The notes below the pieces were generated by a model, which made no database searches, was not told the origin of the DNA, and was given only the letters and a program-made list of their open reading frames with translations. Positions 1 through 64,000 of a stretch of DNA of 64,000 nucleotides are shown here, in pieces. The stretch lies in contig JAFSPU010000012.1 in the NCBI GenBank assembly GCA_017451265.1, forward strand, positions 186,001 to 250,000, given 5' to 3'. This DNA is from Clostridiales bacterium (GTDB lineage Bacteria > Bacillota > Clostridia > Saccharofermentanales > Saccharofermentanaceae). How positions within the stretch are numbered: position 1 is the first letter of the stretch; every line of letters begins with the position of its first letter. A program made the translations under genes and the position numbers.

Positions 1-435
1 GAGGGTTCCATGACAACATTCAAGGGCCTTGCAGCTATGATGCTCGTGTTCATCTGCATTATCTCCGCTGCGTTGATCCTGTTGGTACTGTACCTTCTCA
101 TCAAGGCATTCATCTTCTCTAAGAGAAAAGACTACGGTATCTATAAGGCTATCGGCTACACCAGCAACAGCCTGATACTTCAGACAGCACTTTCATTCAT
201 GCCCTCGATCATCGTCTCGGCAGTGGTGTTCTCGGTGGTTTCCTACTACGTGGCGAACCCATACATGAATCTCATAATGTCGTTCTTCGGTATCGTTAAG
301 TCGAACTTCGTCATTCCGGTTCCGGGTCTTGCTGCGATAGCGCTGGGAGTTATAGTGATCTCGTTCCTTTTCGCCATGTTCGAGGCGAGAAAGATAAAGG
401 ACATCGAAGCCTACAACATGTTACTCGCTGAATAA
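1..435 (+). CDS. FtsX-type ABC transporter permease, C-terminal part
   Basis: The window opens inside this gene; 144 codons are left, in frame from base 1. The protein has three or four strong hydrophobic segments and ends with a charged tail. The cytoplasmic stretch reading KRKDYGIYKAIGYT, followed by a hydrophobic helix, is typical of the C-terminal FtsX/MacB permease domain, where it lies between the last transmembrane helices. Such permeases work with an ATPase in lipid, peptide or lipoprotein export, or in cell-division signalling; the substrate cannot be read from this piece. The gene ends at a hairpin shared with the convergent CPBP gene. The family is fairly sure, the role is not. Confidence 0.75.
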   Translation, partial: EGSMTTFKGLAAMMLVFICIISAALILLVLYLLIKAFIFSKRKDYGIYKAIGYTSNSLILQTALSFMPSIIVSAVVFSVVSYYVANPYMNLIMSFFGIVKSNFVIPVPGLAAIALGVIVISFLFAMFEARKIKDIEAYNMLLAE

Positions 436-460
436 GTGTAATACGGGGTAGAAAAGAAGA

Positions 461-487
461 AGGGCCGCTTCATTTGAAACGGCCCTC
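461..487. terminator. Bidirectional intrinsic terminator
   Basis: GGGCCG at 462-467 pairs with CGGCCC at 480-485, and TTC/GAA continue the stem towards a four-base loop with one mismatch. The plus strand continues into a T-rich stretch (TCTTCTATT). The minus strand continues into TTCTTCTTTTC. It lies between two convergent genes and probably serves both. Confidence 0.7.
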
Positions 488-521
488 TTCTATTATATTG
501 GAGTGTGAATGATTGTTAAGT

Positions 522-1439
522 TTAAGCCTGGGCGGGAGCGTCTGCGGGTGCAGGAGCTGTTGCAGCAGACTTATAAAGATCGATATCCTTTGCAGGCTCC
601 CTGAATATAAGAACAACTGCAACGATTCCGATGACAGCGAGGACTCCATAGAATGCGTAGTAGCCGGCATCGGGCATATTAAGAGCCACAAGTGCACTGT
701 GAATAAATGTGCCGAATACATTAAATACGATGTGTGCAAGACATGTGATGCGGATGTTGCCGTACTTGTATCTTAACAGTCCGAGAGCAAGTCCGAAGAC
801 TGTTGCATATGTGCTCTGGACGGGATTCATGTGAGCGATACCGAACAGGATTGCCTGGATAAAGATAACGGCAACTGCATTCAGTCCGGATCTTCTAAGA
901 TACCCCTGTGTAACACCTCTGAACATCAGCTCTTCGGCTATGGGTCCGAGGATACAGCCGTATAGAAGTGTGGTATAGAAATTAGAACCGAGGCCTGCGC
1001 TGTTCATGGTCTCGTTGTAGCTTTCCATCACAGAAGGAGCCAGAGCATCTAATGCATAAAGACCGAGGCTTATAACAGAGGAAGTGCCGAGGATCAGCAG
1101 CACTGAAAGGACAATGCTCTTAACGCTGAATGCGGTCTTGTTCTCGATCTTGATCTGATGCTTAAGGAATGTCTTCTTGTACCAGATGAAGAAGATGGTG
1201 ATAGCTGCTAACGCATAGCAGATGAAGCCGATGGTCAAAGCAGTCTGTGCTTCGGGGAACGCAAGAAATGCAGCTGTGTCATTAGGACTGAATTCTTCGC
1301 CGTTCTGAATCATCTTATAAATGCCGATGCCCATAGCAGGCAATGTAGCTGCTGTGTTAAGACACAGCATTATGAAAAGGGGCAGGAAAGCTATCAGGAT
1401 AAAAATAGGGTAGCGCTTTCTATTCGCGTTTGTGGACAT
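522..1439 (-). CDS. CPBP-family (CAAX-like) intramembrane metalloprotease
   Basis: This is a membrane protein of 305 residues, mostly hydrophobic. The family signature is present: the Glu-Glu pair at residues 169-170 followed by xxxRG (EELMFRG), and a histidine at about residue 203 in FGIAHMNP, which together bind the catalytic zinc in CPBP/Rce1-type proteases. In bacteria such proteins are often linked to bacteriocin self-protection or to processing of membrane peptides; nothing nearby fixes the substrate. It is the last gene of a minus-strand set after the YidC-sulfatase and glycerophosphotransferase genes. A perfect 10-bp hairpin spans its ribosome binding site, so its translation may be separately controlled. 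Confidence 0.85.
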   Translation of the reverse strand: MSTNANRKRYPIFILIAFLPLFIMLCLNTAATLPAMGIGIYKMIQNGEEFSPNDTAAFLAFPEAQTALTIGFICYALAAITIFFIWYKKTFLKHQIKIENKTAFSVKSIVLSVLLILGTSSVISLGLYALDALAPSVMESYNETMNSAGLGSNFYTTLLYGCILGPIAEELMFRGVTQGYLRRSGLNAVAVIFIQAILFGIAHMNPVQSTYATVFGLALGLLRYKYGNIRITCLAHIVFNVFGTFIHSALVALNMPDAGYYAFYGVLAVIGIVAVVLIFREPAKDIDLYKSAATAPAPADAPAQA

Positions 1440-1445
1440 AAAATA

Positions 1446-1470
1446 ACCTCCGTAAGTCTTTTACGGAGGT
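1446..1470 (-). promoter_or_regulatory. Hairpin that buries the RBS of the CPBP gene
   Basis: ACCTCCGTAA (1446-1455) and TTACGGAGGT (1461-1470) form a perfect 10-bp stem with a 5-base loop. Read on the minus strand, the second arm holds GGAGGT six bases before the ATG at 1439, and TATTTT follows it. The structure could end transcription of the upstream gene, hide the Shine-Dalgarno site, or both. Confidence 0.65.
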
Positions 1471-1528
1471 CATTATAGGCTTCAAGGTTTAAGTAACCAA
1501 CAAAGATAATATAAAGATATGTTTAAGA

Positions 1529-2797
1529 TTATCCTTCTTTCTCTTCGGGCTCCTTGGTGATCTCATCATACTTTATAAGGAGGTAATCGGTTACCTTCTC
1601 GGCGCCGTGGCCGATATTGCACCAGGTCTGGCTTCTGGCAAGGTCTCTGCCGTCAGCGAGTTCCTTGGCATCGGAACCGTTAAGACAGTCGTCTACGAGC
1701 TTGCCGATGTTGTCGAAGTTATCCTTGGTAAGAAGTCTTCCGATCTTGGGAAGGATGGTGTAAGTCCAAAGCTCATTCTCATCCCAAGAACAGTCATACT
1801 GTGTCCAGTCGGAACTCGGATCCGTGTAGATGATGGGCTTATTAAATACGAGTGAGAAGTCGAATACGACACCCGAGAAGTCGGAGATGAGGATGTCGGC
1901 TTCGTTAAGTACATCGAAGTTGTCGGGGTCGCGGTTCCATCTGATCTTGTCTGATTCCGGGAACTTTGCCATCAGCTCGTCCATCAGCTCCTTCTCTGAT
2001 GTGAAGGACTGGGGGTGAGGCCTGATGATGATACGGTAGCCCGTCTTGATGAGGTTCTCGATGAAAGGTGCACCGTATGCTGTCAGGATACCGTTATTGC
2101 CCCAGGAAGGTGCGAGGAGGACTACGGGGTCCTTCTTGTCGGCGGCCTTAACCTCGGCACCCTTGAGCCTTTCGAGCATCTTATCCATGTAAGGGATGCC
2201 CGCGAGCTTAAGGTCCTTGGCGGGGATGCCGCGCAGCTCCTCGAGACGGCGGATTTCGTCTATCTGATACTGTCCTGAAAGAAGGACCGCGTCGTAGAAG
2301 TCGAGACCGAACATCTTGTATGTTGTGATGTCGTTTGCCATATGGGGGAGGTGGACGTAGTACTTGGCGCCCTTGGAACGCTTCCACTGGAATACATCAA
2401 GGCTCGGTGTGGTGGACAGCACGAGATCGGCCTTGATGAGGTTCATGCGTGAGATGGCCTTGTTGCCCTCACCAATGAACTCAGCGTGCACGTGCTTGTA
2501 GTCACGGGACAGTGCCGGATCGTCAGCGCTTGCTGTGAGGTACCAGATGTCCTTGCCCCTTTTCTCGAATTCGTCGCAGACGGGAGCGAAGACATTCCAG
2601 TAACGCTTGCCTTCGGAGAAGATACATATCGGAAGTGTATCGGAGCTTGTGTTCTTGGCGCGTCCTCCGGAGACGACGAACTTAAGCTTGATCATGAGAG
2701 CTCTGATACCGAAAACGACAACACCGGTAATACCGATGATTATCGAGAAAAGCATACTTCCCGTACCGGGATCTATGTAAAGCAACTTGTCCAACAT
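1529..2797 (-). CDS. CDP-glycerol glycerophosphotransferase family protein
   Basis: A protein of 422 residues with one N-terminal transmembrane helix (about residues 12-36) and a cytoplasmic GT-B type domain. Family landmarks are seen: LAPSWG, RPHPQS and SDFSGVVFDFSLVFNKPIIY near the C-terminus, as in TagB/TagF polymerases. These enzymes move glycerol phosphate from CDP-glycerol onto wall or lipid-linked polymers on the inner face of the membrane. The start is set by AAAGGAG about 12 bases before ATG. It begins 19 bases after the stop of the YidC-sulfatase fusion, so the two are probably cotranscribed and may act on the same polyol-phosphate polymer. The exact polymer is unknown. Confidence 0.85.
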   Translation of the reverse strand: MLDKLLYIDPGTGSMLFSIIIGITGVVVFGIRALMIKLKFVVSGGRAKNTSSDTLPICIFSEGKRYWNVFAPVCDEFEKRGKDIWYLTASADDPALSRDYKHVHAEFIGEGNKAISRMNLIKADLVLSTTPSLDVFQWKRSKGAKYYVHLPHMANDITTYKMFGLDFYDAVLLSGQYQIDEIRRLEELRGIPAKDLKLAGIPYMDKMLERLKGAEVKAADKKDPVVLLAPSWGNNGILTAYGAPFIENLIKTGYRIIIRPHPQSFTSEKELMDELMAKFPESDKIRWNRDPDNFDVLNEADILISDFSGVVFDFSLVFNKPIIYTDPSSDWTQYDCSWDENELWTYTILPKIGRLLTKDNFDNIGKLVDDCLNGSDAKELADGRDLARSQTWCNIGHGAEKVTDYLLIKYDEITKEPEEKEG

Positions 2798-2816
2798 GTG
2801 TCTATTCTACTCCTTT

Positions 2817-5423
2817 TTAGGACTCATTATATATATTCCAGTTATTTCGCTCCCAGATGCTGTCGCGCACCGTGAGCCAGACGGCATTGGCGTCTTCATA
2901 GCACACGCCGTTGTTGTTAAGTACATTGGCGCGCGCCGAAAGATATATTATCTGCTCATCAGGCTTATTGTCCATACTTATCGGGTTGCCTGTATAAGGG
3001 TTTACCGGATCGTCTATGAGACCCATGAGTGCGAGTGCCGGGGTGTCAGCATTCGTCATGAACTCATCGGAGGTCGTGAAGCCCGTGCTTCCGAAGTCCT
3101 TCACCATCAGAACGGGGTTTAATCCTTCCGCATCAAAACCCAGGTCATCCATCATCAGGTCTTCGAACTGGTGGAAGCCGTAGCCGTGGTCAGCGACGAT
3201 GATTATCCTGGTGTTGTCGTACAGACCGTTCTCCCTCAGGTAATCAAACCAGTCACCGAGAAGCATCAGGGCGGACACGTTGCTCTCATAATGCGCGTAG
3301 GCACCTGGTTCACTCATGTCCATCCTGAGGCCGTTAAGCGTGAATCTGTCCTCGTGCGCCGCATCGTAAGCTGTGTTGTCGATGACGGCGGCGGGTGTAT
3401 ATGAGGGCTCTTCCAGAAGTGTAGTCTCATGCGAGGTTCCGTTGGCAAACATGAAGAAGCAGTTCTCGGAGGTATCTCTAATTTCCGTGAGACCGATCAG
3501 GGACTCGAGTACCAGACGCTCCTGCAGATAGGGCTCGTAAAGGCCTGTCTGGGTATGCGTGCCTCCGTCTGTTTCTACACTGCCGTTGCCGTCGGAATAG
3601 AAGTTCATGTAATTGTAGCTGCCTGAGGTGTAGGCCAGCGGCTGCAAAAGGTAAGGCATGGCCTTCATTAGACCGTAGCAGAAGAAGTTGCGGTTCAGCC
3701 TGTCGTCATACTCGTCTCCGAGCTGCATCAGAAGCTCGCTTTCGGAGTTAAGCGCACCGGAAAGGTTGTACGCGCTTACATTCTCAAGGTCGTTAAAGAT
3801 GCTCATGTCGGGGATCCATTCGTAATTGGCATAAGGCGTGTCACCGACAGTTACGGTCCAGCCGTTTTCCGAGAAGATCGTCGGCATCATGCGCAGGGCC
3901 TCGTTATGCTTGTCTACAAGCAGCAGATCTGTCCTGGCATTCATCTGCGCGGGAGTGTAATCGTATCCGCCGAAAAGGGCAGGGGATCCGTTGTTGGTCG
4001 CGTTACCGAAAGAGACGGTGTTCGGGTAGAAAGTGAAGCCGTCAAACTGCTGCTCTACATCAGGACGTTCGTTCATGATATATGGGATCTGCGCTCCGAT
4101 CATGCGGTCCATCATGATCACGACCACGTTCTCTCCTTCGGTGGAAAGCGGGATGCTGATGTCTTCCGCGGTGTTGTTGTAGGTGACGTTATATCCGGAA
4201 GACAGAAGCACGATCGCAATGCAGCGCATGGCTGAAAGCATTGAGACTGCCACGAGTGTTATCAGCAGCAGCGGCTTAATGTTTTTTCTGAACTTCCTTA
4301 CGAAGAATATGACGATGCCTGCAAGGGCAATGTCGGCCGCAAGATTGATAAGCACCGATTTAAGATCATAAGACATGGGGTATTCATATATAAGCTTCTT
4401 TGTAAGTATGCCGAAGTTCTTGTTAAATGCGATGTAGTTTAGAATGCCTGTGAAGGTGAGGACGGGGAAAAGATGCTGCAGTACGCGTGCGCTCTTCTCC
4501 TTAGTCAGATAAGCGAACAGAGGGATCCAGATAAGGAACAGGCCGACAGCGATCAGTGCGCTGCTTAATAGATAGAACATCGGATTGACCGGACTGATGC
4601 TGAACTGGTTAATAAGTTCTGCCGGGTTTTCCACGATTACATCCGAAGGGATCATGATTCCCGTAAGGACAGCGAGTGCTGCCGAAGACAGAATGATGAT
4701 CGGGAATGAACCTTTTTTAACAGGTACCGAAGCCTTCTCGGGCGCAGGCTTTCTGAAGTGGACTACTATGTTCTTGCACAGTGAGAAAAGGTTGTTCAAA
4801 GTCCAGTAGAAAACGAGACCTGCAGGTGAGTTATAAAGAAGCACGAGGAATACAAGTGCTATGAGTATGAGCTTGATCTTATCCTTGAAGTGTCCCTTTT
4901 CCGAATAGATGAATCCGGAGATTATATTGATCACGGTCATGAGTACCGGAAGAAGGTTTATGCTCACTGCACCGAGCTTGATGAGTGCATCCGGTGCGCC
5001 GAGGTCCGGGATGGGACCGAGGGGGATGCCGTTAAGGATCTTAAGCCCTGACAGGAAGCTGTAGGCTGCGATGAAGAAAGGAATCTGAAGGAAGAGGGAG
5101 ACCGATTCCTTGAGCACGTCTGTGGATCTGTAGTTATTCTGCCTGTAGTAGGCCTGCAGCATCATGACGCGCTCATCGCCCCTGAAGGCTTTCTTTATGA
5201 GCTTAACGCGAGGCTCCATCGCCTTCTTCTTGTCGTTCTGTTCCTTCTCGAGCTTATCGGCGCGGAAGTACAGCGGCAGCAGAAGGAAGTTTACCACGAG
5301 GCTCATGGCTGTTATGGAGAGGCCGCAGTTACCCGTGAACTTATATGCATAGAAAAATATGACCTCAAAAAGAAGTCTTAACGGTTCAACGAGAAGGAAA
5401 AATAAATACTGTGGCCACGGCAT
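2817..5423 (-). CDS. Fusion of YidC/Oxa1 insertase-like domain and sulfatase-like domain
   Basis: A protein of 868 residues. Residues 1 to about 225 are a YidC/Oxa1/Alb3-type membrane domain: a helix, a cytoplasmic charged hairpin (KLEKEQNDKKKAMEPRVK), then the segment QIPFFIAAYSFL and later helices ending NSPAGLVFYWTLNNLFSLCKN, a clear YidC pattern. About 240-400 adds more membrane helices. From about 425 comes an extracytoplasmic alkaline-phosphatase-fold domain like sulfatases and LtaS: VVVIMMDR, a Thr/Asn-rich candidate nucleophile segment (FGNATNNGSPALFGGY), and IIIVADHGYGFH as late metal ligands. It likely transfers or cleaves phospho-polyol groups outside the cell. The gene has no Shine-Dalgarno site; ATG lies 7 bases after TATAAT. 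Whether the YidC part still inserts proteins is unknown. Confidence 0.8.
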   Translation of the reverse strand: MPWPQYLFFLLVEPLRLLFEVIFFYAYKFTGNCGLSITAMSLVVNFLLLPLYFRADKLEKEQNDKKKAMEPRVKLIKKAFRGDERVMMLQAYYRQNNYRSTDVLKESVSLFLQIPFFIAAYSFLSGLKILNGIPLGPIPDLGAPDALIKLGAVSINLLPVLMTVINIISGFIYSEKGHFKDKIKLILIALVFLVLLYNSPAGLVFYWTLNNLFSLCKNIVVHFRKPAPEKASVPVKKGSFPIIILSSAALAVLTGIMIPSDVIVENPAELINQFSISPVNPMFYLLSSALIAVGLFLIWIPLFAYLTKEKSARVLQHLFPVLTFTGILNYIAFNKNFGILTKKLIYEYPMSYDLKSVLINLAADIALAGIVIFFVRKFRKNIKPLLLITLVAVSMLSAMRCIAIVLLSSGYNVTYNNTAEDISIPLSTEGENVVVIMMDRMIGAQIPYIMNERPDVEQQFDGFTFYPNTVSFGNATNNGSPALFGGYDYTPAQMNARTDLLLVDKHNEALRMMPTIFSENGWTVTVGDTPYANYEWIPDMSIFNDLENVSAYNLSGALNSESELLMQLGDEYDDRLNRNFFCYGLMKAMPYLLQPLAYTSGSYNYMNFYSDGNGSVETDGGTHTQTGLYEPYLQERLVLESLIGLTEIRDTSENCFFMFANGTSHETTLLEEPSYTPAAVIDNTAYDAAHEDRFTLNGLRMDMSEPGAYAHYESNVSALMLLGDWFDYLRENGLYDNTRIIIVADHGYGFHQFEDLMMDDLGFDAEGLNPVLMVKDFGSTGFTTSDEFMTNADTPALALMGLIDDPVNPYTGNPISMDNKPDEQIIYLSARANVLNNNGVCYEDANAVWLTVRDSIWERNNWNIYNES

Positions 5424-5430
5424 AAATCTG

Positions 5431-5439
5431 ATTATAACA
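5431..5439 (-). promoter_or_regulatory. Extended -10 promoter of the YidC-sulfatase gene
   Basis: Read on the minus strand the bases are TGTTATAAT, a perfect extended -10. Seven bases (CAGATTT) separate it from the ATG, too few for a leader with a ribosome binding site. A good -35 is not seen, as is usual with extended -10 promoters. Confidence 0.65.
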
Positions 5440-5559
5440 GATTCTTATATTTACTTAACGAGGGTCATATTTAAGATTGTGCTTGAAATGAATTTTTAAT
5501 TCACTTATCGTCTTAATTACAGTACTGAATTCAACACAGCCGGCGAACAGGAGATGCAC

Positions 5560-6549
5560 TTGAAACAGGCACAATTACACAGCCTTATTGCGAAGGAACA
5601 GCCCAATATCTGCCAGGTGGCAGCTTACCGTGACGGCAGGCTCGTCTATACCGATGAGTGGAACGGGTATAAGGACACTGACTGCACGCACATCATGTCT
5701 GCCACTAAGAGTGTCATGGCGCTGCTGTTCGGCATTGCCGTTGACCGCGGCGAGATCGCAAGCATAGACGAGAAGGTCCTGACGTATTTTCCTGAATATC
5801 AGGTTAAGCGCGGCGAGAAGACGATTTACGACGTTACTATCCGTCATCTTCTTACCATGAGGGCTCCTTATAAGGGCAAGGGAGACCCGTGGTCCAAGGT
5901 CTGCGCGAGCAAGAACTGGACGCAGTCATCGCTGGACTTCCTCGGAGGCCGCGGAGGGCTTACGGATGAGTTTAACTACAGGACAGTCTGCCTTCATATA
6001 CTCACGGGGATCCTGTTTAAGGCCACTGGCATGAAGACGGTGGACTATGCCAACGAGTATCTGTTTAAGCCGCTGGGGATAGCACTCCACGAGAACTACT
6101 ACGCTAAGTCTGCAGAAGAACACAAGCACTTCACCATTGATAAGGCGCCGAAGACTGATGTATGGTTTGCAGACCCTGACGGACTCGGGACGCCGGGCTA
6201 CGGGCTTTGTATGTGCGCCAAGGACATGGTGAAGCTCGGGCAGCTGTGCCTTAACAAGGGCGTGTGGGAAGGAAAGCAGATCATCTCATCTTTCTGGATA
6301 GAAGACATGACCCGTCCGAGACACGTGGAAGGCCCGATGTGGCGCGGCATGATGTACGGGTACCTGTGGTGGATCATACATCCTGAGAAGAACATCTACG
6401 CTGCCATTGGCAACAGCGGTAACGTCATCTACGTTAACCCTGAGAAGAATGTTGCCGTCGCGGTTTCGTCCTACTTTAAGCCGACGATATTTGACCGAGT
6501 GGAATTCATAGAAGAACATATACTGAAATCTATTCTTGAAGGAGACTAG
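5560..6549 (+). CDS. Serine hydrolase, beta-lactamase class C / penicillin-binding fold
   Basis: About 329 residues. The SxxK motif is present as SATK near residue 48. A later FNYRT segment may supply the Tyr motif, and GNSG near the C-terminus (followed by VIYVNPEKNVAVAVSS) fits the third motif of the class C family. No signal peptide is seen, so it is probably cytoplasmic; such proteins are esterases, amidases or peptidases more often than true beta-lactamases. An in-frame ATG lies at 5554, but AGGAG at 5549-5553 touches it. The same site sits six bases before TTG at 5560, which is therefore the likelier start. A GNAT gene follows three bases after the stop. Confidence 0.8.
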   Translation: MKQAQLHSLIAKEQPNICQVAAYRDGRLVYTDEWNGYKDTDCTHIMSATKSVMALLFGIAVDRGEIASIDEKVLTYFPEYQVKRGEKTIYDVTIRHLLTMRAPYKGKGDPWSKVCASKNWTQSSLDFLGGRGGLTDEFNYRTVCLHILTGILFKATGMKTVDYANEYLFKPLGIALHENYYAKSAEEHKHFTIDKAPKTDVWFADPDGLGTPGYGLCMCAKDMVKLGQLCLNKGVWEGKQIISSFWIEDMTRPRHVEGPMWRGMMYGYLWWIIHPEKNIYAAIGNSGNVIYVNPEKNVAVAVSSYFKPTIFDRVEFIEEHILKSILEGD

Positions 6550-6552
6550 TTC

Positions 6553-7035
6553 ATGGAGATAAGACCTTATAACAGTTCGGATGCAGATACGATCCTGTCC
6601 TGGTGCGGTGATGAGAAAGCTTTCTACAGGTGGACTGCGGGCGTAATGGGCGAGTATCCCATCACTTCTAAAGAGTTCAGCTTCGTAGAAGCGATGGATG
6701 CTTTCACTGCTGTCGAGGATGATAAGCCTATAGGGTTCTTCACATTAAGAAGACCGGATGAATCAGTCAATGTACTGCGCATCGGATTCGTTATCGTTGA
6801 TCCTGCGTTGCGCGGTAAAGGTCTTGGCAAGCAGATGATGAAGCTCGGCCTTGATCATGCTGTTAATGACATGAAAGCGGATGCTGTTACGCTCGGAGTG
6901 TTCGAGAATAATCTGCCGGCTTACTACTGCTATAAAGCAGCGGGCTTCCACGATGTTAAGCTGGAGCAGGCCGAGACTTATAAGGTTCTCGGAGAAGAGT
7001 GGGCCTGCAAAGAAATGAGATATGAAAAGGGTTAA
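6553..7035 (+). CDS. GNAT-family N-acetyltransferase
   Basis: 160 residues with the GNAT fold. The acetyl-CoA binding motif is seen as DPALRGKGLGKQMM (the Q/RxxGxG/A type), and the C-terminal part has the usual NLPAYYCYKAAGF segment. These enzymes acetylate amines on proteins or small molecules; the substrate is not readable from sequence. GGAG lies eight bases before the ATG, inside the end of the preceding hydrolase gene. The two are almost certainly cotranscribed. Confidence 0.85.
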   Translation: MEIRPYNSSDADTILSWCGDEKAFYRWTAGVMGEYPITSKEFSFVEAMDAFTAVEDDKPIGFFTLRRPDESVNVLRIGFVIVDPALRGKGLGKQMMKLGLDHAVNDMKADAVTLGVFENNLPAYYCYKAAGFHDVKLEQAETYKVLGEEWACKEMRYEKG

Positions 7036-7094
7036 AGCTTTTAGAACAAAAACGAACCTCGGAGACTGATAATTCAATTATATTAATAACGGAT

Positions 7095-8216
7095 ATGAGA
7101 AAGACGAGATATAGAATAATAGCATTGCTTATATGCACCATGCTTTTGATGCAAGGGTGTTTGTTGAATAATCGAGGACACGCAAAAGCCAGAGATGAAT
7201 TGTCTTCCGCTATAGTAAATGTTTTAAATCCTGAGATTCTCAGGTTTAGTGGATGTGGTCATGGGAATAGTCGTTATGATCCAGAAGATCTTATTGAATA
7301 TAATTTGATGATTGAATCGATTAATAATACAGAACTCGCAGAGCAAGTAAGGAATCTTTATGCTGTTACTAACGAAGTTCTTAGATATGAGAGTTACAGT
7401 AATAAAAGAATTAGGATAAGGATTAATTCATATCACGTTCAATCCGGAGTAAAAAATTATGTTGCGCAATTATCTAATTATGATCCCGATGATAACAGTG
7501 TAACCGATCATATAACCTATATTGGTGTTGGTGGTATTGACGATATGACTGAAGGCTATAACGCCCACCATAGATATGAATTGAACAGCACTGTCTTTTG
7601 GGGTGAATTCTCTGAGGTTGATGAATTTGATTTTTCTAGTTATGTTGAGTATCAAAGTGAAATAGAATTGGCGCAGCCTTGTGTTGAAGCGATTCAGAAT
7701 TATTTAATGCAACAATATGAGGATCTAATAAGTTTTGGTGATATAACGGCAAGTACAGATCCAGGACACACGCCTTATCTGAGTTGGGGCATTCACATTA
7801 ATGAAGATAATACAGAATCGAATGATTATGTATCGACTACCGAATTGGTTGATTCTATTCGTAATAGTTTGAATGATTATTATACTAACCATCCCGATGA
7901 TGAATTCTTGAACCTTAGACTAAATATTTGGTTTTCTATTTCCGAAGAAGATTATTGGGGACACATAGAAAACTACAATAGTAGCAGTAATGACCATCTT
8001 GGAGGATTCTATTCTGTAGAATACAAGAATGCTACCGTGGATGAGATAATACAATGCGAAGGGATAACTAGGATTTATATGTATCAAAGATCCATTGAAG
8101 AAATCATAACTGTTATTGATGAAATGGAAAGTATCGAACATATATATGTGTCTTCAGGGGATTTACGTGATGAATTATCTTCGGAGTATAATCAAATTAC
8201 TTTCTCGGTAGCGTAA
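7095..8216 (+). CDS. Unknown lipoprotein, possibly with two repeated domains
   Basis: 373 residues; I do not recognise a family. A basic start, a hydrophobic stretch and the lipobox LMQGC (Cys about residue 22) mark it as a lipoprotein on the outer face of the membrane. Two parts of the mature protein look alike: TELAEQVRN...RIRIRINSYHV...YVAQLSNYDPDDNS and TELVDSIRN...LNLRLNIWFSI...YWGHIENYNSSSND, which suggests an old tandem duplication. Base use is clearly more AT-rich than the neighbours (about one third G+C in sampled lines) with many AAT, GAT and TAT codons, so it may be recently acquired. No Shine-Dalgarno site is seen. The upstream AT-rich run may hold a close -10. Confidence 0.7.
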   Translation: MRKTRYRIIALLICTMLLMQGCLLNNRGHAKARDELSSAIVNVLNPEILRFSGCGHGNSRYDPEDLIEYNLMIESINNTELAEQVRNLYAVTNEVLRYESYSNKRIRIRINSYHVQSGVKNYVAQLSNYDPDDNSVTDHITYIGVGGIDDMTEGYNAHHRYELNSTVFWGEFSEVDEFDFSSYVEYQSEIELAQPCVEAIQNYLMQQYEDLISFGDITASTDPGHTPYLSWGIHINEDNTESNDYVSTTELVDSIRNSLNDYYTNHPDDEFLNLRLNIWFSISEEDYWGHIENYNSSSNDHLGGFYSVEYKNATVDEIIQCEGITRIYMYQRSIEEIITVIDEMESIEHIYVSSGDLRDELSSEYNQITFSVA

Positions 8217-8252
8217 TGCATTTAAGTATACTGGGCATAAAGGAACACGATA

Positions 8253-8708
8253 GTGAAAAAGCTTATAACTATCTTAATCTGCATAACCATGATAATTGCT
8301 CTTGCTGCTTGTTCCAACAATGGAGTGTCAGATGATTATGGTAGTTTTACTATTGGTAAAACATATAGTTATGATGGCAATTATTATGCGGTTTCAAACG
8401 AAAACGATACCATGATAGTTGTCACAGTTTATTCTAGTGACGATATAGAGGTGTTTAGTTTTGAGCCATGCAGAAGGATGGATTATTGGGGTATCTGCTG
8501 GGAGAACGACAGTTATAATATTTGGGTTCAGTCCGGTGATCTCGGAGTCTTATGCTATAGAATGAGTGATGAGGTATGGACTCTTGATTATGATGCTGTA
8601 CGACCAGATTACATTATCAGCAGATATGATAGTTGGCTTCTCGAAGACGGAAATGGTCACCCAACTTCCTTGGAGACTAATACAACTAACAATGATACTG
8701 GCTTCTAA
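8253..8708 (+). CDS. Unknown small lipoprotein
   Basis: 151 residues starting at GTG, with AAAGGA eight bases upstream. The signal peptide ends in a lipobox (ALAAC, Cys about residue 20), so it should be lipid-anchored outside the cell. The mature part is short, acidic, rich in Tyr, Trp and Asp, and matches nothing I recognise. It shares the AT-rich composition of the preceding lipoprotein gene, which it follows by 36 bases, and the two probably form one transcript and one acquired unit. Confidence 0.7.
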   Translation: MKKLITILICITMIIALAACSNNGVSDDYGSFTIGKTYSYDGNYYAVSNENDTMIVVTVYSSDDIEVFSFEPCRRMDYWGICWENDSYNIWVQSGDLGVLCYRMSDEVWTLDYDAVRPDYIISRYDSWLLEDGNGHPTSLETNTTNNDTGF

Positions 8709-8718
8709 AAGAAATGAA

Positions 8719-8747
8719 CAACGACCGGGGTATTACTCCGGTCGTTG
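8719..8747. terminator. Hairpin between lipoprotein gene and tRNA-Ala
   Basis: CAACGACCGG (8719-8728) pairs perfectly with CCGGTCGTTG (8738-8747). On the minus strand it is followed by TTCATTTCTTTT, so it is a plausible terminator for the tRNA. On the plus strand the nearest T-run is 14 bases away, which makes it weaker for the lipoprotein gene. Confidence 0.55.
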
Positions 8748-8768
8748 GTGTTGGGCGCATTCTTTTTC

Positions 8769-8790
8769 AATTTGTCGTAAATTTGTCGTA
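8769..8790. repeat. Perfect tandem 11-base repeat downstream of the tRNA
   Basis: AATTTGTCGTA occurs twice, head to tail, 78 bases beyond the 3' end of the tRNA-Ala gene. Paired short repeats next to a tRNA 3' end can be arm-type sites of a lost integrated element, but no integrase is present here. Confidence 0.6.
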
Positions 8791-8867
8791 AGTACTGTTT
8801 TTGCCTCCAAGGAGCAAACCTCGAAACGACTGAATCTACTGCGTTTGCGCTGTTTGTATAATAACTT

Positions 8868-8943
8868 TGGTGGAGACGGGGAGGATCGAACTCCTGACCT
8901 CTGCAATGCGAATGCAACGCTCTCCCAGCTGAGCTACGCCCCC
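8868..8943 (-). tRNA. tRNA-Ala, anticodon CGC
   Basis: 76 bases including an encoded CCA. The minus strand folds as a full cloverleaf: acceptor GGGGGCG with CGTCTCC, D stem GCTC/GAGC, anticodon stem TTGCA/TGCAG around the loop TTCGCAT, and T stem GGGAG-type with TTCGATC. The loop gives anticodon CGC, which reads GCG. The G3-U70 pair that alanyl-tRNA synthetase recognises is present. Confidence 0.95.
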
Positions 8944-8983
8944 ATAGCGAATACATTTTATCACAAGCAATTCGACAACAGTA

Positions 8984-9004
8984 CGGATAAATGCTATTTA
9001 TCCG
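8984..9004 (-). terminator. Hairpin after the patatin gene
   Basis: CGGATAAAT (8984-8992) and ATTTATCCG (8996-9004) form a perfect 9-bp stem with a 3-base loop, 59 bases past the patatin stop codon. The following minus-strand bases (TACTGTTGTC) are only weakly T-rich, so it is either a poor terminator or a 3'-end stabiliser. It also lies just upstream of the tRNA gene. Confidence 0.4.
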
Positions 9005-9062
9005 GGATAAGAGGTAGGCTCTTACACACCAGCAGGTTCTTGACAGACTTGCAGGTAAATAA

Positions 9063-9923
9063 TCAGCCAAGAAAATCGATAATCATTTGAAGCTTTTCCA
9101 CGGCGAGTTTTCTTCCGGTGTCGTAGACACGCTGAAGCTCGTCGGGGTTCTTTTCCAGAGGGGAGATGTTGAGAGCTTGAGACGGCCTTAATACGAATGC
9201 CGTCCCCTCGTCTTCGCGCACTTTTACATATGCTTTTTGCGCGTTGTACATGGCGGGACGGTTTTTAAGTGCCTGAACAAGTGCCGGGTACTTATGCAGT
9301 GCCGCGGCGATAGCCTTGAAAGCCTTGTACTGATGCTTGGTATAGTCTTCAGGCTGCGTGAGAATTACAAGGTTCCTGGTGCAGCCCTGCTTCTCCATAA
9401 ATTCGAGTGGGATGGAGTCCGTGATGCCTCCGTCGAGAAGCTTCTGCCCGTTGATGTCTACGACTCTTGATGCGATCGGCATGGAGGCGGAAGCGCGTAT
9501 CCATTCGAGGTCCTCATCGCCGCCGTCCTTTAGAAGGTGATAAACGGGAAGTCCCGTCATAACATCCGTCGCCACTGCGTAGAACTCCATCGGGTCCTCG
9601 GCGAAGGTCTTCTTATCAAATACATCGAGCTCGTCCGGGAGTTTGTGGTAGCAAAAATCCGCTCCGTAAAGATCGCCTGTAAGCAGCAGGGAACGGTAGC
9701 TTTTATATCTCCAGTTGTCCGCGTATTCTTTGTTGTATCTTACGGCGCGCCCTATCTGATGCGACTTGTAATTGCATCCGAAAGCGGCACCCGCGGAAAC
9801 ACCGGCAGCTTTGTCGAAAACAATCCCGTTTTCCATGAGCACATCAAGTATGCCTGCAGTAAAAAGACCGCGCATTGCGCCGCCTTCAAGTACCAGTCCA
9901 TTGATGTTTCCTTTATCAGTCAT
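9063..9923 (-). CDS. Patatin-like phospholipase
   Basis: 286 residues from the ATG at 9923. The oxyanion-hole segment GGAMRG (residues 14-19), the nucleophile elbow GVSAG (Ser43) and the Asp of DGG (about 164) give the full Ser-Asp dyad of bacterial patatins, which release fatty acids from phospholipids or other acyl esters. There is no signal peptide, so it acts in the cytoplasm or at the inner membrane face. A longer reading from TTG at 9959 is possible, but that TTG is part of the promoter -35. ATG at 9923 is seven bases after a TATGAT -10, so the mRNA is probably leaderless. It is divergent from znuA. Confidence 0.88.
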   Translation of the reverse strand: MTDKGNINGLVLEGGAMRGLFTAGILDVLMENGIVFDKAAGVSAGAAFGCNYKSHQIGRAVRYNKEYADNWRYKSYRSLLLTGDLYGADFCYHKLPDELDVFDKKTFAEDPMEFYAVATDVMTGLPVYHLLKDGGDEDLEWIRASASMPIASRVVDINGQKLLDGGITDSIPLEFMEKQGCTRNLVILTQPEDYTKHQYKAFKAIAAALHKYPALVQALKNRPAMYNAQKAYVKVREDEGTAFVLRPSQALNISPLEKNPDELQRVYDTGRKLAVEKLQMIIDFLG

Positions 9924-9930
9924 GCGATTA

Positions 9931-9981
9931 ATCATACTGGTTAGGGCTGTAATTGACAATGCCTGTGGGCATCCTTAAAAT
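9931..9981. promoter_or_regulatory. Divergent promoters sharing one palindromic -35
   Basis: Plus strand: TTGACA (9953-9958), 17 bases, TAAAAT (9976-9981), then 10 bases to the znuA ATG. Minus strand: TTGTCA (9959-9954), 17 bases, TATGAT (9936-9931), then 7 bases to the patatin ATG. Both -35 boxes lie in the palindrome ATTGACAAT, so one sigma factor contact site serves two directions and the promoters should exclude each other. No Shine-Dalgarno site is seen for either gene. Confidence 0.8.
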
Positions 9982-9991
9982 TACTTTTATT

Positions 9992-10885
9992 ATGAAGAAT
10001 TCAAAGAAATTAGTATCTGTCATCCTTTCCGCGGCACTTATGACGCCTCTTATGTCATGCGCGAATGAGCCTGCCAAGCGTGAAGATGACGGAGTTTTTA
10101 ACATAGTTACATCTTTTTACCCGATGCAGATCCTGGTCATGAATGTGGCAGGAGGGATCGACGGAGTCACTGTGGAATGTATGTCTGATCCTAACATCGG
10201 ATGCATACATGATCATGTTTTTACCACGGATGACTTAAGAAAAGTCGAGAATGCGGATGTATATGTGGAGAATGGTCTGGAGCTTGAGACTTTCAACGAT
10301 CAGCTTCTGAATGCCTATCCTGATCTTACGATCATCGAGGCGGCTTCCGAGGTTAATGATGCTCCCGAAGACGAAGGCGAGGTAAACGGTCACGTCTGGA
10401 CGAGCATAGATGATTACATAATCGAGATAAGAACTGTAAGCGCCGCTTTAAGCGAAGCCGATCCCTCTCATGCAGCGGATTATGAGGCCAATGCGGAAGC
10501 GTATATCGGCAAGGTCGAGCAGTTAAGATCTGAGTATGAAGATCAGATTGCCGCTGTGGAGGGCATGAGTGTGCTTGTTATAGATGAGACTCTGCCGTCC
10601 TTTTGCGAGTGGCCCGGGCTTGATTACAAGGTCGTAGAGACTGACCATGAGCAGTCCGCACTTTCCGCGGGTGACATCGCCGATACCATAGACTGGATGA
10701 ACGAAAACGGTGTAACGGTAATATTCGTAAGCGCCGACAGTGATGCCGGCATCGCAGATTCGATCGCGGCAGAGATAGGCGGTTCGATCTTCGAGTTTGG
10801 AACATGCATGACCGGTGAGGTTTATGCCGACGCTTATCTCGATCAGATGGGAAACAACCTCGAATTACTGCAGTATTTGGGATAA
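9992..10885 (+). CDS. znuA: Zinc ABC transporter, substrate-binding lipoprotein
   Basis: 297 residues from the ATG at 9992. A signal peptide ends in LMSC (Cys23), so the protein is lipid-anchored. It belongs to the cluster A-I metal-binding proteins (ZnuA/AdcA/TroA): FYPMQ near the start, CIHDHVFTTDDLRKVENADV (His ligand), GHVWTSIDDY (second His) and the FVSADSDAGIADSIAAEIGG segment near the end. The His-rich loop often found in ZnuA is missing, and a short acidic stretch (EDEGEVNGH) takes its place. It captures Zn (or perhaps Mn) and passes it to ZnuB. It heads the operon znuA-znuC-znuB and is transcribed from a TTGACA/TAAAAT promoter with almost no leader. Confidence 0.85.
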   Translation: MKNSKKLVSVILSAALMTPLMSCANEPAKREDDGVFNIVTSFYPMQILVMNVAGGIDGVTVECMSDPNIGCIHDHVFTTDDLRKVENADVYVENGLELETFNDQLLNAYPDLTIIEAASEVNDAPEDEGEVNGHVWTSIDDYIIEIRTVSAALSEADPSHAADYEANAEAYIGKVEQLRSEYEDQIAAVEGMSVLVIDETLPSFCEWPGLDYKVVETDHEQSALSAGDIADTIDWMNENGVTVIFVSADSDAGIADSIAAEIGGSIFEFGTCMTGEVYADAYLDQMGNNLELLQYLG

Positions 10886-10891
10886 TGAGAA

Positions 10892-11653
10892 ATGTCTGAA
10901 CACGCACATAAACTTAAGGATTCCTGCCACGAGCACTGCCACTGTATTAAGATCAACAACTTAAGCGTAAGCTTTGGTGAAGAGAAGGTGCTTGATGACG
11001 TAAGTTTGCATATGCACTGCGGTGAGCTTACGGTCATAATCGGTCAGAACGGTGCGGGTAAGTCTACGCTCCTCAGGGCTATCCTCGGACAGATCCCTCA
11101 TGAAGGCAACATCGAGTTCAAGGAGACGAAGACCGGAAACATCAGCAATGTCATGAAAATCGGTTACGTTCCGCAGACACTTAACATCGAGCGCGAGCTC
11201 CCTATGACCGTGTACGATCTTTTCGCGTCATTCATTTCCAAGTATCCCGTGTGGCTCCCCAAGAACAGGAAACTGTACGGGAAGATAAAGGAGCAGCTTA
11301 AGCTGTTCTCTGTGGAGGACTGCATCGACAAGCAGGTGGGTAAGCTCTCAGGAGGCCAGCTGCAGCGCGTGATGCTCTCAATTGCGGTGACTCCCATGCC
11401 GGACCTTCTCGTCCTGGATGAGCCTGTGTCAGGCATCGACGAGAACGGTGTAAGAGATTTCTACAGGCTCGTGGATGAGATGAAGCACAAGCATGACCTG
11501 GCGGTACTCCTCGTGTCGCATGACCTCGAGCTCGTCAGAAAGTATGCGGATAAAGTCGTGCTCCTGGACAACACCATCTTGTGCCAGGGAACACCTGCAG
11601 AGGTGTTTGAGAACGACAGCTTTAAGAGCGTTTTCGGGGGAGGTGCACTGTAA
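10892..11653 (+). CDS. znuC: Zinc ABC transporter ATP-binding protein with His/Cys-rich tail
   Basis: 253 residues. The ATPase motifs are complete: Walker A GQNGAGKST, Q-loop PQTL, signature LSGGQLQ, Walker B LLVLDEP and the switch His in VSHDLEL. It powers metal import through ZnuB. The N-terminal 18 residues are unusual: five His (4, 6, 13, 15, 17) and three Cys (12, 16, 18) precede the normal start of the domain, which suggests a cytoplasmic zinc-binding or sensing tail. It starts six bases after znuA and overlaps znuB by one base (TAATG). Confidence 0.88.
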   Translation: MSEHAHKLKDSCHEHCHCIKINNLSVSFGEEKVLDDVSLHMHCGELTVIIGQNGAGKSTLLRAILGQIPHEGNIEFKETKTGNISNVMKIGYVPQTLNIERELPMTVYDLFASFISKYPVWLPKNRKLYGKIKEQLKLFSVEDCIDKQVGKLSGGQLQRVMLSIAVTPMPDLLVLDEPVSGIDENGVRDFYRLVDEMKHKHDLAVLLVSHDLELVRKYADKVVLLDNTILCQGTPAEVFENDSFKSVFGGGAL

Positions 11654-12456
11654 TGGATTTTCTTGAGTACGCCTTCATGCGCAATGCGCTCCTCGCGATC
11701 TTAGTTTCTTCACCTATCTTTGCGCTTCTCGGCACAATGGTAGTCAACAAGAAGATGGCTTTCTTCTCTGATGCCATCGGTCACTCGGCTCTGTGCGGCA
11801 TAGCGGTGGGCGTGGTGTTCGGCTTCACGAGCAGGTCGGTTTCCATGGTAATCTTCGCGATACTTTTCTCGGTGCTTTTAAATTTCGTCAAGGACCGCAC
11901 GACTTACGGCGCCGATACCATCATAAGCGTCTTCGCTTCTGTGGCGATGTCCCTGGGACTTGTGCTGCTAAGCAGAGGCGGCACCTTTAACAAGTATTCG
12001 TCTTACCTCGTAGGCGACATCTTAAGCATCACTCAGACGGAGATAATCTCGCTTACGGTGTGCCTGGTGCTGGTCATCGTCTTCTGGGTGTTCTCCTATA
12101 ACGCACTTTCCTCGGATAACCTTAACCGCGACCTTGCCAGGAGTAAGGGCATTAACGGAAAGCTGTTCGATTATATCTTCTCGGCTTTTATCGCGGTCGT
12201 CATTATGTTCTCCATAAGGTGGATAGGTATCCTTCTTATCAATTCGCTTATCATCCTGCCTGCAGCGGCAAGCCGTAATATCTCCCGCAATACACGTGCC
12301 TACCACCTGTGGTCGGTAGTCTTCTCTGTGGCAGCGGGAATCGCGGGCATACTTGTGTCGTACTACACAGGTGCTCCTTCGGGCCCGATGATCGTGCTTC
12401 TTTTAGGCGTTACCTTCTTCGTTACTTTCGTGGCTCATTCTTTTAACAAGGACTGA
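11653..12456 (+). CDS. znuB: Zinc ABC transporter permease
   Basis: 267 residues with about eight transmembrane helices, of the ABC-3 family (ZnuB/TroC/MntB type). Typical segments are FFSDAIGHSALCGIAVG near the N-terminus and RWIGILLINSLIILPAAASRNISRN in the second half, the family's coupling region. It forms the membrane channel for the metal delivered by ZnuA. It overlaps znuC by one base and is followed five bases later by a YitT-family gene, so the transcript probably continues. Confidence 0.88.
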   Translation: MDFLEYAFMRNALLAILVSSPIFALLGTMVVNKKMAFFSDAIGHSALCGIAVGVVFGFTSRSVSMVIFAILFSVLLNFVKDRTTYGADTIISVFASVAMSLGLVLLSRGGTFNKYSSYLVGDILSITQTEIISLTVCLVLVIVFWVFSYNALSSDNLNRDLARSKGINGKLFDYIFSAFIAVVIMFSIRWIGILLINSLIILPAAASRNISRNTRAYHLWSVVFSVAAGIAGILVSYYTGAPSGPMIVLLLGVTFFVTFVAHSFNKD

Positions 12457-12461
12457 GGCTT

Positions 12462-13331
12462 ATGAAGATACTTGCCAAGTACAATATCGAACCCATAAAG
12501 ATGCTGTGGATGATAGTGGCGGGTGCGGTGTCCGCTTTCGGTATCACATGCTTCTTGTCACCGATGCACCTTTACGACAGCGGTATCGCAGGCACATCTC
12601 TTCTGCTGTCGCAGATCACACCGCCGTTTCTGAACCTGTCTTTTTTTCTGGTGGTGCTTAATGTGCCTTTAATGCTTTACGGCCTTAAGAAGCAGGGCGT
12701 GGCCTTTACGGTCTACTCGGTGTTCGCTGTAATTGTTTATTCTGTAACGGCTTTGATAATCGAATATGGTACTGATCTGGAGACCGGATCTCCGATCGCA
12801 GGAATGGATATATTTTTGTGTGCAATATTCGGAGGCCTTATCTGCGGTGCGGGTTCCGGTATCGCCGTAAGACACGGAGGTGCCATAGACGGAGTCGAAG
12901 TAATGGCTGTTATCTTTGCCAAGTCATTAAATCTTACGGTCGGAACCTTCATGATGATCTACAATATCTGCCTGTACATAGTCTGCGGACTTATCTTACA
13001 CAGCTGGATCCTGCCTTTATATTCAATAGTTACTTATTATGTGGCGCTTAACACCATCGACTTTATCGCCGAGGGCCTTGACCGATCCAAGTCCGTCATG
13101 ATCATCACGGAGAAGGGTGATGTAGTATCCAAAGTCCTTATGAAGGAATTCGGTTCAGGTACCACTATCATACCTGCAAAAGGCGGGTTCACTTCCAAGG
13201 AGAGAACAGTCGTTTATTTTGTCGTAAACAGGTTCCAGATAGCACGTATGAGACAGCTCGTTCACAGGGCAGATCCTCATGCATATTTGACTATCTCGGA
13301 AGTTGCGGACATCTTTAAGTACGAGCAGTAG
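12462..13331 (+). CDS. YitT-family membrane protein (DUF161/DUF2179)
   Basis: 289 residues: about five transmembrane helices followed by a cytoplasmic domain of about 80 residues (DUF2179) that begins near SKSVMIITEKGD and ends PHAYLTISEVADIFK. The function of YitT proteins is not established; the C-terminal domain resembles small ligand-binding folds. GAGG three bases before the ATG is the likely ribosome binding site. It follows the znu permease by five bases. A diverged copy of its last 60 bases lies beyond the next gene. Confidence 0.85.
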   Translation: MKILAKYNIEPIKMLWMIVAGAVSAFGITCFLSPMHLYDSGIAGTSLLLSQITPPFLNLSFFLVVLNVPLMLYGLKKQGVAFTVYSVFAVIVYSVTALIIEYGTDLETGSPIAGMDIFLCAIFGGLICGAGSGIAVRHGGAIDGVEVMAVIFAKSLNLTVGTFMMIYNICLYIVCGLILHSWILPLYSIVTYYVALNTIDFIAEGLDRSKSVMIITEKGDVVSKVLMKEFGSGTTIIPAKGGFTSKERTVVYFVVNRFQIARMRQLVHRADPHAYLTISEVADIFKYEQ

Positions 13332-13346
13332 GACGGTCCCTGATCT

Positions 13347-14369
13347 ATGACATATAAGGACATAAGTGACAGCCGCGGGAGGATAATGGGAGTAGCCATA
13401 ATCTGGATACTTCTGTTCCATCTTAACGGACGCTTCCTGGTCTACGGATATTTCCCGGGATTCTTATCGCAGATAAGTGCATTTCTTTTTGACCAGGGAA
13501 GCATCGGAGTCGAGCTGTTCCTTCTGTGTTCGGGGTTCGGACTGTGCTTCTCCTTAAGGAAGGATCCGGACGTTCTTAAGTTTTATTCCAAGCGTGCGAA
13601 GAGGATACTGCCTGAGTTTGTCTTAGGTCTTGCCCTGGTTCAGCCCATGGATAAAACGCGTCCTTTAATCCTGCTATTCGAGTTTTTGACGGTCAGTTAC
13701 TATATCGGTGAGAGCAGCCACTTCTGGTTCATCTCGGCGATAGTTCTTATGTATCTTGTATTCCCGCTGATCTACCGTTTCCTTGCAGATCTTGATGCAA
13801 GGACATTTAAGATCAGGGCGTGCTCACTAGTTGCCGTAAGCTTTCTTGTGACATTTGCTCTGCATTTCATATTCCCGTATTACGACGAGCACCTGTGCAC
13901 TGTATTTGATAGATTCACCATCTTCATTGTTGGCGTTATCATCGGTGTCAGATACGATCCTGAGAAGAAGGTTGCCGGCAAGCGCGGGATATTCATGGCG
14001 GCTGTGGCACTGGAGGGACTCCTGATCGCTTATCTTGCATATATGTTCCTGTATATTCCGGTTGGAAAGTATTTCCTTAAGTATTTCCTGCTTCTTCCGA
14101 TGTCCGTTACGATCGCATTCCTGTTGGTCTGCGTGTTCAAGAAGATAAGGTTCAGATACTCACTTCTGGAAGCTGCCGGCAGGATATCCCTGTCTCTTTA
14201 TATTGCCGACGGCGTATACGCTACTTTCTCGGAGAGGGCTGCATCGTACGGGATGCCGTATATGGATAATGCGCTGGCATCCATACCGTTTATAATCATT
14301 CTCGCGTTGCTGATCCATTACACTTCTAAGCTGATCCGTAAGGCAATCGGCAGAGTTGGAAAAGGCTAG
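13347..14369 (+). CDS. Acyltransferase 3 family membrane protein
   Basis: 340 residues with about ten transmembrane helices. The conserved early His is present in WILLFHLNGR, and QGSIGVELFLLCSGFGLCFSL is the usual second segment of the OatA/NodX acyltransferase 3 family. These proteins carry acyl groups across the membrane to sugars or peptidoglycan; the acceptor is unknown here. The gene is flanked by near-direct repeats of the YitT 3' end, which suggests it entered this locus as a unit. A hairpin with a T-run follows at 14453-14479. Confidence 0.8.
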   Translation: MTYKDISDSRGRIMGVAIIWILLFHLNGRFLVYGYFPGFLSQISAFLFDQGSIGVELFLLCSGFGLCFSLRKDPDVLKFYSKRAKRILPEFVLGLALVQPMDKTRPLILLFEFLTVSYYIGESSHFWFISAIVLMYLVFPLIYRFLADLDARTFKIRACSLVAVSFLVTFALHFIFPYYDEHLCTVFDRFTIFIVGVIIGVRYDPEKKVAGKRGIFMAAVALEGLLIAYLAYMFLYIPVGKYFLKYFLLLPMSVTIAFLLVCVFKKIRFRYSLLEAAGRISLSLYIADGVYATFSERAASYGMPYMDNALASIPFIIILALLIHYTSKLIRKAIGRVGKG

Positions 14370-14381
14370 TGAAGACGGCCT

Positions 14382-14441
14382 GATTCTCACACATATTTGA
14401 CTATATCGGAAGCGTCTGATATCCATAAATTTGGCAAACAA
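14382..14441 (+). pseudogene. Remnant of a YitT gene 3' end
   Basis: Translated in frame, these bases give DSHTYLTISEASDIHKFGKQ, against ADPHAYLTISEVADIFKYEQ at the end of the YitT gene (13271-13330). The DNA is about 70 per cent alike, with a 13-base exact run (CATATTTGACTAT). The rest of such a gene is absent. It starts only 12 bases after the acyltransferase stop codon. Confidence 0.65.
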
Positions 14442-14452
14442 CAAATGCGCAG

Positions 14453-14479
14453 AAAACGCTTGATCTACGGGCGTTTTTT
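14453..14479 (+). terminator. Intrinsic terminator after the acyltransferase gene
   Basis: AAAACGC (14453-14459) pairs with GCGTTTT (14471-14477), with an 11-base loop and two further T bases. This would end the transcript from the znu promoter. The stem is short and AT-rich at its base, so termination may be partial. Confidence 0.55.
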
Positions 14480-14514
14480 GGCAATTTTGCCCAATGAATC
14501 CTGTTCTTCCGGGA

Positions 14515-14523
14515 TGCTATAAT
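14515..14523 (+). promoter_or_regulatory. Extended -10 promoter of the CarD-like gene
   Basis: TGCTATAAT is a perfect extended -10. The transcript would begin near 14530, leaving a leader of about 64 bases with a small GCGG/CCGC hairpin at its very start (14533-14545). No good -35 is seen. Confidence 0.65.
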
Positions 14524-14593
14524 TTATACGTGGCGGTTTTTCCGCATTCAGCAGTTTTCAGTCAATTTTATGTTAATAAGAAAGAGGCGAATT

Positions 14594-15109
14594 ATGACAT
14601 TCTCGAAGGGAGAAACTGTAGTCTATGGCGGCAGCGGCGTTTGCGAGATCGATGATATCAAAGACATCCGTTTTTACCATGAGCGTCCTCAGAAATATTA
14701 CATACTCAGACCTCTCTTCGTTAACCAGGCTCAGGTAGTCTATGTTCCTTATAATAATGAGAAGCTGACTGCCAAGATCAAGCCCGTCATCTCCAAGAAG
14801 GAAGCACTGGAACTCATCCATCACATCGATGAGAACGATGTTGAGTGGATTGAGGACAGGAATGCACGTAAGGAGGCTTTTAACGGCCTGCTCAGCAGCG
14901 GTGACAGAAGAAATATCATTAACCTTATAAGCACCATTACAGAGAAGAGAAAGATGCTCGAGGAAGAGGGCAAGAGCCTGAACCAGCAGGATGAGAAGAT
15001 CCTGACTGATGCTCAGAGACGTATGGATGCAGAATTCGCAGTGGCTTTAGGCATGGATCCCCATGAGATCCCCACTTTTATTGAGGAAGAGAAAGCCAAG
15101 GTAAGCTGA
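14594..15109 (+). CDS. CarD/CdnL-type RNA polymerase-binding regulator
   Basis: 171 residues. The first 60 form the CarD_CdnL_TRCF domain (FSKGETVVYGGSGVCEIDDI, then YYILRPLF...VYVPYNN), which binds the beta subunit of RNA polymerase. The rest is a helical DNA-contacting domain rich in charged residues. CarD proteins steady open promoter complexes, often at rRNA and growth genes. An upstream in-frame ATG at 14570 exists, but AAGAGG lies properly before 14594. It stands alone between a terminator and the aromatic operon promoter. Confidence 0.85.
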   Translation: MTFSKGETVVYGGSGVCEIDDIKDIRFYHERPQKYYILRPLFVNQAQVVYVPYNNEKLTAKIKPVISKKEALELIHHIDENDVEWIEDRNARKEAFNGLLSSGDRRNIINLISTITEKRKMLEEEGKSLNQQDEKILTDAQRRMDAEFAVALGMDPHEIPTFIEEEKAKVS

Positions 15110-15123
15110 AACAGTATTTTCGC

Positions 15124-15152
15124 TTGACAATTTTTATTGTGGGTTGTTTAAT
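15124..15152 (+). promoter_or_regulatory. Promoter of the aromatic operon
   Basis: TTGACA (15124-15129), 17 bases, TTTAAT (15147-15152). The leader-peptide ATG lies seven bases further on, at 15160, which is the expected transcription start, so the leader peptide itself seems to be read from a leaderless end. Confidence 0.85.
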
Positions 15153-15159
15153 TAACGAC

Positions 15160-15222
15160 ATGAACAGAAACTTTTACGCTTATGCATACAACTATTATTA
15201 CTACTTTACGAACGTGAAGTAA
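15160..15222 (+). CDS. Tyrosine-rich attenuator leader peptide
   Basis: A 20-codon reading frame, MNRNFYAYAYNYYYYFTNVK, with seven Tyr and two Phe codons, four of the Tyr in a row (codons 12-15). It lies between a strong promoter and a strong terminator in front of the DAHP synthase gene. Its job is to report charged tRNA-Tyr (and perhaps tRNA-Phe): ribosome stalling here controls the pairing downstream. It has no Shine-Dalgarno site and starts at the predicted first base of the mRNA. No T-box element is seen, so this replaces the usual Bacillota device. Confidence 0.9.
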   Translation: MNRNFYAYAYNYYYYFTNVK

Positions 15223-15294
15223 GAGTGGTTTGTGCAAGCAGGAAAGTTAATGGGAATAAATGATTAAGCTGATCAGGCGCCGCACGAATCACTC
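15223..15294 (+). promoter_or_regulatory. Antiterminator pairing of the aro attenuator
   Basis: GAGTGGTTTGTGC (15223-15235) begins with the base after the leader stop codon. It can pair with GCACGAATCACTC (15282-15294) over 13 continuous pairs, two of them G-U. The second strand includes the terminator loop and part of both terminator arms, so the two structures exclude each other. A ribosome at the stop codon would cover the first strand and favour termination. A ribosome stalled on the Tyr codons would leave it free. Confidence 0.8.
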
Positions 15295-15308
15295 GGGCGG
15301 CGCTTTTT
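15277..15308 (+). terminator. Attenuator terminator of the aro operon
   Basis: GCGCCGC (15277-15283) pairs with GCGGCGC (15297-15303). Inside, after one mismatch, CGA (15285-15287) pairs with TCG (15293-15295) around a 5-base loop. Five T bases follow at once (15304-15308). The aroF ATG lies 50 bases downstream with its own AGGAGG. Confidence 0.9.
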
Positions 15309-15358
15309 ATGCCGCCGAATGAGAAAGGCGCCGGATAAACATCTAGGAGGATGAAAAC

Positions 15359-16357
15359 ATGATAGCAGTACTTAAGGAAACAGCGACCGAACAACAGATC
15401 GTGAACCTGGTGAATTGGTTCGAGTCTCAGGGCTTGAAGGTAAACCGTTCACAGGGTGACTTCGTAACGATCTTAGGCCTCATCGGAGACACAACAAAGA
15501 TCGATATCGATCTTTTAAGAGGTCTCGACATCATCGACAATGTAATGAGAATTTCCGAGCCCTTCAAGAAGGCCAACAGAAAGTTCCATCCCGAGGACAC
15601 GGTTGTCGACATCGGAGGCGTTAAGATCGGCGGCGGCAACTTCGCTGTTATGGCAGGTCCCTGCTCAGTAGAGAACGAGGAGCAGATCATCGAGACTGCC
15701 AAGGCTGTTAAGGCTGCAGGCGCAACTCTCTTAAGAGGCGGCGCATACAAGCCCAGAACTTCTCCTTACGACTTCCAGGGACTTCATGAGGAAGGTATCA
15801 GACTTCTTATCAAGGCAAGAGAGATCACAGGCCTTCCCATCGTATCCGAGATCATGAGCCCCGATCAGGTACCTGTCTTCGAGGATGTCGACTGTCTGCA
15901 GGTAGGTGCAAGAAACATGCAGAACTTCGACCTTCTCAAAGCCATCGGTAAGACAAACAAGCCTGTACTTCTCAAGCGCGGTCTCTCCGCTACCATCAAG
16001 GAGTGGCTCATGAGCGCAGAGTACATCATGTCTGAGGGCAACCCTAACGTAATCCTCTGCGAGCGCGGTATCAGAACATACGAGACATACACAAGAAATA
16101 CTTTCGACGTAAGTGCTATCTCTGCGTTGAAGGAGCTTACACATCTTCCTGTTGTCGGAGATCCTTCTCATGCCACAGGTAAGGTTTCACTCATCAAGCC
16201 TATGGCTATGGCAGCTGTAGTATCCGGTGCAGACGGACTTGAGATCGAGGTTCATAACTGCCCGAAGAAGGCTCTGTCCGATGCAGCACAGCAGCTCACA
16301 CCTGAGCAGTTCGTAGGTGTAATGAAGGATATCGAGAAGGCAAGGAGCATACTCTGA
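15359..16357 (+). CDS. aroF: 3-deoxy-7-phosphoheptulonate (DAHP) synthase
   Basis: 332 residues, of the AroA-I-beta/KDPS-like type. An N-terminal regulatory domain of about 70 residues (ferredoxin-like, [19 protein letters not shown]) precedes the TIM barrel, which holds [29 protein letters not shown] and VGDPSHATG. It joins phosphoenolpyruvate and erythrose 4-phosphate, the first step of the shikimate pathway. The N-terminal domain suggests feedback control by aromatic amino acids. AGGAGG lies nine bases before ATG. It is the first structural gene behind the Tyr attenuator and overlaps tyrA by one base. Confidence 0.95.
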
Positions 16358-17202
16358 TGAAGATCACAGTCGGTGTAGTAGGATTAGGACTTATAGGAGC
16401 ATCTTTCTGCAAGGCGTATAAGGCGAATGAGCCTGAAGCTGTTGTTTACGGCTGGAACAGGACGAAGTCTACGACCGAGATGGCTAAGATGCAGGGCGTT
16501 ATTGACGATGAATTGACGGATGAGAATCTCGGTTCATGTGACCTTGTTATCCTGAGCCTTTACCCCGAAGCTTCCGCTAAGTGGATGGAAGAGCACCGAA
16601 GCAGTTTCAATAAGAACGGTATCGTGACCGATGCCTGCGGAACGAAGAGATTCATCTGCGAAAAGGCATTTAAGATCGCGCAAGAGGAAGGCTTCACTTT
16701 CGTAGGATGTCACCCCATGGCAGGAACAAAGTTCTCCGGTATGGCATATTCCAAGGCGGATATGTACGAGGGAGCACCCATGGTTGTCGTACCTCCCAGG
16801 TTTGACGATATTAACCTGCTTGAGGAAGTGAAGAAGCTTTTCGCTCCCTGCAAGTTCGGTTCCTTCCACATCGCTCATGCTGATGAGCACGATCAGATGA
16901 TCGCTTTCACATCACAGATGCCGCACGTGGTTTCCAATGCATTCATTAAGAGCCCTAACTCCAGAAAGCACACTGGTTTCTCCGCAGGTTCTTATAAGGA
17001 TATGACTCGCGTAGCCTGGCTGAATCCCACCATGTGGACACAGCTCTTCCTCGAGAACAAGGACCATCTGATCTTCGAGATCGATAATCTTCAGAAGGAG
17101 CTTCAGAAGTACAAGGAAGCTTTGGAGAATGACGATGCCGAAGAACTGACCAGACTTCTTGATGAGGGAAGAAAGATCAAGGAAGAGGTTGACGGAGTAT
17201 GA
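16357..17202 (+). CDS. tyrA: Prephenate dehydrogenase
   Basis: 281 residues. The N-terminal Rossmann fold begins VGVVGLGLIGASF (GxGxxG). The conserved GCHPMAGTKFSGM and the helical domain with HDQMIAFTSQMPHVVSNAF match TyrA, which turns prephenate into 4-hydroxyphenylpyruvate, the tyrosine precursor, using NAD(P). No ACT domain is fused, unlike some TyrA proteins, so control probably comes from the operon's attenuator. Its presence right after aroF fits a tyrosine-reading leader. It overlaps aroF by one base and aroB by four. Confidence 0.93.
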   Translation: MKITVGVVGLGLIGASFCKAYKANEPEAVVYGWNRTKSTTEMAKMQGVIDDELTDENLGSCDLVILSLYPEASAKWMEEHRSSFNKNGIVTDACGTKRFICEKAFKIAQEEGFTFVGCHPMAGTKFSGMAYSKADMYEGAPMVVVPPRFDDINLLEEVKKLFAPCKFGSFHIAHADEHDQMIAFTSQMPHVVSNAFIKSPNSRKHTGFSAGSYKDMTRVAWLNPTMWTQLFLENKDHLIFEIDNLQKELQKYKEALENDDAEELTRLLDEGRKIKEEVDGV

Positions 17203-18281
17203 TCAGAACTACAGTCAGCGCCTCCAGAGAGTATGAGGTTATTACGGGTTCCGGACTTCTTTCCGAGTCCGGCAAGATCATAAGAAGTGTTGCACCTAAT
17301 GCGATCAAAGCCCTCATAGTAACGGAGACGAATGTAGCTCCTTTATATCTTGATAAAGTTAAGGCTGCCGTTCAGGCCGAAGGTTTCGAAGTTTATGAGT
17401 ATATCTTCGAGGCCGGAGAAGAGTCCAAGAACATCAACTCCATAGCAGGCATGTGGGGCGTTATGGCCAAGGCCGGCTTCACGAGGACTGATCTGGTGAT
17501 CGCACTCGGCGGCGGTGTCACGGGTGACATGGCAGGCTTTGCCGCAGCTTCCTTCTTAAGGGGCATCGATGTCGTTCAGATCCCCACGTCCTTGCTCGCC
17601 ATGGTGGATGCGGCAGTAGGAGGCAAGACCGGCATTGACCTTCCCGAGGGTAAGAATCAGGTTGGTGCCTTCTGGCAGCCTTCGGTTGTTATCGAGGACA
17701 CGGACTGCCTGCTTACGCTTTCTGACGAGAAGTTCACCGAGGGCATGGGCGAGGTCCTGAAGTACGCTTTCATCATGGACCTTCCCCTCTACGAGTTCCT
17801 CCGCGAAAACGCTTCGCGCGGCATCGCCATCAGAGAGGACGCTTGGCTCAAGGAGAAGATCGTAGGCATGTGCGTCGCCGATAAGGCAGACGTGGTTTCT
17901 AACGACGAGCACGACAACGGCAGAAGACAGACATTAAACTTCGGTCACACTGTAGGTCACGTAATCGAGAGAGACAGCGGCTTCAGTAAGCTTCACGGCG
18001 TATGTGTCGCGAAGGGTATGGGCATCATTATCGATGCGTGTGAGGGCGCAGGCACACTGGCGGCAGAAGAAGCACAGAAGATGAGAGATCTCATTAAGGC
18101 TTACGGTCTTCCCGTGGATGACGACATTACTCCCGAGGCTGCTGTTTCAGGTGCCATGAACGATAAGAAGAAAAGAGGCAATACGCTCTCCATTATCGTC
18201 GTAAATAAGATCGGTACATCCGAGATAAGAAAGATGAGCCCCGAGGAGTTCAAGTCATTCCTCGAAGGAGCAAAGAGATAA
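17199..18281 (+). CDS. aroB: 3-dehydroquinate synthase
   Basis: 360 residues, the usual length. The NAD-binding segment GGGVTGDMAGFAAASFLRGI, then PTSLLAMVDAAVGGKTGID, and the zinc ligands in the Glu of EGMGEVLKYAFI, the His of NFGHTVGHVIE and the later His of LHGVCVAKGM are all present. It closes DAHP to 3-dehydroquinate, the second pathway step. The ATGA overlap with tyrA and the one-base gap to aroA show tight translational coupling. Confidence 0.95.
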   Translation: MIRTTVSASREYEVITGSGLLSESGKIIRSVAPNAIKALIVTETNVAPLYLDKVKAAVQAEGFEVYEYIFEAGEESKNINSIAGMWGVMAKAGFTRTDLVIALGGGVTGDMAGFAAASFLRGIDVVQIPTSLLAMVDAAVGGKTGIDLPEGKNQVGAFWQPSVVIEDTDCLLTLSDEKFTEGMGEVLKYAFIMDLPLYEFLRENASRGIAIREDAWLKEKIVGMCVADKADVVSNDEHDNGRRQTLNFGHTVGHVIERDSGFSKLHGVCVAKGMGIIIDACEGAGTLAAEEAQKMRDLIKAYGLPVDDDITPEAAVSGAMNDKKKRGNTLSIIVVNKIGTSEIRKMSPEEFKSFLEGAKR

Positions 18282-18282
18282 G

Positions 18283-19407
18283 ATGATAATCAGATTAAGG
18301 AACCGGGCTTTTGATTTTTCTGTTGATGCGCCGCCGAGTAAGTCGGTCTTCCACAGAGAGCTTATAGTCAGGTTCCTTAACGGATACGAGGATGATCTTG
18401 CGGTAACTTCCGGTGACAGCAAGGACATCGCGGCGACTAAGAATTGTCTGCAGGCGCTGCGTGACAGAAGTCTTGTCCTGGACTGTAATGAGTCAGGCTC
18501 CACATTAAGATTTATGATTCCCGTGGCGGCGGCATACCTTAAGGCGAACAACATCACAGGAAAGGTTGTTTTCAAGACCTCAGGCAGGCTCTATGACAGG
18601 CCCCTGGACGACCTGGAGAGCTGTCTTAAGGATCACGGTGTCACGCTCGTAAGAGATGACAGCACTCGCACCATAAGCCTTGCAGGTGTGCTTATGGAAG
18701 GAGTATTCACGATAGATGGAAGCGTCTCGTCCCAGTATGTGTCCGGTATCATGATGGCGCTCATCGTCCTTCCCGGTTCTTCTGTAAACGTAGTCGGCAC
18801 GCCCTCGTCAGTTCACTACATCGAATTGACGCAGGCTGTTATAGACAAGTATAAAAACGCGCGCCATGAAGACTTTCTCGTGGAGGGAGACTGGTCAGGC
18901 GGAGCATTCCTTCTGTGCCTTAAGGAGCTTATCAACGGGAATATCAAAGTAGGAAACCTTAACAGAGATTCCGTTCAGGGTGATAAGGCCATCGAAGATT
19001 ATCTCGCTGCATGCGGCGCTGACGAGCTTACATGGGACTGCAGAGATATTCCCGATATCGTTCCGTATATGGCCGTGACCGCTGCATTCAATAATAAGAA
19101 GACAGTATTCGAGAACATCGGAAGGCTCCGCATAAAAGAGTCCGACCGCGTGGCTGCCATAAGGGAACAGCTCGCGGCTGCGGGTATAAAGACGGAAGAA
19201 ACAGAAGAGACTCTCACCGTTTACGGTTACGGCGGGACTTTTACAAATGATATGATTACACTTAAGTCGTACAACGATCACCGCATGGTGATGTCTGCGA
19301 TTTTGATCGCGGCGGCGCTTGGCACTGATCTTGAGATCGACACTGATGCACCCCTGGATAAATCGTTCCCGGGGTTCAGAAACATAATAAGAGAGGAGTT
19401 CTCTTAA
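18283..19407 (+). CDS. aroA: 3-phosphoshikimate 1-carboxyvinyltransferase (EPSP synthase)
   Basis: 374 residues, shorter than the usual 420-430. The substrate segments are seen: PPSKSVFHRE at the start, CNESGSTLRFMIP (the NxGTxxR-like loop in altered form), SSQYVSGIMMALIVLP, and RIKESDRVAAIREQL plus SYNDHRMVMSAILIAA near the end. It adds the enolpyruvyl group to shikimate 3-phosphate. The altered glyphosate-loop region (ESGSTLR in place of NAGTAMR) makes its herbicide sensitivity class unclear. It sits in the aro operon with one base between it and each neighbour. Confidence 0.93.
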   Translation: MIIRLRNRAFDFSVDAPPSKSVFHRELIVRFLNGYEDDLAVTSGDSKDIAATKNCLQALRDRSLVLDCNESGSTLRFMIPVAAAYLKANNITGKVVFKTSGRLYDRPLDDLESCLKDHGVTLVRDDSTRTISLAGVLMEGVFTIDGSVSSQYVSGIMMALIVLPGSSVNVVGTPSSVHYIELTQAVIDKYKNARHEDFLVEGDWSGGAFLLCLKELINGNIKVGNLNRDSVQGDKAIEDYLAACGADELTWDCRDIPDIVPYMAVTAAFNNKKTVFENIGRLRIKESDRVAAIREQLAAAGIKTEETEETLTVYGYGGTFTNDMITLKSYNDHRMVMSAILIAAALGTDLEIDTDAPLDKSFPGFRNIIREEFS

Positions 19408-19408
19408 C

Positions 19409-20503
19409 ATGAGTATGGACAGCACATTCAGGGGTGAGAGCCTGGAGCTTACGATCTACGGCCAGTCACACAGCCCCACGATCGGCGTATATATCAAGGG
19501 CCTTCCCGAGGGCGTTACGCCTGATCCTGAATTCACGGCAAAACTTATGGGCAGAAGAGCTCCCGGCAACAACGCGTGGTCCACTCCGCGCAAGGAGAAG
19601 GACGCGGTCATCTTCGAGTATGCTGAAGACGGCGCGCTTCACGGCTACATCGTAAACACCAACACAAAGCCCAAGGACTATGCTTCCATCATGAACAAGC
19701 CCAGGCCCGGCCATGCGGATTACACGGGCAAGATCAAGTACAAGGACGAGGCAGCGCAAAGCGGCGGCGGCATCTTCTCCGGAAGAATGACGGCCCCCAT
19801 GTGCATCGCGGGTTCCATTGCGCTGAATGAGCTTAATAAGATGGGCGTAAGCGTACACGCACACCTTAAAAAGTGCGGCGGCGTTTTGGACGACTCGTAC
19901 TACGATCATGCTGTTAATGATATTTCTTTTAAAGAGGCGCTCGCGGCTTCCGGCGGCAAGGAGTTCCCTGCGGTTTCCGATGAAGCGGGTGAGCTTATGA
20001 AAGCTGAGATCGAGAAGGCCAGGATGGACTGCGATTCTGTCGGTGCCGTGGTGGAGTGCGTTATCTACGGTCTGCCCGCAGGCCTCGGCGGTCCTATCTT
20101 CGACGGTCTCGAGGGTAAGATCGCGCGCCTTATCTATTCGATCCCTGCCGTTAAGGGCGTGGAGTTCGGCGCAGGTTTTGGCGCGGCAGACTTAAGAGGC
20201 TCCGAGAATAACGACCCCTTCGTAATGGAAGACGGGCAGGTTACGCTCAAGACAAACAACTGCGGAGGGATCCTGGGCGGCATAAGCGTCGGAGGCGGTG
20301 TTCCGCTGGTGTTCGATTGCGCATTTAAGCCCACTCCGTCTATCTCCAAGACGCAGGAGACGGTCGATCTTACGACCGGTACAAATACAGTCATCAATAT
20401 CGAGGGCAGGCACGATCCCTGTGTCGCTCCGCGCGCTGTTCCCGTGGTGGAGGCGGCCGCTGCGCTCGCTGTCTATGACGAGATCCTTAAGGAGAGAGCA
20501 TGA
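19409..20503 (+). CDS. aroC: Chorismate synthase
   Basis: 364 residues. Family segments include GESLELTIYGQSHSPTIGVYIKGLPEG at the start, RPGHADYTGKIKYKDEAAQSGGGIFSGRMTAP in the FMN-binding part, and NNCGGILGGISVGGGVPLVFDCAFKPTPSI. It makes chorismate from EPSP with reduced FMN. Some usually fixed residues differ (SGRMTAP in place of SARETA), as in other Clostridia-type AroC proteins. It starts one base after aroA stops and overlaps the next gene by four bases. Confidence 0.93.
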   Translation: MSMDSTFRGESLELTIYGQSHSPTIGVYIKGLPEGVTPDPEFTAKLMGRRAPGNNAWSTPRKEKDAVIFEYAEDGALHGYIVNTNTKPKDYASIMNKPRPGHADYTGKIKYKDEAAQSGGGIFSGRMTAPMCIAGSIALNELNKMGVSVHAHLKKCGGVLDDSYYDHAVNDISFKEALAASGGKEFPAVSDEAGELMKAEIEKARMDCDSVGAVVECVIYGLPAGLGGPIFDGLEGKIARLIYSIPAVKGVEFGAGFGAADLRGSENNDPFVMEDGQVTLKTNNCGGILGGISVGGGVPLVFDCAFKPTPSISKTQETVDLTTGTNTVINIEGRHDPCVAPRAVPVVEAAAALAVYDEILKERA

Positions 20504-22035
20504 AGACTCTTGAAGAATTAAGAAGACAGATAGATGCTGCGGATAAAGATATCCTCGATGCTTTCGACAGAAGACTCGCTGCCGCTAAGTGCATAGGCGA
20601 GATCAAGAGGATTCAGGGAAAGCCGATCTACGACGAGAAACGCGAGCAGGAGAAGATAGAGAGTCTTACCAAGCTTGCAGGATTTGAATCCAAGCAGTAT
20701 ATAGAAAGACTTTACACGGAGATAATGGGCATTGCTAAGGACCTGGAGTACAAGCCCCTGTTCGGCGTACTCGGCAAGTCCCTGCCGCACACATACTCGC
20801 CCGAGATCCACAGCATGATCACGTCCGACTATGCGTACACGGTAATCGAGCGTGAGGAGGATGAGCTTGAGGCTCTCTGGAAGCAGGGGGCAGACGGCAT
20901 CTACGGCGGCTTTAATGTCACCATTCCTTACAAGAAGAATGCCTGCGCAATGTGTGACGAGCTGACTTCATGTGCACGTGGGACCGGTGCGGTCAACACC
21001 GTAGTCTTCAGGAAGGACGGCACGAGCCTCGGCGCCAATACGGATGTCTACGGTTTTAAGTACATGCTTAAGTCATCCGGGATCGATCCAGCGGGAAAGA
21101 CGGTTCTTATTCTCGGCACGGGAGGCGCTTCGGCTGCGGTCAATGCCGCTCTTAAGGAGCTTAATGCAGGCGATATCAGATTCGTAAGCAGGAGCGGTGA
21201 GATCGACTACACTAATGTTTACGATGTGTGTGCTGATGCCGAAGTTATCGTCAACTGCACTCCCGTAGGAATGTATCCTGAGATAATGCAGTCGCCTGTC
21301 GATATCACGAGATTCAGCAAGCTCGAGGCTGTAGCTGATCTTATTTATAACCCGTCATGCACAAAGCTTTTGTATGATGCCGGGAACGCGGGCCTTAAGT
21401 GCGCAGGTGGTCTTAAGATGCTTGTGGCGCAGGCTTTCAAGGCATCCGCATTCTTCAGAGGTGCTTCTGATGACGAGGCTGCTGAGACCGCAGTTGATGC
21501 AGCTGATATCGAGCGTGTCACGGAAGTGCTTGAGAATAAGATGAAGAACATAACCATCATCGGCATGCCGGGTTCCGGTAAGTCCGCACTTGCGAGCGAG
21601 CTGTCGGTGCACCTTAACCGCGCGGTGACAGACCTTGACGATCTGTTCACGGAGACTTACGGAAAGACTCCCGCCCAGACCATAACCGAGGAAGGCGAAG
21701 ATTCTTTCAGGCGTAAAGAGAGTCTGGTGGCGGCCAAGGCCCTTGCGGGAAGCGGCGCAGTTATCTCGTGCGGAGGCGGTATCGTAACGCGTGAGGAGAA
21801 CTTCTTCCCCTTAAAGTGCAATTCTGTTGTTATCTATAACGAGCGTCCCCTGAATGTGCTGTGCGGCAAGGACAGACCCCTGACGGCACGGAACGGTGTG
21901 GAGGCTCTCTATGCGCAGCGCAGGGAAGCGTATGAGTCCCTTGCGGACATCGTGATAAGTGTTGGCAGTAAGGACACGCGCGAGGAATACCTTAAGGAGG
22001 CAGTGAGGATCTACGATGAAAATACTTGTACTTAA
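20500..22035 (+). CDS. Trifunctional chorismate mutase / shikimate dehydrogenase / shikimate kinase
   Basis: 511 residues in three joined parts. Residues 1-85 are an AroQ-type chorismate mutase helix set (LRRQIDAADKDILDAFDRRLAAAKCIGEIKR). About 88-345 is shikimate dehydrogenase AroE: GVLGKSLPHTYSPEIHS, GGFNVTIPYKK, ANTDVYGF and the Rossmann loop LGTGGASAAV. About 348-511 is shikimate kinase AroK: P-loop GMPGSGKS, DLDD, ESLVAAKAL and the CGGGIV segment. The fusion therefore holds two shikimate steps before chorismate and the first committed step after it. No frameshift is seen between parts. It overlaps aroQ by 20 bases. Confidence 0.92.
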   Translation: MKTLEELRRQIDAADKDILDAFDRRLAAAKCIGEIKRIQGKPIYDEKREQEKIESLTKLAGFESKQYIERLYTEIMGIAKDLEYKPLFGVLGKSLPHTYSPEIHSMITSDYAYTVIEREEDELEALWKQGADGIYGGFNVTIPYKKNACAMCDELTSCARGTGAVNTVVFRKDGTSLGANTDVYGFKYMLKSSGIDPAGKTVLILGTGGASAAVNAALKELNAGDIRFVSRSGEIDYTNVYDVCADAEVIVNCTPVGMYPEIMQSPVDITRFSKLEAVADLIYNPSCTKLLYDAGNAGLKCAGGLKMLVAQAFKASAFFRGASDDEAAETAVDAADIERVTEVLENKMKNITIIGMPGSGKSALASELSVHLNRAVTDLDDLFTETYGKTPAQTITEEGEDSFRRKESLVAAKALAGSGAVISCGGGIVTREENFFPLKCNSVVIYNERPLNVLCGKDRPLTARNGVEALYAQRREAYESLADIVISVGSKDTREEYLKEAVRIYDENTCT

Positions 22036-22444
22036 CGGACCTAACCTGAATATGCTCGGCGTACGCGAGCCCGACATCTACGGCAGGAGCACTTACACTG
22101 ACCTTATCAACATGATCAAAGATCACTGCGACAGCAAGGGCATCGAGGTCAGCTTTAAGCAGAGCAATCACGAGGGAGACCTGGTGGACTACATACAGCA
22201 GGCTTATTTCGAGAAGTATGACGGTATCGTGATCAACCCCGGAGCGTACACGCACACTTCTGTGGCGCTTCTGGATGCGCTCAAGGCGGTCTCTATCCCT
22301 GCGGTCGAAGTTCATATCAGCGACGTGGACGCCAGGGAAGAGTTCAGGCAGATTTCATACGTGTCCAAGATTGCGGTGAAGACCATCAAGGGACACGGTT
22401 TTGACGGCTACATCGAGGCCGTAGATTTCCTTTCCGAGAGGTAA
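22016..22444 (+). CDS. aroQ: 3-dehydroquinate dehydratase, type II
   Basis: 142 residues, the normal size of the dodecameric type II enzyme. Catalytic signatures are complete: NGPNLNMLGVREPDIYG at the start (the Tyr is the base), NPGAYTHTSVALLDAL, and EVHISDVDAREEFR with the key His. It turns 3-dehydroquinate into 3-dehydroshikimate. It starts inside the end of the trifunctional gene and is the last aro gene. With aroF, aroB, aroA, aroC and the AroE-AroK fusion it completes the route to chorismate. No terminator follows before the next gene. Confidence 0.95.
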   Translation: MKILVLNGPNLNMLGVREPDIYGRSTYTDLINMIKDHCDSKGIEVSFKQSNHEGDLVDYIQQAYFEKYDGIVINPGAYTHTSVALLDALKAVSIPAVEVHISDVDAREEFRQISYVSKIAVKTIKGHGFDGYIEAVDFLSER

Positions 22445-22476
22445 TGGTATAAAATACGCGTCGGAGGGAATGAAAG

Positions 22477-23805
22477 ATGTCCGATAAAGATAAGAATATA
22501 TTTGATCTCGAAGGCGACGCGTTAGACGAAGCGTTAATGGCTGCGATCGAGCAGACCGATGAAGAGGAACGTGAAGCGCGTGAGCTTAAAGCTAAAGAGA
22601 ATCAGGAGCGTGCTGAGCAGGCCCGCATAACAGCCATCGAGCAGGAGCAGAAGAAGGCGAAGATAGAAGAGCTTCGCAAGAACCTTCCCAATGAAGGCAG
22701 AAGATATTTCCTGATGGCAGAGGAATCTGAGTGTGACGAGCAGAAGAATGAAGCTTCCGTTACCGGTATCGTTTACGGTACCTGCAAGAAGGACGACAGT
22801 GTTTTCCTGTACAGGAACGACGGCAAGGCATTGGGTTCCAAGGTAATCAGCGTAGAAAAATATAACGGCCAGGTTTATGAGCCTGCCGATGAAGTATCAC
22901 AGGGCAAGGCAAGGATAACGATCTCCATCGACTTTAAAAAGTCCGGCCTTACCGCGGACAATGCTGTTCCGAAGTTTGCTGTGGTAACGAGTGTAAGACC
23001 GCCCGTGAAGGGCGCTGACGGCAAGACTGCCATCGAGAATCCTTCTCTGTCCGGTCTCATGTTCAGATATCCCGAGTACAAGACGGATAAAGAGTATCTT
23101 AATCACCTGACGACCAACATCGTCAACGGACAGTTCCTGATCCCTGCCATGAATAACGGCGGTCAGGAGCAGGACGGCGGCAAGAAAAAGATCCAGCTTA
23201 TCATGTTCACGAAGAAGGAAGAGCCGGACAAGAGACTCATGCCGCTCTTTACTGATATCCAGGCTCTTTACCTGTGGAGAAAGGTCTTCGAGGGAGAGCA
23301 GAAGCCTTCCATCGTTGTAATGAATTTCGTTGAGGTTGCCAAGTTTATCCAGAAGGAAGGCCTGGACCTCGCTATCAATCCCGCAGGCCCCATTTCCGTA
23401 GGCCTTCCTGCCAAGGCGGCCACACAGCTCGCTTCCCTTGCGCAGAAGATGGCCGCTTCTGGCAAGGTAAAGAAGGAGAACATCACTGACGGCTCCAAGG
23501 TAACTGTCGGCCAGCCTCATCCCGGACCTGAGACTGATGCTGTAAGGCAGGTTCTTGTGGATTACTGCAAGGGCAACCGTGACATTAAGAAGGCGGGCCT
23601 GCTGTTCATGATCAGGAACAACAAGATGAGCTACCTCGTCATCGTAGATGTACCGAAGGGTAAGGAGCAGCCCGTATATTCCGGATTGCTCGCGGCAATG
23701 AAGCCCCATCTCAAGTCGATCAAGAACGTGGACTTCTCGCTTTACGCTGAGGCACCCTTCGCGAAGGATTATTTCGCCAAGATCCCCGCAGACTATCAGG
23801 CCTGA
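22477..23805 (+). CDS. SseB-like protein
   Basis: 442 residues with no signal peptide. An N-terminal acidic coiled-coil stretch (about residues 15-70, rich in Glu, Ala, Gln, Lys) is followed by a middle beta-rich part. The segment LMPLFTDIQALYLWRKVF...INPAGPISVGL resembles SseB, and the rest resembles the SseB C-terminal domain. SseB family proteins are linked to serine sensitivity and type VII-associated genes, but their molecular job is not settled. GGAGGG stands before the ATG; TATAAA at 22449 may be a weak -10, so it may have its own promoter after the aro operon. A strong terminator follows. Confidence 0.65.
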   Translation: MSDKDKNIFDLEGDALDEALMAAIEQTDEEEREARELKAKENQERAEQARITAIEQEQKKAKIEELRKNLPNEGRRYFLMAEESECDEQKNEASVTGIVYGTCKKDDSVFLYRNDGKALGSKVISVEKYNGQVYEPADEVSQGKARITISIDFKKSGLTADNAVPKFAVVTSVRPPVKGADGKTAIENPSLSGLMFRYPEYKTDKEYLNHLTTNIVNGQFLIPAMNNGGQEQDGGKKKIQLIMFTKKEEPDKRLMPLFTDIQALYLWRKVFEGEQKPSIVVMNFVEVAKFIQKEGLDLAINPAGPISVGLPAKAATQLASLAQKMAASGKVKKENITDGSKVTVGQPHPGPETDAVRQVLVDYCKGNRDIKKAGLLFMIRNNKMSYLVIVDVPKGKEQPVYSGLLAAMKPHLKSIKNVDFSLYAEAPFAKDYFAKIPADYQA

Positions 23806-23833
23806 TCTCAGGGCCGTATATCCGAATACCCCG

Positions 23834-23859
23834 AAGACCGCGTAATTGCGGTCTTTTTT
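23834..23859 (+). terminator. Intrinsic terminator after the SseB-like gene
   Basis: AAGACCGC (23834-23841) pairs perfectly with GCGGTCTT (23848-23855) around a 6-base loop, followed by four more T bases. It separates the aro/SseB transcript from nrdDG. Confidence 0.9.
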
Positions 23860-23889
23860 ACTATATTTAGTGGGTGTTTTCAAAATGTA

Positions 23890-23941
23890 ACACAATATAT
23901 AGTGGTTTGCTATTGACCTTGCCACTACATATAGGTAGAAT
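23890..23941 (+). promoter_or_regulatory. nrdDG promoter with two NrdR boxes
   Basis: Promoter: TTGACC (23913-23918), 17 bases, TAGAAT (23936-23941). Two 16-base sites match the NrdR consensus (acaCwAtATaTwGtgt): ACACAATATATAGTGG at 23890-23905 and CCACTACATATAGGTA at 23922-23937. Their centres are 32 bases apart, three helix turns, the usual NrdR spacing. The second box covers the spacer and start of the -10, as expected for repression. Confidence 0.85.
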
Positions 23942-23980
23942 GAACAAGCAAACGGGGAAGAGTCAAAAATCCGTTAGAAA

Positions 23981-24033
23981 TGTAACATTACAATTAGCAA
24001 AAAGGGTTAACAAGCTTTTGTAACATTGTTACA
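23981..24033 (+). repeat. TGTAACA repeats in the nrdD leader
   Basis: TGTAACA occurs at 23981-23987 and 24019-24025 (and upstream at 23886-23892). The leader copies are part of inverted repeats: TGTAACATTACA (23981-23992) and TGTAACATTGTTACA (24019-24033). They could be sites for another regulator or RNA structures. I do not know the protein. Confidence 0.5.
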
Positions 24034-24079
24034 ATGGACCAACCGATTCAAACAACACTTAAAGGGCAGGGTGCACAAA

Positions 24080-26263
24080 ATGAAGATCATCAAGCGTAAC
24101 AAGCAGGAAGTAGAATTCGACATCTCCAAGATCATCAACGCTATTACTAAGGCGAATGAGGCTGCCAAGGAGCCTGATCGTATGACTCCCAAGCAGATCA
24201 CACGTATCGCTGAGCGTGTTACGAATGAGTGCGAGAACATGAACCGTGCTCTGTCTGTCGAGGAAATCCAGGACCTCGTAGAGAAGCAGATCATGGCTCA
24301 CGGTGCATATGAGGTTGCAAAGCTCTATGTAACCTACCGCTACACCAGAAGCCTTATCCGTCAGTCCAACACAACTGACGCTTCCATCCTTACCCTCATT
24401 GAGTGCAATAACGAGGAACTCAAGCAGGAGAACTCCAACAAGAACCCCACTGTCAACAGCGTACAGCGTGACTACATGGCAGGTGAGGTAAGTAAGGACA
24501 TCACCCAGAGACTCCTCCTGCCCCAGGATATCGTAGAGGCTCATCAGCAGGGTCTTATCCACTTCCATGACAGCGATTACTTCGCACAGCACATGCATAA
24601 CTGCGATCTCGTTAACCTCGAGGATATGCTCCAGAACGGAACAGTTATCTCCGGTACGATGATCGAGAAGCCCCACAGCTTCTCCACAGCTTGTAATATC
24701 GCTACACAGATCATCGCTCAGGTTGCTTCCAACCAGTACGGCGGTCAGTCTATCTCCCTCACACACCTCGCTCCCTTCGTTCAGATCTCCAGAGAGAAGA
24801 TCACAAAGAAGGTAAATGCAGAGTTTGAGGCTCTCGGCATCACACCCGATGAGGAGAAGAAGAAGGCAATCGTAGAGCAGAGACTCCACGAGGAGATCGA
24901 GAGAGGCGTACAGACGATCCAGTATCAGGTAGTAACACTTCTCACCACGAACGGACAGGCTCCTTTCGTAACTGTATTCATGTATCTGAATGAGGCTAAG
25001 GATCCTCAGCTCAAGGCTGACCTTGCCATGATCATTGAAGAGGTATTGAAGCAGAGAATCCAGGGCGTTAAGAATGAGGCAGGCGTTTACATCACACCTG
25101 CATTCCCTAAGCTCATCTACGTTCTCGAAGAAGATAACATCCGTGAGGGTTCTCCTTACTACGAGCTCACAAGACTTGCTGCCAAGTGCACAGCCAAGAG
25201 AATGGTTCCTGACTATATCTCCGAGAAGGTTATGCTCCAGCTCAAGGTCGATAAGAACGGCAACGGCAACTGCTACACTTGCATGGGCTGCAGATCATTC
25301 CTTACAACTTATGTAGACGAGCAGGGCAAGCCTAAGTACTACGGCAGATTTAACCAGGGAGTAGTTACTATCAACCTCGTTGACGTAGCCTGCTCCGCCT
25401 GCTGCGAGTCCAGAGACGAAGACAAGTTCTGGAAGATCCTCGATGAGAGACTCGAGCTGTGCCACAGAGCTCTGCGTTGCAGACATGACAGACTTGCGGG
25501 AACATTGTCCGATGCTGCTCCTATCCTCTGGCAGTACGGCGCCCTCGCAAGACTTCAGAAGGGCGAGCCTATCACCAAGCTCCTCTACGGCGGCTACTCC
25601 ACGATCTCCCTTGGCTACGCAGGCCTGTGGGAGTGCGTATATGAAGTTACAGGCCAGAAGCTCACAGAGCCCGAGGGCGAGGCTTTCGGTCTTAAGATAA
25701 TGGAGACTCTTAACGCAGCATGCGCCAAGTGGAAGGCAGCAGAGAACATCGACTACTCCATCTACGGAACACCTTTGGAGTCCACGACTTATAAGTTCGC
25801 TAAGGCTCTCCAGAGAAGATTCGGTATCATCAAGGGAGTTACAGATAAGAACTACATTACGAACAGCTACCACATCCATGTAACAGAGGAGATCAACGCC
25901 TTCGAGAAGCTTAAGCTCGAGAGCAAGTTCCAGAGACTCTCTCCCGGCGGAGCTATCTCTTACATCGAGGTTCCCAACATGCAGCAGAACATCGATGCAG
26001 TTATGGATGTAATGAAGTTCATTTACGACAACATCATGTACGCCGAGCTTAATACAAAGTCCGACTACTGCCAGGTATGCGGATACGACGGAGAGATCCA
26101 GATCGAGGAGAGAGACAGAAAGCTCGTCTGGGTATGCCCCAAGTGTGGCAACGACGATGAGAATAAGCTTAATGTAGCTAGAAGAACCTGCGGTTATATC
26201 GGAACACAGTTCTGGAACCAGGGCAGAACACAGGAGATTAGAGAGCGCGTAATGCACCTTTGA
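24080..26263 (+). CDS. nrdD: Anaerobic ribonucleoside-triphosphate reductase
   Basis: 727 residues from the ATG at 24080. An N-terminal ATP-cone (about residues 1-95) is the allosteric domain. The catalytic glycyl-radical barrel follows. At the C-terminus are four zinc Cys (CQVCGYDG and CPKCGNDD) and the radical loop RRTCGYIGTQFWNQGR. It makes deoxyribonucleotides without oxygen, with formate as the usual reductant in this class. An upstream in-frame ATG at 24026 lies in the leader and has no good ribosome binding site. AGGGCAGGG stands before 24080. It is paired with nrdG and controlled by NrdR boxes. Confidence 0.95.
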   Translation: MKIIKRNKQEVEFDISKIINAITKANEAAKEPDRMTPKQITRIAERVTNECENMNRALSVEEIQDLVEKQIMAHGAYEVAKLYVTYRYTRSLIRQSNTTDASILTLIECNNEELKQENSNKNPTVNSVQRDYMAGEVSKDITQRLLLPQDIVEAHQQGLIHFHDSDYFAQHMHNCDLVNLEDMLQNGTVISGTMIEKPHSFSTACNIATQIIAQVASNQYGGQSISLTHLAPFVQISREKITKKVNAEFEALGITPDEEKKKAIVEQRLHEEIERGVQTIQYQVVTLLTTNGQAPFVTVFMYLNEAKDPQLKADLAMIIEEVLKQRIQGVKNEAGVYITPAFPKLIYVLEEDNIREGSPYYELTRLAAKCTAKRMVPDYISEKVMLQLKVDKNGNGNCYTCMGCRSFLTTYVDEQGKPKYYGRFNQGVVTINLVDVACSACCESRDEDKFWKILDERLELCHRALRCRHDRLAGTLSDAAPILWQYGALARLQKGEPITKLLYGGYSTISLGYAGLWECVYEVTGQKLTEPEGEAFGLKIMETLNAACAKWKAAENIDYSIYGTPLESTTYKFAKALQRRFGIIKGVTDKNYITNSYHIHVTEEINAFEKLKLESKFQRLSPGGAISYIEVPNMQQNIDAVMDVMKFIYDNIMYAELNTKSDYCQVCGYDGEIQIEERDRKLVWVCPKCGNDDENKLNVARRTCGYIGTQFWNQGRTQEIRERVMHL

Positions 26264-26294
26264 TGCCTTACGCCCTTCTCGGGGAGTCTGACAT

Positions 26295-26834
26295 ATGTAT
26301 TACAGTGCAATAAAAGACTGCGATATCGCGAACGGAACAGGCGTAAGGGTTACTCTGTTCGTATCGGGCTGTACCAATAAATGTGAGGGCTGCTTTAATC
26401 CTGCTACCTGGGACTTCTGCCACGGACAGGAGTTTACAAGGGAGACCGAAGAAGAGATATTCTCTTTACTTGATCACGATTACATAACCGGCCTTACTTT
26501 GCTCGGAGGCGAACCCTTCGAGCCTGAGAATCAGCGTGCGCTCGCTCCTTTTATAAGAGAGTACAAGGAAAGATTCCCTAAAAAGAACCTCTGGGCATTC
26601 ACAGGTTTCTATTACGACAAGGAGCTTCTTGTCGACGGAAGCCATCCGAGGTGTGAGGTTACTGACGAGATCTTAAGTTATATCGATGTGCTAGTCGACG
26701 GAAGGTTTATTCTTGCCAAGAAGGATATAAGTTTAATATACCGCGGTTCGTCAAATCAGCGTATAATAGATATGATTAAAACGCGCGAAAAAGGCGAAGT
26801 GGTACTTTGGAACGAGGTTCAGGCAACAAACTGA
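26295..26834 (+). CDS. nrdG: Anaerobic ribonucleotide reductase activating protein
   Basis: 179 residues. The radical-SAM cluster motif CTNKCEGCFN (CxxxCxxC) lies near residue 30, with LGGEPFEPENQ as the SAM-binding GGEP motif. The enzyme uses a 4Fe-4S cluster and S-adenosylmethionine to create the glycyl radical on NrdD. GGGGAG lies before the ATG, 31 bases after nrdD stops. Its last 28 bases overlap the start of the GGDEF/EAL gene, which ties that gene to this operon. Confidence 0.93.
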   Translation: MYYSAIKDCDIANGTGVRVTLFVSGCTNKCEGCFNPATWDFCHGQEFTRETEEEIFSLLDHDYITGLTLLGGEPFEPENQRALAPFIREYKERFPKKNLWAFTGFYYDKELLVDGSHPRCEVTDEILSYIDVLVDGRFILAKKDISLIYRGSSNQRIIDMIKTREKGEVVLWNEVQATN

Positions 26835-28822
26835 AAGAACAGAGCACCGGGGAACCTAAAGAGAGCCCTAAGCAGAAGGCTTACAGGTTATTAGGACTCG
26901 GACCGCAAAGCGATGCCATGCGAGAGTACATGGTAAGCAGTAACACGCGCGCTATCCTTTACATGTCGGCGGTAGTACTTGCCATCGCAGTGACCATTGC
27001 AGTCAAGTACATGACTCTTCATTTTGCCGGCCTTGACTATTCCGAGACCAGTTTCTTTACATCGATTATCCTGTGCGCAGTAGTTATCTTCACATGTGCA
27101 CTCACATTCTCTTATGCGAATAAAGATCTTCTCATGATTAAGACGAATAAGCTGGCTCCGCTTTCTTATTCGACTGTCATCATTTTCTCGGCCGTATGCC
27201 TCATGTTCGGTATCTTCGTTTCCCTGAATGAGTTCAGGCACGAGGGTACGATCATGCTGTTCGTTACCATGGAGCTTATCGTTATATGTATCCTCGCGTG
27301 GAGGCCATACGTCTCCATTTCCATCGTAGCAGGTACGTTCGCGCTGTTTTATCTGATGCTCCGCCTCGAGACCGGAGCATCCCTCGGAGCGAAGTTCGTG
27401 ACAGGTTATGTCATCATAGGCATCTCCATTATCGTCACGAGTATCAGTGCTTATAACCAGAAGCATAACGAAGCTCTCAAGGATGAGACTTTGATGTCTA
27501 CCAACAGGCATCTGGCTGAGACGGCTGTTAAGGATGAGCTTACGGGTGCTGCCAACATGAGCTTCTTCAGAAAGAGAGCCATCGAGATCCTTAAGGATCC
27601 TCAGACTCAGTATCAGCGTCAGGTATTCCTGTATCTTGATGTCGAGAACTTCAGACCGATAAACGAGAAGTACGGCTTCGATGCAGGCAGCTCATTCATC
27701 AAGAAGTTCGCAGGACGGATAATCGATGTATTTTACGACGGCCTCGTAGGACGTCAGGGAGACGATCACTTCGTAGTGCTTTGTGACAAGGAAGACCTGG
27801 AAAAGAGGCTGACTGCACTTCGTATGTATATCTACGACTGCGGCTTCGATACACAGACCGGACTTAAGGCCGGCGGCTACATGGTTAAGGACCGCAACAT
27901 CGATCCGACTGTGGCATGTGACAGAGCCCGTTATGCATGTAATTCTATCAAGAAGCATTACGATCAGGACTACTGCGAATATGATTCTGAACTGGACAAC
28001 AAGTTCATCATGAGGCAGTACATCGTAAACAACGTAGACGCTGCCATCGACAGAGGTGACATCAAGGTTTACTACCAGCCTGTATGCTGGGCCAAGAACA
28101 GAAAGCTGTGTGGCTACGAGGCCCTTTCCAAGTGGGAGGATCCGAAGTATGGTTTCCTTCCTCCGTCACTGTTCATTCCCGTGCTCGAGGAATACCATCA
28201 GGTTCACAAGATCGATATGGTAGTTGTAGATACAGTCTGCAGAGATTTAAGATGGCTCATGGATAACGGCAGACCCGCGGTTCCGGTATCACTTAATTTC
28301 TCAAGACTTGACTTCGAGCTTACGGATGTTGTCGATCTTCTTTGCTCATGCACCAGAAAGTACAACATTCTTCCTGAGATGATTCACGTTGAAGTAACTG
28401 AGAGCGCACTGTCCGATAAACTCGAGTCGCTCCACAGAGATCTCGACAGGCTTAAGTCTCTGGGATTCCCTCTCTGGCTCGATGACTTCGGTTCCGGTTA
28501 TTCATCGCTTAACGTATTGAAGGACTTCAGCTTCGACGTCATGAAGATCGACATGGTATTCCTGTCGTCTTTCCATAACAACACTGACGATATTAAGTTC
28601 GAGAAGACCAAGGCGGTCCTTAAGAATGTAGTATCGATGGCGAATGATCTCGGTATGCATACACTTACCGAGGGAGTCGAGACTTTGGAAGAGGCTGAAT
28701 ACCTTAAGAGTATCGGCTGCGAGAGACTCCAGGGCTATCTGTTCGGTAAGCCTATGCCGCTTAAGGAAGCGCTGGTAAAGATCACGGCAGGAACACTGCC
28801 TGTTTCCGAGGAGTATATTTGA
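26807..28822 (+). CDS. Membrane GGDEF-EAL protein, probable c-di-GMP phosphodiesterase
   Basis: 671 residues. About six transmembrane helices fill residues 45-210. The GGDEF domain is degenerate (RQGDDHF where GGDEF is expected), so it likely does not make c-di-GMP but may bind GTP. The EAL domain looks intact: GYEAL, SLNFSR, HVEVTES, DDFGSGYSSL, MKIDMVF, EGVETLEEAEYL and QGYLFGKP. It should break down c-di-GMP at the membrane. The frame opens at TTG 26807, overlapping nrdG by 28 bases; a later start (ATG 26918) cannot be ruled out. The HAD gene follows with a four-base overlap. Confidence 0.85.
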   Translation: MERGSGNKLKEQSTGEPKESPKQKAYRLLGLGPQSDAMREYMVSSNTRAILYMSAVVLAIAVTIAVKYMTLHFAGLDYSETSFFTSIILCAVVIFTCALTFSYANKDLLMIKTNKLAPLSYSTVIIFSAVCLMFGIFVSLNEFRHEGTIMLFVTMELIVICILAWRPYVSISIVAGTFALFYLMLRLETGASLGAKFVTGYVIIGISIIVTSISAYNQKHNEALKDETLMSTNRHLAETAVKDELTGAANMSFFRKRAIEILKDPQTQYQRQVFLYLDVENFRPINEKYGFDAGSSFIKKFAGRIIDVFYDGLVGRQGDDHFVVLCDKEDLEKRLTALRMYIYDCGFDTQTGLKAGGYMVKDRNIDPTVACDRARYACNSIKKHYDQDYCEYDSELDNKFIMRQYIVNNVDAAIDRGDIKVYYQPVCWAKNRKLCGYEALSKWEDPKYGFLPPSLFIPVLEEYHQVHKIDMVVVDTVCRDLRWLMDNGRPAVPVSLNFSRLDFELTDVVDLLCSCTRKYNILPEMIHVEVTESALSDKLESLHRDLDRLKSLGFPLWLDDFGSGYSSLNVLKDFSFDVMKIDMVFLSSFHNNTDDIKFEKTKAVLKNVVSMANDLGMHTLTEGVETLEEAEYLKSIGCERLQGYLFGKPMPLKEALVKITAGTLPVSEEYI

Positions 28823-29598
28823 AACACGTCTTTTTTGATATAGACGGTACGCTGTGGGATTTCAGGAGTATCATCCCCGAGTCCGCTGTGCGCGCCATAA
28901 AGATGCTTCAGGAGAACGGCCACAAGGCCTATATCTGCACGGGAAGAACACGCGGCTATATTTTCAGGGACAATCTGCTGTCGCTCGGCTTTGACGGCAT
29001 AGTCTCGGGCCTCGGCACAAGGATAGAGGCTGACGGCGAGGTCTTAAGCGAGTACATCGTTTCAAGAGAAGTCGCCAAGAGGACCGTGGATACCGTGAGA
29101 AGCTTCGGTTTCCGCGCCATCCTGGAGGGCCCCGAGTATCTCTATATGGATTACGATGAGTTTAAGGACGACCCTTACGGCGTGAAGGTAATGCGTGACC
29201 TTCAGGAGCACCGCAAGTCATTAAGCGACAACTACGGCAGCTGGGTCATCTCCAAGCTCTCATGTGACACCACGGGCTGCGACAAGCTTTCATGCTACAA
29301 GCTGCTTGAGAACGACTACGATTTCGTCGAGCACAATGATGTTGTGGTGGAGATGGTGCCCAAGGGCTTCTCGAAAGGCACCGGCATCAGGATGCTGTGC
29401 GAGCTTAAGGGCATAGACATCGCGGATACTATAGCAATCGGGGATAGCATCAATGACCTCGACATGTTCGAGGCAGCGGGCTTTTCCGTGGCAATGGGCA
29501 GCGGCGCTTCAAAGGCTAAGGAAGCGGCAGACTATGTCACAAGCGGCATTCACGAGGAAGGTATTCTTAACGCGCTCACGCACCTGGGCCTTATATGA
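28819..29598 (+). CDS. HAD-superfamily hydrolase, Cof type
   Basis: 259 residues. The HAD motifs are present: DIDGT (nucleophile Asp), TGR, a Lys in the C-terminal half and GDSINDLDMF (the metal-binding acidic motif). The size and cap match Cof-type (IIB) phosphatases, which act on sugar phosphates, nucleotides or flavin precursors; the substrate is unknown. It starts at TTG, five bases after GAGGAG, and overlaps the GGDEF/EAL gene by four bases. Its end overlaps the convergent LysR gene by eight bases. Confidence 0.85.
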   Translation: MKHVFFDIDGTLWDFRSIIPESAVRAIKMLQENGHKAYICTGRTRGYIFRDNLLSLGFDGIVSGLGTRIEADGEVLSEYIVSREVAKRTVDTVRSFGFRAILEGPEYLYMDYDEFKDDPYGVKVMRDLQEHRKSLSDNYGSWVISKLSCDTTGCDKLSCYKLLENDYDFVEHNDVVVEMVPKGFSKGTGIRMLCELKGIDIADTIAIGDSINDLDMFEAAGFSVAMGSGASKAKEAADYVTSGIHEEGILNALTHLGLI

Positions 29599-30457
29599 TC
29601 TGACCTTCAGGTGAGAGTATGAACGACTTAAGTTCATCCGACATATCTTTTCTCCATCTTGTGTATACATAAAGAGATGTCATTATCTTCGGATAGCACG
29701 GATAGTATGTGAGGTTCAGCTTGGCTAAAGTCTTACTGTCGGCTTTAGGGACGAAAGCGTAACCGAAGCCCTCTCCCATCATACCGGTCATAGTCTCCGT
29801 ACTGTTATAAGTGTCAGCACGCGCTGTGTGCACGCTGTCACCGAACCATCCGTCGATGGCGGCTTTGCATGACGGCTCGAGAGGGACGAGAAGCGGCAGC
29901 ATCTCCAGGTCTTCGGGCTCGACATACGGCTTATCAGTAATGGGTACACCTGACGGGACTGCAACGCCCCATTCATATTCACTGATGATCTCTATTATCT
30001 TGTAGTTGCTGAAGTAAACCTTGTCGGGAAGAACAGCGAAGTCAAGCTGGTTCTCGAACAGCAGATTCCTGATGTACGCCTTGTTGTCGAATTCTACCGA
30101 GAATGTAATGTCCGGGTCGGAGATCTTAAGCTTTCCTATCTTGCGTGAGATGGTGTGCCACGAGAATGGGTATGAATAGCCGATGTTGATCTGCTTTGTC
30201 GAATTCTTTTCTATAAAACGCTTGAGCTTCTGATCCGTGCTCAATCCACTGTCAATCATGTTCAGCAGGAACAGACCGGATTCTGTCAGCGTGTAGGGTT
30301 TACGCTTACGGTCAAACAGCTTGGTGCCGTAATCCTTTTCAAGTTCGGTTATCGCCTTCGAGATGCAGGACGGGTCCTTGTTAAGCTTTCTTGCGACCGC
30401 GGCACAGCTGCCATACTCGGCAACTAATCTGAATAACTCCAAACCTTCATCTGCCAT
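29591..30457 (-). CDS. LysR-family transcriptional regulator
   Basis: 288 residues. The N-terminal winged helix is clear (LFRLVAEYGSCAAVARKLNKDPSCISKAITELEKDYGTKLFDR), followed by a type 2 periplasmic-binding fold that would sense a small molecule. AAGGGGG stands before the ATG. It follows the Sel1-like gene by 31 bases on the same strand, so its own regulated target is not obvious; LysR proteins often control a divergent neighbour, and there is none here. Confidence 0.88.
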   Translation of the reverse strand: MADEGLELFRLVAEYGSCAAVARKLNKDPSCISKAITELEKDYGTKLFDRKRKPYTLTESGLFLLNMIDSGLSTDQKLKRFIEKNSTKQINIGYSYPFSWHTISRKIGKLKISDPDITFSVEFDNKAYIRNLLFENQLDFAVLPDKVYFSNYKIIEIISEYEWGVAVPSGVPITDKPYVEPEDLEMLPLLVPLEPSCKAAIDGWFGDSVHTARADTYNSTETMTGMMGEGFGYAFVPKADSKTLAKLNLTYYPCYPKIMTSLYVYTRWRKDMSDELKSFILSPEGQII

Positions 30458-30488
30458 ATTCCGTACCCCCTTCGGAATAATCTATCGG

Positions 30489-32090
30489 TCAGGGTCTGCG
30501 CACAGTAAAACTTGCCGCCTTTATTACGGCTGTCTCCTTGTTTCCGTGGAAGAATCTTATAACAGTTTCTCCGTCAGGTGCAGACTCGATCGATGCATCA
30601 TCAAAGATCAAATCATTGTCTGAATTGATCGAAACTACCTTAGCTTCGTTTCCTGTTACTGTAACGTTATCTGTGAGATCGCAGCATAAAAACTCCCTGT
30701 AGGTCAGAAGCGTAAGTGGGGAGATGGTCTCGTTCTTACTGCTTAAGCGCCTGATGGTTATCTTCAGTCTGCTGTTCTTAAGGGGCTTGAGCTCGAGTGT
30801 GTATGTACCTGTAGGTCGGTAGGAAAGGAAATCCCTGACAGGTCCCGGGTACGATGATTTGTAACTTGTCTTATAAACTTTGATGCCTTCCGACAGCTCT
30901 CTTATGCGCTCGTCGACTATCGCGGATATGTTCCTGTCGCTGTGTGTCAGGCCGAACTGGGACCTGCGCATGAGGGCGTACTTCGCCTGCAGGAAGAAGT
31001 CCAGCGCCTGGTCATGCATGAACCTGAAGCCTACCGGGTTATCGTTAAAGACTTTAAGCTGAAGCTGCCCCATATGCATCGCGGCCTCGGCGAAAGCTCC
31101 TTCGAAATCCTCCTGCTCGAATCTGTACCTGGCATCGATGTAAAGGCGCTCCAGGAGGGAGGCTGCCATCTCGGGGTTCTTGGCCACGCATATGCCTTCC
31201 ATGAACATCTCCGCGAGCTTGTAGGTGGACTCGGATATGCCGAAGGCGTGACCTATGGAGAAATACCTGAAGGCCTGCTCGTAATCGGGGACACCGTCCG
31301 TGAGCCTTCCTTCAAGGCAGATGAAGCCCAATGTGTTTGCCGCGTAACCGAAGCCGCCTTCCTTCCAAAGAATCTCCATGCACCTTGCGGCCTCGAAGAA
31401 GTCGCACTTGAATACCGAGTTGCCGCCGAGGCATGCGAAGCCCTTTATCCTGAGCGCGTTGAAATTCTTTATCTCGCACAGCTCGTTGACATACCTTATG
31501 AAAAGCTTCTTGGTATAACGGTCTGCGTCCTTAAGAATAAGGTCGTTGTCCAGCTCTCTTATGAAGTCTTCCTTAATGTCGTTCATGTAATGGCGCTCTT
31601 CGACGGGGAGCATGCTCTCCTCGTCATGCAGATCGATCATGTGCAGAAGGTCTTCCGCGTTGATGTATTCGGATGCGGGAACATGGACCTGTATGAGCGA
31701 CATCTCCCTATACAGACTCAGGATATAGGACAGCATCCATGCCAGCAGATCGTCATCGGTGACGGGCATGGCAGTGAGTCTGTAGGCCTCGATGGACACG
31801 GGGCCTTCTCCGAAGAGACGGTTTAACTTAAGTACATCGTAGAAGTGAAGTATGAGCGGCTCGAACCAAGTGAAAAAGAACACGGCCGCATCTGTCTTGT
31901 TGACGGCGACTTTCTCGAGGACCTGAGCCAGGTCGTTAAGCGTAAAGCTTCTGTCTCCTGCGTACTCGATCACGACATCCTTTGCCGCCGCGAGCGGGAG
32001 CAAAGTGACATCATAGAAATCATTATCGTAAACAGCGAAAGCTTCCAAAGAATAATCGCTGATCTTTATTACACGCGGTCTGTCCTGCAT
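30489..32090 (-). CDS. Protein with Sel1/TPR-like repeats
   Basis: 533 residues, cytoplasmic. The middle part (about residues 220-370) has helical-pair repeats with the Sel1-like pattern (AANTLGFICLEG, QAFRYFSIGHAFG, STYKLAEMFMEG...NPEMAASLLERLY). The N-terminal 180 residues and the beta-rich C-terminal 130 match nothing I recognise. Such repeats usually hold protein partners together. AAAGG lies seven bases before the ATG. It is divergent from the DUF4236 gene and probably cotranscribed with the LysR gene that follows. Function unknown. Confidence 0.65.
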   Translation of the reverse strand: MQDRPRVIKISDYSLEAFAVYDNDFYDVTLLPLAAAKDVVIEYAGDRSFTLNDLAQVLEKVAVNKTDAAVFFFTWFEPLILHFYDVLKLNRLFGEGPVSIEAYRLTAMPVTDDDLLAWMLSYILSLYREMSLIQVHVPASEYINAEDLLHMIDLHDEESMLPVEERHYMNDIKEDFIRELDNDLILKDADRYTKKLFIRYVNELCEIKNFNALRIKGFACLGGNSVFKCDFFEAARCMEILWKEGGFGYAANTLGFICLEGRLTDGVPDYEQAFRYFSIGHAFGISESTYKLAEMFMEGICVAKNPEMAASLLERLYIDARYRFEQEDFEGAFAEAAMHMGQLQLKVFNDNPVGFRFMHDQALDFFLQAKYALMRRSQFGLTHSDRNISAIVDERIRELSEGIKVYKTSYKSSYPGPVRDFLSYRPTGTYTLELKPLKNSRLKITIRRLSSKNETISPLTLLTYREFLCCDLTDNVTVTGNEAKVVSINSDNDLIFDDASIESAPDGETVIRFFHGNKETAVIKAASFTVRRP

Positions 32091-32196
32091 AAAATAACCT
32101 TTCTACAATAAATTTTACCTTTTTAAGCCGAGCTCGTGTAGTAAAATATCAATTGATAAGTTAAATTTACATTTCGTTTATTCGGAGGTAAGGGAC

Positions 32197-33195
32197 ATGG
32201 GACTTTGTTTTAGAAAGAGCATTACGATAGCGCCCGGCGTAAGGGTAAACCTCTCTAAGAGCGGACCGAGCATCAGCTTCGGTAAGAAAGGCATAAGAGA
32301 GACCATAAGCGCCACAGGTAAGTCAACTACCACAGTCGGCATCCCCGGTACGGGCGTTTACTACAAGAAGTCCTATGACCTGAAGAAGCTCGGCAAGGGT
32401 AAGGACGATAAGGCTTCCAAGGGCAGCAAGGAAAAGACTGCGGCTGCAGCAGCTGCGGCGGCTTCCGAGACGGATCAGCAGAAACTTGCACAGCTTGAAG
32501 AGAACAAGGCAAAGGTCGCCGAGTACGAGGCATATGTAAACTCCATCAAGTCCGTCCATAAGGCGACGGACGGTTACATCGACTGGGCTGCGCTTAACAG
32601 GGACGAGATTCCCACCAATATCGTCAAGGGCAGCGAGGAATACAAGGAGTTCGAGAGCTTGAAGAAGTTCTCTGAGCGCGTTGTGGCAGGCGATGTCGAC
32701 GCTTACCTCGAGATCATCAGCGAGATCAAGCCTTACGACGATCTTCTCGACTACGGCTCTTCTTTCGAAGTCGGTACTGACAGGAAGGACGTTCTTGAGG
32801 TGGAGTTCCATGTAAAGTCTGAGGAAGTGGTTCCGGCTGTTGAGGTCTCCCTTAAGGCCAACGGCACCTTAAGCGAGAAGGAGATGAGCAAGACAAATTA
32901 CTACGCGCTCATGCAGGACTACATCTGCAGCACCATGATCAGAGTTGCGAGGGATTCCTTCGCGCTGCTTCCCATCGATAAGGTCTATGTCCATGCTGCA
33001 GACGATGTGCTCAATACTGCTACCGGTCATGAGACCGAAGTCACGCTTGTTTCTGCAGAGTTCGGCAGGGATCAGCTCATGTCTCTTAACATGGAGATGA
33101 TCGATCCTTCCGATGCGCTTTCTAACTTCAGACATAACATGAAGTTTGCCAAGACGACGGGCTTTAAACCTGTAGAGAGGATACTGCCCGTTTAA
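32197..33195 (+). CDS. DUF4236 domain protein
   Basis: 332 residues. The first 60 form DUF4236: FRKSITIAPGVRVNLSKSGPSISFGKKG...TVGIPGTGVYYKKS, a small Gly-rich beta domain found in many bacteria and of unknown role. A low-complexity stretch (Lys/Gly/Ser, then a run of Ala at about residues 85-95) and a coiled coil link it to a C-terminal part of about 200 residues that I do not recognise. GGAGG stands before the ATG. The EamA transporter gene follows by seven bases. Confidence 0.75.
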   Translation: MGLCFRKSITIAPGVRVNLSKSGPSISFGKKGIRETISATGKSTTTVGIPGTGVYYKKSYDLKKLGKGKDDKASKGSKEKTAAAAAAAASETDQQKLAQLEENKAKVAEYEAYVNSIKSVHKATDGYIDWAALNRDEIPTNIVKGSEEYKEFESLKKFSERVVAGDVDAYLEIISEIKPYDDLLDYGSSFEVGTDRKDVLEVEFHVKSEEVVPAVEVSLKANGTLSEKEMSKTNYYALMQDYICSTMIRVARDSFALLPIDKVYVHAADDVLNTATGHETEVTLVSAEFGRDQLMSLNMEMIDPSDALSNFRHNMKFAKTTGFKPVERILPV

Positions 33196-33202
33196 AGTAT
33201 TT

Positions 33203-34090
33203 ATGAAACTTCAAAGTAACGACGCCAAAGGAATAGCATGTATCCTTCTTGCTGCTTTGGGATTTGCTTTAATGACATTTTTCGTCAGGCTGTCCGGCGA
33301 TGTGCCTACGATGGAAAAAGCTTTCTTCCGCAATGCATTCGCGGCGGTGATCGCCTTTGTCTCTTTGCTTAGATCCGAAGATAAATTCAAGATCAAGGAA
33401 GGGTGCTTTAAGTTTATATTCCTGCGTTGTCTTTTCGGCACAACAGGTCTTCTTTGTAATTTCTACGCCATCGATCATCTGCCTTTGGCCGATGCGAACA
33501 TGCTTAACAAGCTGTCGCCTTTCTTTGCCATAATCGCATCCATCCCCATCCTTAAGGAGAAGCCGACGAGGATTGATATTCTTACAACGATCGGTGCGTT
33601 CTGCGGAGTTCTGCTTATTGCAAGACCGTCTGCTGATGTCTCCATCCTTCCGGCACTCGCGGGTCTTTGGGGAGGCGCTGGAGCAGGTATCGCTTACACA
33701 TTCGTAAGACTTCTGGGAGGAAAGGGAGAGAGGACCTCAATTATCGTATTATGCTTCTCCATCTTCTCCTGCATGCTCTCGGCTCCGTTTATGATCTTTA
33801 ACTTTAAGCCCATGGAATGGTGGCAGTTAGGCTGCCTCATTGTGGCGGGTATCTTTGCTGCCGTGGCTCAGTTCTCGATCACATCAGCGTATAAGTTTGC
33901 CCCTGCACGCAAGATAGGCGTCTTCGATAACACGCAGGTGGTTTTCTCGGCGCTTCTCGGCATTACTTTCCTGGGTGAGATACCCGAGTACTTAAGTGTT
34001 GTAGGTTACGTGATTATTATCGGCATGGCTGTCTTCAGGTGGTACTGGAACCTCAAGCACGAGCAGCCTGAAGCCGTCACAGCGTCTTAA
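33203..34090 (+). CDS. EamA/DMT-family transporter
   Basis: 295 residues with ten transmembrane helices in two EamA repeats (one from about residue 7, one from about 150). Typical parts are RNAFAAVIAFVSLLR, LPLADANMLNKLSPFFAIIASIPILKEKP and the second-half counterpart FAPARKIGVFDNTQVVFSALLGITFLGEIP. These carriers export metabolites, often amino acids or nucleosides; the substrate cannot be told. No Shine-Dalgarno site is visible, and the gene begins seven bases after the DUF4236 stop, so translation may be coupled. Its end overlaps the convergent phosphoesterase gene by 14 bases. Confidence 0.87.
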   Translation: MKLQSNDAKGIACILLAALGFALMTFFVRLSGDVPTMEKAFFRNAFAAVIAFVSLLRSEDKFKIKEGCFKFIFLRCLFGTTGLLCNFYAIDHLPLADANMLNKLSPFFAIIASIPILKEKPTRIDILTTIGAFCGVLLIARPSADVSILPALAGLWGGAGAGIAYTFVRLLGGKGERTSIIVLCFSIFSCMLSAPFMIFNFKPMEWWQLGCLIVAGIFAAVAQFSITSAYKFAPARKIGVFDNTQVVFSALLGITFLGEIPEYLSVVGYVIIIGMAVFRWYWNLKHEQPEAVTAS

Positions 34091-34583
34091 GTTTGACATC
34101 GTAAGCCCCGCTGTCTTTTAGCTCCATTACCATGTAAGTTCTGTCGGAACCGCCGCGCGGGAGCGATATGCTGCCGGGGTTAAGCACGTGCACCTTAGGC
34201 CCGCCGAAGGAGCCTTCCATGAACTCGTTCAGCGGCATGTGAGTGTGGCCGTAAAGCGCGATGTCGCACTTGTTTTCCTCAGCAGTATAAATGAGTCTGT
34301 CGAGCCCGTAGTTGACGTTTACGATGTGGCCGTGGGTGCAGAAGAAGCGGTGCCCTTTCAGCGTGAATACGGCCCAGTCCTGAAGATCTCCCTGTGACCT
34401 GTAGTCGCAGTTGCCCTTGATGAAGACGCAGGGGATCTTGGGAGAATTAAGACGGGCCGCAACGGAGTCACGCATGTCCTCGAGGTCTCCCAGGTGTATG
34501 ACCATGTCCGGCTTTTCGATGTCGAAAGCCCGGTAAACGCGGTCAGATCTGCCGTGGGAGTCGCTGACGATAAGTATCTTCAC
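34077..34583 (-). CDS. YfcE/MJ0936-type metallophosphoesterase
   Basis: 168 residues. Metal-binding motifs in order: SDSHG, HLGDLED, KGNCDYRS, CTHGHIVN and YGHTH, the full set for small cytoplasmic phosphodiesterases (YfcE, Vps29-like fold). They cleave phosphodiesters in vitro; natural substrates are mostly unknown. It starts five bases after the zinc-ribbon membrane protein gene stops, so they are probably cotranscribed. Confidence 0.88.
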   Translation of the reverse strand: MKILIVSDSHGRSDRVYRAFDIEKPDMVIHLGDLEDMRDSVAARLNSPKIPCVFIKGNCDYRSQGDLQDWAVFTLKGHRFFCTHGHIVNVNYGLDRLIYTAEENKCDIALYGHTHMPLNEFMEGSFGGPKVHVLNPGSISLPRGGSDRTYMVMELKDSGAYDVKLKTL

Positions 34584-34587
34584 GGTG

Positions 34588-36204
34588 TCAAAGCTTCAGC
34601 AGAGGATTGCCTTTGCCGGAAGGGTTGATAATGCCCAAGGCGCCGCCTGTTGTGATCTTCTTCCTTGCACGGATCTTTCTTGTCGTATCAAGGTAGAAGG
34701 AGACATCCGGCATCTTGTCCAGGATGTGAGGATTCTTCTTTCCTTTAAGCGGATCCTTCGCCCTCTCGCTTGCGACCATAGCCGGCGCCACGAAGAGTGC
34801 CAGAGCCGAGGTGATGATGAAGATGATCAGAGTGATCATGATGACGTCCATGAAGGCGGACCTGTGATACGTCGATGTAAGGCTGCCTCTGGCTGCCCCG
34901 TACATAAGCATCAGCATTATAGAGGGGACGATGTAGAACAGATGTCTTATGCCCCTGTTCAGCCTGTATGTGGCGTTGTTTACCTTTTCAGCAAGGCTTC
35001 TTAAAAGACTTCCGCGGAAGCTCTCGGGAACTACGCCGCAGACCTCTCCGGTCTGACCGTTAACCGCATACTTGAAGCTTAAGTCACCGTAGTTGATATT
35101 AAGGAACCATATCGGAAGCAGGCAGTAGATTACTCTGTAGTTCTTATATGTGATTCCCGTATAAGAGGAATTGTATGTGAAGTGATCGACGTCCTCGAAC
35201 TTGACTGACTCGGCTATGTCATGGCAGTAGTTGTCCAGACGCTTGCGGATCTTGTCGTACATGTCCTTGGGCTGCTCATCATACTTCTCGGCCAGGAAGC
35301 CGATAAGATAGGACGGGTTATAAGGGACAAGCTCGTTGAAGTCGAAAGGCTCGCACGCCTGCATGAGACGGTTGGGGATCTTTCTTGAAGCGTCGAAAGG
35401 AACATTCTTCAAAGAGAACTCCACAAGGCCATCGATGGGAACGTCCATCGAGTGCTGGTGTGTTGCTTCCTGCTTAATAGGATCGTAGCGCGGGCTTCCG
35501 TCGATTACGATGTGTTCCCATCCGCCAATCTCCATCTTTACGTCCGCTGACAGAAGCCAGAAAGGAACGTAGACGCCCGTTATCTTATCGATGGTGGCTT
35601 TGCCTGTGAAAGCCTTGGGCACGTGAGGGACGGATGTGATGTGATCGTAGTATGCCTTCTGGGCCTCTTCCTTGGTGACCGTGAAAGGAATGAGCGCATC
35701 AGGACGGAACTGCCTGGTAAGTCTTCTGGTGACAAGCATAGGCGAGCCGCAGAACGGACAGATTGTGGCAGCGGTATTGCCGTCGGTTACGACCTGTGAA
35801 CCGCAGGAGTTACAGACGATCTCCTTGTTGCCCTTATCCGCATAATCGATATCGTCATCGATTCCGTATTCCTGTTCGGGGTTCTCGATTCCGAGTGAAC
35901 CGTTCATCTCCATCGTCTCGGGGTCGTACAGATTACCGCAGGAACGGCACATCAGCGAACCGATCTCTTCATCGAAATACATATTCGATCCGCAGCCCGG
36001 ACACTTCTTTGTGTTGGCGGAGAAAGGCATACTCTTATCGCCTGTCTGGTCCCAGGGAAGCGGTGCGTTAGACCTGAATGGATTCTTGGTGTTTATCTCT
36101 CCGAACGGAGTCTTAAGATCGTACGGATCGTTCTTGTTGACGCGGATTCCGTCGTGCGCCTTAAAGTCGCTTAACGGAACTCTTTTTTCATCATTTTCTC
36201 CCAT
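34588..36204 (-). CDS. Zinc-ribbon membrane protein
   Basis: 538 residues from ATG 36204; GAGGAGG eight bases upstream rules against the earlier in-frame start at 36228. Two zinc ribbons stand near the N-terminus (CPGCGSNMYFDEE...CRSCGN and CNSCGSQ...CPFCGS), the kind often called TFIIB-like. A large mostly soluble part follows, then two transmembrane helices near residues 420-475 and a basic tail. The family is widespread in Clostridia and its function is unknown to me. It shares a short intergenic region with the divergent ilvE gene. Confidence 0.75.
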   Translation of the reverse strand: MGENDEKRVPLSDFKAHDGIRVNKNDPYDLKTPFGEINTKNPFRSNAPLPWDQTGDKSMPFSANTKKCPGCGSNMYFDEEIGSLMCRSCGNLYDPETMEMNGSLGIENPEQEYGIDDDIDYADKGNKEIVCNSCGSQVVTDGNTAATICPFCGSPMLVTRRLTRQFRPDALIPFTVTKEEAQKAYYDHITSVPHVPKAFTGKATIDKITGVYVPFWLLSADVKMEIGGWEHIVIDGSPRYDPIKQEATHQHSMDVPIDGLVEFSLKNVPFDASRKIPNRLMQACEPFDFNELVPYNPSYLIGFLAEKYDEQPKDMYDKIRKRLDNYCHDIAESVKFEDVDHFTYNSSYTGITYKNYRVIYCLLPIWFLNINYGDLSFKYAVNGQTGEVCGVVPESFRGSLLRSLAEKVNNATYRLNRGIRHLFYIVPSIMLMLMYGAARGSLTSTYHRSAFMDVIMITLIIFIITSALALFVAPAMVASERAKDPLKGKKNPHILDKMPDVSFYLDTTRKIRARKKITTGGALGIINPSGKGNPLLKL

Positions 36205-36233
36205 TTTGATATCCTCCTCTAATTCCACTCACA

Positions 36234-36266
36234 ATTATACAATAACGCCTCTCTAAGTGCTATAAT
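36234..36266. promoter_or_regulatory. Divergent -10 boxes between zinc-ribbon gene and ilvE
   Basis: On the minus strand TATAAT (36239-36234) lies 29 bases before the zinc-ribbon ATG. On the plus strand TGCTATAAT (36258-36266) is an extended -10 about 40 bases before the ilvE ATG. The two promoters are back to back, and each -35 zone would reach over the other's -10. Confidence 0.6.
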
Positions 36267-36306
36267 TGTTGAATTGAAAAGACTATTTGAAAGAAGGTTT
36301 CTGATT

Positions 36307-37341
36307 ATGGAAAAGAAGAATCTTGACTGGTCGAATCTGACATTTGGCTACACAAAGACAGACAAGCGCTTTGTTGCCAATTACACGAACGGTGCATGGG
36401 ATAACGGATCCCTTGTTGATGACGACAAGATCGTCATGAGCGAGTGCGCAGGTGTCCTTCAGTATGCACAGACAGTATTCGAGGGCCTTAAGGCTTATGA
36501 GACAAAGGATGGAAAGATCGTTACATTCCGCCCTGACCTTAACGCTCAGAGACTTCATGATTCTGCAGTTAGACTCGAGATCCCTCCGATCTCCGAGGAG
36601 ATGTTCATCAGATCCGTTAAGGAGACAGTTGCAGCTAACGCAGCATGGGTACCTCCGTACGGTTCCGGCGCATCACTTTATCTGAGACCTTATATCTTCG
36701 GTATCAACCCCGTTATCGGCGTTAAGCCCGCTGACGATTATCAGTACCGTATATTTGCTACACCTGTAGGACCTTACTTCAAGGGCGGTGCTAAGCCTAT
36801 CGTAGTAAAGATCTCTGACTTCGACCGTGCTGCTCCTCACGGAACAGGATGCATCAAGGCAGGCCTTAACTACGCTATGTCTCTGCATGCTATCGTTACT
36901 GCTCATAAGGAAGGATTCGCTGAGAATATCTACCTCGATCCTCAGACAAGAACAAAGATCGAGGAGACAGGCGGAGCTAACCTGATCTTCACAGACGGCA
37001 AGGGCACACTCATCGTACCTAAGTCCAACTCCATCCTGCCTTCCATCACGAGAAGATCTCTCGTTTATGTTGCAGAGCACTACTGCGGCATGAAGATCGA
37101 CGAGAGAGAAGTAACTCTCGAGGAAGTTATGGGTGGTGCATTCACGGAGGGCGGTCTGTGCGGTACAGCTGCAGTTATCTCACCTCTGGGTAAGATCAAC
37201 GACCACGGCAAGGAGTTCGAGTTCTCTAACGGTATGACCGAGATGGGTCCTGTTATGACAAAGCTGCGTGAGACTCTCACAGGCATCCAGATGGGTACTG
37301 TTGAAGCACCTGAGGGCTGGATCGTAGAGATCGAAGTTTAA
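36307..37341 (+). CDS. ilvE: Branched-chain amino acid aminotransferase
   Basis: 344 residues from the ATG at 36307 (AGAAGG upstream), the length of type II BCATs. Class IV aminotransferase features are present: GLKAY near residue 65, the PLP Lys in GTGCIKAGLNYAMS, EETGGANLIF and GLCGTAAVISPLGKI. It moves amino groups between glutamate and the branched-chain keto acids, the last step of Ile, Leu and Val synthesis. It stands alone with its own promoter and a strong terminator. Confidence 0.93.
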   Translation: MEKKNLDWSNLTFGYTKTDKRFVANYTNGAWDNGSLVDDDKIVMSECAGVLQYAQTVFEGLKAYETKDGKIVTFRPDLNAQRLHDSAVRLEIPPISEEMFIRSVKETVAANAAWVPPYGSGASLYLRPYIFGINPVIGVKPADDYQYRIFATPVGPYFKGGAKPIVVKISDFDRAAPHGTGCIKAGLNYAMSLHAIVTAHKEGFAENIYLDPQTRTKIEETGGANLIFTDGKGTLIVPKSNSILPSITRRSLVYVAEHYCGMKIDEREVTLEEVMGGAFTEGGLCGTAAVISPLGKINDHGKEFEFSNGMTEMGPVMTKLRETLTGIQMGTVEAPEGWIVEIEV

Positions 37342-37358
37342 TAGATTTTGATGCTTGA

Positions 37359-37389
37359 AACGGGGACCTGGTTTAGGTCCCCGTTTTTT
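37359..37389 (+). terminator. Intrinsic terminator after ilvE
   Basis: AACGGGGACCT (37359-37369) pairs perfectly with AGGTCCCCGTT (37375-37385), with a 5-base loop and four T bases after the stem. An 11-bp perfect stem makes this one of the strongest terminators in the window. Confidence 0.93.
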
Positions 37390-37469
37390 AATAGAGTTTA
37401 GGTCAGTGGCTTGCAGCCCTGAACTATGTGGCTCCTATTGGACCGGATGATATTATCGGAGGTTATAGT

Positions 37470-38027
37470 ATGTGCAAAGTAACAGTTTTCATTGCTGACG
37501 GAACTGAAGAGGTCGAGTGCCTAACCATCGTGGATCTTTTAAGACGCGCGGGTATCGATGTCCGCCTTGTATCCATCATGGAGACTGAGAAGATCTTAAG
37601 TTCACATAAGGTGACCATTATTGCGGACGGACAGTTCGACACAGAGGATTATTCTGATTCCGATATGCTCTTTATCCCGGGCGGTATGCCTGGCGTTACC
37701 AATATGCTTGCACATGAAGGTCTGATTGACCTGATCCGTAAGTTTAATGCTGAAGGCAAGAGGCTGGGAGCGGTTTGCGCAGGTCCCTCTGTCCTCGGTA
37801 AAGCAGGCGCTCTTGCAGGCAAGAAGGCTACATGTTTCCCCGGATGGGAGGATAAGCTTAACTGCGGCGAGTACACGGGCGCAGGCGTAACAACAGACGG
37901 CCTTATCACCACGGGCCGCGGTCTCGGTTTCACTATCGAAGAGGGACTTGAGATCATAAGAATTCTTAAGGGAGAAGAGGCATCGGAGGATATCAAGCGC
38001 AGGATCCAACACCCTGATACCGTGTGA
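37470..38027 (+). CDS. DJ-1/PfpI-family protein
   Basis: 185 residues from the ATG at 37470, six bases after GGAGGT; an earlier in-frame start at 37428 has no such site. The flavodoxin-like fold is seen: the Glu of DGTEEVE, the nucleophile Cys in GAVCAGPSVLG and TTGRGLGFTIEEGLEII. The family (YajL/ThiJ type) contains chaperone-like, glyoxalase-like and stress proteins, and this one is closest in pattern to the DJ-1/ThiJ branch. The next gene begins 11 bases later with no clear ribosome binding site. Confidence 0.88.
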   Translation: MCKVTVFIADGTEEVECLTIVDLLRRAGIDVRLVSIMETEKILSSHKVTIIADGQFDTEDYSDSDMLFIPGGMPGVTNMLAHEGLIDLIRKFNAEGKRLGAVCAGPSVLGKAGALAGKKATCFPGWEDKLNCGEYTGAGVTTDGLITTGRGLGFTIEEGLEIIRILKGEEASEDIKRRIQHPDTV

Positions 38028-38037
38028 TCTCCTGACG

Positions 38038-39267
38038 ATGTTTGAAACTGACAGCCGCCTTAACAGATTCTTTAGTTCTGTATATGTTAATGCAGTAGTT
38101 ATTTTTGTTGCCGTTCTTAGGTTTGTTCAGTTCGGTCTTAACAACTGTTTTTCGGAAAGCCTTGAATGGCAGGCGTATGAGCTGTGCTCTGATTATTCAT
38201 ATGGATTTATAAAAAGATCTCTTCTGGGTACACTGGTAAGTTTCCTTTCCTCTGTTACTGGAATGGAGTTTAAAAAGGCCGTGATGGTCTTTATGAATGC
38301 GGAAGAGCTGATCTTTTCTCTTGCTCTTTTGGGCATTCTTCTTTGTGTTATCAATAAGTATAAGAACCCTAATCTTAATCTGCTCATACTGTTCTTCTTA
38401 TCGACTGATGTTCTCGGTTTTTATTATTCTGATTGGGGTGAGCCTGACACCGTGATGATCACATTGTCACTTGTTATGGGGCTTTTGATCGTCCGCGAAA
38501 AGTTTGTCTGGGCGGTTCCGATACTTGCTTCAGTGTGTGCGCTGATCCACGAAGGATTTGCAATGATGTACTTCGGTATGATAGTCGGTCTTCTTCTGGT
38601 TCAGTGTATCCGTAAGAAGGGAAGAGGAAGACTTAAGTTCTTCACGGTTCTGATGGTGACAGGTTTTATGTGCGGATGCTTAAGTGCATATTGTTATTTC
38701 TGTACCAGACTCGTGATTAATGTTTCTCCCGAGCAGCTTCTAAGTGATGCGGTACAGAAGCTCGGAGACGGAACTAATGCCAAGCTGCTTGTTGCAAATT
38801 TCTGGAATGTCGGCGCAGGTATTATTCAGGACGGAGTTCCCACTTTTAGTTTTTGGTTAAGGATGTTTGCCATTGCCTGTGCCTGTATCATCCTGCTGCC
38901 GTTCATCATTTATAAGTTCAGATTCTGGCGTGATCTGATAAAGAGTGAGAATGACAAGCTAATGAAGCTTGCATATCTTCTCTGTTCGCTGGTATTTCTT
39001 TTTGCTCTGCCGCTCATATTAACTAAAGCTGATGAGGCAAGATGGTTTTATTCAGTCCTGCTTCAGGAAGTTATGCTGATCAATTTCCTTTATATGATTA
39101 ATAAAGACAGGATTAAGGCCGGCCTTAGCAGATTCATGAAGACGAGTCTGTTCAATGTTGTTCTCATCGGTGCATACTTTTTGGTGTTCAGTAATCCGAA
39201 TAAACAGTTCATAGATCTTGTTCTGGTAATTATTCCTTATGTCATGAATTGGGGTCCGTTGCTTTAA
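38038..39267 (+). CDS. Polytopic membrane protein of unknown function
   Basis: 409 residues with about ten hydrophobic segments. After the first helix comes ELCSDYSYGFIKRSLLGTLVS, and further on CALIHEGFAMMYFG; the Arg/Lys-Gly-type motif and the HEG motif recur in a group of uncharacterised bacterial membrane proteins, perhaps polysaccharide-related, but I do not know a function. There is no Shine-Dalgarno site before the ATG, which is 10 bases after the DJ-1 stop, so translation is probably coupled. Codon use is a little AT-richer than the neighbours. Confidence 0.65.
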   Translation: MFETDSRLNRFFSSVYVNAVVIFVAVLRFVQFGLNNCFSESLEWQAYELCSDYSYGFIKRSLLGTLVSFLSSVTGMEFKKAVMVFMNAEELIFSLALLGILLCVINKYKNPNLNLLILFFLSTDVLGFYYSDWGEPDTVMITLSLVMGLLIVREKFVWAVPILASVCALIHEGFAMMYFGMIVGLLLVQCIRKKGRGRLKFFTVLMVTGFMCGCLSAYCYFCTRLVINVSPEQLLSDAVQKLGDGTNAKLLVANFWNVGAGIIQDGVPTFSFWLRMFAIACACIILLPFIIYKFRFWRDLIKSENDKLMKLAYLLCSLVFLFALPLILTKADEARWFYSVLLQEVMLINFLYMINKDRIKAGLSRFMKTSLFNVVLIGAYFLVFSNPNKQFIDLVLVIIPYVMNWGPLL

Positions 39268-39307
39268 TGGAAGCGGTATAATAGAGGGGCATTAAGGGGA
39301 GTTAACT

Positions 39308-39808
39308 ATGATCGATATCGGAAAGATCAGCAGTAAATATGAAGCTAAGGTTCTGAACGAGGATAACACCGACGAGATACTTGGTATCTTTAAGGGAAAT
39401 CCGCAGTTCTTTAAGTACAGTGATGCGCATCCTACAAAGGAGCAGGTCTATCATGATATGCATCTGCTTCCGAGTGGTATGGATGTTTCAGATAAGTATT
39501 ATTTCGGTTTGTATAACGGTCCCGACCTGGTCGCGATTATGGATATAATCGACGGCTTCCCCACTGAGAATATCGCTTACTTGGGGTTCTTCATGATGAA
39601 TCAGAAGTATCAGGGTCAGCATGTGGGATCGGCGATCATAAACGAAGCTGCCCGTTATCTTAAGGGTATCGGCAAGAACATAATCAGACTCGTGATCGAC
39701 AAGAGTAACCCGCAGTCCACGCACTTCTGGAGCAGGAACGGGTTCGTGGTCTTCCGCGAGGCTGAGCGCAATGGACACATCCTCATGGAGGCTGACAGGG
39801 TACTTTAA
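39308..39808 (+). CDS. GNAT-family N-acetyltransferase
   Basis: 166 residues. The acetyl-CoA motif is NQKYQGQHVGSAII, preceded by a central beta strand (NIAYLGFFMM), and HFWSRNGFVVFREAERN is the usual last segment. The substrate is unknown. AAGGGGAG stands before the ATG, and TATAAT at 39278-39283 may provide a promoter of its own. It ends one base before the stop of the convergent galT gene. Confidence 0.85.
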   Translation: MIDIGKISSKYEAKVLNEDNTDEILGIFKGNPQFFKYSDAHPTKEQVYHDMHLLPSGMDVSDKYYFGLYNGPDLVAIMDIIDGFPTENIAYLGFFMMNQKYQGQHVGSAIINEAARYLKGIGKNIIRLVIDKSNPQSTHFWSRNGFVVFREAERNGHILMEADRVL

Positions 39809-39809
39809 G

Positions 39810-41288
39810 TCAGAGCGTGTCCGTGAAGCGCTTGAAGGGCTCGGGTGACTTGAACACACCCGCGCACTCCAGGATCTCACTGAAGGCAGTGCCGACTTCT
39901 TCTTTTATCACATTTAAAACTTCAGATGCCGAAGGAGCATCACCGAGACGGGGTAAGACCTTAGTTGCTACCCACTCTGCGTGCTTGGATAAGATCTCAT
40001 CTGATGCGATGTCCGCGTGTGAGGCAACGGCCTCGGCAAGGTCATTAAGCTCCTTCTTGAGCCTCGCGGGCAGGATAGCAAGACCCATTACTTCGATGAG
40101 ACCGATGTTCTCTTTTTTCAGGTGATGATATTCCTTGTGAGGGTGGTAGACGCCGAGCGGGTGCTCGTCTGTTGTGATGTTATTGCGCAGGACGAGGTCA
40201 AGCTCGAACAGACCGTCTTTATTTACTCTCGCAATGGGGGTGATCGTGTTATGAGGAACCCCGTCTGTCTCGGCGAAGATGAAGGCATCCTCGTCTGTGT
40301 ATGCTCTCCAGGATGACAGGATGTGATCGGCAAGATCTGCGATCCTGTCTGCGTCGGAACCCGTCAGTCTGATGACGGACATAGGCCAGTTTACGATGCC
40401 TGCAGTCACGTCCTCATATCCCGGGATGACGAATGTGCTTATGTATTTTGCACGTGCCATGGGGAACTCGTAGCAGCCGCCCTGAAAGTGGTCATGTGAG
40501 AGTATCGAACCGCCTACGATGGGGAGGTCCGCATTCGAACCCGCGATGTAGTGCGGGAACTGTCCGACGAATGACAGAAGCTTCACGAATGTCGAACGGT
40601 TTATAACCATAGGGATGTGTTCTTTGTTGAAGATTATGCAGTGCTCGTTGTAGTAAACATAGGGCGAGTACTGGAGGTAATATGCATCGCCGTCGAGCGT
40701 GATCGGGATGATGCGGTGGTTCTGTCTTGCGGGGTGCGTAAGCGTGCCTGCGAAGCCTTCATTCTCCTCGCAAAGCAGACACTTGGGGTAGGACGTGGAC
40801 TTGGCCTTGCCCGCCGCGGCAATATCGCGGGGGTCTTTCTCGGGCTTGCTCAGGTTGATGGTGATGTCGATGTCGCCGTACCTGGTGGAGGAGACCCACT
40901 TGATGTCCTTCTCGATCCTGTCGGTTCTTATGTAGTTGGTGTCGCGGCAGAAAGTGTAGTACCAGTTTGTGGCGTCTGTGACGGACCTGTCCTTAAGCTC
41001 GTTAAACATGTTGACGACGTAAGAGGGAGGAGGTGTGATGACGCCCATGAGTGAGGTGTCATAGAGGTCCTTCTGCGCATTCGTAAGGTCACCTTTAAGC
41101 TCGATGAAGTCCTCGAGTATGAGGTGGATCTTACGCGGTACGATCTGCTCTTCCGGCTTGATGTATTCGTCGAGTCCGAGCGTCTCCAGAAGTCTGTTGA
41201 TGATATAAGTTCTGTCGAGCTCGTCTACGAGTCCGCGCTCGATTCCGTAGTTAACAAGTTCCGTGATCAGGTAATTGATGTCTTTCAT
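39810..41288 (-). CDS. galT: UDP-glucose--hexose-1-phosphate uridylyltransferase, class II
   Basis: 492 residues, the longer Bacillota type of GalT. The second half holds the key segment SNADLPIVGGSILSHDHFQGG, which carries the catalytic His region, and two Cys of a possible metal site (PKCLLCEENEG). It swaps UMP between UDP-glucose and galactose 1-phosphate in the Leloir pathway. It begins 16 bases after galK stops, with GGGGG before the ATG, and is cotranscribed with galK from the operator-bearing promoter upstream of galK. The UDP-galactose epimerase gene is not in the window. Confidence 0.92.
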   Translation of the reverse strand: MKDINYLITELVNYGIERGLVDELDRTYIINRLLETLGLDEYIKPEEQIVPRKIHLILEDFIELKGDLTNAQKDLYDTSLMGVITPPPSYVVNMFNELKDRSVTDATNWYYTFCRDTNYIRTDRIEKDIKWVSSTRYGDIDITINLSKPEKDPRDIAAAGKAKSTSYPKCLLCEENEGFAGTLTHPARQNHRIIPITLDGDAYYLQYSPYVYYNEHCIIFNKEHIPMVINRSTFVKLLSFVGQFPHYIAGSNADLPIVGGSILSHDHFQGGCYEFPMARAKYISTFVIPGYEDVTAGIVNWPMSVIRLTGSDADRIADLADHILSSWRAYTDEDAFIFAETDGVPHNTITPIARVNKDGLFELDLVLRNNITTDEHPLGVYHPHKEYHHLKKENIGLIEVMGLAILPARLKKELNDLAEAVASHADIASDEILSKHAEWVATKVLPRLGDAPSASEVLNVIKEEVGTAFSEILECAGVFKSPEPFKRFTDTL

Positions 41289-41304
41289 GAAAAGCCCCCG
41301 GTTA

Positions 41305-42564
41305 TCAGATGATCTTAATGCCGCCGTATTTTCTAATCTTCATAATGTCGCATGCGCCCTCGCCGAAGACTGAATCCATTACTTCGCGGTAGTGCTCTGC
41401 GTTGTCGTTCTTTACGAAAGCCTGTATCGTTCCGGCAAAACCTCCGCCGTGTACGCGCGCGACTTCCTCTCCTGACAGAACTGCTTCGCTCACTGCGAGT
41501 GCGATAGAAACATTCTGCGTGTTAACGTCGCTGTTGGTGTAGATATTCTGCAGATACTTAAAAGATGAGTTACCGGACTCCCTTACAAGCCTCAGGAACT
41601 CCCACAGGTCACCGAGATTAAGTGCACGGGCTTCCTGTGAAGCACGCTTGGTCTCCTCCACGAAATGCATGGCTCTGAGTACCGCGCGGTCTCCTGCCTT
41701 CTCGCGGAGCATCGAGATGTTCTTTAAAATGTCATCCAGACTTACGGGGCGCAGCACCTCGTGACCAAGAAGTTCAGCGACTTTCTTCATTTCCGCGGGG
41801 ACTGCCGCGTACTCGTCAGTAAGATTGCTGTGCGAACCTCTTGTGTTCGTTATGCAAAGGCAGTAACCCGTCTTCGCGAAATCGAATTCGATGCGCTCGA
41901 CCTCGGGGTTATCAGGATACTTAAAGTCTATGTGTACCATGTTGCCTACGGAGCATGCCATCTGATCCATGAGGCCGCAGGGCTTGCCGAAATAGACGTT
42001 CTCAGCATACTGTCCGGCCTTCGCGATCGTAACGGGATCGATCTTCATGTCGTTGTAAAGTCCCGACACGATCGTTCCTACGAGCGTCTCGAAAGCGGCG
42101 GAAGAAGATATGCCGGCACCTACAAGAACATCGCTTGTAACGTAAGCGTCGAAGCCTCCGACCTTATATCCTTCGAAAGCAAGTGCTGCGAGCACACCCT
42201 TGATAAGAGCGACAGTCGTGCCCTTCTCTTTCTCGTTTCCTATAAGGTCGTTGGTGTCGATATAGTTGGGTCTGAATGTTTCGGAGATAAGTCTTACCTG
42301 ACCTTTGTCAGTCTTGCGGACGATTGCAATCGCATCTCTGTTTATGGATGCCGCAAGCACTTCACCGTGCTGGTGGTCCGTGTGGTTGCCGCCGATCTCG
42401 GTCCTTCCGGGAGCAGAGTAGATCTCTATGCCGCCGTCAGCTCCGAAGTTCTCTTCGAAAACTTTGATCGCAGCTTCGTAACGCGCGGGCTGCTTGGCCG
42501 CCCAAGCGGGATCGATGTAAATGTCATTGAAATCGATAACGGAAAGGTCTGTCTTTATGCTCAT
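41305..42564 (-). CDS. galK: Galactokinase
   Basis: 419 residues. GHMP kinase motifs: the galactokinase signature PGRTEIGGNHTDHQHGEV near residue 50, the ATP loop VGAGISSSAAFE near 150, and RVHGGGFAGTIQAFV near the C-terminus. It phosphorylates galactose, the first committed Leloir step. GGAGGG stands before the ATG. A promoter (TTGACA, 17 bases, TATCAT) lies at 42619-42591, with TTTAGTAAA operator half-sites in and beside it. The LacI-family gene is divergent and probably controls it. Confidence 0.94.
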   Translation of the reverse strand: MSIKTDLSVIDFNDIYIDPAWAAKQPARYEAAIKVFEENFGADGGIEIYSAPGRTEIGGNHTDHQHGEVLAASINRDAIAIVRKTDKGQVRLISETFRPNYIDTNDLIGNEKEKGTTVALIKGVLAALAFEGYKVGGFDAYVTSDVLVGAGISSSAAFETLVGTIVSGLYNDMKIDPVTIAKAGQYAENVYFGKPCGLMDQMACSVGNMVHIDFKYPDNPEVERIEFDFAKTGYCLCITNTRGSHSNLTDEYAAVPAEMKKVAELLGHEVLRPVSLDDILKNISMLREKAGDRAVLRAMHFVEETKRASQEARALNLGDLWEFLRLVRESGNSSFKYLQNIYTNSDVNTQNVSIALAVSEAVLSGEEVARVHGGGFAGTIQAFVKNDNAEHYREVMDSVFGEGACDIMKIRKYGGIKII

Positions 42565-42590
42565 TAGGCGTCCCTCCTTACGGTGATTAT

Positions 42591-43778
<1,188 letters not shown>

Positions 43779-43794
43779 ACAAAGGAGGATGATC

Positions 43795-44361
43795 ATGGAC
43801 CAGGATATGAAGATCAAGATCCTCAGAAATACCATAACGGTATTTAACAGGAAAGGCCTCAAGCTTACGATGGATGATATCGCCGAGCAGATGGGCATAT
43901 CCAAGAAGACTATCTACAAGTACTACGACAGTAAAGAAGAGATCTTCGACCAGATCGTCGATTATGTCTTCGATGATATCAAAGCAAGAGAGCAGGAGAT
44001 TCTGAATGAGGAAGGTCTGACTCTTGAGGAAAGGACCAGGAAGCTGCTCTCGGCTTTCCCGGAAAGATTCACGGAAGTGGACTTCTCGAAGCTGGGGGAT
44101 CTTAAGGATAAATACCCGAAGATACACAAGAAGTTAAAGAAGAGACTGGAGAGCGGCTGGGAGCCGACGATAGAACTTCTGGAACAGGGTAAGCACGAAG
44201 GATTGTACAGACAGGATGCGAATCTCGCCATATTCAAGACAATGATGGACGCGAGCGTGGCAAGATTCTTCGAGACAGACACCTTAAAGAAAAACAAGAT
44301 CAGTTATGTGGAAGCATTGAATCAGGTAGTAGACATACTCCTGATGGGAATCAAAGTATAA
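43795..44361 (+). CDS. TetR/AcrR-family regulator
   Basis: 188 residues from the ATG at 43795, six bases after AAAGGAGG. The helix-turn-helix is clear (RNTITVFNRKGLKLTMDDIAEQMGISKKTIYKYYDSKEEIFDQIVDYV); the rest is the helical ligand-binding part. It heads the operon with the GT-B-like protein, the GPH transporter and the GH36 alpha-galactosidase, and likely represses it through two GGAAAC-N16-GTTTCC sites. A TetR, rather than a sugar-type regulator, over a galactoside operon is uncommon and hints at a lipid-like or other non-sugar ligand. Confidence 0.88.
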   Translation: MDQDMKIKILRNTITVFNRKGLKLTMDDIAEQMGISKKTIYKYYDSKEEIFDQIVDYVFDDIKAREQEILNEEGLTLEERTRKLLSAFPERFTEVDFSKLGDLKDKYPKIHKKLKKRLESGWEPTIELLEQGKHEGLYRQDANLAIFKTMMDASVARFFETDTLKKNKISYVEALNQVVDILLMGIKV

Positions 44362-44373
44362 GGGGACACACTT

Positions 44374-45855
44374 ATGAGCAGATCGAACAGTGTATACGGA
44401 AATGAGCAGAGTTCAAGGACTGTCAGAAAAGCTGAGAAATCCAAGAAGAAGTACATAAAGAAGTTCGGCGATGATTCCAATGCTGATTATTCTGCGGAAG
44501 TCGTAGAGAACGAATATATCGGCGATATCCTCGGTGTTAAGAACATTGCAGTAGGTAAGTCTGAGCCCGGTACCTCCGGTGGTTTTGATGTCGATAACGG
44601 CATCATCGTCGGCAATATCAGAATGGGCTTCGGTCACTATCGTATCTCCATGGCCATGGCGAGTGCGGCCAATTCCATGGGGCTCACACCTTACTGGATG
44701 GATCTTAATTCATACCCCGAAACTACAGGTACGAAGGTCATCTCCGCACAGAACGATCTGTACTCCCTGGGCTCGAGACTTTCCCAGAAGAGTAAGGTCT
44801 TTAATAAGGCTGTCTGGGAGCCCGTTAACTACACCGGCTTTAAACAGCTCTCCTACAACGCACCCGACCAGAAGAACGCTGAACTGATGGCGGCTGTCTT
44901 TAAGAATGTACCCAAGGACATTCCTGTTATCGGCACGCACGTCTGGCCTGCTCAGGCTGCTCTGCATGCAGGCATGAAGTATGTCGTAAACGCAGTTCCC
45001 GATAACTGGCCTATGGCTCTGCATTTTGCTGAGGGCGCGGTGCACACGGTGCAGACACATTACGCATATCAGGGTTACCGCACCATGAACGGCATGGCCG
45101 GCGACAAGGTGTTAAATCCCATGCCCGCTGAAAGCCTTGTGTACACAGGACACTACATCGATGACGAGCTCGTAAAGAACATCAAGCAGGACAACAAGAG
45201 AAGACTCGCACGCAAAGCTGAGGGCAAGCCGATGCGTTTCCTGCTTACCATCGGAGGCGCAGGCGCACAGAAGGAGATCTTTGCTGCGATCATAAATGAA
45301 CTGCTGCCTGAGATCAGAAAGAATAAAGTCGCTTTGTACATCAACATCGGAGACTATCTCAATGTATGGGAAGACTTAAGGCAACTCGCTCCTGATATGT
45401 ATCTTTATACCAAGACTCATATCAACGATTGGGAGGAGACACAGCAGTTCTGCAAGGATGCACTTAAGGGTGACGTGGAAGGTATTCATCTTTTCTGCCA
45501 CGAGAATATCTTCGAGGCAGTATATGCGACTAACCTTCTTATGAGATCCTGCGATGTTCTCGTAACGAAGCCTTCGGAGCTTGCTTTCTATCCGGTACCG
45601 AAGCTGTTTATAAAGAGGATCGGAGGCCACGAGCAGTGGGGGGCCATCCACTCTGCTGAGATGGGTGACGGTTCACTGGAGTGCCGTGATATTCCTCACA
45701 CACTGCAGATGGCAAGGCTGTTCCTTGAAGATGATGTAACTTTGAAGAACATGTGTGATGCCATCGACCTTAACAAGAAGATGGGTATTTACGACGGAGC
45801 ATATAACGCGGTGAAGATCGCGCTGGGACTTAAGGAAGGAGGCGCAAACGCATGA
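44374..45855 (+). CDS. GT-B / GT28-like protein of unknown function
   Basis: 493 residues. After a basic 50-residue start comes IIVGNIRMGFGHYRISMAMASAA, like the Gly-rich first loop of MurG/MGDG-synthase (GT28) glycosyltransferases. Further on, FLLTIGGAGAQKEIFAAIINE and CDVLVTKPSELAFYPVPKLFIKRIGGHEQWGA match the donor-binding half of that fold. A role as a glycosyltransferase acting on galactose-containing lipid or polymer is an inference. It sits between the TetR gene and the GPH transporter, and overlaps the latter by four bases, so it works with alpha-galactoside uptake. Pure catabolic operons do not normally need such a protein. Confidence 0.6.
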   Translation: MSRSNSVYGNEQSSRTVRKAEKSKKKYIKKFGDDSNADYSAEVVENEYIGDILGVKNIAVGKSEPGTSGGFDVDNGIIVGNIRMGFGHYRISMAMASAANSMGLTPYWMDLNSYPETTGTKVISAQNDLYSLGSRLSQKSKVFNKAVWEPVNYTGFKQLSYNAPDQKNAELMAAVFKNVPKDIPVIGTHVWPAQAALHAGMKYVVNAVPDNWPMALHFAEGAVHTVQTHYAYQGYRTMNGMAGDKVLNPMPAESLVYTGHYIDDELVKNIKQDNKRRLARKAEGKPMRFLLTIGGAGAQKEIFAAIINELLPEIRKNKVALYINIGDYLNVWEDLRQLAPDMYLYTKTHINDWEETQQFCKDALKGDVEGIHLFCHENIFEAVYATNLLMRSCDVLVTKPSELAFYPVPKLFIKRIGGHEQWGAIHSAEMGDGSLECRDIPHTLQMARLFLEDDVTLKNMCDAIDLNKKMGIYDGAYNAVKIALGLKEGGANA

Positions 45856-47696
45856 GACTTACAGCAAAAGAAAAGATAGCTTACGGCCTCGGTGCCGTAG
45901 GAAAAGACATGGTCTACATGCTCTCTGCGAGCTATGTACTTTACTACTTCCAGGACATCCTCGGAGTATCCGCCATCGCGATGGGCTTGATCCTGATGGC
46001 TGCAAGAGTATTCGATGCATTTAACGATCCCATCATGGGTGTCGTTGTTGCCAAGACGAAGACAAAGTGGGGTAAGTTCCGTCCGTGGCTTATGATCGGT
46101 ACGGTTACAAATGCTGTGATCCTTATCGTAATGTTTTCGGCTCCGCCTTCACTTGACGGCGGCGGACTTATCGCATATGCGGCAGTCACTTATATCCTCT
46201 GGGGGATTACATATACCATGATGGATATCCCTTACTGGTCAATGATCCCGGCATTTACGGAGAGCGGTAAGGAGAGAGAAGGACTTACGACTCTTGCAAG
46301 ATCCGCAGCAGGCGTCGGTTCTGCTATCGTAACAATCCTGACGGTAATGAGCGTTGCAGCTCTCGGTAATGCATTCTCTGCCAGGGAGAGCGATCTTCTT
46401 ACAAAGAATTTCTCCTCTTCAGACGGCCTTAATTACACGGCTTTTGTTATCGAGGTTGACGGTGATCAGAATCCGACAGGCAACGTGACGGAATTTGCAG
46501 GTGACAATGTACAAGTTTCCACTACTATCACCGGTGCAAGAAGAGTGTTCGGTGACTGGAATGATGTTATCTACGTTAACTCTTCGAACGCTGATGTTAC
46601 GCTTACTGTAAACGATCAGGAGATCGAGGCGAGCAACGTCGAGTTTGTTAAGGGTGATTACGAAGGTGAAGGGGATGATCAGGTATTTGTTGATACAGAT
46701 CCGTTAGTCTCCTTCTATGTTGATTCGGATACATATGCCGAATTGTCCGCTGAGTCTTCCATCCGTGCAGGAATCCTGATGGAGTCCAATCTCGAAGTTG
46801 AGAGAGTCGGCTTTAAGTATTTCTCTATGGTAGTCGGCATCTTGTTCGTAGTATTCATCACCATCACTTGTCTGTTTATCAAAGAGAAGTCTTCTGTCGA
46901 TATCAAGACCGCATCCGTCGGACAGATGTTCAAGGCTCTGATCCAGAACGATCAGGCTATGACGATCGTTATCACTATCGTTCTTGTTAACTCGGCAACA
47001 TATATCACATCGAACCTTCTTATCTACTTCTTTAAGTACGATCTGGCAGGAACTAACTGGCAGGGCAACTACACCTTGTTCAACACATTCGCAGGCGGAA
47101 TTCAGATCCTCGCGATGATGATCATGTTCCCGATCTTAAGAAGGTTCTTTAATACATTGAAGATCTTCTATATATGCATCGGTTCGGCGATCGGCGGATA
47201 TATCATCCTTCTTGTTATGGCTCTCGCAGGACTTAAGAGCGTATTCCCGTTCTTCGTACCCGGCTTCTTCATCATGGCAGCCGTAGGTATCCTTAATGTA
47301 GTAGTTACCATCTTCCTTGCGAACACGGTTGACTACGGTCACCTTAAGAACAACAGAAGAGATGAGTCGGTCATCTTCTCCATGCAGACATTCGTCGTTA
47401 AGCTCGCATCGGGTATCTCCGCACTTGTAGCATCCATCTGCCTTGCAGTATTCAACATCAAGGAGAATTCGGATGTAGCTGCAACGTATTCGAATATCAT
47501 CGCCAAGATAGATGATATCCGTAACGGCGTAGTCGAGACTATCAGCTCCAATTCCGTTATCGGATTAAGACTGGTAATGACACTGACACCTATCGTAGTT
47601 CTTGTGGTTGCGGTTCTCATCTTCAAGAGCAGATACATACTTACTGACAAGAAGCTCGGAGAGATCATCACTGAATTGAAGTCCAGGGAGGCATGA
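45852..47696 (+). CDS. GPH-family sugar:cation symporter with an inserted domain
   Basis: 614 residues, while MelB/GPH carriers usually have 450-500. The N-terminal half starts normally (LTAKEKIAYGLGAVGKDMVYMLSASYVLYYFQDILG, then FDAFNDPIMG and KTKWGKFRPWLMIG). Between about residues 178 and 320 is an insert of about 140 residues, rich in Asp, Ser, Thr and Val and without membrane helices, which looks like a small beta domain outside the cell. The second half of the carrier follows. It imports a sugar, most likely an alpha-galactoside given the GH36 gene behind it. The insert might bind the sugar or the wall. Confidence 0.85.
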   Translation: MRLTAKEKIAYGLGAVGKDMVYMLSASYVLYYFQDILGVSAIAMGLILMAARVFDAFNDPIMGVVVAKTKTKWGKFRPWLMIGTVTNAVILIVMFSAPPSLDGGGLIAYAAVTYILWGITYTMMDIPYWSMIPAFTESGKEREGLTTLARSAAGVGSAIVTILTVMSVAALGNAFSARESDLLTKNFSSSDGLNYTAFVIEVDGDQNPTGNVTEFAGDNVQVSTTITGARRVFGDWNDVIYVNSSNADVTLTVNDQEIEASNVEFVKGDYEGEGDDQVFVDTDPLVSFYVDSDTYAELSAESSIRAGILMESNLEVERVGFKYFSMVVGILFVVFITITCLFIKEKSSVDIKTASVGQMFKALIQNDQAMTIVITIVLVNSATYITSNLLIYFFKYDLAGTNWQGNYTLFNTFAGGIQILAMMIMFPILRRFFNTLKIFYICIGSAIGGYIILLVMALAGLKSVFPFFVPGFFIMAAVGILNVVVTIFLANTVDYGHLKNNRRDESVIFSMQTFVVKLASGISALVASICLAVFNIKENSDVAATYSNIIAKIDDIRNGVVETISSNSVIGLRLVMTLTPIVVLVVAVLIFKSRYILTDKKLGEIITELKSREA

Positions 47697-47697
47697 T

Positions 47698-50037
47698 ATG
47701 ATCACTTATAAGGATAAGCTGTTCGTTCTTGAGACGAACAAGACGACATATGCCTTCCGTGTGATGCCGACGGGACATCTCGAGCATCTGTATTACGGAA
47801 GGAAGATAAGGCTTGATTCGGACGACGGACTTAAGGAGTTAAGTGAATTCGCCCCCGGCAACTCGAGTGTATATGACGCGGAGAATAACAGCTTCTCTTT
47901 CGAGGACTTAAGACTCGAGATAAGTGCGCCCGGCAAGGGTGATGTAAGAGAGCCTTCGGTCGAGCTTATCAACAGTGACGGCAGCCGTACATCCGACTTT
48001 GTTTATACAAGTCATGAGATATCTGACGGTAAAGCGAGGGAGGAAGGGATCCCCGGTTCTTACGGCGAAGATGCCAAGGTTCTTAAAGTCTTTCTTAAGG
48101 ATAAAGAGAATAATATTACATTGACGCTCATCTATACGATATATGAGGAGTGCGATGTGATCACAAGATCTTCCGTGCTTACGAATGAAGGTGAGGGAGA
48201 TATTACCGTCGACCGCATCATGAGTCTGCATCTCGACTTCGATCCCGGAGAGTATTCGTTCGTTACCTTTAACGGTGCGTGGGCGCGCGAGATGAATAAG
48301 GATATTCAGAAGGTCGGTGCTGCAAGACTTGTGAATTCGTCTTCAACCGGTTCCTCATCCAATCGCAGCAACCCGTTCATAATGTTGGGCCGCGGAGCTT
48401 TCGATGAGGACTTCGGAGAAGTATACGGTTTTAATCTCATCTACAGCGGCAACCACTATGCATCTGTCGAGAAGAATCCTTACGGCAAATTGAGACTCAT
48501 GTCGGGCATCAACCCGCAGGGCTTTAACTGGAAACTTCAGAAAGGAGAGTCCTTCACAAGCCCGGAAGCTGTCATGACTTATTCATGCACGGGCTGCAAC
48601 ACGATGAGCCACGGATTACATGATTTCGTTAACGAGCATGTGGTAAGCGGCGCGTGGAAGGACAGACTTCGGCCCGTCCTCTTAAATTCCTGGGAGGCAT
48701 CCTACTTTAAGATAAGCGAGAGTAAGCTGCTGCGTCTGGCACGCAAGGCCAAGCAGGCCGGCATTGAGCTGTTCGTCATGGACGACGGCTGGTTCAAGGG
48801 CCGCAATGACGACACGTCTTCTCTCGGAGACTGGGTGCCTGACAAGAAGAAGCTTCCGCATGGTGTTAAAGGCATATGCGACAAGATAAGAAAACTCGGC
48901 CTGGACTTCGGTATCTGGGTGGAGCCTGAGATGGTAAACGAGAATTCGGATCTGTACCGTGCGCATCCTGAGTGGGCGCTGAAGATCCCGGGCAAGGCTC
49001 ATTCCACCGGACGCAACCAAATGCTTCTTGACCTAACACGCAAGGAGGTTCAGGACTACATAATAGACGCTATGTCGGCGGTGTTTTCGTCGGCGGACAT
49101 TTCCTATGTTAAGTGGGATTATAATCGTAACTTCACTGATGTTTATTCTGAAGCGCTTCCCTCTGACCGTCAGGGTGAGGCCGCGCACAGATACATAATG
49201 GGTCTGTACCGCGTGATGGATGTGCTCACGCATAAGTTTCCGCAGATCCTTTTCGAGGGGTGCGCGTCAGGCGGCAACAGATTCGACTTAGGTATACTGT
49301 CGTACTTCCCGCAGATATGGGCTTCCGATGATACGGATGCTTATCAGCGCGGCGTGATACAGAACGGGTATTCTTACGGCTACCCGCAGTCCTGCTACAC
49401 ATGTCATGTTTCGGATGTGCCAAATCACCAGACATTGAGAAGGACGCCGCTTGATACGAGATTTAATGTGGCAGCTTTCGGTGTGTGCGGTTACGAGTGC
49501 AATATGTGTGATCTTAATAAAGCAGATTTCGAAGAGATAAAGAGGCAGATCACATTCTATAAGAAGAACAGAAGACTTATGCAGTACGGCAGGTTTTACA
49601 GGAAGAGCTCCTTCGATGAGGGAAGAATTCTGTCTTGGACTATTGCATCCCGTGAGAAGTCGGAGGCCGTATCAATGCTTATGCAGAGCCTCGCGACTCC
49701 GAATGCTACGGCGGATGTTCTGTATCCACGCGGACTTGCCGATGATGTTAAGTACCATATTCAGAACCGCAAGACTTCTTACGACTGCAGAGAGTTCGGA
49801 GGCCTTCTTAATACTGTCCTTCCGTTCCACGTGAAGACGGACGGATTCATTCACGGAGTAATAGCAAAGTTTGTGCGAATGGATTCCGAGGAAGAGTCGC
49901 ACGACATGTACGGCGACGCCATGATGTATGCGGGCGTGCACTTGAAACCGAGATTCGCAGCTTTAGGTTACAACGGGAATATCAGACACTTCCCTGACTT
50001 CGGTTCCAGAATATACGAGATAAATAAGACTGCTTAA
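47698..50037 (+). CDS. Alpha-galactosidase, GH36
   Basis: 779 residues, no signal peptide, so cytoplasmic. GH36 landmarks: FVMDDGWFKGRNDDTSSLGDW, the nucleophile Asp474 in YVKWDYNRN and the acid/base Asp544 in IWASDDTD, with CASGGNRFDLG before it. It splits terminal alpha-galactose from raffinose-type or melibiose-type sugars imported by the GPH carrier; the galactose then enters GalK-GalT encoded nearby. It starts one base after the transporter stop. Its stop codon abuts that of the convergent surE gene with no base between. Confidence 0.93.
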   Translation: MITYKDKLFVLETNKTTYAFRVMPTGHLEHLYYGRKIRLDSDDGLKELSEFAPGNSSVYDAENNSFSFEDLRLEISAPGKGDVREPSVELINSDGSRTSDFVYTSHEISDGKAREEGIPGSYGEDAKVLKVFLKDKENNITLTLIYTIYEECDVITRSSVLTNEGEGDITVDRIMSLHLDFDPGEYSFVTFNGAWAREMNKDIQKVGAARLVNSSSTGSSSNRSNPFIMLGRGAFDEDFGEVYGFNLIYSGNHYASVEKNPYGKLRLMSGINPQGFNWKLQKGESFTSPEAVMTYSCTGCNTMSHGLHDFVNEHVVSGAWKDRLRPVLLNSWEASYFKISESKLLRLARKAKQAGIELFVMDDGWFKGRNDDTSSLGDWVPDKKKLPHGVKGICDKIRKLGLDFGIWVEPEMVNENSDLYRAHPEWALKIPGKAHSTGRNQMLLDLTRKEVQDYIIDAMSAVFSSADISYVKWDYNRNFTDVYSEALPSDRQGEAAHRYIMGLYRVMDVLTHKFPQILFEGCASGGNRFDLGILSYFPQIWASDDTDAYQRGVIQNGYSYGYPQSCYTCHVSDVPNHQTLRRTPLDTRFNVAAFGVCGYECNMCDLNKADFEEIKRQITFYKKNRRLMQYGRFYRKSSFDEGRILSWTIASREKSEAVSMLMQSLATPNATADVLYPRGLADDVKYHIQNRKTSYDCREFGGLLNTVLPFHVKTDGFIHGVIAKFVRMDSEEESHDMYGDAMMYAGVHLKPRFAALGYNGNIRHFPDFGSRIYEINKTA

Positions 50038-50748
50038 TCAGCTTATGTTGTTGACGGGGCCTACGGCGATGTAGTTGTTGATGACCGCGTGAAGGTCGGT
50101 TCCTTCTGATGCGTTCCAGTTTCTTTTCGCGACTTCCGTCAGGATGAATGAGCCGTCGTCCTGCTTTTCAGCAGTGATGTCGTCATCGTAGAAGTCGTCC
50201 TTGGAGACTATCATGTCATGAAGCACGCCCTTGCATTCGGCAGGGGTGCACTCGGGGAAATTGATATTCCATACCTGGTCCTTGGCGAGGGGCTTTTTGA
50301 TGTATTCTTCAAGAAGCCCGGGCAGATAGATATCGACAAGCTCAATATAATCAAGATTTCCGATGGAAACGGCGATGGCCTGTATACCGTAGAAGGCTGC
50401 TTCAAATGCTGCGCCTACTGTTCCGGAATACTGGATGTCGGATGCCATGTTAAAGCCGTTGTTGATACCGGACAGAACGAGATCCGGCTTAGGTTCCACC
50501 ATTTTAAGCACTCCGACTCTGACGCAGTCTGCGGGGGTACCGCTCAATGCGTAAGCTTTAACACCTTCGATTCCGAAGCCATGCTCTTTTATTCTTAGAG
50601 GTGTTCCGAATGTGGATTGATGGGACGCGGCGCTCCTCTGGCCGTCCGGTGCTATGACCGTTACTTCGCCGAACTTTAAGGCGATCTGTACGAGCTTTCT
50701 TATACCGGGAGCATCTATGCCGTCGTCATTTGTTACTAGTATTCGCAT
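50038..50748 (-). CDS. surE: 5'/3'-nucleotidase SurE
   Basis: 236 residues. It opens ILVTNDDGIDAPGI, where the two Asp bind metal, followed by SGINNGFN and YSGTVGAAFEA, all standard for SurE. It removes phosphate from nucleoside monophosphates and is linked to stationary-phase survival. The ATG is eight bases after an extended -10 (TGGTATAAT) with no Shine-Dalgarno site, so the mRNA is probably leaderless. It is divergent from the LytTR gene. Confidence 0.92.
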   Translation of the reverse strand: MRILVTNDDGIDAPGIRKLVQIALKFGEVTVIAPDGQRSAASHQSTFGTPLRIKEHGFGIEGVKAYALSGTPADCVRVGVLKMVEPKPDLVLSGINNGFNMASDIQYSGTVGAAFEAAFYGIQAIAVSIGNLDYIELVDIYLPGLLEEYIKKPLAKDQVWNINFPECTPAECKGVLHDMIVSKDDFYDDDITAEKQDDGSFILTEVAKRNWNASEGTDLHAVINNYIAVGPVNNIS

Positions 50749-50756
50749 ACATTGGG

Positions 50757-50765
50757 ATTATACCA
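50757..50765 (-). promoter_or_regulatory. Extended -10 promoter of surE
   Basis: On the minus strand TGGTATAAT stands eight bases before the surE ATG. No good -35 is seen at 16-18 bases. The short distance leaves no room for a ribosome binding site. Confidence 0.65.
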
Positions 50766-50830
50766 TTAATAGTGTCTTCACGATCAGGCGGGGCTGACTA
50801 TGGTATTATAGCTTTCGGGAGAATACGAAG

Positions 50831-51304
50831 ATGAAACTTAATCTTTATGAGGACAAGAACAGTACTGATGAACGCGTGGACGTTTATTATTCGAATATGC
50901 GTCCCGTTATCCGTCAGCTTATAGACACGGTAAACTCCGACAGGCCTCAGCTTAAGGGGCGCCCTGCCGATGAAGACCTGGATGATGGTGAGGAGATCTT
51001 TCTGGATCCCAAGCAGATCTATTATCTCGATCATGTCGAAAGGAAGCTGTTCGCATATACAAGGAACGGCGTGTACCGCGTTATGGATACGCTCGCTTCA
51101 TGCGAGGAGATGCTCTGGAACTACGGGTTTGTCAGAGTGAGCAAGTCGAATCTTGTTAACATATATAAGATCACACAGCTAAAGCCGGACCTTAACATGA
51201 AAGTATATGCGTCGTTCGACAACGGTGAGAGGATCTGCATAAACAGATCATATAAGAAGAGCTTTACTGAGTATCTTCAGAGGATGAGGAGACTGTCAGA
51301 ATGA
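50831..51304 (+). CDS. LytTR-domain DNA-binding protein
   Basis: 157 residues. The C-terminal 100 form a LytTR domain (IFLDPKQIYYLDHVERKLFAYTRNGVYRV...FVRVSKSNLVNIYKITQLKPDL), which binds direct repeats in DNA. There is no receiver domain, so it is of the stand-alone LytTR/DUF3021 type, where the small membrane partner next door controls activity. GGGAG stands nine bases before the ATG. TATTAT at 50800-50805 may be the -10. Confidence 0.87.
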   Translation: MKLNLYEDKNSTDERVDVYYSNMRPVIRQLIDTVNSDRPQLKGRPADEDLDDGEEIFLDPKQIYYLDHVERKLFAYTRNGVYRVMDTLASCEEMLWNYGFVRVSKSNLVNIYKITQLKPDLNMKVYASFDNGERICINRSYKKSFTEYLQRMRRLSE

Positions 51305-51723
51305 GAGAGTATTTGAAAGAGACTTTGATCGAGCTTTGCTGTGCCTATACGATAATCTCCGTAGTCGGAGCGATAACAAATATCTTCTATGGCAGTGAGA
51401 CGAATAATGCGAATGTAATCATCATGTTTATATTCTGTGCCATTGCGGTATTCGTGCTGTCACTGCATAAACTGCTTATCCGCTTCAGCCCGCTGGTGAT
51501 GATAATCATACAGTTCTTCGTATCGCTCGCGCTGTGTTGTGGTGTGGTATTTGCAGCAAGCTTCATCGAACCCGTCACTCCGAAAGGATGGTTCGATTTT
51601 ATCAGATCATTTCTTATCGTCTATGCTCTCGGTGCGGGATTCTACTACTTCAGAGTCTTTTCCGAAGCCAAGAAGCAGGACAAGCTTATCAGGCAGATAC
51701 AGGAAAACCACAAGGAAGAATAA
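51301..51723 (+). CDS. DUF3021 membrane protein
   Basis: 140 residues with four transmembrane helices and a charged C-terminal tail. Together with the LytTR gene, which it overlaps by four bases, it matches the known LytTR-DUF3021 pairs, in which the membrane protein is thought to hold back the DNA-binding protein. Its last 117 bases overlap the convergent YfhO gene on the other strand, so the 3' ends of the two mRNAs are complementary. Confidence 0.83.
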   Translation: MREYLKETLIELCCAYTIISVVGAITNIFYGSETNNANVIIMFIFCAIAVFVLSLHKLLIRFSPLVMIIIQFFVSLALCCGVVFAASFIEPVTPKGWFDFIRSFLIVYALGAGFYYFRVFSEAKKQDKLIRQIQENHKEE

Positions 51724-54312
51724 CGATATACCGAGTCCGGCTATCAGGTAAGGCGTGCGGTAGGATAATTCCACCGTGTGCTCTCCCTGTGTGACGGGGA
51801 TCGCCATGAATCCGATGTTAGCCTTCATGATCTCGACTTCTTCTCCGTCGACTTCTGCGTGCCAACCTTCAGAGTAAGGTACGGCCATAAAAAGATACTT
51901 ATCCTGATCCGCGTTTGCTGTGATGTGTATATGGTTGCCGCTGATCTCATAGGTGACATTATCCATGTCGGCGTGATCATAGAAAGAGTTTACAGCCTCA
52001 TCAAGCTGCTCTGTATTTCTGGCATAGATCTTGATGTCGTTGATCGTATATGTGCCTTCCAGGAAGACGAGTCTGACCGAATTGACGGACTGGTTGACGA
52101 AGCCGTAATTGATCATATATGTGTCTTTCCAGTGATAGTACATATTATCTACATTGGACTGATTCTCGATGGTATCAACGGCGACAATATCTTCATCTGA
52201 TCTTAAGACACATGAAACGATGCCGTATCTGTCAGAGTACAATCCGTTAAGATATACGCATACCTCGCTGTTTTCTATATCGTCGAATGACAGCGTAATA
52301 TAGCTGCCGGTGTTTGCCGAGAACGTGTTATCACCTGTAAAGGTTATGTCATGCAACTGTGTTATCTCGAAATCAACTTCAGTGTGCCCAGGTTCGAGTG
52401 AAGGTGTCTCGGTGCTGTTGTCCAGAATGCAGTAGTTCATCATTAGCTCTTCTGTATCAATGGGGTCGAGATCTTCGGAAATTGTCCGTGCGGCTGCTTC
52501 GTTATAAAAGTACACCAAAGAAGCATCGCGAGATGATTCGTAAACGGCATAGCTGTTGTCAGAACGCAGTAGTTCATATGAGTAGGGAGGAAATAATGTG
52601 GCACTGCGGTCGTTTTGCGCTGACAGGAAACGAGTTCCGTTCATCAATTCCAGGAAATCTCTTCCGCGGATGCCGTTCATCATAAATCCTAGCGAGTTGC
52701 TGTTGACGGCAAGCTTGGTGTAGTAGATGTCTATATCGTTGTTGTAATTGGTGTTGTAGTAATCGTATCCGTTTATATTGAGGAGCATCGATGAGTTTAA
52801 CGGGACATCATCAATAACATACGGGACAAAATCATATCTTGTATGATGCAGTTCAGAGTATTCATCTTCGTTCAGAAGATACAGGCCGTTGCTGTTCAGA
52901 ATGTAATCATAGCTTTCTCCGAAGTCTTTCTCGGTAGGCATCAGATAGAGGTTTAAATACGTGTAACCGAGGACTGTGCATGTAAACAGTACAGATACAG
53001 TTGCAAAGACGGCACGTTTTTTCTCATCGGAAACCTTCGATATCACGATCAGTGAACCCGTGAAGATCAACAGAGAAATACCTGACAATACTCCATAAGC
53101 ATCTGAGAAAAGAGCGGTAACAAGAAGATAGATCAGGGATGCGAATGTAGTGATATACAGCTTGTTTTTGCCAAGTTTAAACAGTCCTTCAAATTCTAAA
53201 GTAACGACATAAGCTAACAGGAACAGATATCCGAACACATATCTTCCGGTGGGAAAATTGAAACCGTTAAATACTGATCCGATAACAGGGAAGAAGAAAG
53301 CCAGCGTATAAATGATAACTGCAGCTTTCAAAAGAAGGTTCTTATTCTTTTCTGAGAAAAGGCATATTAATGCCAATAGAGCTATAGGCGCTATTCCCCA
53401 AGTGCCTTCGCGGCCGACCTCACCGAAAGTGAAAGCGTAGAGGAAGAATGATTTAACTGTATCCAGCGAGAAAAATACTGATTCCCATTTAACTGCGAGT
53501 CTGTCGATTCCTGCCAGGTGTACCATTGCCGGAAGCTGGAGACCGAGTCCGATAGCGATACCGGGAATTGTAAATGTTATGAACCTGATTATCAGCCTGA
53601 TAGAAGTGCGTACGGAATGGAGTTCCTTTTCTGCAATAAAACGCAGTGCGCAGTACAGCAGGATAAGCAGAGACATCATGTATGTGAAGTAATATGAATT
53701 GATCATATTCAATGCAAGCATTACCACATACAGCTTATAACCTTTGCGCGTCCATAAGCGGTCAACGCCTGTCATAAGTAACGGGAACAGATAATAGATA
53801 TTTATAAAGCTTACCTGCGTAAATCCTATAAAGATAACAGAAGAGAAGGCATAGACCATTGCGCCTGCCACTATGCTGCTGACAGGGTTCTTTTTGCAGT
53901 AAGCAAAGTAAGAGAAAGACAGTCCGGCTGCATATAACTTCAGGATAATGACTGCATCAAAAACGTACTCTGCCGCTTTGTAAGGGATAAATGCCGAGAT
54001 CCAGTACATGGGATCCGCAAGGGGGTTGGCTACGGAAGAAAAAGTGATGATTGAATCTCCTCCCATACCGATAGTCATATCCCACATCGGCAGTTCAAAA
54101 ACGTGATCAATGAAAATATTATGGAAGAACATCCGTATCCATTTTCCTGTATACATGAAGTATACATACTGCTGATAAATACCGTCAGTGATGGTATACA
54201 TGCTCTTGTTATTGATGATAAAGAAAATGATTACGCAGCAGAATGCAAACAGACAGAACCACAAGGAGTAGCTCTTGAATACTTTTCTGAAACTGTTTTT
54301 GCTATCGATCAT
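51607..54312 (-). CDS. YfhO-family membrane protein (first copy)
   Basis: 901 residues. A helix at the start is followed by about twelve membrane segments to residue 460, then a large extracytoplasmic beta-rich part, and a last helix near residue 875. The segment GDSIITFSSVANPLADPMYWISAF and GWHAEVDGEEVEIMKANIGFMAIPVTQGEHTVELSYRTPY near the end are typical of YfhO. Work in Bacillus and Listeria links YfhO to glycosylation of lipoteichoic or wall teichoic acid, as a GT-C-like transferase. It is a close paralogue of the next gene upstream and overlaps it by one base. Its end runs 117 bases under the DUF3021 gene. Confidence 0.85.
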   Translation of the reverse strand: MIDSKNSFRKVFKSYSLWFCLFAFCCVIIFFIINNKSMYTITDGIYQQYVYFMYTGKWIRMFFHNIFIDHVFELPMWDMTIGMGGDSIITFSSVANPLADPMYWISAFIPYKAAEYVFDAVIILKLYAAGLSFSYFAYCKKNPVSSIVAGAMVYAFSSVIFIGFTQVSFINIYYLFPLLMTGVDRLWTRKGYKLYVVMLALNMINSYYFTYMMSLLILLYCALRFIAEKELHSVRTSIRLIIRFITFTIPGIAIGLGLQLPAMVHLAGIDRLAVKWESVFFSLDTVKSFFLYAFTFGEVGREGTWGIAPIALLALICLFSEKNKNLLLKAAVIIYTLAFFFPVIGSVFNGFNFPTGRYVFGYLFLLAYVVTLEFEGLFKLGKNKLYITTFASLIYLLVTALFSDAYGVLSGISLLIFTGSLIVISKVSDEKKRAVFATVSVLFTCTVLGYTYLNLYLMPTEKDFGESYDYILNSNGLYLLNEDEYSELHHTRYDFVPYVIDDVPLNSSMLLNINGYDYYNTNYNNDIDIYYTKLAVNSNSLGFMMNGIRGRDFLELMNGTRFLSAQNDRSATLFPPYSYELLRSDNSYAVYESSRDASLVYFYNEAAARTISEDLDPIDTEELMMNYCILDNSTETPSLEPGHTEVDFEITQLHDITFTGDNTFSANTGSYITLSFDDIENSEVCVYLNGLYSDRYGIVSCVLRSDEDIVAVDTIENQSNVDNMYYHWKDTYMINYGFVNQSVNSVRLVFLEGTYTINDIKIYARNTEQLDEAVNSFYDHADMDNVTYEISGNHIHITANADQDKYLFMAVPYSEGWHAEVDGEEVEIMKANIGFMAIPVTQGEHTVELSYRTPYLIAGLGISLFFLVVFLYLPDKLVLLLGFGKDSEVVESRTESIDDKK

Positions 54313-56969
54313 TATGCAGCCTTCCTTTTGCGGTCAGTAACTACCAGACCTGTGAATATTGTTGTCGAGATAAGAGTAATGCACAGTCCTTCGGTAAGGT
54401 AGGGGGTGCGGTAATTAAGCTCTACCTGGTGTTCTCCCTCGCCAATGGGAATTGCCATGAATCCCAGATTGGCTTTTAGGATCTCTGTTTCTTCTCCGTC
54501 TACGGTTGCACTCCAGCCGGACGAATACGGGATTGCGAAGTAAAGATATTCATCGTGATCTGCATTGGCGGAGATGTGGACATGGTTGCCGTCAAGCTCA
54601 TAGGTAATATTATTCATATCGGCATGATCATAGAAAGAGTTTACAGATGCAACAAGCTGCTCAGTGCTTCTGGCATAGATCTTGATGTCATTAATTGTGT
54701 AGTTACCTTCAAGGAAAGCGAGCCTGATCGTATTTACAGTCTGATCGACTAAACCAAAATTGATCATGTAATTGTTTTTCTGATGGTAATACATGCTGTT
54801 GATCTCTCGTCCTTCGAAGGTGTCGAATACGAAGAACTCTTCATCTTGTCCCGCGGAAGCAGATACAACATAGAAACGGTCCGCATCTATTCCCTGTATA
54901 TATACGCTTATCTCGCTGTCTTCTATATCATCAAATGACAGAAGAATATAGTCGCCTGTCTGTGCAGAGTATGTGTTGGAACCGGTCTGTGTAAGGCCAT
55001 GATACTCTGTTATTTCATAATCAACAGAAGTGTATTGGCGTTCGAATGAAGGTGTTGATGAACTGTCATCGAGAATGCAGCAGTTCATCATCAGTTCTTC
55101 GATATCGATAGGATCTAATGAATCGGCCATAGTTCTGGAAGCTGCTTCATCGTAGAAATATACCATCGATACATCTGATGATGATTCGTATATCGAATAG
55201 TCTTCATCAGAACGCAAAAACTCATATGAGTACGGAGGCTTAAGCACGCCGCTGTGTTTGTTTTCTATCGAAAGATATCTGGTGCCGTTCATAAGCTCAA
55301 GATAGTTTCTTCCGCGGATACCGTTCAGCATATATCCGAGAGGGTTGCTGTTGATGGCAAGTTTGTTGTAGTAAATATCGATGTCGTTGTTGTAATTGCT
55401 GTTGTAAAAATCGTAGCTGTTGATATCCGTTATCATCGAGGAGTTGAGCGGTACATCATCTATAACATAAGGAATGTAATCGAATCTGTCGTGCCTGAGT
55501 TCACTTCTTTCTTCTTCGTTAAGAAGTGACAGTCCGTTGCTTTCCAGAAGCATGCTGTAACTGCTGCCGAATTCGACTTCTACAGGTGCGACATAATTAT
55601 GAATGTATGTTAATCCTAACAGTATGCATGTCAAAAGTATCGATGCCATACAGCACAGATACTTATTGCTCTGCTTAGGGATCAGTCTGTTGATCAGGAA
55701 CAATGAAACTGTAAACAGCATAAGTGAAACGCCGGAGATGAATCCGTTAGGATCTGAAAGCAGGAGTGTCACAAGAAGATAAACCAACGCGATGCCGCCC
55801 ATGATGTACAGCTTTTTCTTGGCTAGGGTAAAAAGGTTTTCGTATTCAACGGTAACGATGTATGCCAGCAGGAAAATATATCCGAACACATAACGGCCTG
55901 TGGGGAAGAGGAATCCGTTAAATGCAGATCCTGCTACAGGCAGGAAGAATGACAAAGTGTAGACGATAAAGAGCACCTTCTCCGTCAAATACTTTTTCTT
56001 GGATGAGAAGAGCAGTATAAGCGCAATGAAGGCGATGGGCGCTACTCCCCAGGGACCCTCCGGACCGATCTCAGTCATGGAGAATGCATACATTAGATAT
56101 GCTTTGACGGCGCCGGGATTAAACAGTTCGGGATTCCACCTGATGCTCAAGCGGTCGAGGCTCATTAAGTTGATGACAGAAGGCAGCTGCAGTCCTAATC
56201 CGATTGCAGATCCGAGCAGAGAATAAAGCACGAATCTTAAAAACAGGCTGAAGAACTTCTTTAGCGAATGCTGTTCCTTCTCGCAGATGAATCTGATGAC
56301 GCAGTACGAAACTACCATTAATGCCATCATGTACGTGAAGTAATATGAGTTCAGCATATTCCACGCGAGCATAAGGACAAAAAGCTTGAATCCCTTATTG
56401 GTCCAAAGTCTATCGACGCCTAACAGAAGAAGAGGGAACAGGTAGAAGCAGTTAAAGAACCATGCAGCTGCAAAGCCCATGAATGTAACCGTCGAAAATG
56501 TATAGACCATAGCGCCGGCGACTATGCTCCCGGCCGGGCTGTTTTTGCAGTATGAATAGTAGGCAAATGAGAGGCCTGCCGCATACATCTTAAGAATGAT
56601 TATGAGATTAAGTGCAGCCTCGGCATAGCGGTACGGTATGAACACCGAAACCCAGCACATCGGATCCGCGAGAGGATTTGCCACGCTGGAAAGGATGATG
56701 AGCGAGTCGCTTCCCATGCCTGCCGACATATCCCACATAGGCAGCTCAAATTTGTGTTCAATAAAGAAGTTAGAGAAAAGCTCGCGTATCCATTTGCCTA
56801 CATACATGAAGTTCGGATACTGCTGGTAAATTCCGTCTCCGATATTGTACATACAGGTCTTATTTATGATGGAGAAGATTACCACACACAAAAAAGCAAA
56901 CACTGCGAACCAGCAGGTGTACTTTATGAGTATTCTTTTGAATCCAGAGTTGCCTTTTGTTGAAATCAT
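54312..56969 (-). CDS. YfhO-family membrane protein (second copy)
   Basis: 885 residues with the same plan as its neighbour: N-terminal helix, about twelve membrane segments, an outer beta-rich domain from about residue 470 and a C-terminal helix. Matching parts (YYFTYMMALMV, PTGRYVFGYIFLLAYIVTVEYENLF, NDIKIYARSTEQL) show a tandem duplication that has since diverged. The last stretch GWSATVDGEETEILKANLGFMAIPIGEGEHQVELNYRTPY is the family C-terminal signature. It starts seven bases after the GH9 gene stops, so it is part of the MATE-GH9-YfhO-YfhO transcript, which suggests envelope glycan work. Confidence 0.85.
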   Translation of the reverse strand: MISTKGNSGFKRILIKYTCWFAVFAFLCVVIFSIINKTCMYNIGDGIYQQYPNFMYVGKWIRELFSNFFIEHKFELPMWDMSAGMGSDSLIILSSVANPLADPMCWVSVFIPYRYAEAALNLIIILKMYAAGLSFAYYSYCKNSPAGSIVAGAMVYTFSTVTFMGFAAAWFFNCFYLFPLLLLGVDRLWTNKGFKLFVLMLAWNMLNSYYFTYMMALMVVSYCVIRFICEKEQHSLKKFFSLFLRFVLYSLLGSAIGLGLQLPSVINLMSLDRLSIRWNPELFNPGAVKAYLMYAFSMTEIGPEGPWGVAPIAFIALILLFSSKKKYLTEKVLFIVYTLSFFLPVAGSAFNGFLFPTGRYVFGYIFLLAYIVTVEYENLFTLAKKKLYIMGGIALVYLLVTLLLSDPNGFISGVSLMLFTVSLFLINRLIPKQSNKYLCCMASILLTCILLGLTYIHNYVAPVEVEFGSSYSMLLESNGLSLLNEEERSELRHDRFDYIPYVIDDVPLNSSMITDINSYDFYNSNYNNDIDIYYNKLAINSNPLGYMLNGIRGRNYLELMNGTRYLSIENKHSGVLKPPYSYEFLRSDEDYSIYESSSDVSMVYFYDEAASRTMADSLDPIDIEELMMNCCILDDSSSTPSFERQYTSVDYEITEYHGLTQTGSNTYSAQTGDYILLSFDDIEDSEISVYIQGIDADRFYVVSASAGQDEEFFVFDTFEGREINSMYYHQKNNYMINFGLVDQTVNTIRLAFLEGNYTINDIKIYARSTEQLVASVNSFYDHADMNNITYELDGNHVHISANADHDEYLYFAIPYSSGWSATVDGEETEILKANLGFMAIPIGEGEHQVELNYRTPYLTEGLCITLISTTIFTGLVVTDRKRKAA

Positions 56970-56976
56970 TTTCTGT

Positions 56977-59487
56977 TTAACCGATCGTTATATCTCCCGA
57001 GCTTACTGAGAAGCCGAGGTTTTGCCAGTCGGAGCGGTGGATGGAGAAGTTGATCGTGACTGTGCCTCCTGCGGAGAGTGTTCCTGATGAACCTGCCGTG
57101 ATCACGCATCCGTCAGAGCTGAAAACTCCCGTAGTTCCGCTGACCTCGGAATACTGTCCTGATGAGGATGTCATGCCCGCGTGGTAGCAGTCGAAGACCA
57201 GACTGCCTGTATCGGCTAAGGCGATAGTTACCGCGATATCTGAAAGCGATATAGATGAGCTGCTTGTGTTCTCGATATCCATGGAGCCCGAGACCGCATT
57301 GCCGCCGTTGCTGTCATATCTGATGCTGACTTCGAGTGTATCGGAGGATGCCGTTCCTGATGAGGATCCGCTTCCTGAAGTCGGAGTTGTGCCGCCTTCG
57401 CCGGAGCCTGTTCCCGGTACAACTGATGCGCCCGCGCCTGATCCGTCTTCAGATGGTTCGCTTCCGTAAACGAGTACGCCGCCTTCATAAAGTCCAAGGT
57501 AATCGCCGCTTCCCGAGGAGAGTCCTGCGAAGGAGAAGTCGTTGCTGTTGTCCCATACGCCGCCGGGGCCGATTAGCCTCGTCTGAACTTCTGACTTGTA
57601 CTGAGACTGGCCGCCTGGGTAGAACGTGCCGTCATCGTAGACGATGGACAGGTAATAGATATGGTTCTCCTCGTTCCATACCTTGAGACCGTCGACTCGT
57701 CCTGACTGAACATAGTTTGTTGTGATCTGAACGTCTGAAGCGTCGTAGCCTGCCTCATAAAGCTCGGACAGATCCACGAAATATCTGAGCTCCACATCCG
57801 TGGCTGCGCGTGCGGGCCATGCAGTCTCGTTGTATACGATGGTTTTGATCTCGATAAAGTCATCTCCCTGAGCGTTTATCGAAGCCTCGACTGTGTATTC
57901 AAGATCCACGGGTTCAACTGCACCGAAGTCGACCAGGGTCTGTCCGTGATATACGGAATACATCGCTGCCAGAAGACCCGTGAAGCCTGCGTTGTAGTCG
58001 CATGCCACCTCATTGGCCGTGTAGTCTGAGACAGAATCGGTGTAGCCGTCGGAGGCGTCGGGACCGCCGACTAGCGCACCATAGAGAGTGTGTCTATGCG
58101 ATGAGGGCTCGTTCATGTTGTCGCAGTAGGAGCCCTGTGCAGTTCTGTGATGAGGGTGCTCGGGAGGGTTCTCGCCGAAGCCTACCATGAAGGATCTGCC
58201 GGAAGAACCGAGAGCGTAATTGCACTGGCTTTCAGCGAAATCCCAGTACTGCGTGCTCCTGTCGGAGGGGCAGACATCGTAGCGGCTGTAAACGCTCGCG
58301 ATGAAGGCTGTCGTTGTGGCATATCTCAAGGAACCCCATGTGTCGAGCCAGGCGAGTCCGCCGGGGGTGTAGGTAATGTCGTTGCACCAGAAGTCCAGGT
58401 GCTGTTCCATGGCACTGGTGTAAGTGGATTCACCAGTTATGTTTGCAAGCAGAGCTGCCGCGCCGATATGTACGTCGTCCCAGCACATGGCCCAGTCGTA
58501 GTCGTGTCCTGCCTGTGAATAGCAGCTCTCGGCGTTATCGAGATATGCCTCGTTGCCGGTGGCGATGTAAAGCCATGCGCCCGCCCAGGCGAGTTCGTCG
58601 TAGAAACCGCTCCATGAATTGTAGAAGCCGTTTGCCGCAGTGTAACCTGCATCACTTCTTGTGGTGTCGGCAAACTCGTACAGGCTCTGCGCGTGCTCAA
58701 GGCAGAGTGCGCTGTAATAGGGATCCGACTCCTCGAAAATAATGCTTGCAGCCGCAAGTGCCGCAGCAGCCTCGCCGGATACAGCGGAACCCGGGTTTTC
58801 TGAATCCACATAATATGAGGGCCTGTCCATGGTCATGACCTCACATGGTCCCCACCAGGAGTGGTCCGCGTTGCCGTCTCCGACCTGATAGTAGTAAACA
58901 TCATCTTCAGGATGGCATCTGATGAGGTAGTCCGTTACCCACCTGATGTCGCCAAGTGCATACTGAAGCTGGCCCGATTCCTCGTAAGCTTCAGGGAATT
59001 CATATACAGACCAGGCGAGCATCGCGGCGGAATATGCCATGGGCAGATTAAACTTTACGTTATCTCCGGCGTCATACCATCCTCCGGTGAGATCGAGCCC
59101 TGCGTCCTGTCCGTCATCAAGGGCGCTGTCTCCTCTCCAGTTGCACCTAACCTGTTCGGGGAGGTCTCCGGATCTTTGAAGTTCGTAGAACTGAAGAGAC
59201 TTCTGTAAAGCCTCGCCGTAGTTATAGTCTCCGGTTCCTTCGATGCCTTCGTAGCCGTTGCCGGTCTCGGTGAGGTTGCCGGTATCAAGATAAGACGAGC
59301 CGTAGACTGCAGTGCCTGTTGATACTCCGCCGTCATTTCCGGACTGTGTTTCGGCAGTGGACTGCGATGAAGATGCGGCAGTTTCAGCGATGGGGTTACC
59401 CGAGGCGTCTGTTTCGGCGGCACTGTTCGCGCAGCTTGTAAGAATAGCAGCACACAGTATTACAGAAAGGATCTTTTTTCTTTTCAT
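56977..59487 (-). CDS. GH9 cellulase lipoprotein with CBM3 modules
   Basis: 836 residues. A signal peptide ends in the lipobox LTSC (Cys19), then comes a Ser/Thr-rich spacer to about residue 80. The GH9 catalytic domain spans about 85-515: DAGD at 139-142 gives the base Asp, HHR at 446-448, and Glu493 in [11 protein letters not shown] is the acid. About 530-675 is a CBM3c-type module, as in processive theme-B GH9 enzymes. A Gly/Ser/Thr linker (680-720) leads to a second CBM3-like domain (about 725-836). It cuts cellulose, and the lipobox ties it to the cell surface rather than releasing it; most GH9-CBM3c enzymes are secreted or cellulosomal. No dockerin is seen. Confidence 0.92.
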
Positions 59488-60863
59488 CAGCAGACCTCAT
59501 ATTCTTCGTCGGGCTTGTCTCCGACGATGTTTCTTACCCATTTATATTTTCTGTAGTGGATGAATACCACCGGCAGCTTGATCATTTCATCAAGGTTAAG
59601 GATGAAGTAGACCACGAGTACAGGAAGGTTGAAATAGAACGCTGCAAGAAAACCTGCGGGAACGATGAATACCCACATCGTGATCGTGTCGCAGATAAAG
59701 CCGAACTTGGTGTCTCCGCCCGCTGCAAATATGCCGCCGATCGTAGTCGAATTTATGGATCTTCCGAGGATGTAGTAGGAACACATCCAGAGCATATATT
59801 TAAGATACTCCGATGCCTGCGGAGTTAAGTTGACGATCTTAAGCACCAACGGCGCGGAGAGTGCCACCAGGATGCCGAGTATCGCGCCGCTGATGATGGT
59901 GAGCTTGGTGATCTTGTTGCCGTATTCCTTGCCCTTCTCGAGTCTTCCTGCGCCGAGCTCGTTGCCGACGACGATGGCACCGCCGCTTCCGAGTGCGTAG
60001 CAGAAGCAGGATACGAGGTCCTTAACGACAGCCGCGATTGCATTAGCTGCAGTGGCGTCAGCGCCGAGGTGGCCGATGATGACGGAGATCATGGTGAAGC
60101 CGATGCCCCAGAACAGCTGGTTAGCCATAAAGGGAGTGGTGTAGCGGGAGAATTCTTTTCTGATGTTCTCGTCAGTGTTGATGATGTGCTTGATGCGAAG
60201 CTTGACGCTGCACTTCTTAAGAAGTATCCAGATGCATCCGACAAAACCCCAGAGGCTCGAAAGCGTGGTGGCTAGAGCTGCCCCTGCAGCTCCCATGGGA
60301 GGGAGGCCGAGCAGACCGAAGATGAAGATGCCGTTAAGTATGATGTTGAGGATGACCATGGAGATGCTTATGGCTGTGCTCTCGCGGACGAATCCCGTGT
60401 TCTTGAGGATGGCCTCGAAAAGCCAGGCCAGGCTCATGAATAAGTAGGAGAAGCTTGCCACGCGCAGGTATTGAACGCCGTAGTCGATGATGCCCGGAAC
60501 GTTGGTGTAGATGCGCATCAGACCCGTGGGCAGGAACATGGCCATGGAGAAGAATAACACTGCTATAGGCAGAAGAAGCTTGGTGGAGTAGCCCATGAGC
60601 TTTTCGATGGACTCCTTGTCACCCTTGCCCCAGTACTGTGCGGCGAACATATTGGTACCAGCGGAGATTCCGAACAGGAAAAGATTCAGCACAAAGGTTA
60701 CCTGTGCCGCTAGCGAAACTGCTGACATCGAATCCTGATTAAGGGCAACGAGCATTGCCGCATCCGAGATGGGAACCAGTGCGAACATGAAGTTCTGCAA
60801 GGTCATCGGAATGATCAGCGAGACGAGCTTCTTGGAAAATGTCTGCTCTTTAGCTTGTGTCAT
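59487..60863 (-). CDS. MATE-family efflux transporter
   Basis: 458 residues with twelve transmembrane helices in two matching halves. Typical parts are [23 protein letters not shown] in the first half and [24 protein letters not shown] in the second. It exports drugs, organic cations or perhaps lipid-linked precursors using H+ or Na+. It heads the operon with GH9 and two YfhO genes, and overlaps GH9 by one base. The ATG is six bases after a -10 and has no ribosome binding site. Confidence 0.88.
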
Positions 60864-60869
60864 CGCTTA

Positions 60870-60898
60870 ATAATTAAATATAAATATAGGTAAGTCAA
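60870..60898 (-). promoter_or_regulatory. Promoter of the MATE-GH9-YfhO operon
   Basis: Minus strand: TTGACT (60898-60893), 17 bases, AATTAT (60875-60870), then six bases to the ATG. The -10 matches the consensus at four of six bases, so it is weaker than the others of this kind. Confidence 0.55.
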
Positions 60899-60911
60899 TT
60901 ACAGTTATGTG

Positions 60912-61958
60912 TCAATAACCGAACTCCTGTGCCCAGTAGTATGTGGAGCCTGCATCACCGCCGTAGTAAAGGGCAAATCCACAGGTGGTATAGTCGCCTA
61001 AGATGTTGGCTCTGTGTCCGGGGGAAGCCATCCAGGAATTAAATACTTCCTGTGCTGTTGACTGTCCGCTTGCCAGGTTCTCGCCGTACATTCTGTCAGG
61101 ATCTACCGTCCACCAGTCGCTTCCGTCAGGCCTTGTGTGGCTGAAGCTTACTACTATCTCCTGAGCTCTTACTGCTGCATCAGCCGCGAGTGAGCTGTTC
61201 CATGACAAAGGCGAGAGTCCGTGTTCTGCTCTGGTGTTGTTTACGAGGTTGAACAGCTCGAGCATAACAGGATCCGACGGCGAGTTAACGGAAGGAGCCT
61301 GTGTAGGCGCCGGCGTAGGAGTGGGAGTAGGAGTTGAAGTTGTGCCTCCTGCTGTGGGCTCAGTGCTGTCCGGACCCTGTGTATCCGTTTCTTCCGTTTC
61401 GTCTGTAACATCGGAACCCCAGATCTCAAGGTCCTCGTCAGATCTTGAACCTAAGATGATGAGCTCTGAGTCATCGACAGGGTTGATAATCTCGGGGAGC
61501 TTGTCGAAAAGGCACGCGCAGTGTACATAAGCGGTGTCACCGTAGAACTCGATCATGTACCAGTCGTTCTCGTCACATGTCGCAATAACATGGACGTCTC
61601 TTCCGTAGTACATGCGTCCGATGCTCTGGTAGTAGACTCCGGGGCCGGATCTTATAGAGAAAGCCGATGCAGCCTTAAGATACATGCTGTTTGCGCGGTA
61701 AAGGAACTCTCTGGCATCGTCTTCACCGGCTCTTGTGCCCAGGTAGTTGGTCTGCTCGTTAGGCAGGAGATTGAGCTCGCCTGCTTCTACGGTATAGACC
61801 TGGGTTCCGTCCGGGAACTTCAAGGGATTGTCCCGGTAGTAAAGATATATCCACTGGCATATGAGAGCACTGAATGCGAAGATCAAAGCAAGTACCAGGG
61901 CGTTACTCCCGAACTTTGAAGTCTTGCTGTCTTTGTTGGTAGGTTCTTTCTTAGCCAT
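60912..61958 (-). CDS. Membrane-anchored SH3b and CAP-domain protein
   Basis: 348 residues. A basic N-terminus and one transmembrane helix (about residues 20-42) act as an anchor. About 90-155 is an SH3b domain (SIRSGPGVYYQSIGRMYYGRDVHVIATCDENDWYMIEF), which often binds wall material. An acidic linker and a Pro/Thr repeat (TPTPTPTPAPTQAP, about 210-225) lead to a CAP/SCP domain (about 230-348) with its cavity residues: His in FSHTRPDG, Glu in GENLASG, and His in SPGHRANIL. It is a cell-surface protein of unknown binding partner. TATAAT at 61999-61994 is a likely -10. Confidence 0.88.
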   Translation of the reverse strand: MAKKEPTNKDSKTSKFGSNALVLALIFAFSALICQWIYLYYRDNPLKFPDGTQVYTVEAGELNLLPNEQTNYLGTRAGEDDAREFLYRANSMYLKAASAFSIRSGPGVYYQSIGRMYYGRDVHVIATCDENDWYMIEFYGDTAYVHCACLFDKLPEIINPVDDSELIILGSRSDEDLEIWGSDVTDETEETDTQGPDSTEPTAGGTTSTPTPTPTPAPTQAPSVNSPSDPVMLELFNLVNNTRAEHGLSPLSWNSSLAADAAVRAQEIVVSFSHTRPDGSDWWTVDPDRMYGENLASGQSTAQEVFNSWMASPGHRANILGDYTTCGFALYYGGDAGSTYYWAQEFGY

Positions 61959-62039
61959 AAGCGGGACATATCCTCTTTTAATAATATAAGTAGATTATAA
62001 GCAGGACCGGAATGCCGTACATTAAACAAAGTGTAAATT

Positions 62040-62068
62040 TTGTATTTGAACTTGCAGGGGGGTATAAT
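62040..62068 (+). promoter_or_regulatory. Promoter of the trk operon
   Basis: TTGTAT (62040-62045), 17 bases, TATAAT (62063-62068). The trkA ATG is 35 bases after it and has GGGAG in front, so this transcript has a normal leader. Confidence 0.7.
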
Positions 62069-62103
62069 CATGGAATATCAACAGTATCAGCGGGAGATAT
62101 TAC

Positions 62104-63489
62104 ATGCCTGTTTTTAAGACCCGGCCTTCCGGACTTAAGATTATAATTGTCGGCGCCGGTAAAGTAGGAGCAACCCTTGTAGGCCAGCTGAGCCGCGAAG
62201 GACATGCTGTTACCATAGTCGATAAGGATGCCGCCAAGGTTAACGAAATAACCTCAACATATGATGTCATGGGTTGTGTCGGAAACGGCGCGAGTTATCT
62301 CACCCAGATTGAAGCGGGCGTAAAAGATGCGGATCTGATCATCGCGGTTACCGATTCTGATGAGCTTAATCTGCTGTGCTGTACCATTGCGAAGCAGTCA
62401 TCGAACTGCGCTTCCATCAGCCGATTAAGAAACCCCGACTACTCGCGTGAGGCTAAGTACCTGCGCGATAAGCTCGGTCTTTCCATGATAATCAATCCTG
62501 ACTATGAGGCTGCCAAGGTAATGGCCAGAGTTCTTTACCTGCCTACGGCCCTGGAGGTAAGATCCTTCGCGCACGGTCAGGCTCTTATAACTAAGATTAA
62601 GATCCCTGAGGGGAACATCCTTGATAAGATGACCATCGCCGACCTCGGTGCAAAGATCACGAATGATATCCTGATCTGCGGAGTTGAGCGAGAGGGTAAT
62701 GTCGTTATTCCGGGAGGTTCTTTCGAGCTTGCGGCAGGAGATGTTATTACTGTCGTAGCTACCAGCAAGGAGCAGATGAACTTCCTAAAGAGCATCGGCT
62801 TCGCGACCAATCAGGCTAAGGATGCCATGATCATCGGAGGCGGAAGATCCTCATATTATCTGGCTGATATCCTTCTTAAGAAGGGTATCGGAGTTAAGAT
62901 CATAGAGCAGAACCTGGCAAGGTGTGAGCTACTTAACGAGCTCCTTCCGAAGGCGACTATCATACACGGGGACGGTACTAATACAGAGCTTCTTTTAGAA
63001 GAAGGTATCAAGAGTACAGATGCTTTCATTCCTCTTACGGGTATCGATGAGCAGAATTCCATGCTGGCTCTGCATGCCAAGAAGATCTCGAATGCCAAGC
63101 TCATCACCAAGATCAACAGAACAGGTTTTATAGATATCATTAACAGCCTTGACCTGGGAAGCGTGTTCTATCCGATGTTTATCACGGCTGATAATATCCT
63201 TGCTTATGTCCGTGCCAGGACTGCGGCCCCCGGAAGTAATATCGAGACTGTATATCACCTTTTCGATTCCAGGGCAGAGGCTATTACCTTTAATGTTACG
63301 GATGAGTCCAAGGTGACAGGAGTTCCTCTTAAAGAACTCAAGATCAAGAGCAACACGCTTATCTCTTACATAGGACACAATGGAGAGGCGATCATCCCTA
63401 CCGGTAATGACGTTATCTCCAAGGGAGACACGGTCATGGTGGTAACGATGCAGACCGGTTTTGATGATATAGGAGATATCCTGGAGTAA
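62104..63489 (+). CDS. trkA: Trk potassium uptake regulatory subunit TrkA
   Basis: 461 residues: two Rossmann (RCK-N) domains, each followed by an RCK-C domain. The first opens KIIIVGAGKVGATLVGQL (GxGxxG) with the ribose-binding Asp in IVDKDAAK. The second is MIIGGGRSSYYLADILLKKG. It sits on the inner face of the TrkH channel and gates it with NAD(H) or ATP/ADP. GGGAG lies before the ATG. trkH follows three bases after its stop. Confidence 0.93.
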   Translation: MPVFKTRPSGLKIIIVGAGKVGATLVGQLSREGHAVTIVDKDAAKVNEITSTYDVMGCVGNGASYLTQIEAGVKDADLIIAVTDSDELNLLCCTIAKQSSNCASISRLRNPDYSREAKYLRDKLGLSMIINPDYEAAKVMARVLYLPTALEVRSFAHGQALITKIKIPEGNILDKMTIADLGAKITNDILICGVEREGNVVIPGGSFELAAGDVITVVATSKEQMNFLKSIGFATNQAKDAMIIGGGRSSYYLADILLKKGIGVKIIEQNLARCELLNELLPKATIIHGDGTNTELLLEEGIKSTDAFIPLTGIDEQNSMLALHAKKISNAKLITKINRTGFIDIINSLDLGSVFYPMFITADNILAYVRARTAAPGSNIETVYHLFDSRAEAITFNVTDESKVTGVPLKELKIKSNTLISYIGHNGEAIIPTGNDVISKGDTVMVVTMQTGFDDIGDILE

Positions 63490-63492
63490 TTC

Positions 63493-64000
63493 ATGAATAT
63501 CTCGATGATCAGATACATCCTGTGTCAGGTTATGAGGATCGAAGGTGCCCTCATGCTGCTGCCTAGCCTGATTTCCATTATCTACGGTGACGGCGAGGGA
63601 ATGTATTACGGAATCGTGGCGGGAGTCCTTATTATTTCCGGATTTGTCGGCTGCAGGTTTGTTCCCAAGGATCAGAATATCAATGTTAAGGAAGGATATA
63701 CCGTAACAGGTCTTTCATGGCTTGTCATGAGTGCGTTTGGATGTCTTCCTTTCTGGCTTTCGGGGGAGATCCCGTCATTTACGGATGCTTTCTTCGAGAC
63801 CGCTTCGGGTTTTACTACGACCGGTGCGAGCATCCTTAGCGAAGTCGAGTCCCTGTCGCATACCGCGCTGTTCTGGAGAAGCTTTACGCACTGGATCGGA
63901 GGCATGGGAGTTCTCGTATTCCTTCTGGCCCTTATTCCAATGAGCGGCGGTTCGAATATCAACCTCATGAAGGCTGAGTCTCCGGGTCCTTCCGTAGGTA
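63493..64000 (+). CDS. trkH: Trk potassium channel subunit TrkH, N-terminal part
   Basis: The gene is cut by the window end; 169 codons are seen. Three to four transmembrane helices are present. The first pore loop with its selectivity filter is clear (FFETASGFTTTGASIL), followed by FWRSFTHWIGGMGVLVFLLALIP, both fixed features of the TrkH/KtrB family. It forms the potassium channel gated by TrkA. It starts three bases after trkA stops (GGAG lies in the trkA end), so they share a transcript. Confidence 0.93.
   Translation, partial: MNISMIRYILCQVMRIEGALMLLPSLISIIYGDGEGMYYGIVAGVLIISGFVGCRFVPKDQNINVKEGYTVTGLSWLVMSAFGCLPFWLSGEIPSFTDAFFETASGFTTTGASILSEVESLSHTALFWRSFTHWIGGMGVLVFLLALIPMSGGSNINLMKAESPGPSVG

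Follow-up and report, generated by a model that had tools for sequence, protein, structure and literature searches.

A predicted leaderless tyrosine-codon attenuator before the aroF operon of a Clostridiales bacterium and its counterparts in related genomes

The aroF-tyrA-aroB-aroA-aroC-CM/aroE/aroK-aroQ operon found in the window (the whole stretch of 64,000 nucleotides that was analysed) is preceded by a short leader which is very probably a ribosome-mediated transcription attenuator sensing charged tRNA-Tyr, with its start site, ribosome stalling and read-through inferred from the DNA. An attenuator of this operon based on Tyr codons had been proposed in the initial annotation of the window, and this core of the proposal is well supported by homologues. 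The absence of a ribosome-binding site and the predicted leaderless start of the leader go beyond what had been observed then, and so does a parallel Phe leader before pheA elsewhere in the genome. Related to this, it seems somewhat likely that three sensors of tRNA charging operate per genome in this clade, whose members are uncultured (leaderless Tyr and Phe attenuators and a Trp T-box), and that the leaderless start is functional and was gained at aroF more than once in Clostridia.

The leader and the operon

The elements of the leader and the genes that it would control are the following:

15124-15129, + strand: -35 box TTGACA; the best-scoring promoter upstream of the leader start is TTGACA-17-TTTAAT
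15147-15152, + strand: -10 box TTTAAT, ending 7 bases 5' of the leader ATG; the 7-base gap is found in 5/5 members of the window clade
15158-15160, + strand: predicted transcription start, from promoter spacing; 5' UTR of 0-2 bases (leaderless)
ATG 15160 to TAA 15220-15222, + strand: leader peptide ORF MNRNFYAYAYNYYYYFTNVK, 20 codons including 7 Tyr and 2 Phe, kept in relatives
15178-15196, + strand: strand 1 (protector), inside codons Ala7-Tyr13; pairs with strand 2 in the minimum-energy fold of the whole leader, a pairing partly conserved
15223-15239, + strand: strand 2; 15223-15235 is the 5' strand of the antiterminator, GAGUGGUUUGUGC, and 15224-15239 also pairs with strand 1
15282-15294, + strand: strand 3, the 3' strand of the antiterminator, GCACGAAUCACUC; overlaps the 5' arm and the loop of the terminator
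15276-15304, + strand: intrinsic terminator hairpin (3:4), -19.0 kcal/mol, with covariation
15304-15308, + strand: U run of the terminator, 5 T
15359-16357, + strand: aroF, DAHP synthase with N-terminal ferredoxin-like domain (PF00793, PF18152), first controlled gene
16357-17202, + strand: tyrA, prephenate dehydrogenase (PF02153, PF20463)
17199-18281, + strand: aroB, 3-dehydroquinate synthase (PF01761, PF24621)
18283-19407, + strand: aroA, EPSP synthase (PF00275)
19409-20503, + strand: aroC, chorismate synthase (PF01264)
20500-22035, + strand: CM/aroE/aroK, chorismate mutase / shikimate dehydrogenase / shikimate kinase fusion (PF01817, PF08501, PF01202)
22016-22444, + strand: aroQ, type II dehydroquinase (PF01220)

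Direct reading confirmed the positions of the parts that had been reported before (the promoter, the 20-codon leader with seven Tyr and two Phe codons, the 13-pair strand after its stop codon and the terminator). GAGUGGUUUGUGC and GCACGAAUCACUC form 13 complementary pairs, two of them G-U, and the first base of strand 2 is the base directly after the leader stop codon. The antiterminator had been said to exclude the terminator, which agrees with the 2:3 pairing taking the 5' arm of the latter. A consensus scan of the window listed neither the leader promoter nor its terminator, probably because the rules of the scan require an A at position 2 of the -10 box and a loop of 3-8 bases. The seven operon genes lie on one strand, abutting or overlapping, and the CM/aroE/aroK fusion is a single protein of 511 residues. 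On the upstream side, a CarD-like gene (14570-15109) ends 14 bases 5' of the -35 box with no terminator listed between them; read-through RNA from this gene would contain the leader in untranslated form and would be expected to terminate.

The Tyr+Phe score of the leader ORF (4.05) is the highest among 2400 start points of small ORFs (10-45 codons) scanned on the two strands of the window, the best unrelated ORF of the window reaching 2.0 and the best of 20 shuffled windows 3.0, and 0/100 dinucleotide shuffles of the 300-base region upstream of aroF match it. The leader RNA (15159-15310) folds with -49.2 kcal/mol, compared with -29.7 +/- 3.4 kcal/mol for shuffles (z -5.7). The 2:3 pairing of the window taken alone is equalled by 3/200 shuffles of the upstream strand, and the main support for this predicted pairing is conservation rather than window statistics.

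The leader in related genomes

A homologue of aroF is present in 29/40 genomes searched (the window's own included), and in 23/24 of the genus. The search for conserved Tyr codons in related genomes, suggested earlier as a check, was positive: a Tyr/Phe leader stands before aroF in 22/23 genus loci and in 7/7 of the nearest loci of a wider sample (L032-L038). This wider sample consists of the best 80 of at least 591 aroF homologues listed, that is, of the most similar genes and not of an even sampling. Among its other 73 loci, 57 have a Tyr/Phe-rich ORF before aroF matched by 5/100 shuffles at most, a cut at which about 4/73 passes are expected by chance; L051, L057 and L099 passed it with no Tyr/Phe run and were excluded by eye from the 57, and L058, L066, L070 and L104 narrowly fail it yet resemble leaders. 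The second aroF copy of one genome (L031, G035) was excluded from the shuffle scan. The 57 loci are mostly from Clostridia, with labels such as Oscillospiraceae, Lachnospiraceae, Christensenella, Oscillibacter, Ruminococcus and the named strain Aminicella lysinilytica DSM 28287; a few wider loci are labelled Lentisphaerae, Treponema or Thermoguttaceae, where misbinning is possible for metagenome bins. The contigs nearest to the window are rumen and omasum bins, and the window's genome is estimated to be about 70% complete. The compared sequences are related, so that the counts given here and below are not independent and shuffle comparisons look better than is warranted.

In Bacillota, the tRNA sensor of the textbooks is the T-box. 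The premise of the initial annotation, that T-box or protein sensors are the usual solution in this phylum, holds in so far as T-boxes occur in genomes of the same genus, and was too strong in view of the peptide leaders that are widespread before aroF in Clostridia.

The 29 aroF leaders of the genus and near loci contain 179 Tyr and 84 Phe codons (L016 being left out of codon counts and folding). Several Tyr codons alternate between TAT and TAC in 14 close relatives, and the Tyr8 of the window is Phe in the other four members of its clade. In three close groups, the codons with replacements and those with synonymous changes only number 4 and 2, 2 and 2, and 6 and 2, respectively; replacements thus equal or exceed synonymous-only changes in all three, which counts against the attenuator explanation. 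Outside the aromatic run the peptide sequence diverges widely among relatives.

The genus exception is L016 (G020), in which 29 leader bases are gone and the ORF reads MLLLLL followed by a stop, with strands 2-4 kept; this change may reflect decay, an assembly error or an altered sensor. In the wider sample (L039-L111), the leaders of 47 loci in which tyrA adjoins aroF contain 190 Tyr and 191 Phe codons, and those of eight loci where neither tyrA nor pheA was found nearby contain 21 Tyr and 52 Phe codons (L053 being too short downstream). Judged from these counts, codon choice in aroF leaders may follow the content of the operon.

Conservation of the pairings

Pairs were counted in the 19/30 near sequences that share strand-2 type A1. 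For the 2:3 antiterminator, 98.6% of 209 cells (19 sequences) are paired, compared with 27-55% when the strands are slid by 1-3 columns, and the covariation score of this pairing is higher than in all 500 shuffles. Changes on both sides are found in 2/11 pairs (4/209 cells), as many as in 19/500 shuffles, and consist of U-A to C-G (two loci), U-A to A-U (one) and G-C to A-U (one); the number of further pair types is not above that of shuffles (485/500 as high). The covariation check on the 13-bp pairing that had been called for is therefore favourable in pairing frequency and score, with covariation that is modest on these alignments. The 3:4 terminator pairs form in 96.2% of cells, with both-side changes in 6/11 pairs (0/500 shuffles as high). 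Strand 2 and the Tyr-codon region (1:2) are paired in 74.6% of cells, best at leader UGCAUA against UGUGCA.

The other 11 near loci belong to type A2, with different strands 2 and 3, and were aligned outside the pair count. Their 2:3 duplexes have z values from -0.6 to -3.0, so the predicted pairing is weakly supported in some A2 loci. An intrinsic terminator is present in 29/29 near loci examined (L016 excluded), and among those of the 57 wider loci the hairpins of L075 (-3.0 kcal/mol) and L080 (-2.4 kcal/mol) are very weak.

Folding and the proposed switch

Folding was computed with a ribosome footprint reaching 12 bases beyond the first base of the A-site codon. In the window, the terminator is predicted to form with a probability of 0.98 when no ribosome is present. 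This value drops to 0.70 when the A site holds Tyr6, to 0.12 for Tyr8 and to 0.01 or less for Tyr10 to Tyr15, and returns to 0.98 at the stop codon. When the start of the free RNA is moved along the leader, the values are 0.98 for starts at 15160-15184, at most 0.05 for 15196-15223, and 0.98 again from 15226. The fold with a ribosome-covered leader, which had been recommended, is thus predicted to give antitermination at Tyr10-Tyr15 and termination at the stop codon. Stalling on codons 6-15 had been expected to antiterminate, and the model bears this out for codons 10-15 and largely for codon 8, and not for codon 6. The expectation that a ribosome at the stop codon masks the antiterminator strand is consistent with the value obtained there. 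The idea of a simple two-state switch was not upheld: strand 2 also pairs with the Tyr-codon region, which leads to a third, untranslated state predicted to terminate.

The mechanism proposed on this basis is the following. Transcription would begin at the leader AUG or within two bases of it, and the ribosome would load at the 5' end with no Shine-Dalgarno site. When tRNA-Tyr is charged, the ribosome would reach the stop codon (15220-15222) and its leading edge would mask most of strand 2; the 2:3 antiterminator could not then form, the 3:4 hairpin would fold and transcription would end. When charged tRNA-Tyr is scarce, the ribosome would stall on Tyr10-Tyr15, masking strand 1 and leaving strand 2 free, which would pair with strand 3 before strand 4 exists, and RNA polymerase would continue into aroF and the genes that follow. 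In an untranslated leader, strand 1 would capture strand 2 and the terminator would form.

At equilibrium, with strand 4 present, the best Tyr codon brings the terminator probability below 0.3 in 7/29 aroF loci (L023, L037 and all five loci of the window clade); the pheA loci (described below) reach this level with their best Phe codon in 1/18 cases. Within the window clade, the last Tyr codon of L004, L032 and L033 yields a probability of just 0.44-0.54. Equilibrium folding was therefore abandoned as the sole test of switching, since it works in the window clade and fails in most relatives, and a test with folding before strand 4 is made was used because of this failure. In the latter, the stalled state has more than four more strand-3 bases paired upstream than the stop state in 28/29 loci, compared with 114/580 shuffled spacers; among the wider loci the same difference exceeds four in 46/57, compared with 273/1140 shuffled spacers. 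The stalled-state value is equalled by at most 1/20 shuffles in 25/29 near and 37/57 wider loci. The contrast between 7/29 loci at equilibrium and 28/29 before strand 4 suggests that, for most relatives, it probably makes a difference in these models in what order the RNA folds. Strand 3 is freer in the untranslated than in the stalled leader, by more than two bases, in 19/29 loci (narrowly in L003, of the window clade), and this test fails in 10/29; the protector (1:2) pairing is not universal among relatives. Among the pheA leaders, 12/18 switch in the test before strand 4 and 7/18 show the protector effect.

The predicted leaderless start

Seven bases separate the -10 box from the ATG in the window and in L003, L004, L032 and L033, and the Shine-Dalgarno matches of these five leaders are poor (0 to -2.2 kcal/mol). 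The corresponding distance is 23-37 bases in the 24 remaining near leaders, of which 23 have a Shine-Dalgarno site of -5.7 kcal/mol or better (L018, -3.3 kcal/mol). The aroF gene itself has a match of -4 kcal/mol or better in 97% of 109 loci. The leader of the window clade is accordingly predicted to be leaderless, in the sense of an mRNA whose 5' end falls no more than about 5 bases from the start codon. In the aroF tree this clade is supported by 100/99 and nested in a genus group, also at 100/99, in which the remaining leaders carry Shine-Dalgarno sites. Eight loci form another group labelled leaderless, three of which (L067, L078, L097) were labelled by eye and received no leaderless flag from the promoter-spacing script. 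The leaderless label changes four times on the tree, at least three of these changes being forced by strongly supported branches, and some of them may be losses; the opposite tree label (SD_leader) was given to every remaining locus that passed the shuffle cut, L029, L051, L057 and L099 among them. If leaderless initiation is a working feature, the ribosome would load as soon as the 5' end emerges from RNA polymerase.

The window's genome contains 88 copies of the pattern TATAAT-N5-7-ATG, compared with 51 for a reversed control, and the pattern exceeds this control in 15/15 genomes (12 from the genus, 3 from the order), by a narrow margin in G021 (184 against 175). Thirty such sites were inspected in the window's genome (2 not located), and 14 open ORFs of at least 100 codons. 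This excess over a control that is crude suggests that leaderless genes may be frequent in this group.

Leaders of pheA and the T-box of trpE

A match to prephenate dehydratase is found in 21/24 genomes searched, and in 18 of these 21, which belong to the genus, a Phe-rich leader (5-10 Phe and 0-1 Tyr codons) and a terminator precede its gene; of the remaining three loci, one is cut by the contig end and two have no leader. The corresponding features of the window's genome are:

L122:1034-1102 (G000:C12:32924-32992): pheA leader MNRKSFTSFDFFFGFGFFTRSE, 8 Phe and 0 Tyr codons, predicted leaderless, with its own terminator
G000:C5:68614-68855 (L142:3002-3243), - strand: T-box about 150 bases upstream of trpE, apparent specifier UGG as read from the alignment

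The -10 box ends 6-7 bases before the start in 18/18 pheA leaders, four starts (L119, L125, L130, L132) having been moved by hand to another in-frame ATG for promoter spacing. The script flags 16/18 as leaderless. A stretch resembling a Shine-Dalgarno site occurs in L129 and L140; its position would place it upstream of the predicted start. With the starts as scanned, the 18 leaders contain 2 Tyr and 127 Phe codons, one of the two Tyr lying in the part of L130 removed by the start move and the other in L134. Comparison of these numbers with the 179 Tyr and 84 Phe of the aroF leaders indicates that leader codons follow the branch of the pathway, with Tyr at aroF and Phe at pheA. A T-box lies just upstream of trpE in at least 17/22 genomes with trpE (matched by eye). 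The same genome thus appears, from its sequence, to use peptide leaders for the Tyr and Phe branches and a T-box for the Trp branch.

Alternative explanations

The leader might be translated from a longer transcript, arising by read-through from the CarD-like gene or from another promoter and possibly starting at GTG 15139, instead of being leaderless. The -10 box is TTTAAT rather than TATAAT, in-frame GTG (15139) and TTG (15124) codons exist, and no terminator is listed between the end of the CarD-like gene (15109) and the promoter. However, GTG 15139 lies upstream of the -10 box, the -35/-10 pair is placed 7 bases from the ATG in 5/5 clade members with no good Shine-Dalgarno match, the other 24 leaders differ from them in both respects, and the pheA leaders (four starts moved by hand) have a like spacing; a longer transcript is regarded as improbable. 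A second question is whether the leader responds to Phe as well as to Tyr, as a general aromatic sensor. The Tyr run is flanked by two Phe codons, and the 47 wider leaders whose aroF adjoins tyrA use both codons in nearly equal numbers. Nevertheless, the antiterminating stall codons of the window are Tyr8, Tyr10 and Tyr12-15, with Phe16 added by the edge scan, and Tyr dominates in the genus and near loci, Phe being left to the pheA leader. A sensor mainly of Tyr is preferred, and the general aromatic sensor is considered rather unlikely, if less so than a longer transcript.

Two further explanations would deprive the ORF of its role in attenuation. The peptide could be a small functional product and the hairpin a plain terminator of upstream transcription; a trans-acting leader peptide, peTrpL, has been reported in Sinorhizobium meliloti (PMC7298713), but the peptides compared here diverge widely outside the aromatic run, and in some relatives the ORF runs through strand 2 (L005 has one base more) and the RNA of this strand is preserved, which makes this explanation very improbable. 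Control of the terminator by a T-box, another ligand riboswitch or a protein-bound attenuator, with the ORF incidental, is given slightly less credit still. T-boxes do occur in 30/30 genus genomes sampled (28/30 above the family cut-off), but the site gives no Rfam match at the family cut-offs, the six matches obtained at a relaxed threshold are far below the cut-offs (best E 0.085) and none is a T-box (E up to 5), and the conserved features are aromatic codons and pairings that turn on the stop codon of the leader. Eighteen aroF loci in which the leader is absent or doubtful were also searched for a T-box and gave no Rfam match at the gathering threshold; three of them (L055, L075, L110) are counted among the 57 with a leader. 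Attenuation mediated by the translating ribosome remains the preferred reading.

Relation to known systems

The trp, pheA and his operons of E. coli have the classical ribosome-mediated attenuators of amino-acid biosynthesis. The leader of the window resembles them in its short ORF rich in codons for the product, its mutually exclusive hairpins and its terminator before the first biosynthetic gene, and differs from them in that Tyr codons precede a DAHP synthase/shikimate/tyrA operon, in the predicted leaderless start and in its occurrence in Clostridia. A similar motif, uORFC-13-1, is described in PMC8632094. It is a short ORF before aroF that contains a U run coding for Phe and lies beside what seems to be an intrinsic terminator; it has been proposed to work via the speed of Phe incorporation, and is reported from Acholeplasma and environmental DNA only (24 sequences). 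Its published consensus includes a ribosome-binding site, the start, the Phe-coding U run and an extra stem. By comparison with that text description, the leader of the window is dominated by Tyr and has no ribosome-binding site. Besides, two candidate uORFs encoding Phe and Tyr at shikimate-pathway genes come from a screen of five genomes including Clostridium novyi (PMC6429828); their host organisms are not given in the main text, and they may be related to the leader of the window.

Leaderless leader peptides have been described for trpL of Sinorhizobium meliloti (PMC7298713), for several leaders of Streptomyces lividans, e.g. trpL1, leuL and ilvL (PMC8079986), and for ilvBNC of Corynebacterium glutamicum (PMC11857589). 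According to these sources the attenuator ORF stands at the 5' end of the transcript, as is predicted for the window, but they concern Alphaproteobacteria and Actinomycetota whereas the window is from Clostridia. In Bacillota, no strictly leaderless transcript was reported for Bacillus methanolicus by authors who cite predictions that about 25% of Firmicutes species have leaderless genes (PMC4342826), and 15 potential leaderless transcripts were reported for Clostridioides difficile (PMC7438776); as far as these sources go, leaderless mRNAs are fewer in Bacillota but not absent. Peptide leaders of this phylum include that of hisZ/hisS* in bacilli (PMC2965389) and the Leu-rich attenuator peptide of Staphylococcus aureus (PMC5794164), which are Bacillota peptide leaders as here, but for other amino acids and other operons. 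Among the matches listed in the open-access literature, neither a Tyr/Phe leader for aroF/pheA in Clostridia, nor any leaderless peptide attenuator in Clostridia, nor the division of Tyr, Phe and Trp among sensors was described, apart from the candidates named above. Peptide attenuators and leaderless leader peptides are known elsewhere.

Peptide leaders (Tyr, Phe) and a T-box (Trp) in one genome allow both solutions to be compared in one cell. The natural variety of the leaders (Tyr-rich, Phe-rich or mixed; leaderless or with a Shine-Dalgarno site; stop codon before or after strand 2) makes the rules of attenuation testable by comparison, and leaderless leaders, if true, would bear on the timing of ribosome loading relative to RNA polymerase. 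The proposed switch would govern the aromatic amino acid pathway of rumen and gut bacteria.

Other variation among the leaders

An inverted repeat, CCGCAG ... yTGCGG, is conserved with variable spacing in 15/30 near loci (L008-L015, L017, L019-L022, L035, L036). It takes in the predicted transcription start as well as leader codons 3-5 and may be an RBS hairpin or an operator; as a transcribed 5' hairpin near the leader RBS it was set aside, with the predicted start falling in the first arm and the folds being weak.

In L005, L006, L034, L019-L022, L036 and L037 the leader ORF extends into or through strand 2, the RNA of which is conserved; one added base in L005 makes its ORF read through this strand. 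The extended peptides end in VRVVCA, KVVCA, GAVCA or GLCA, and their stop codon is shifted relative to the antiterminator.
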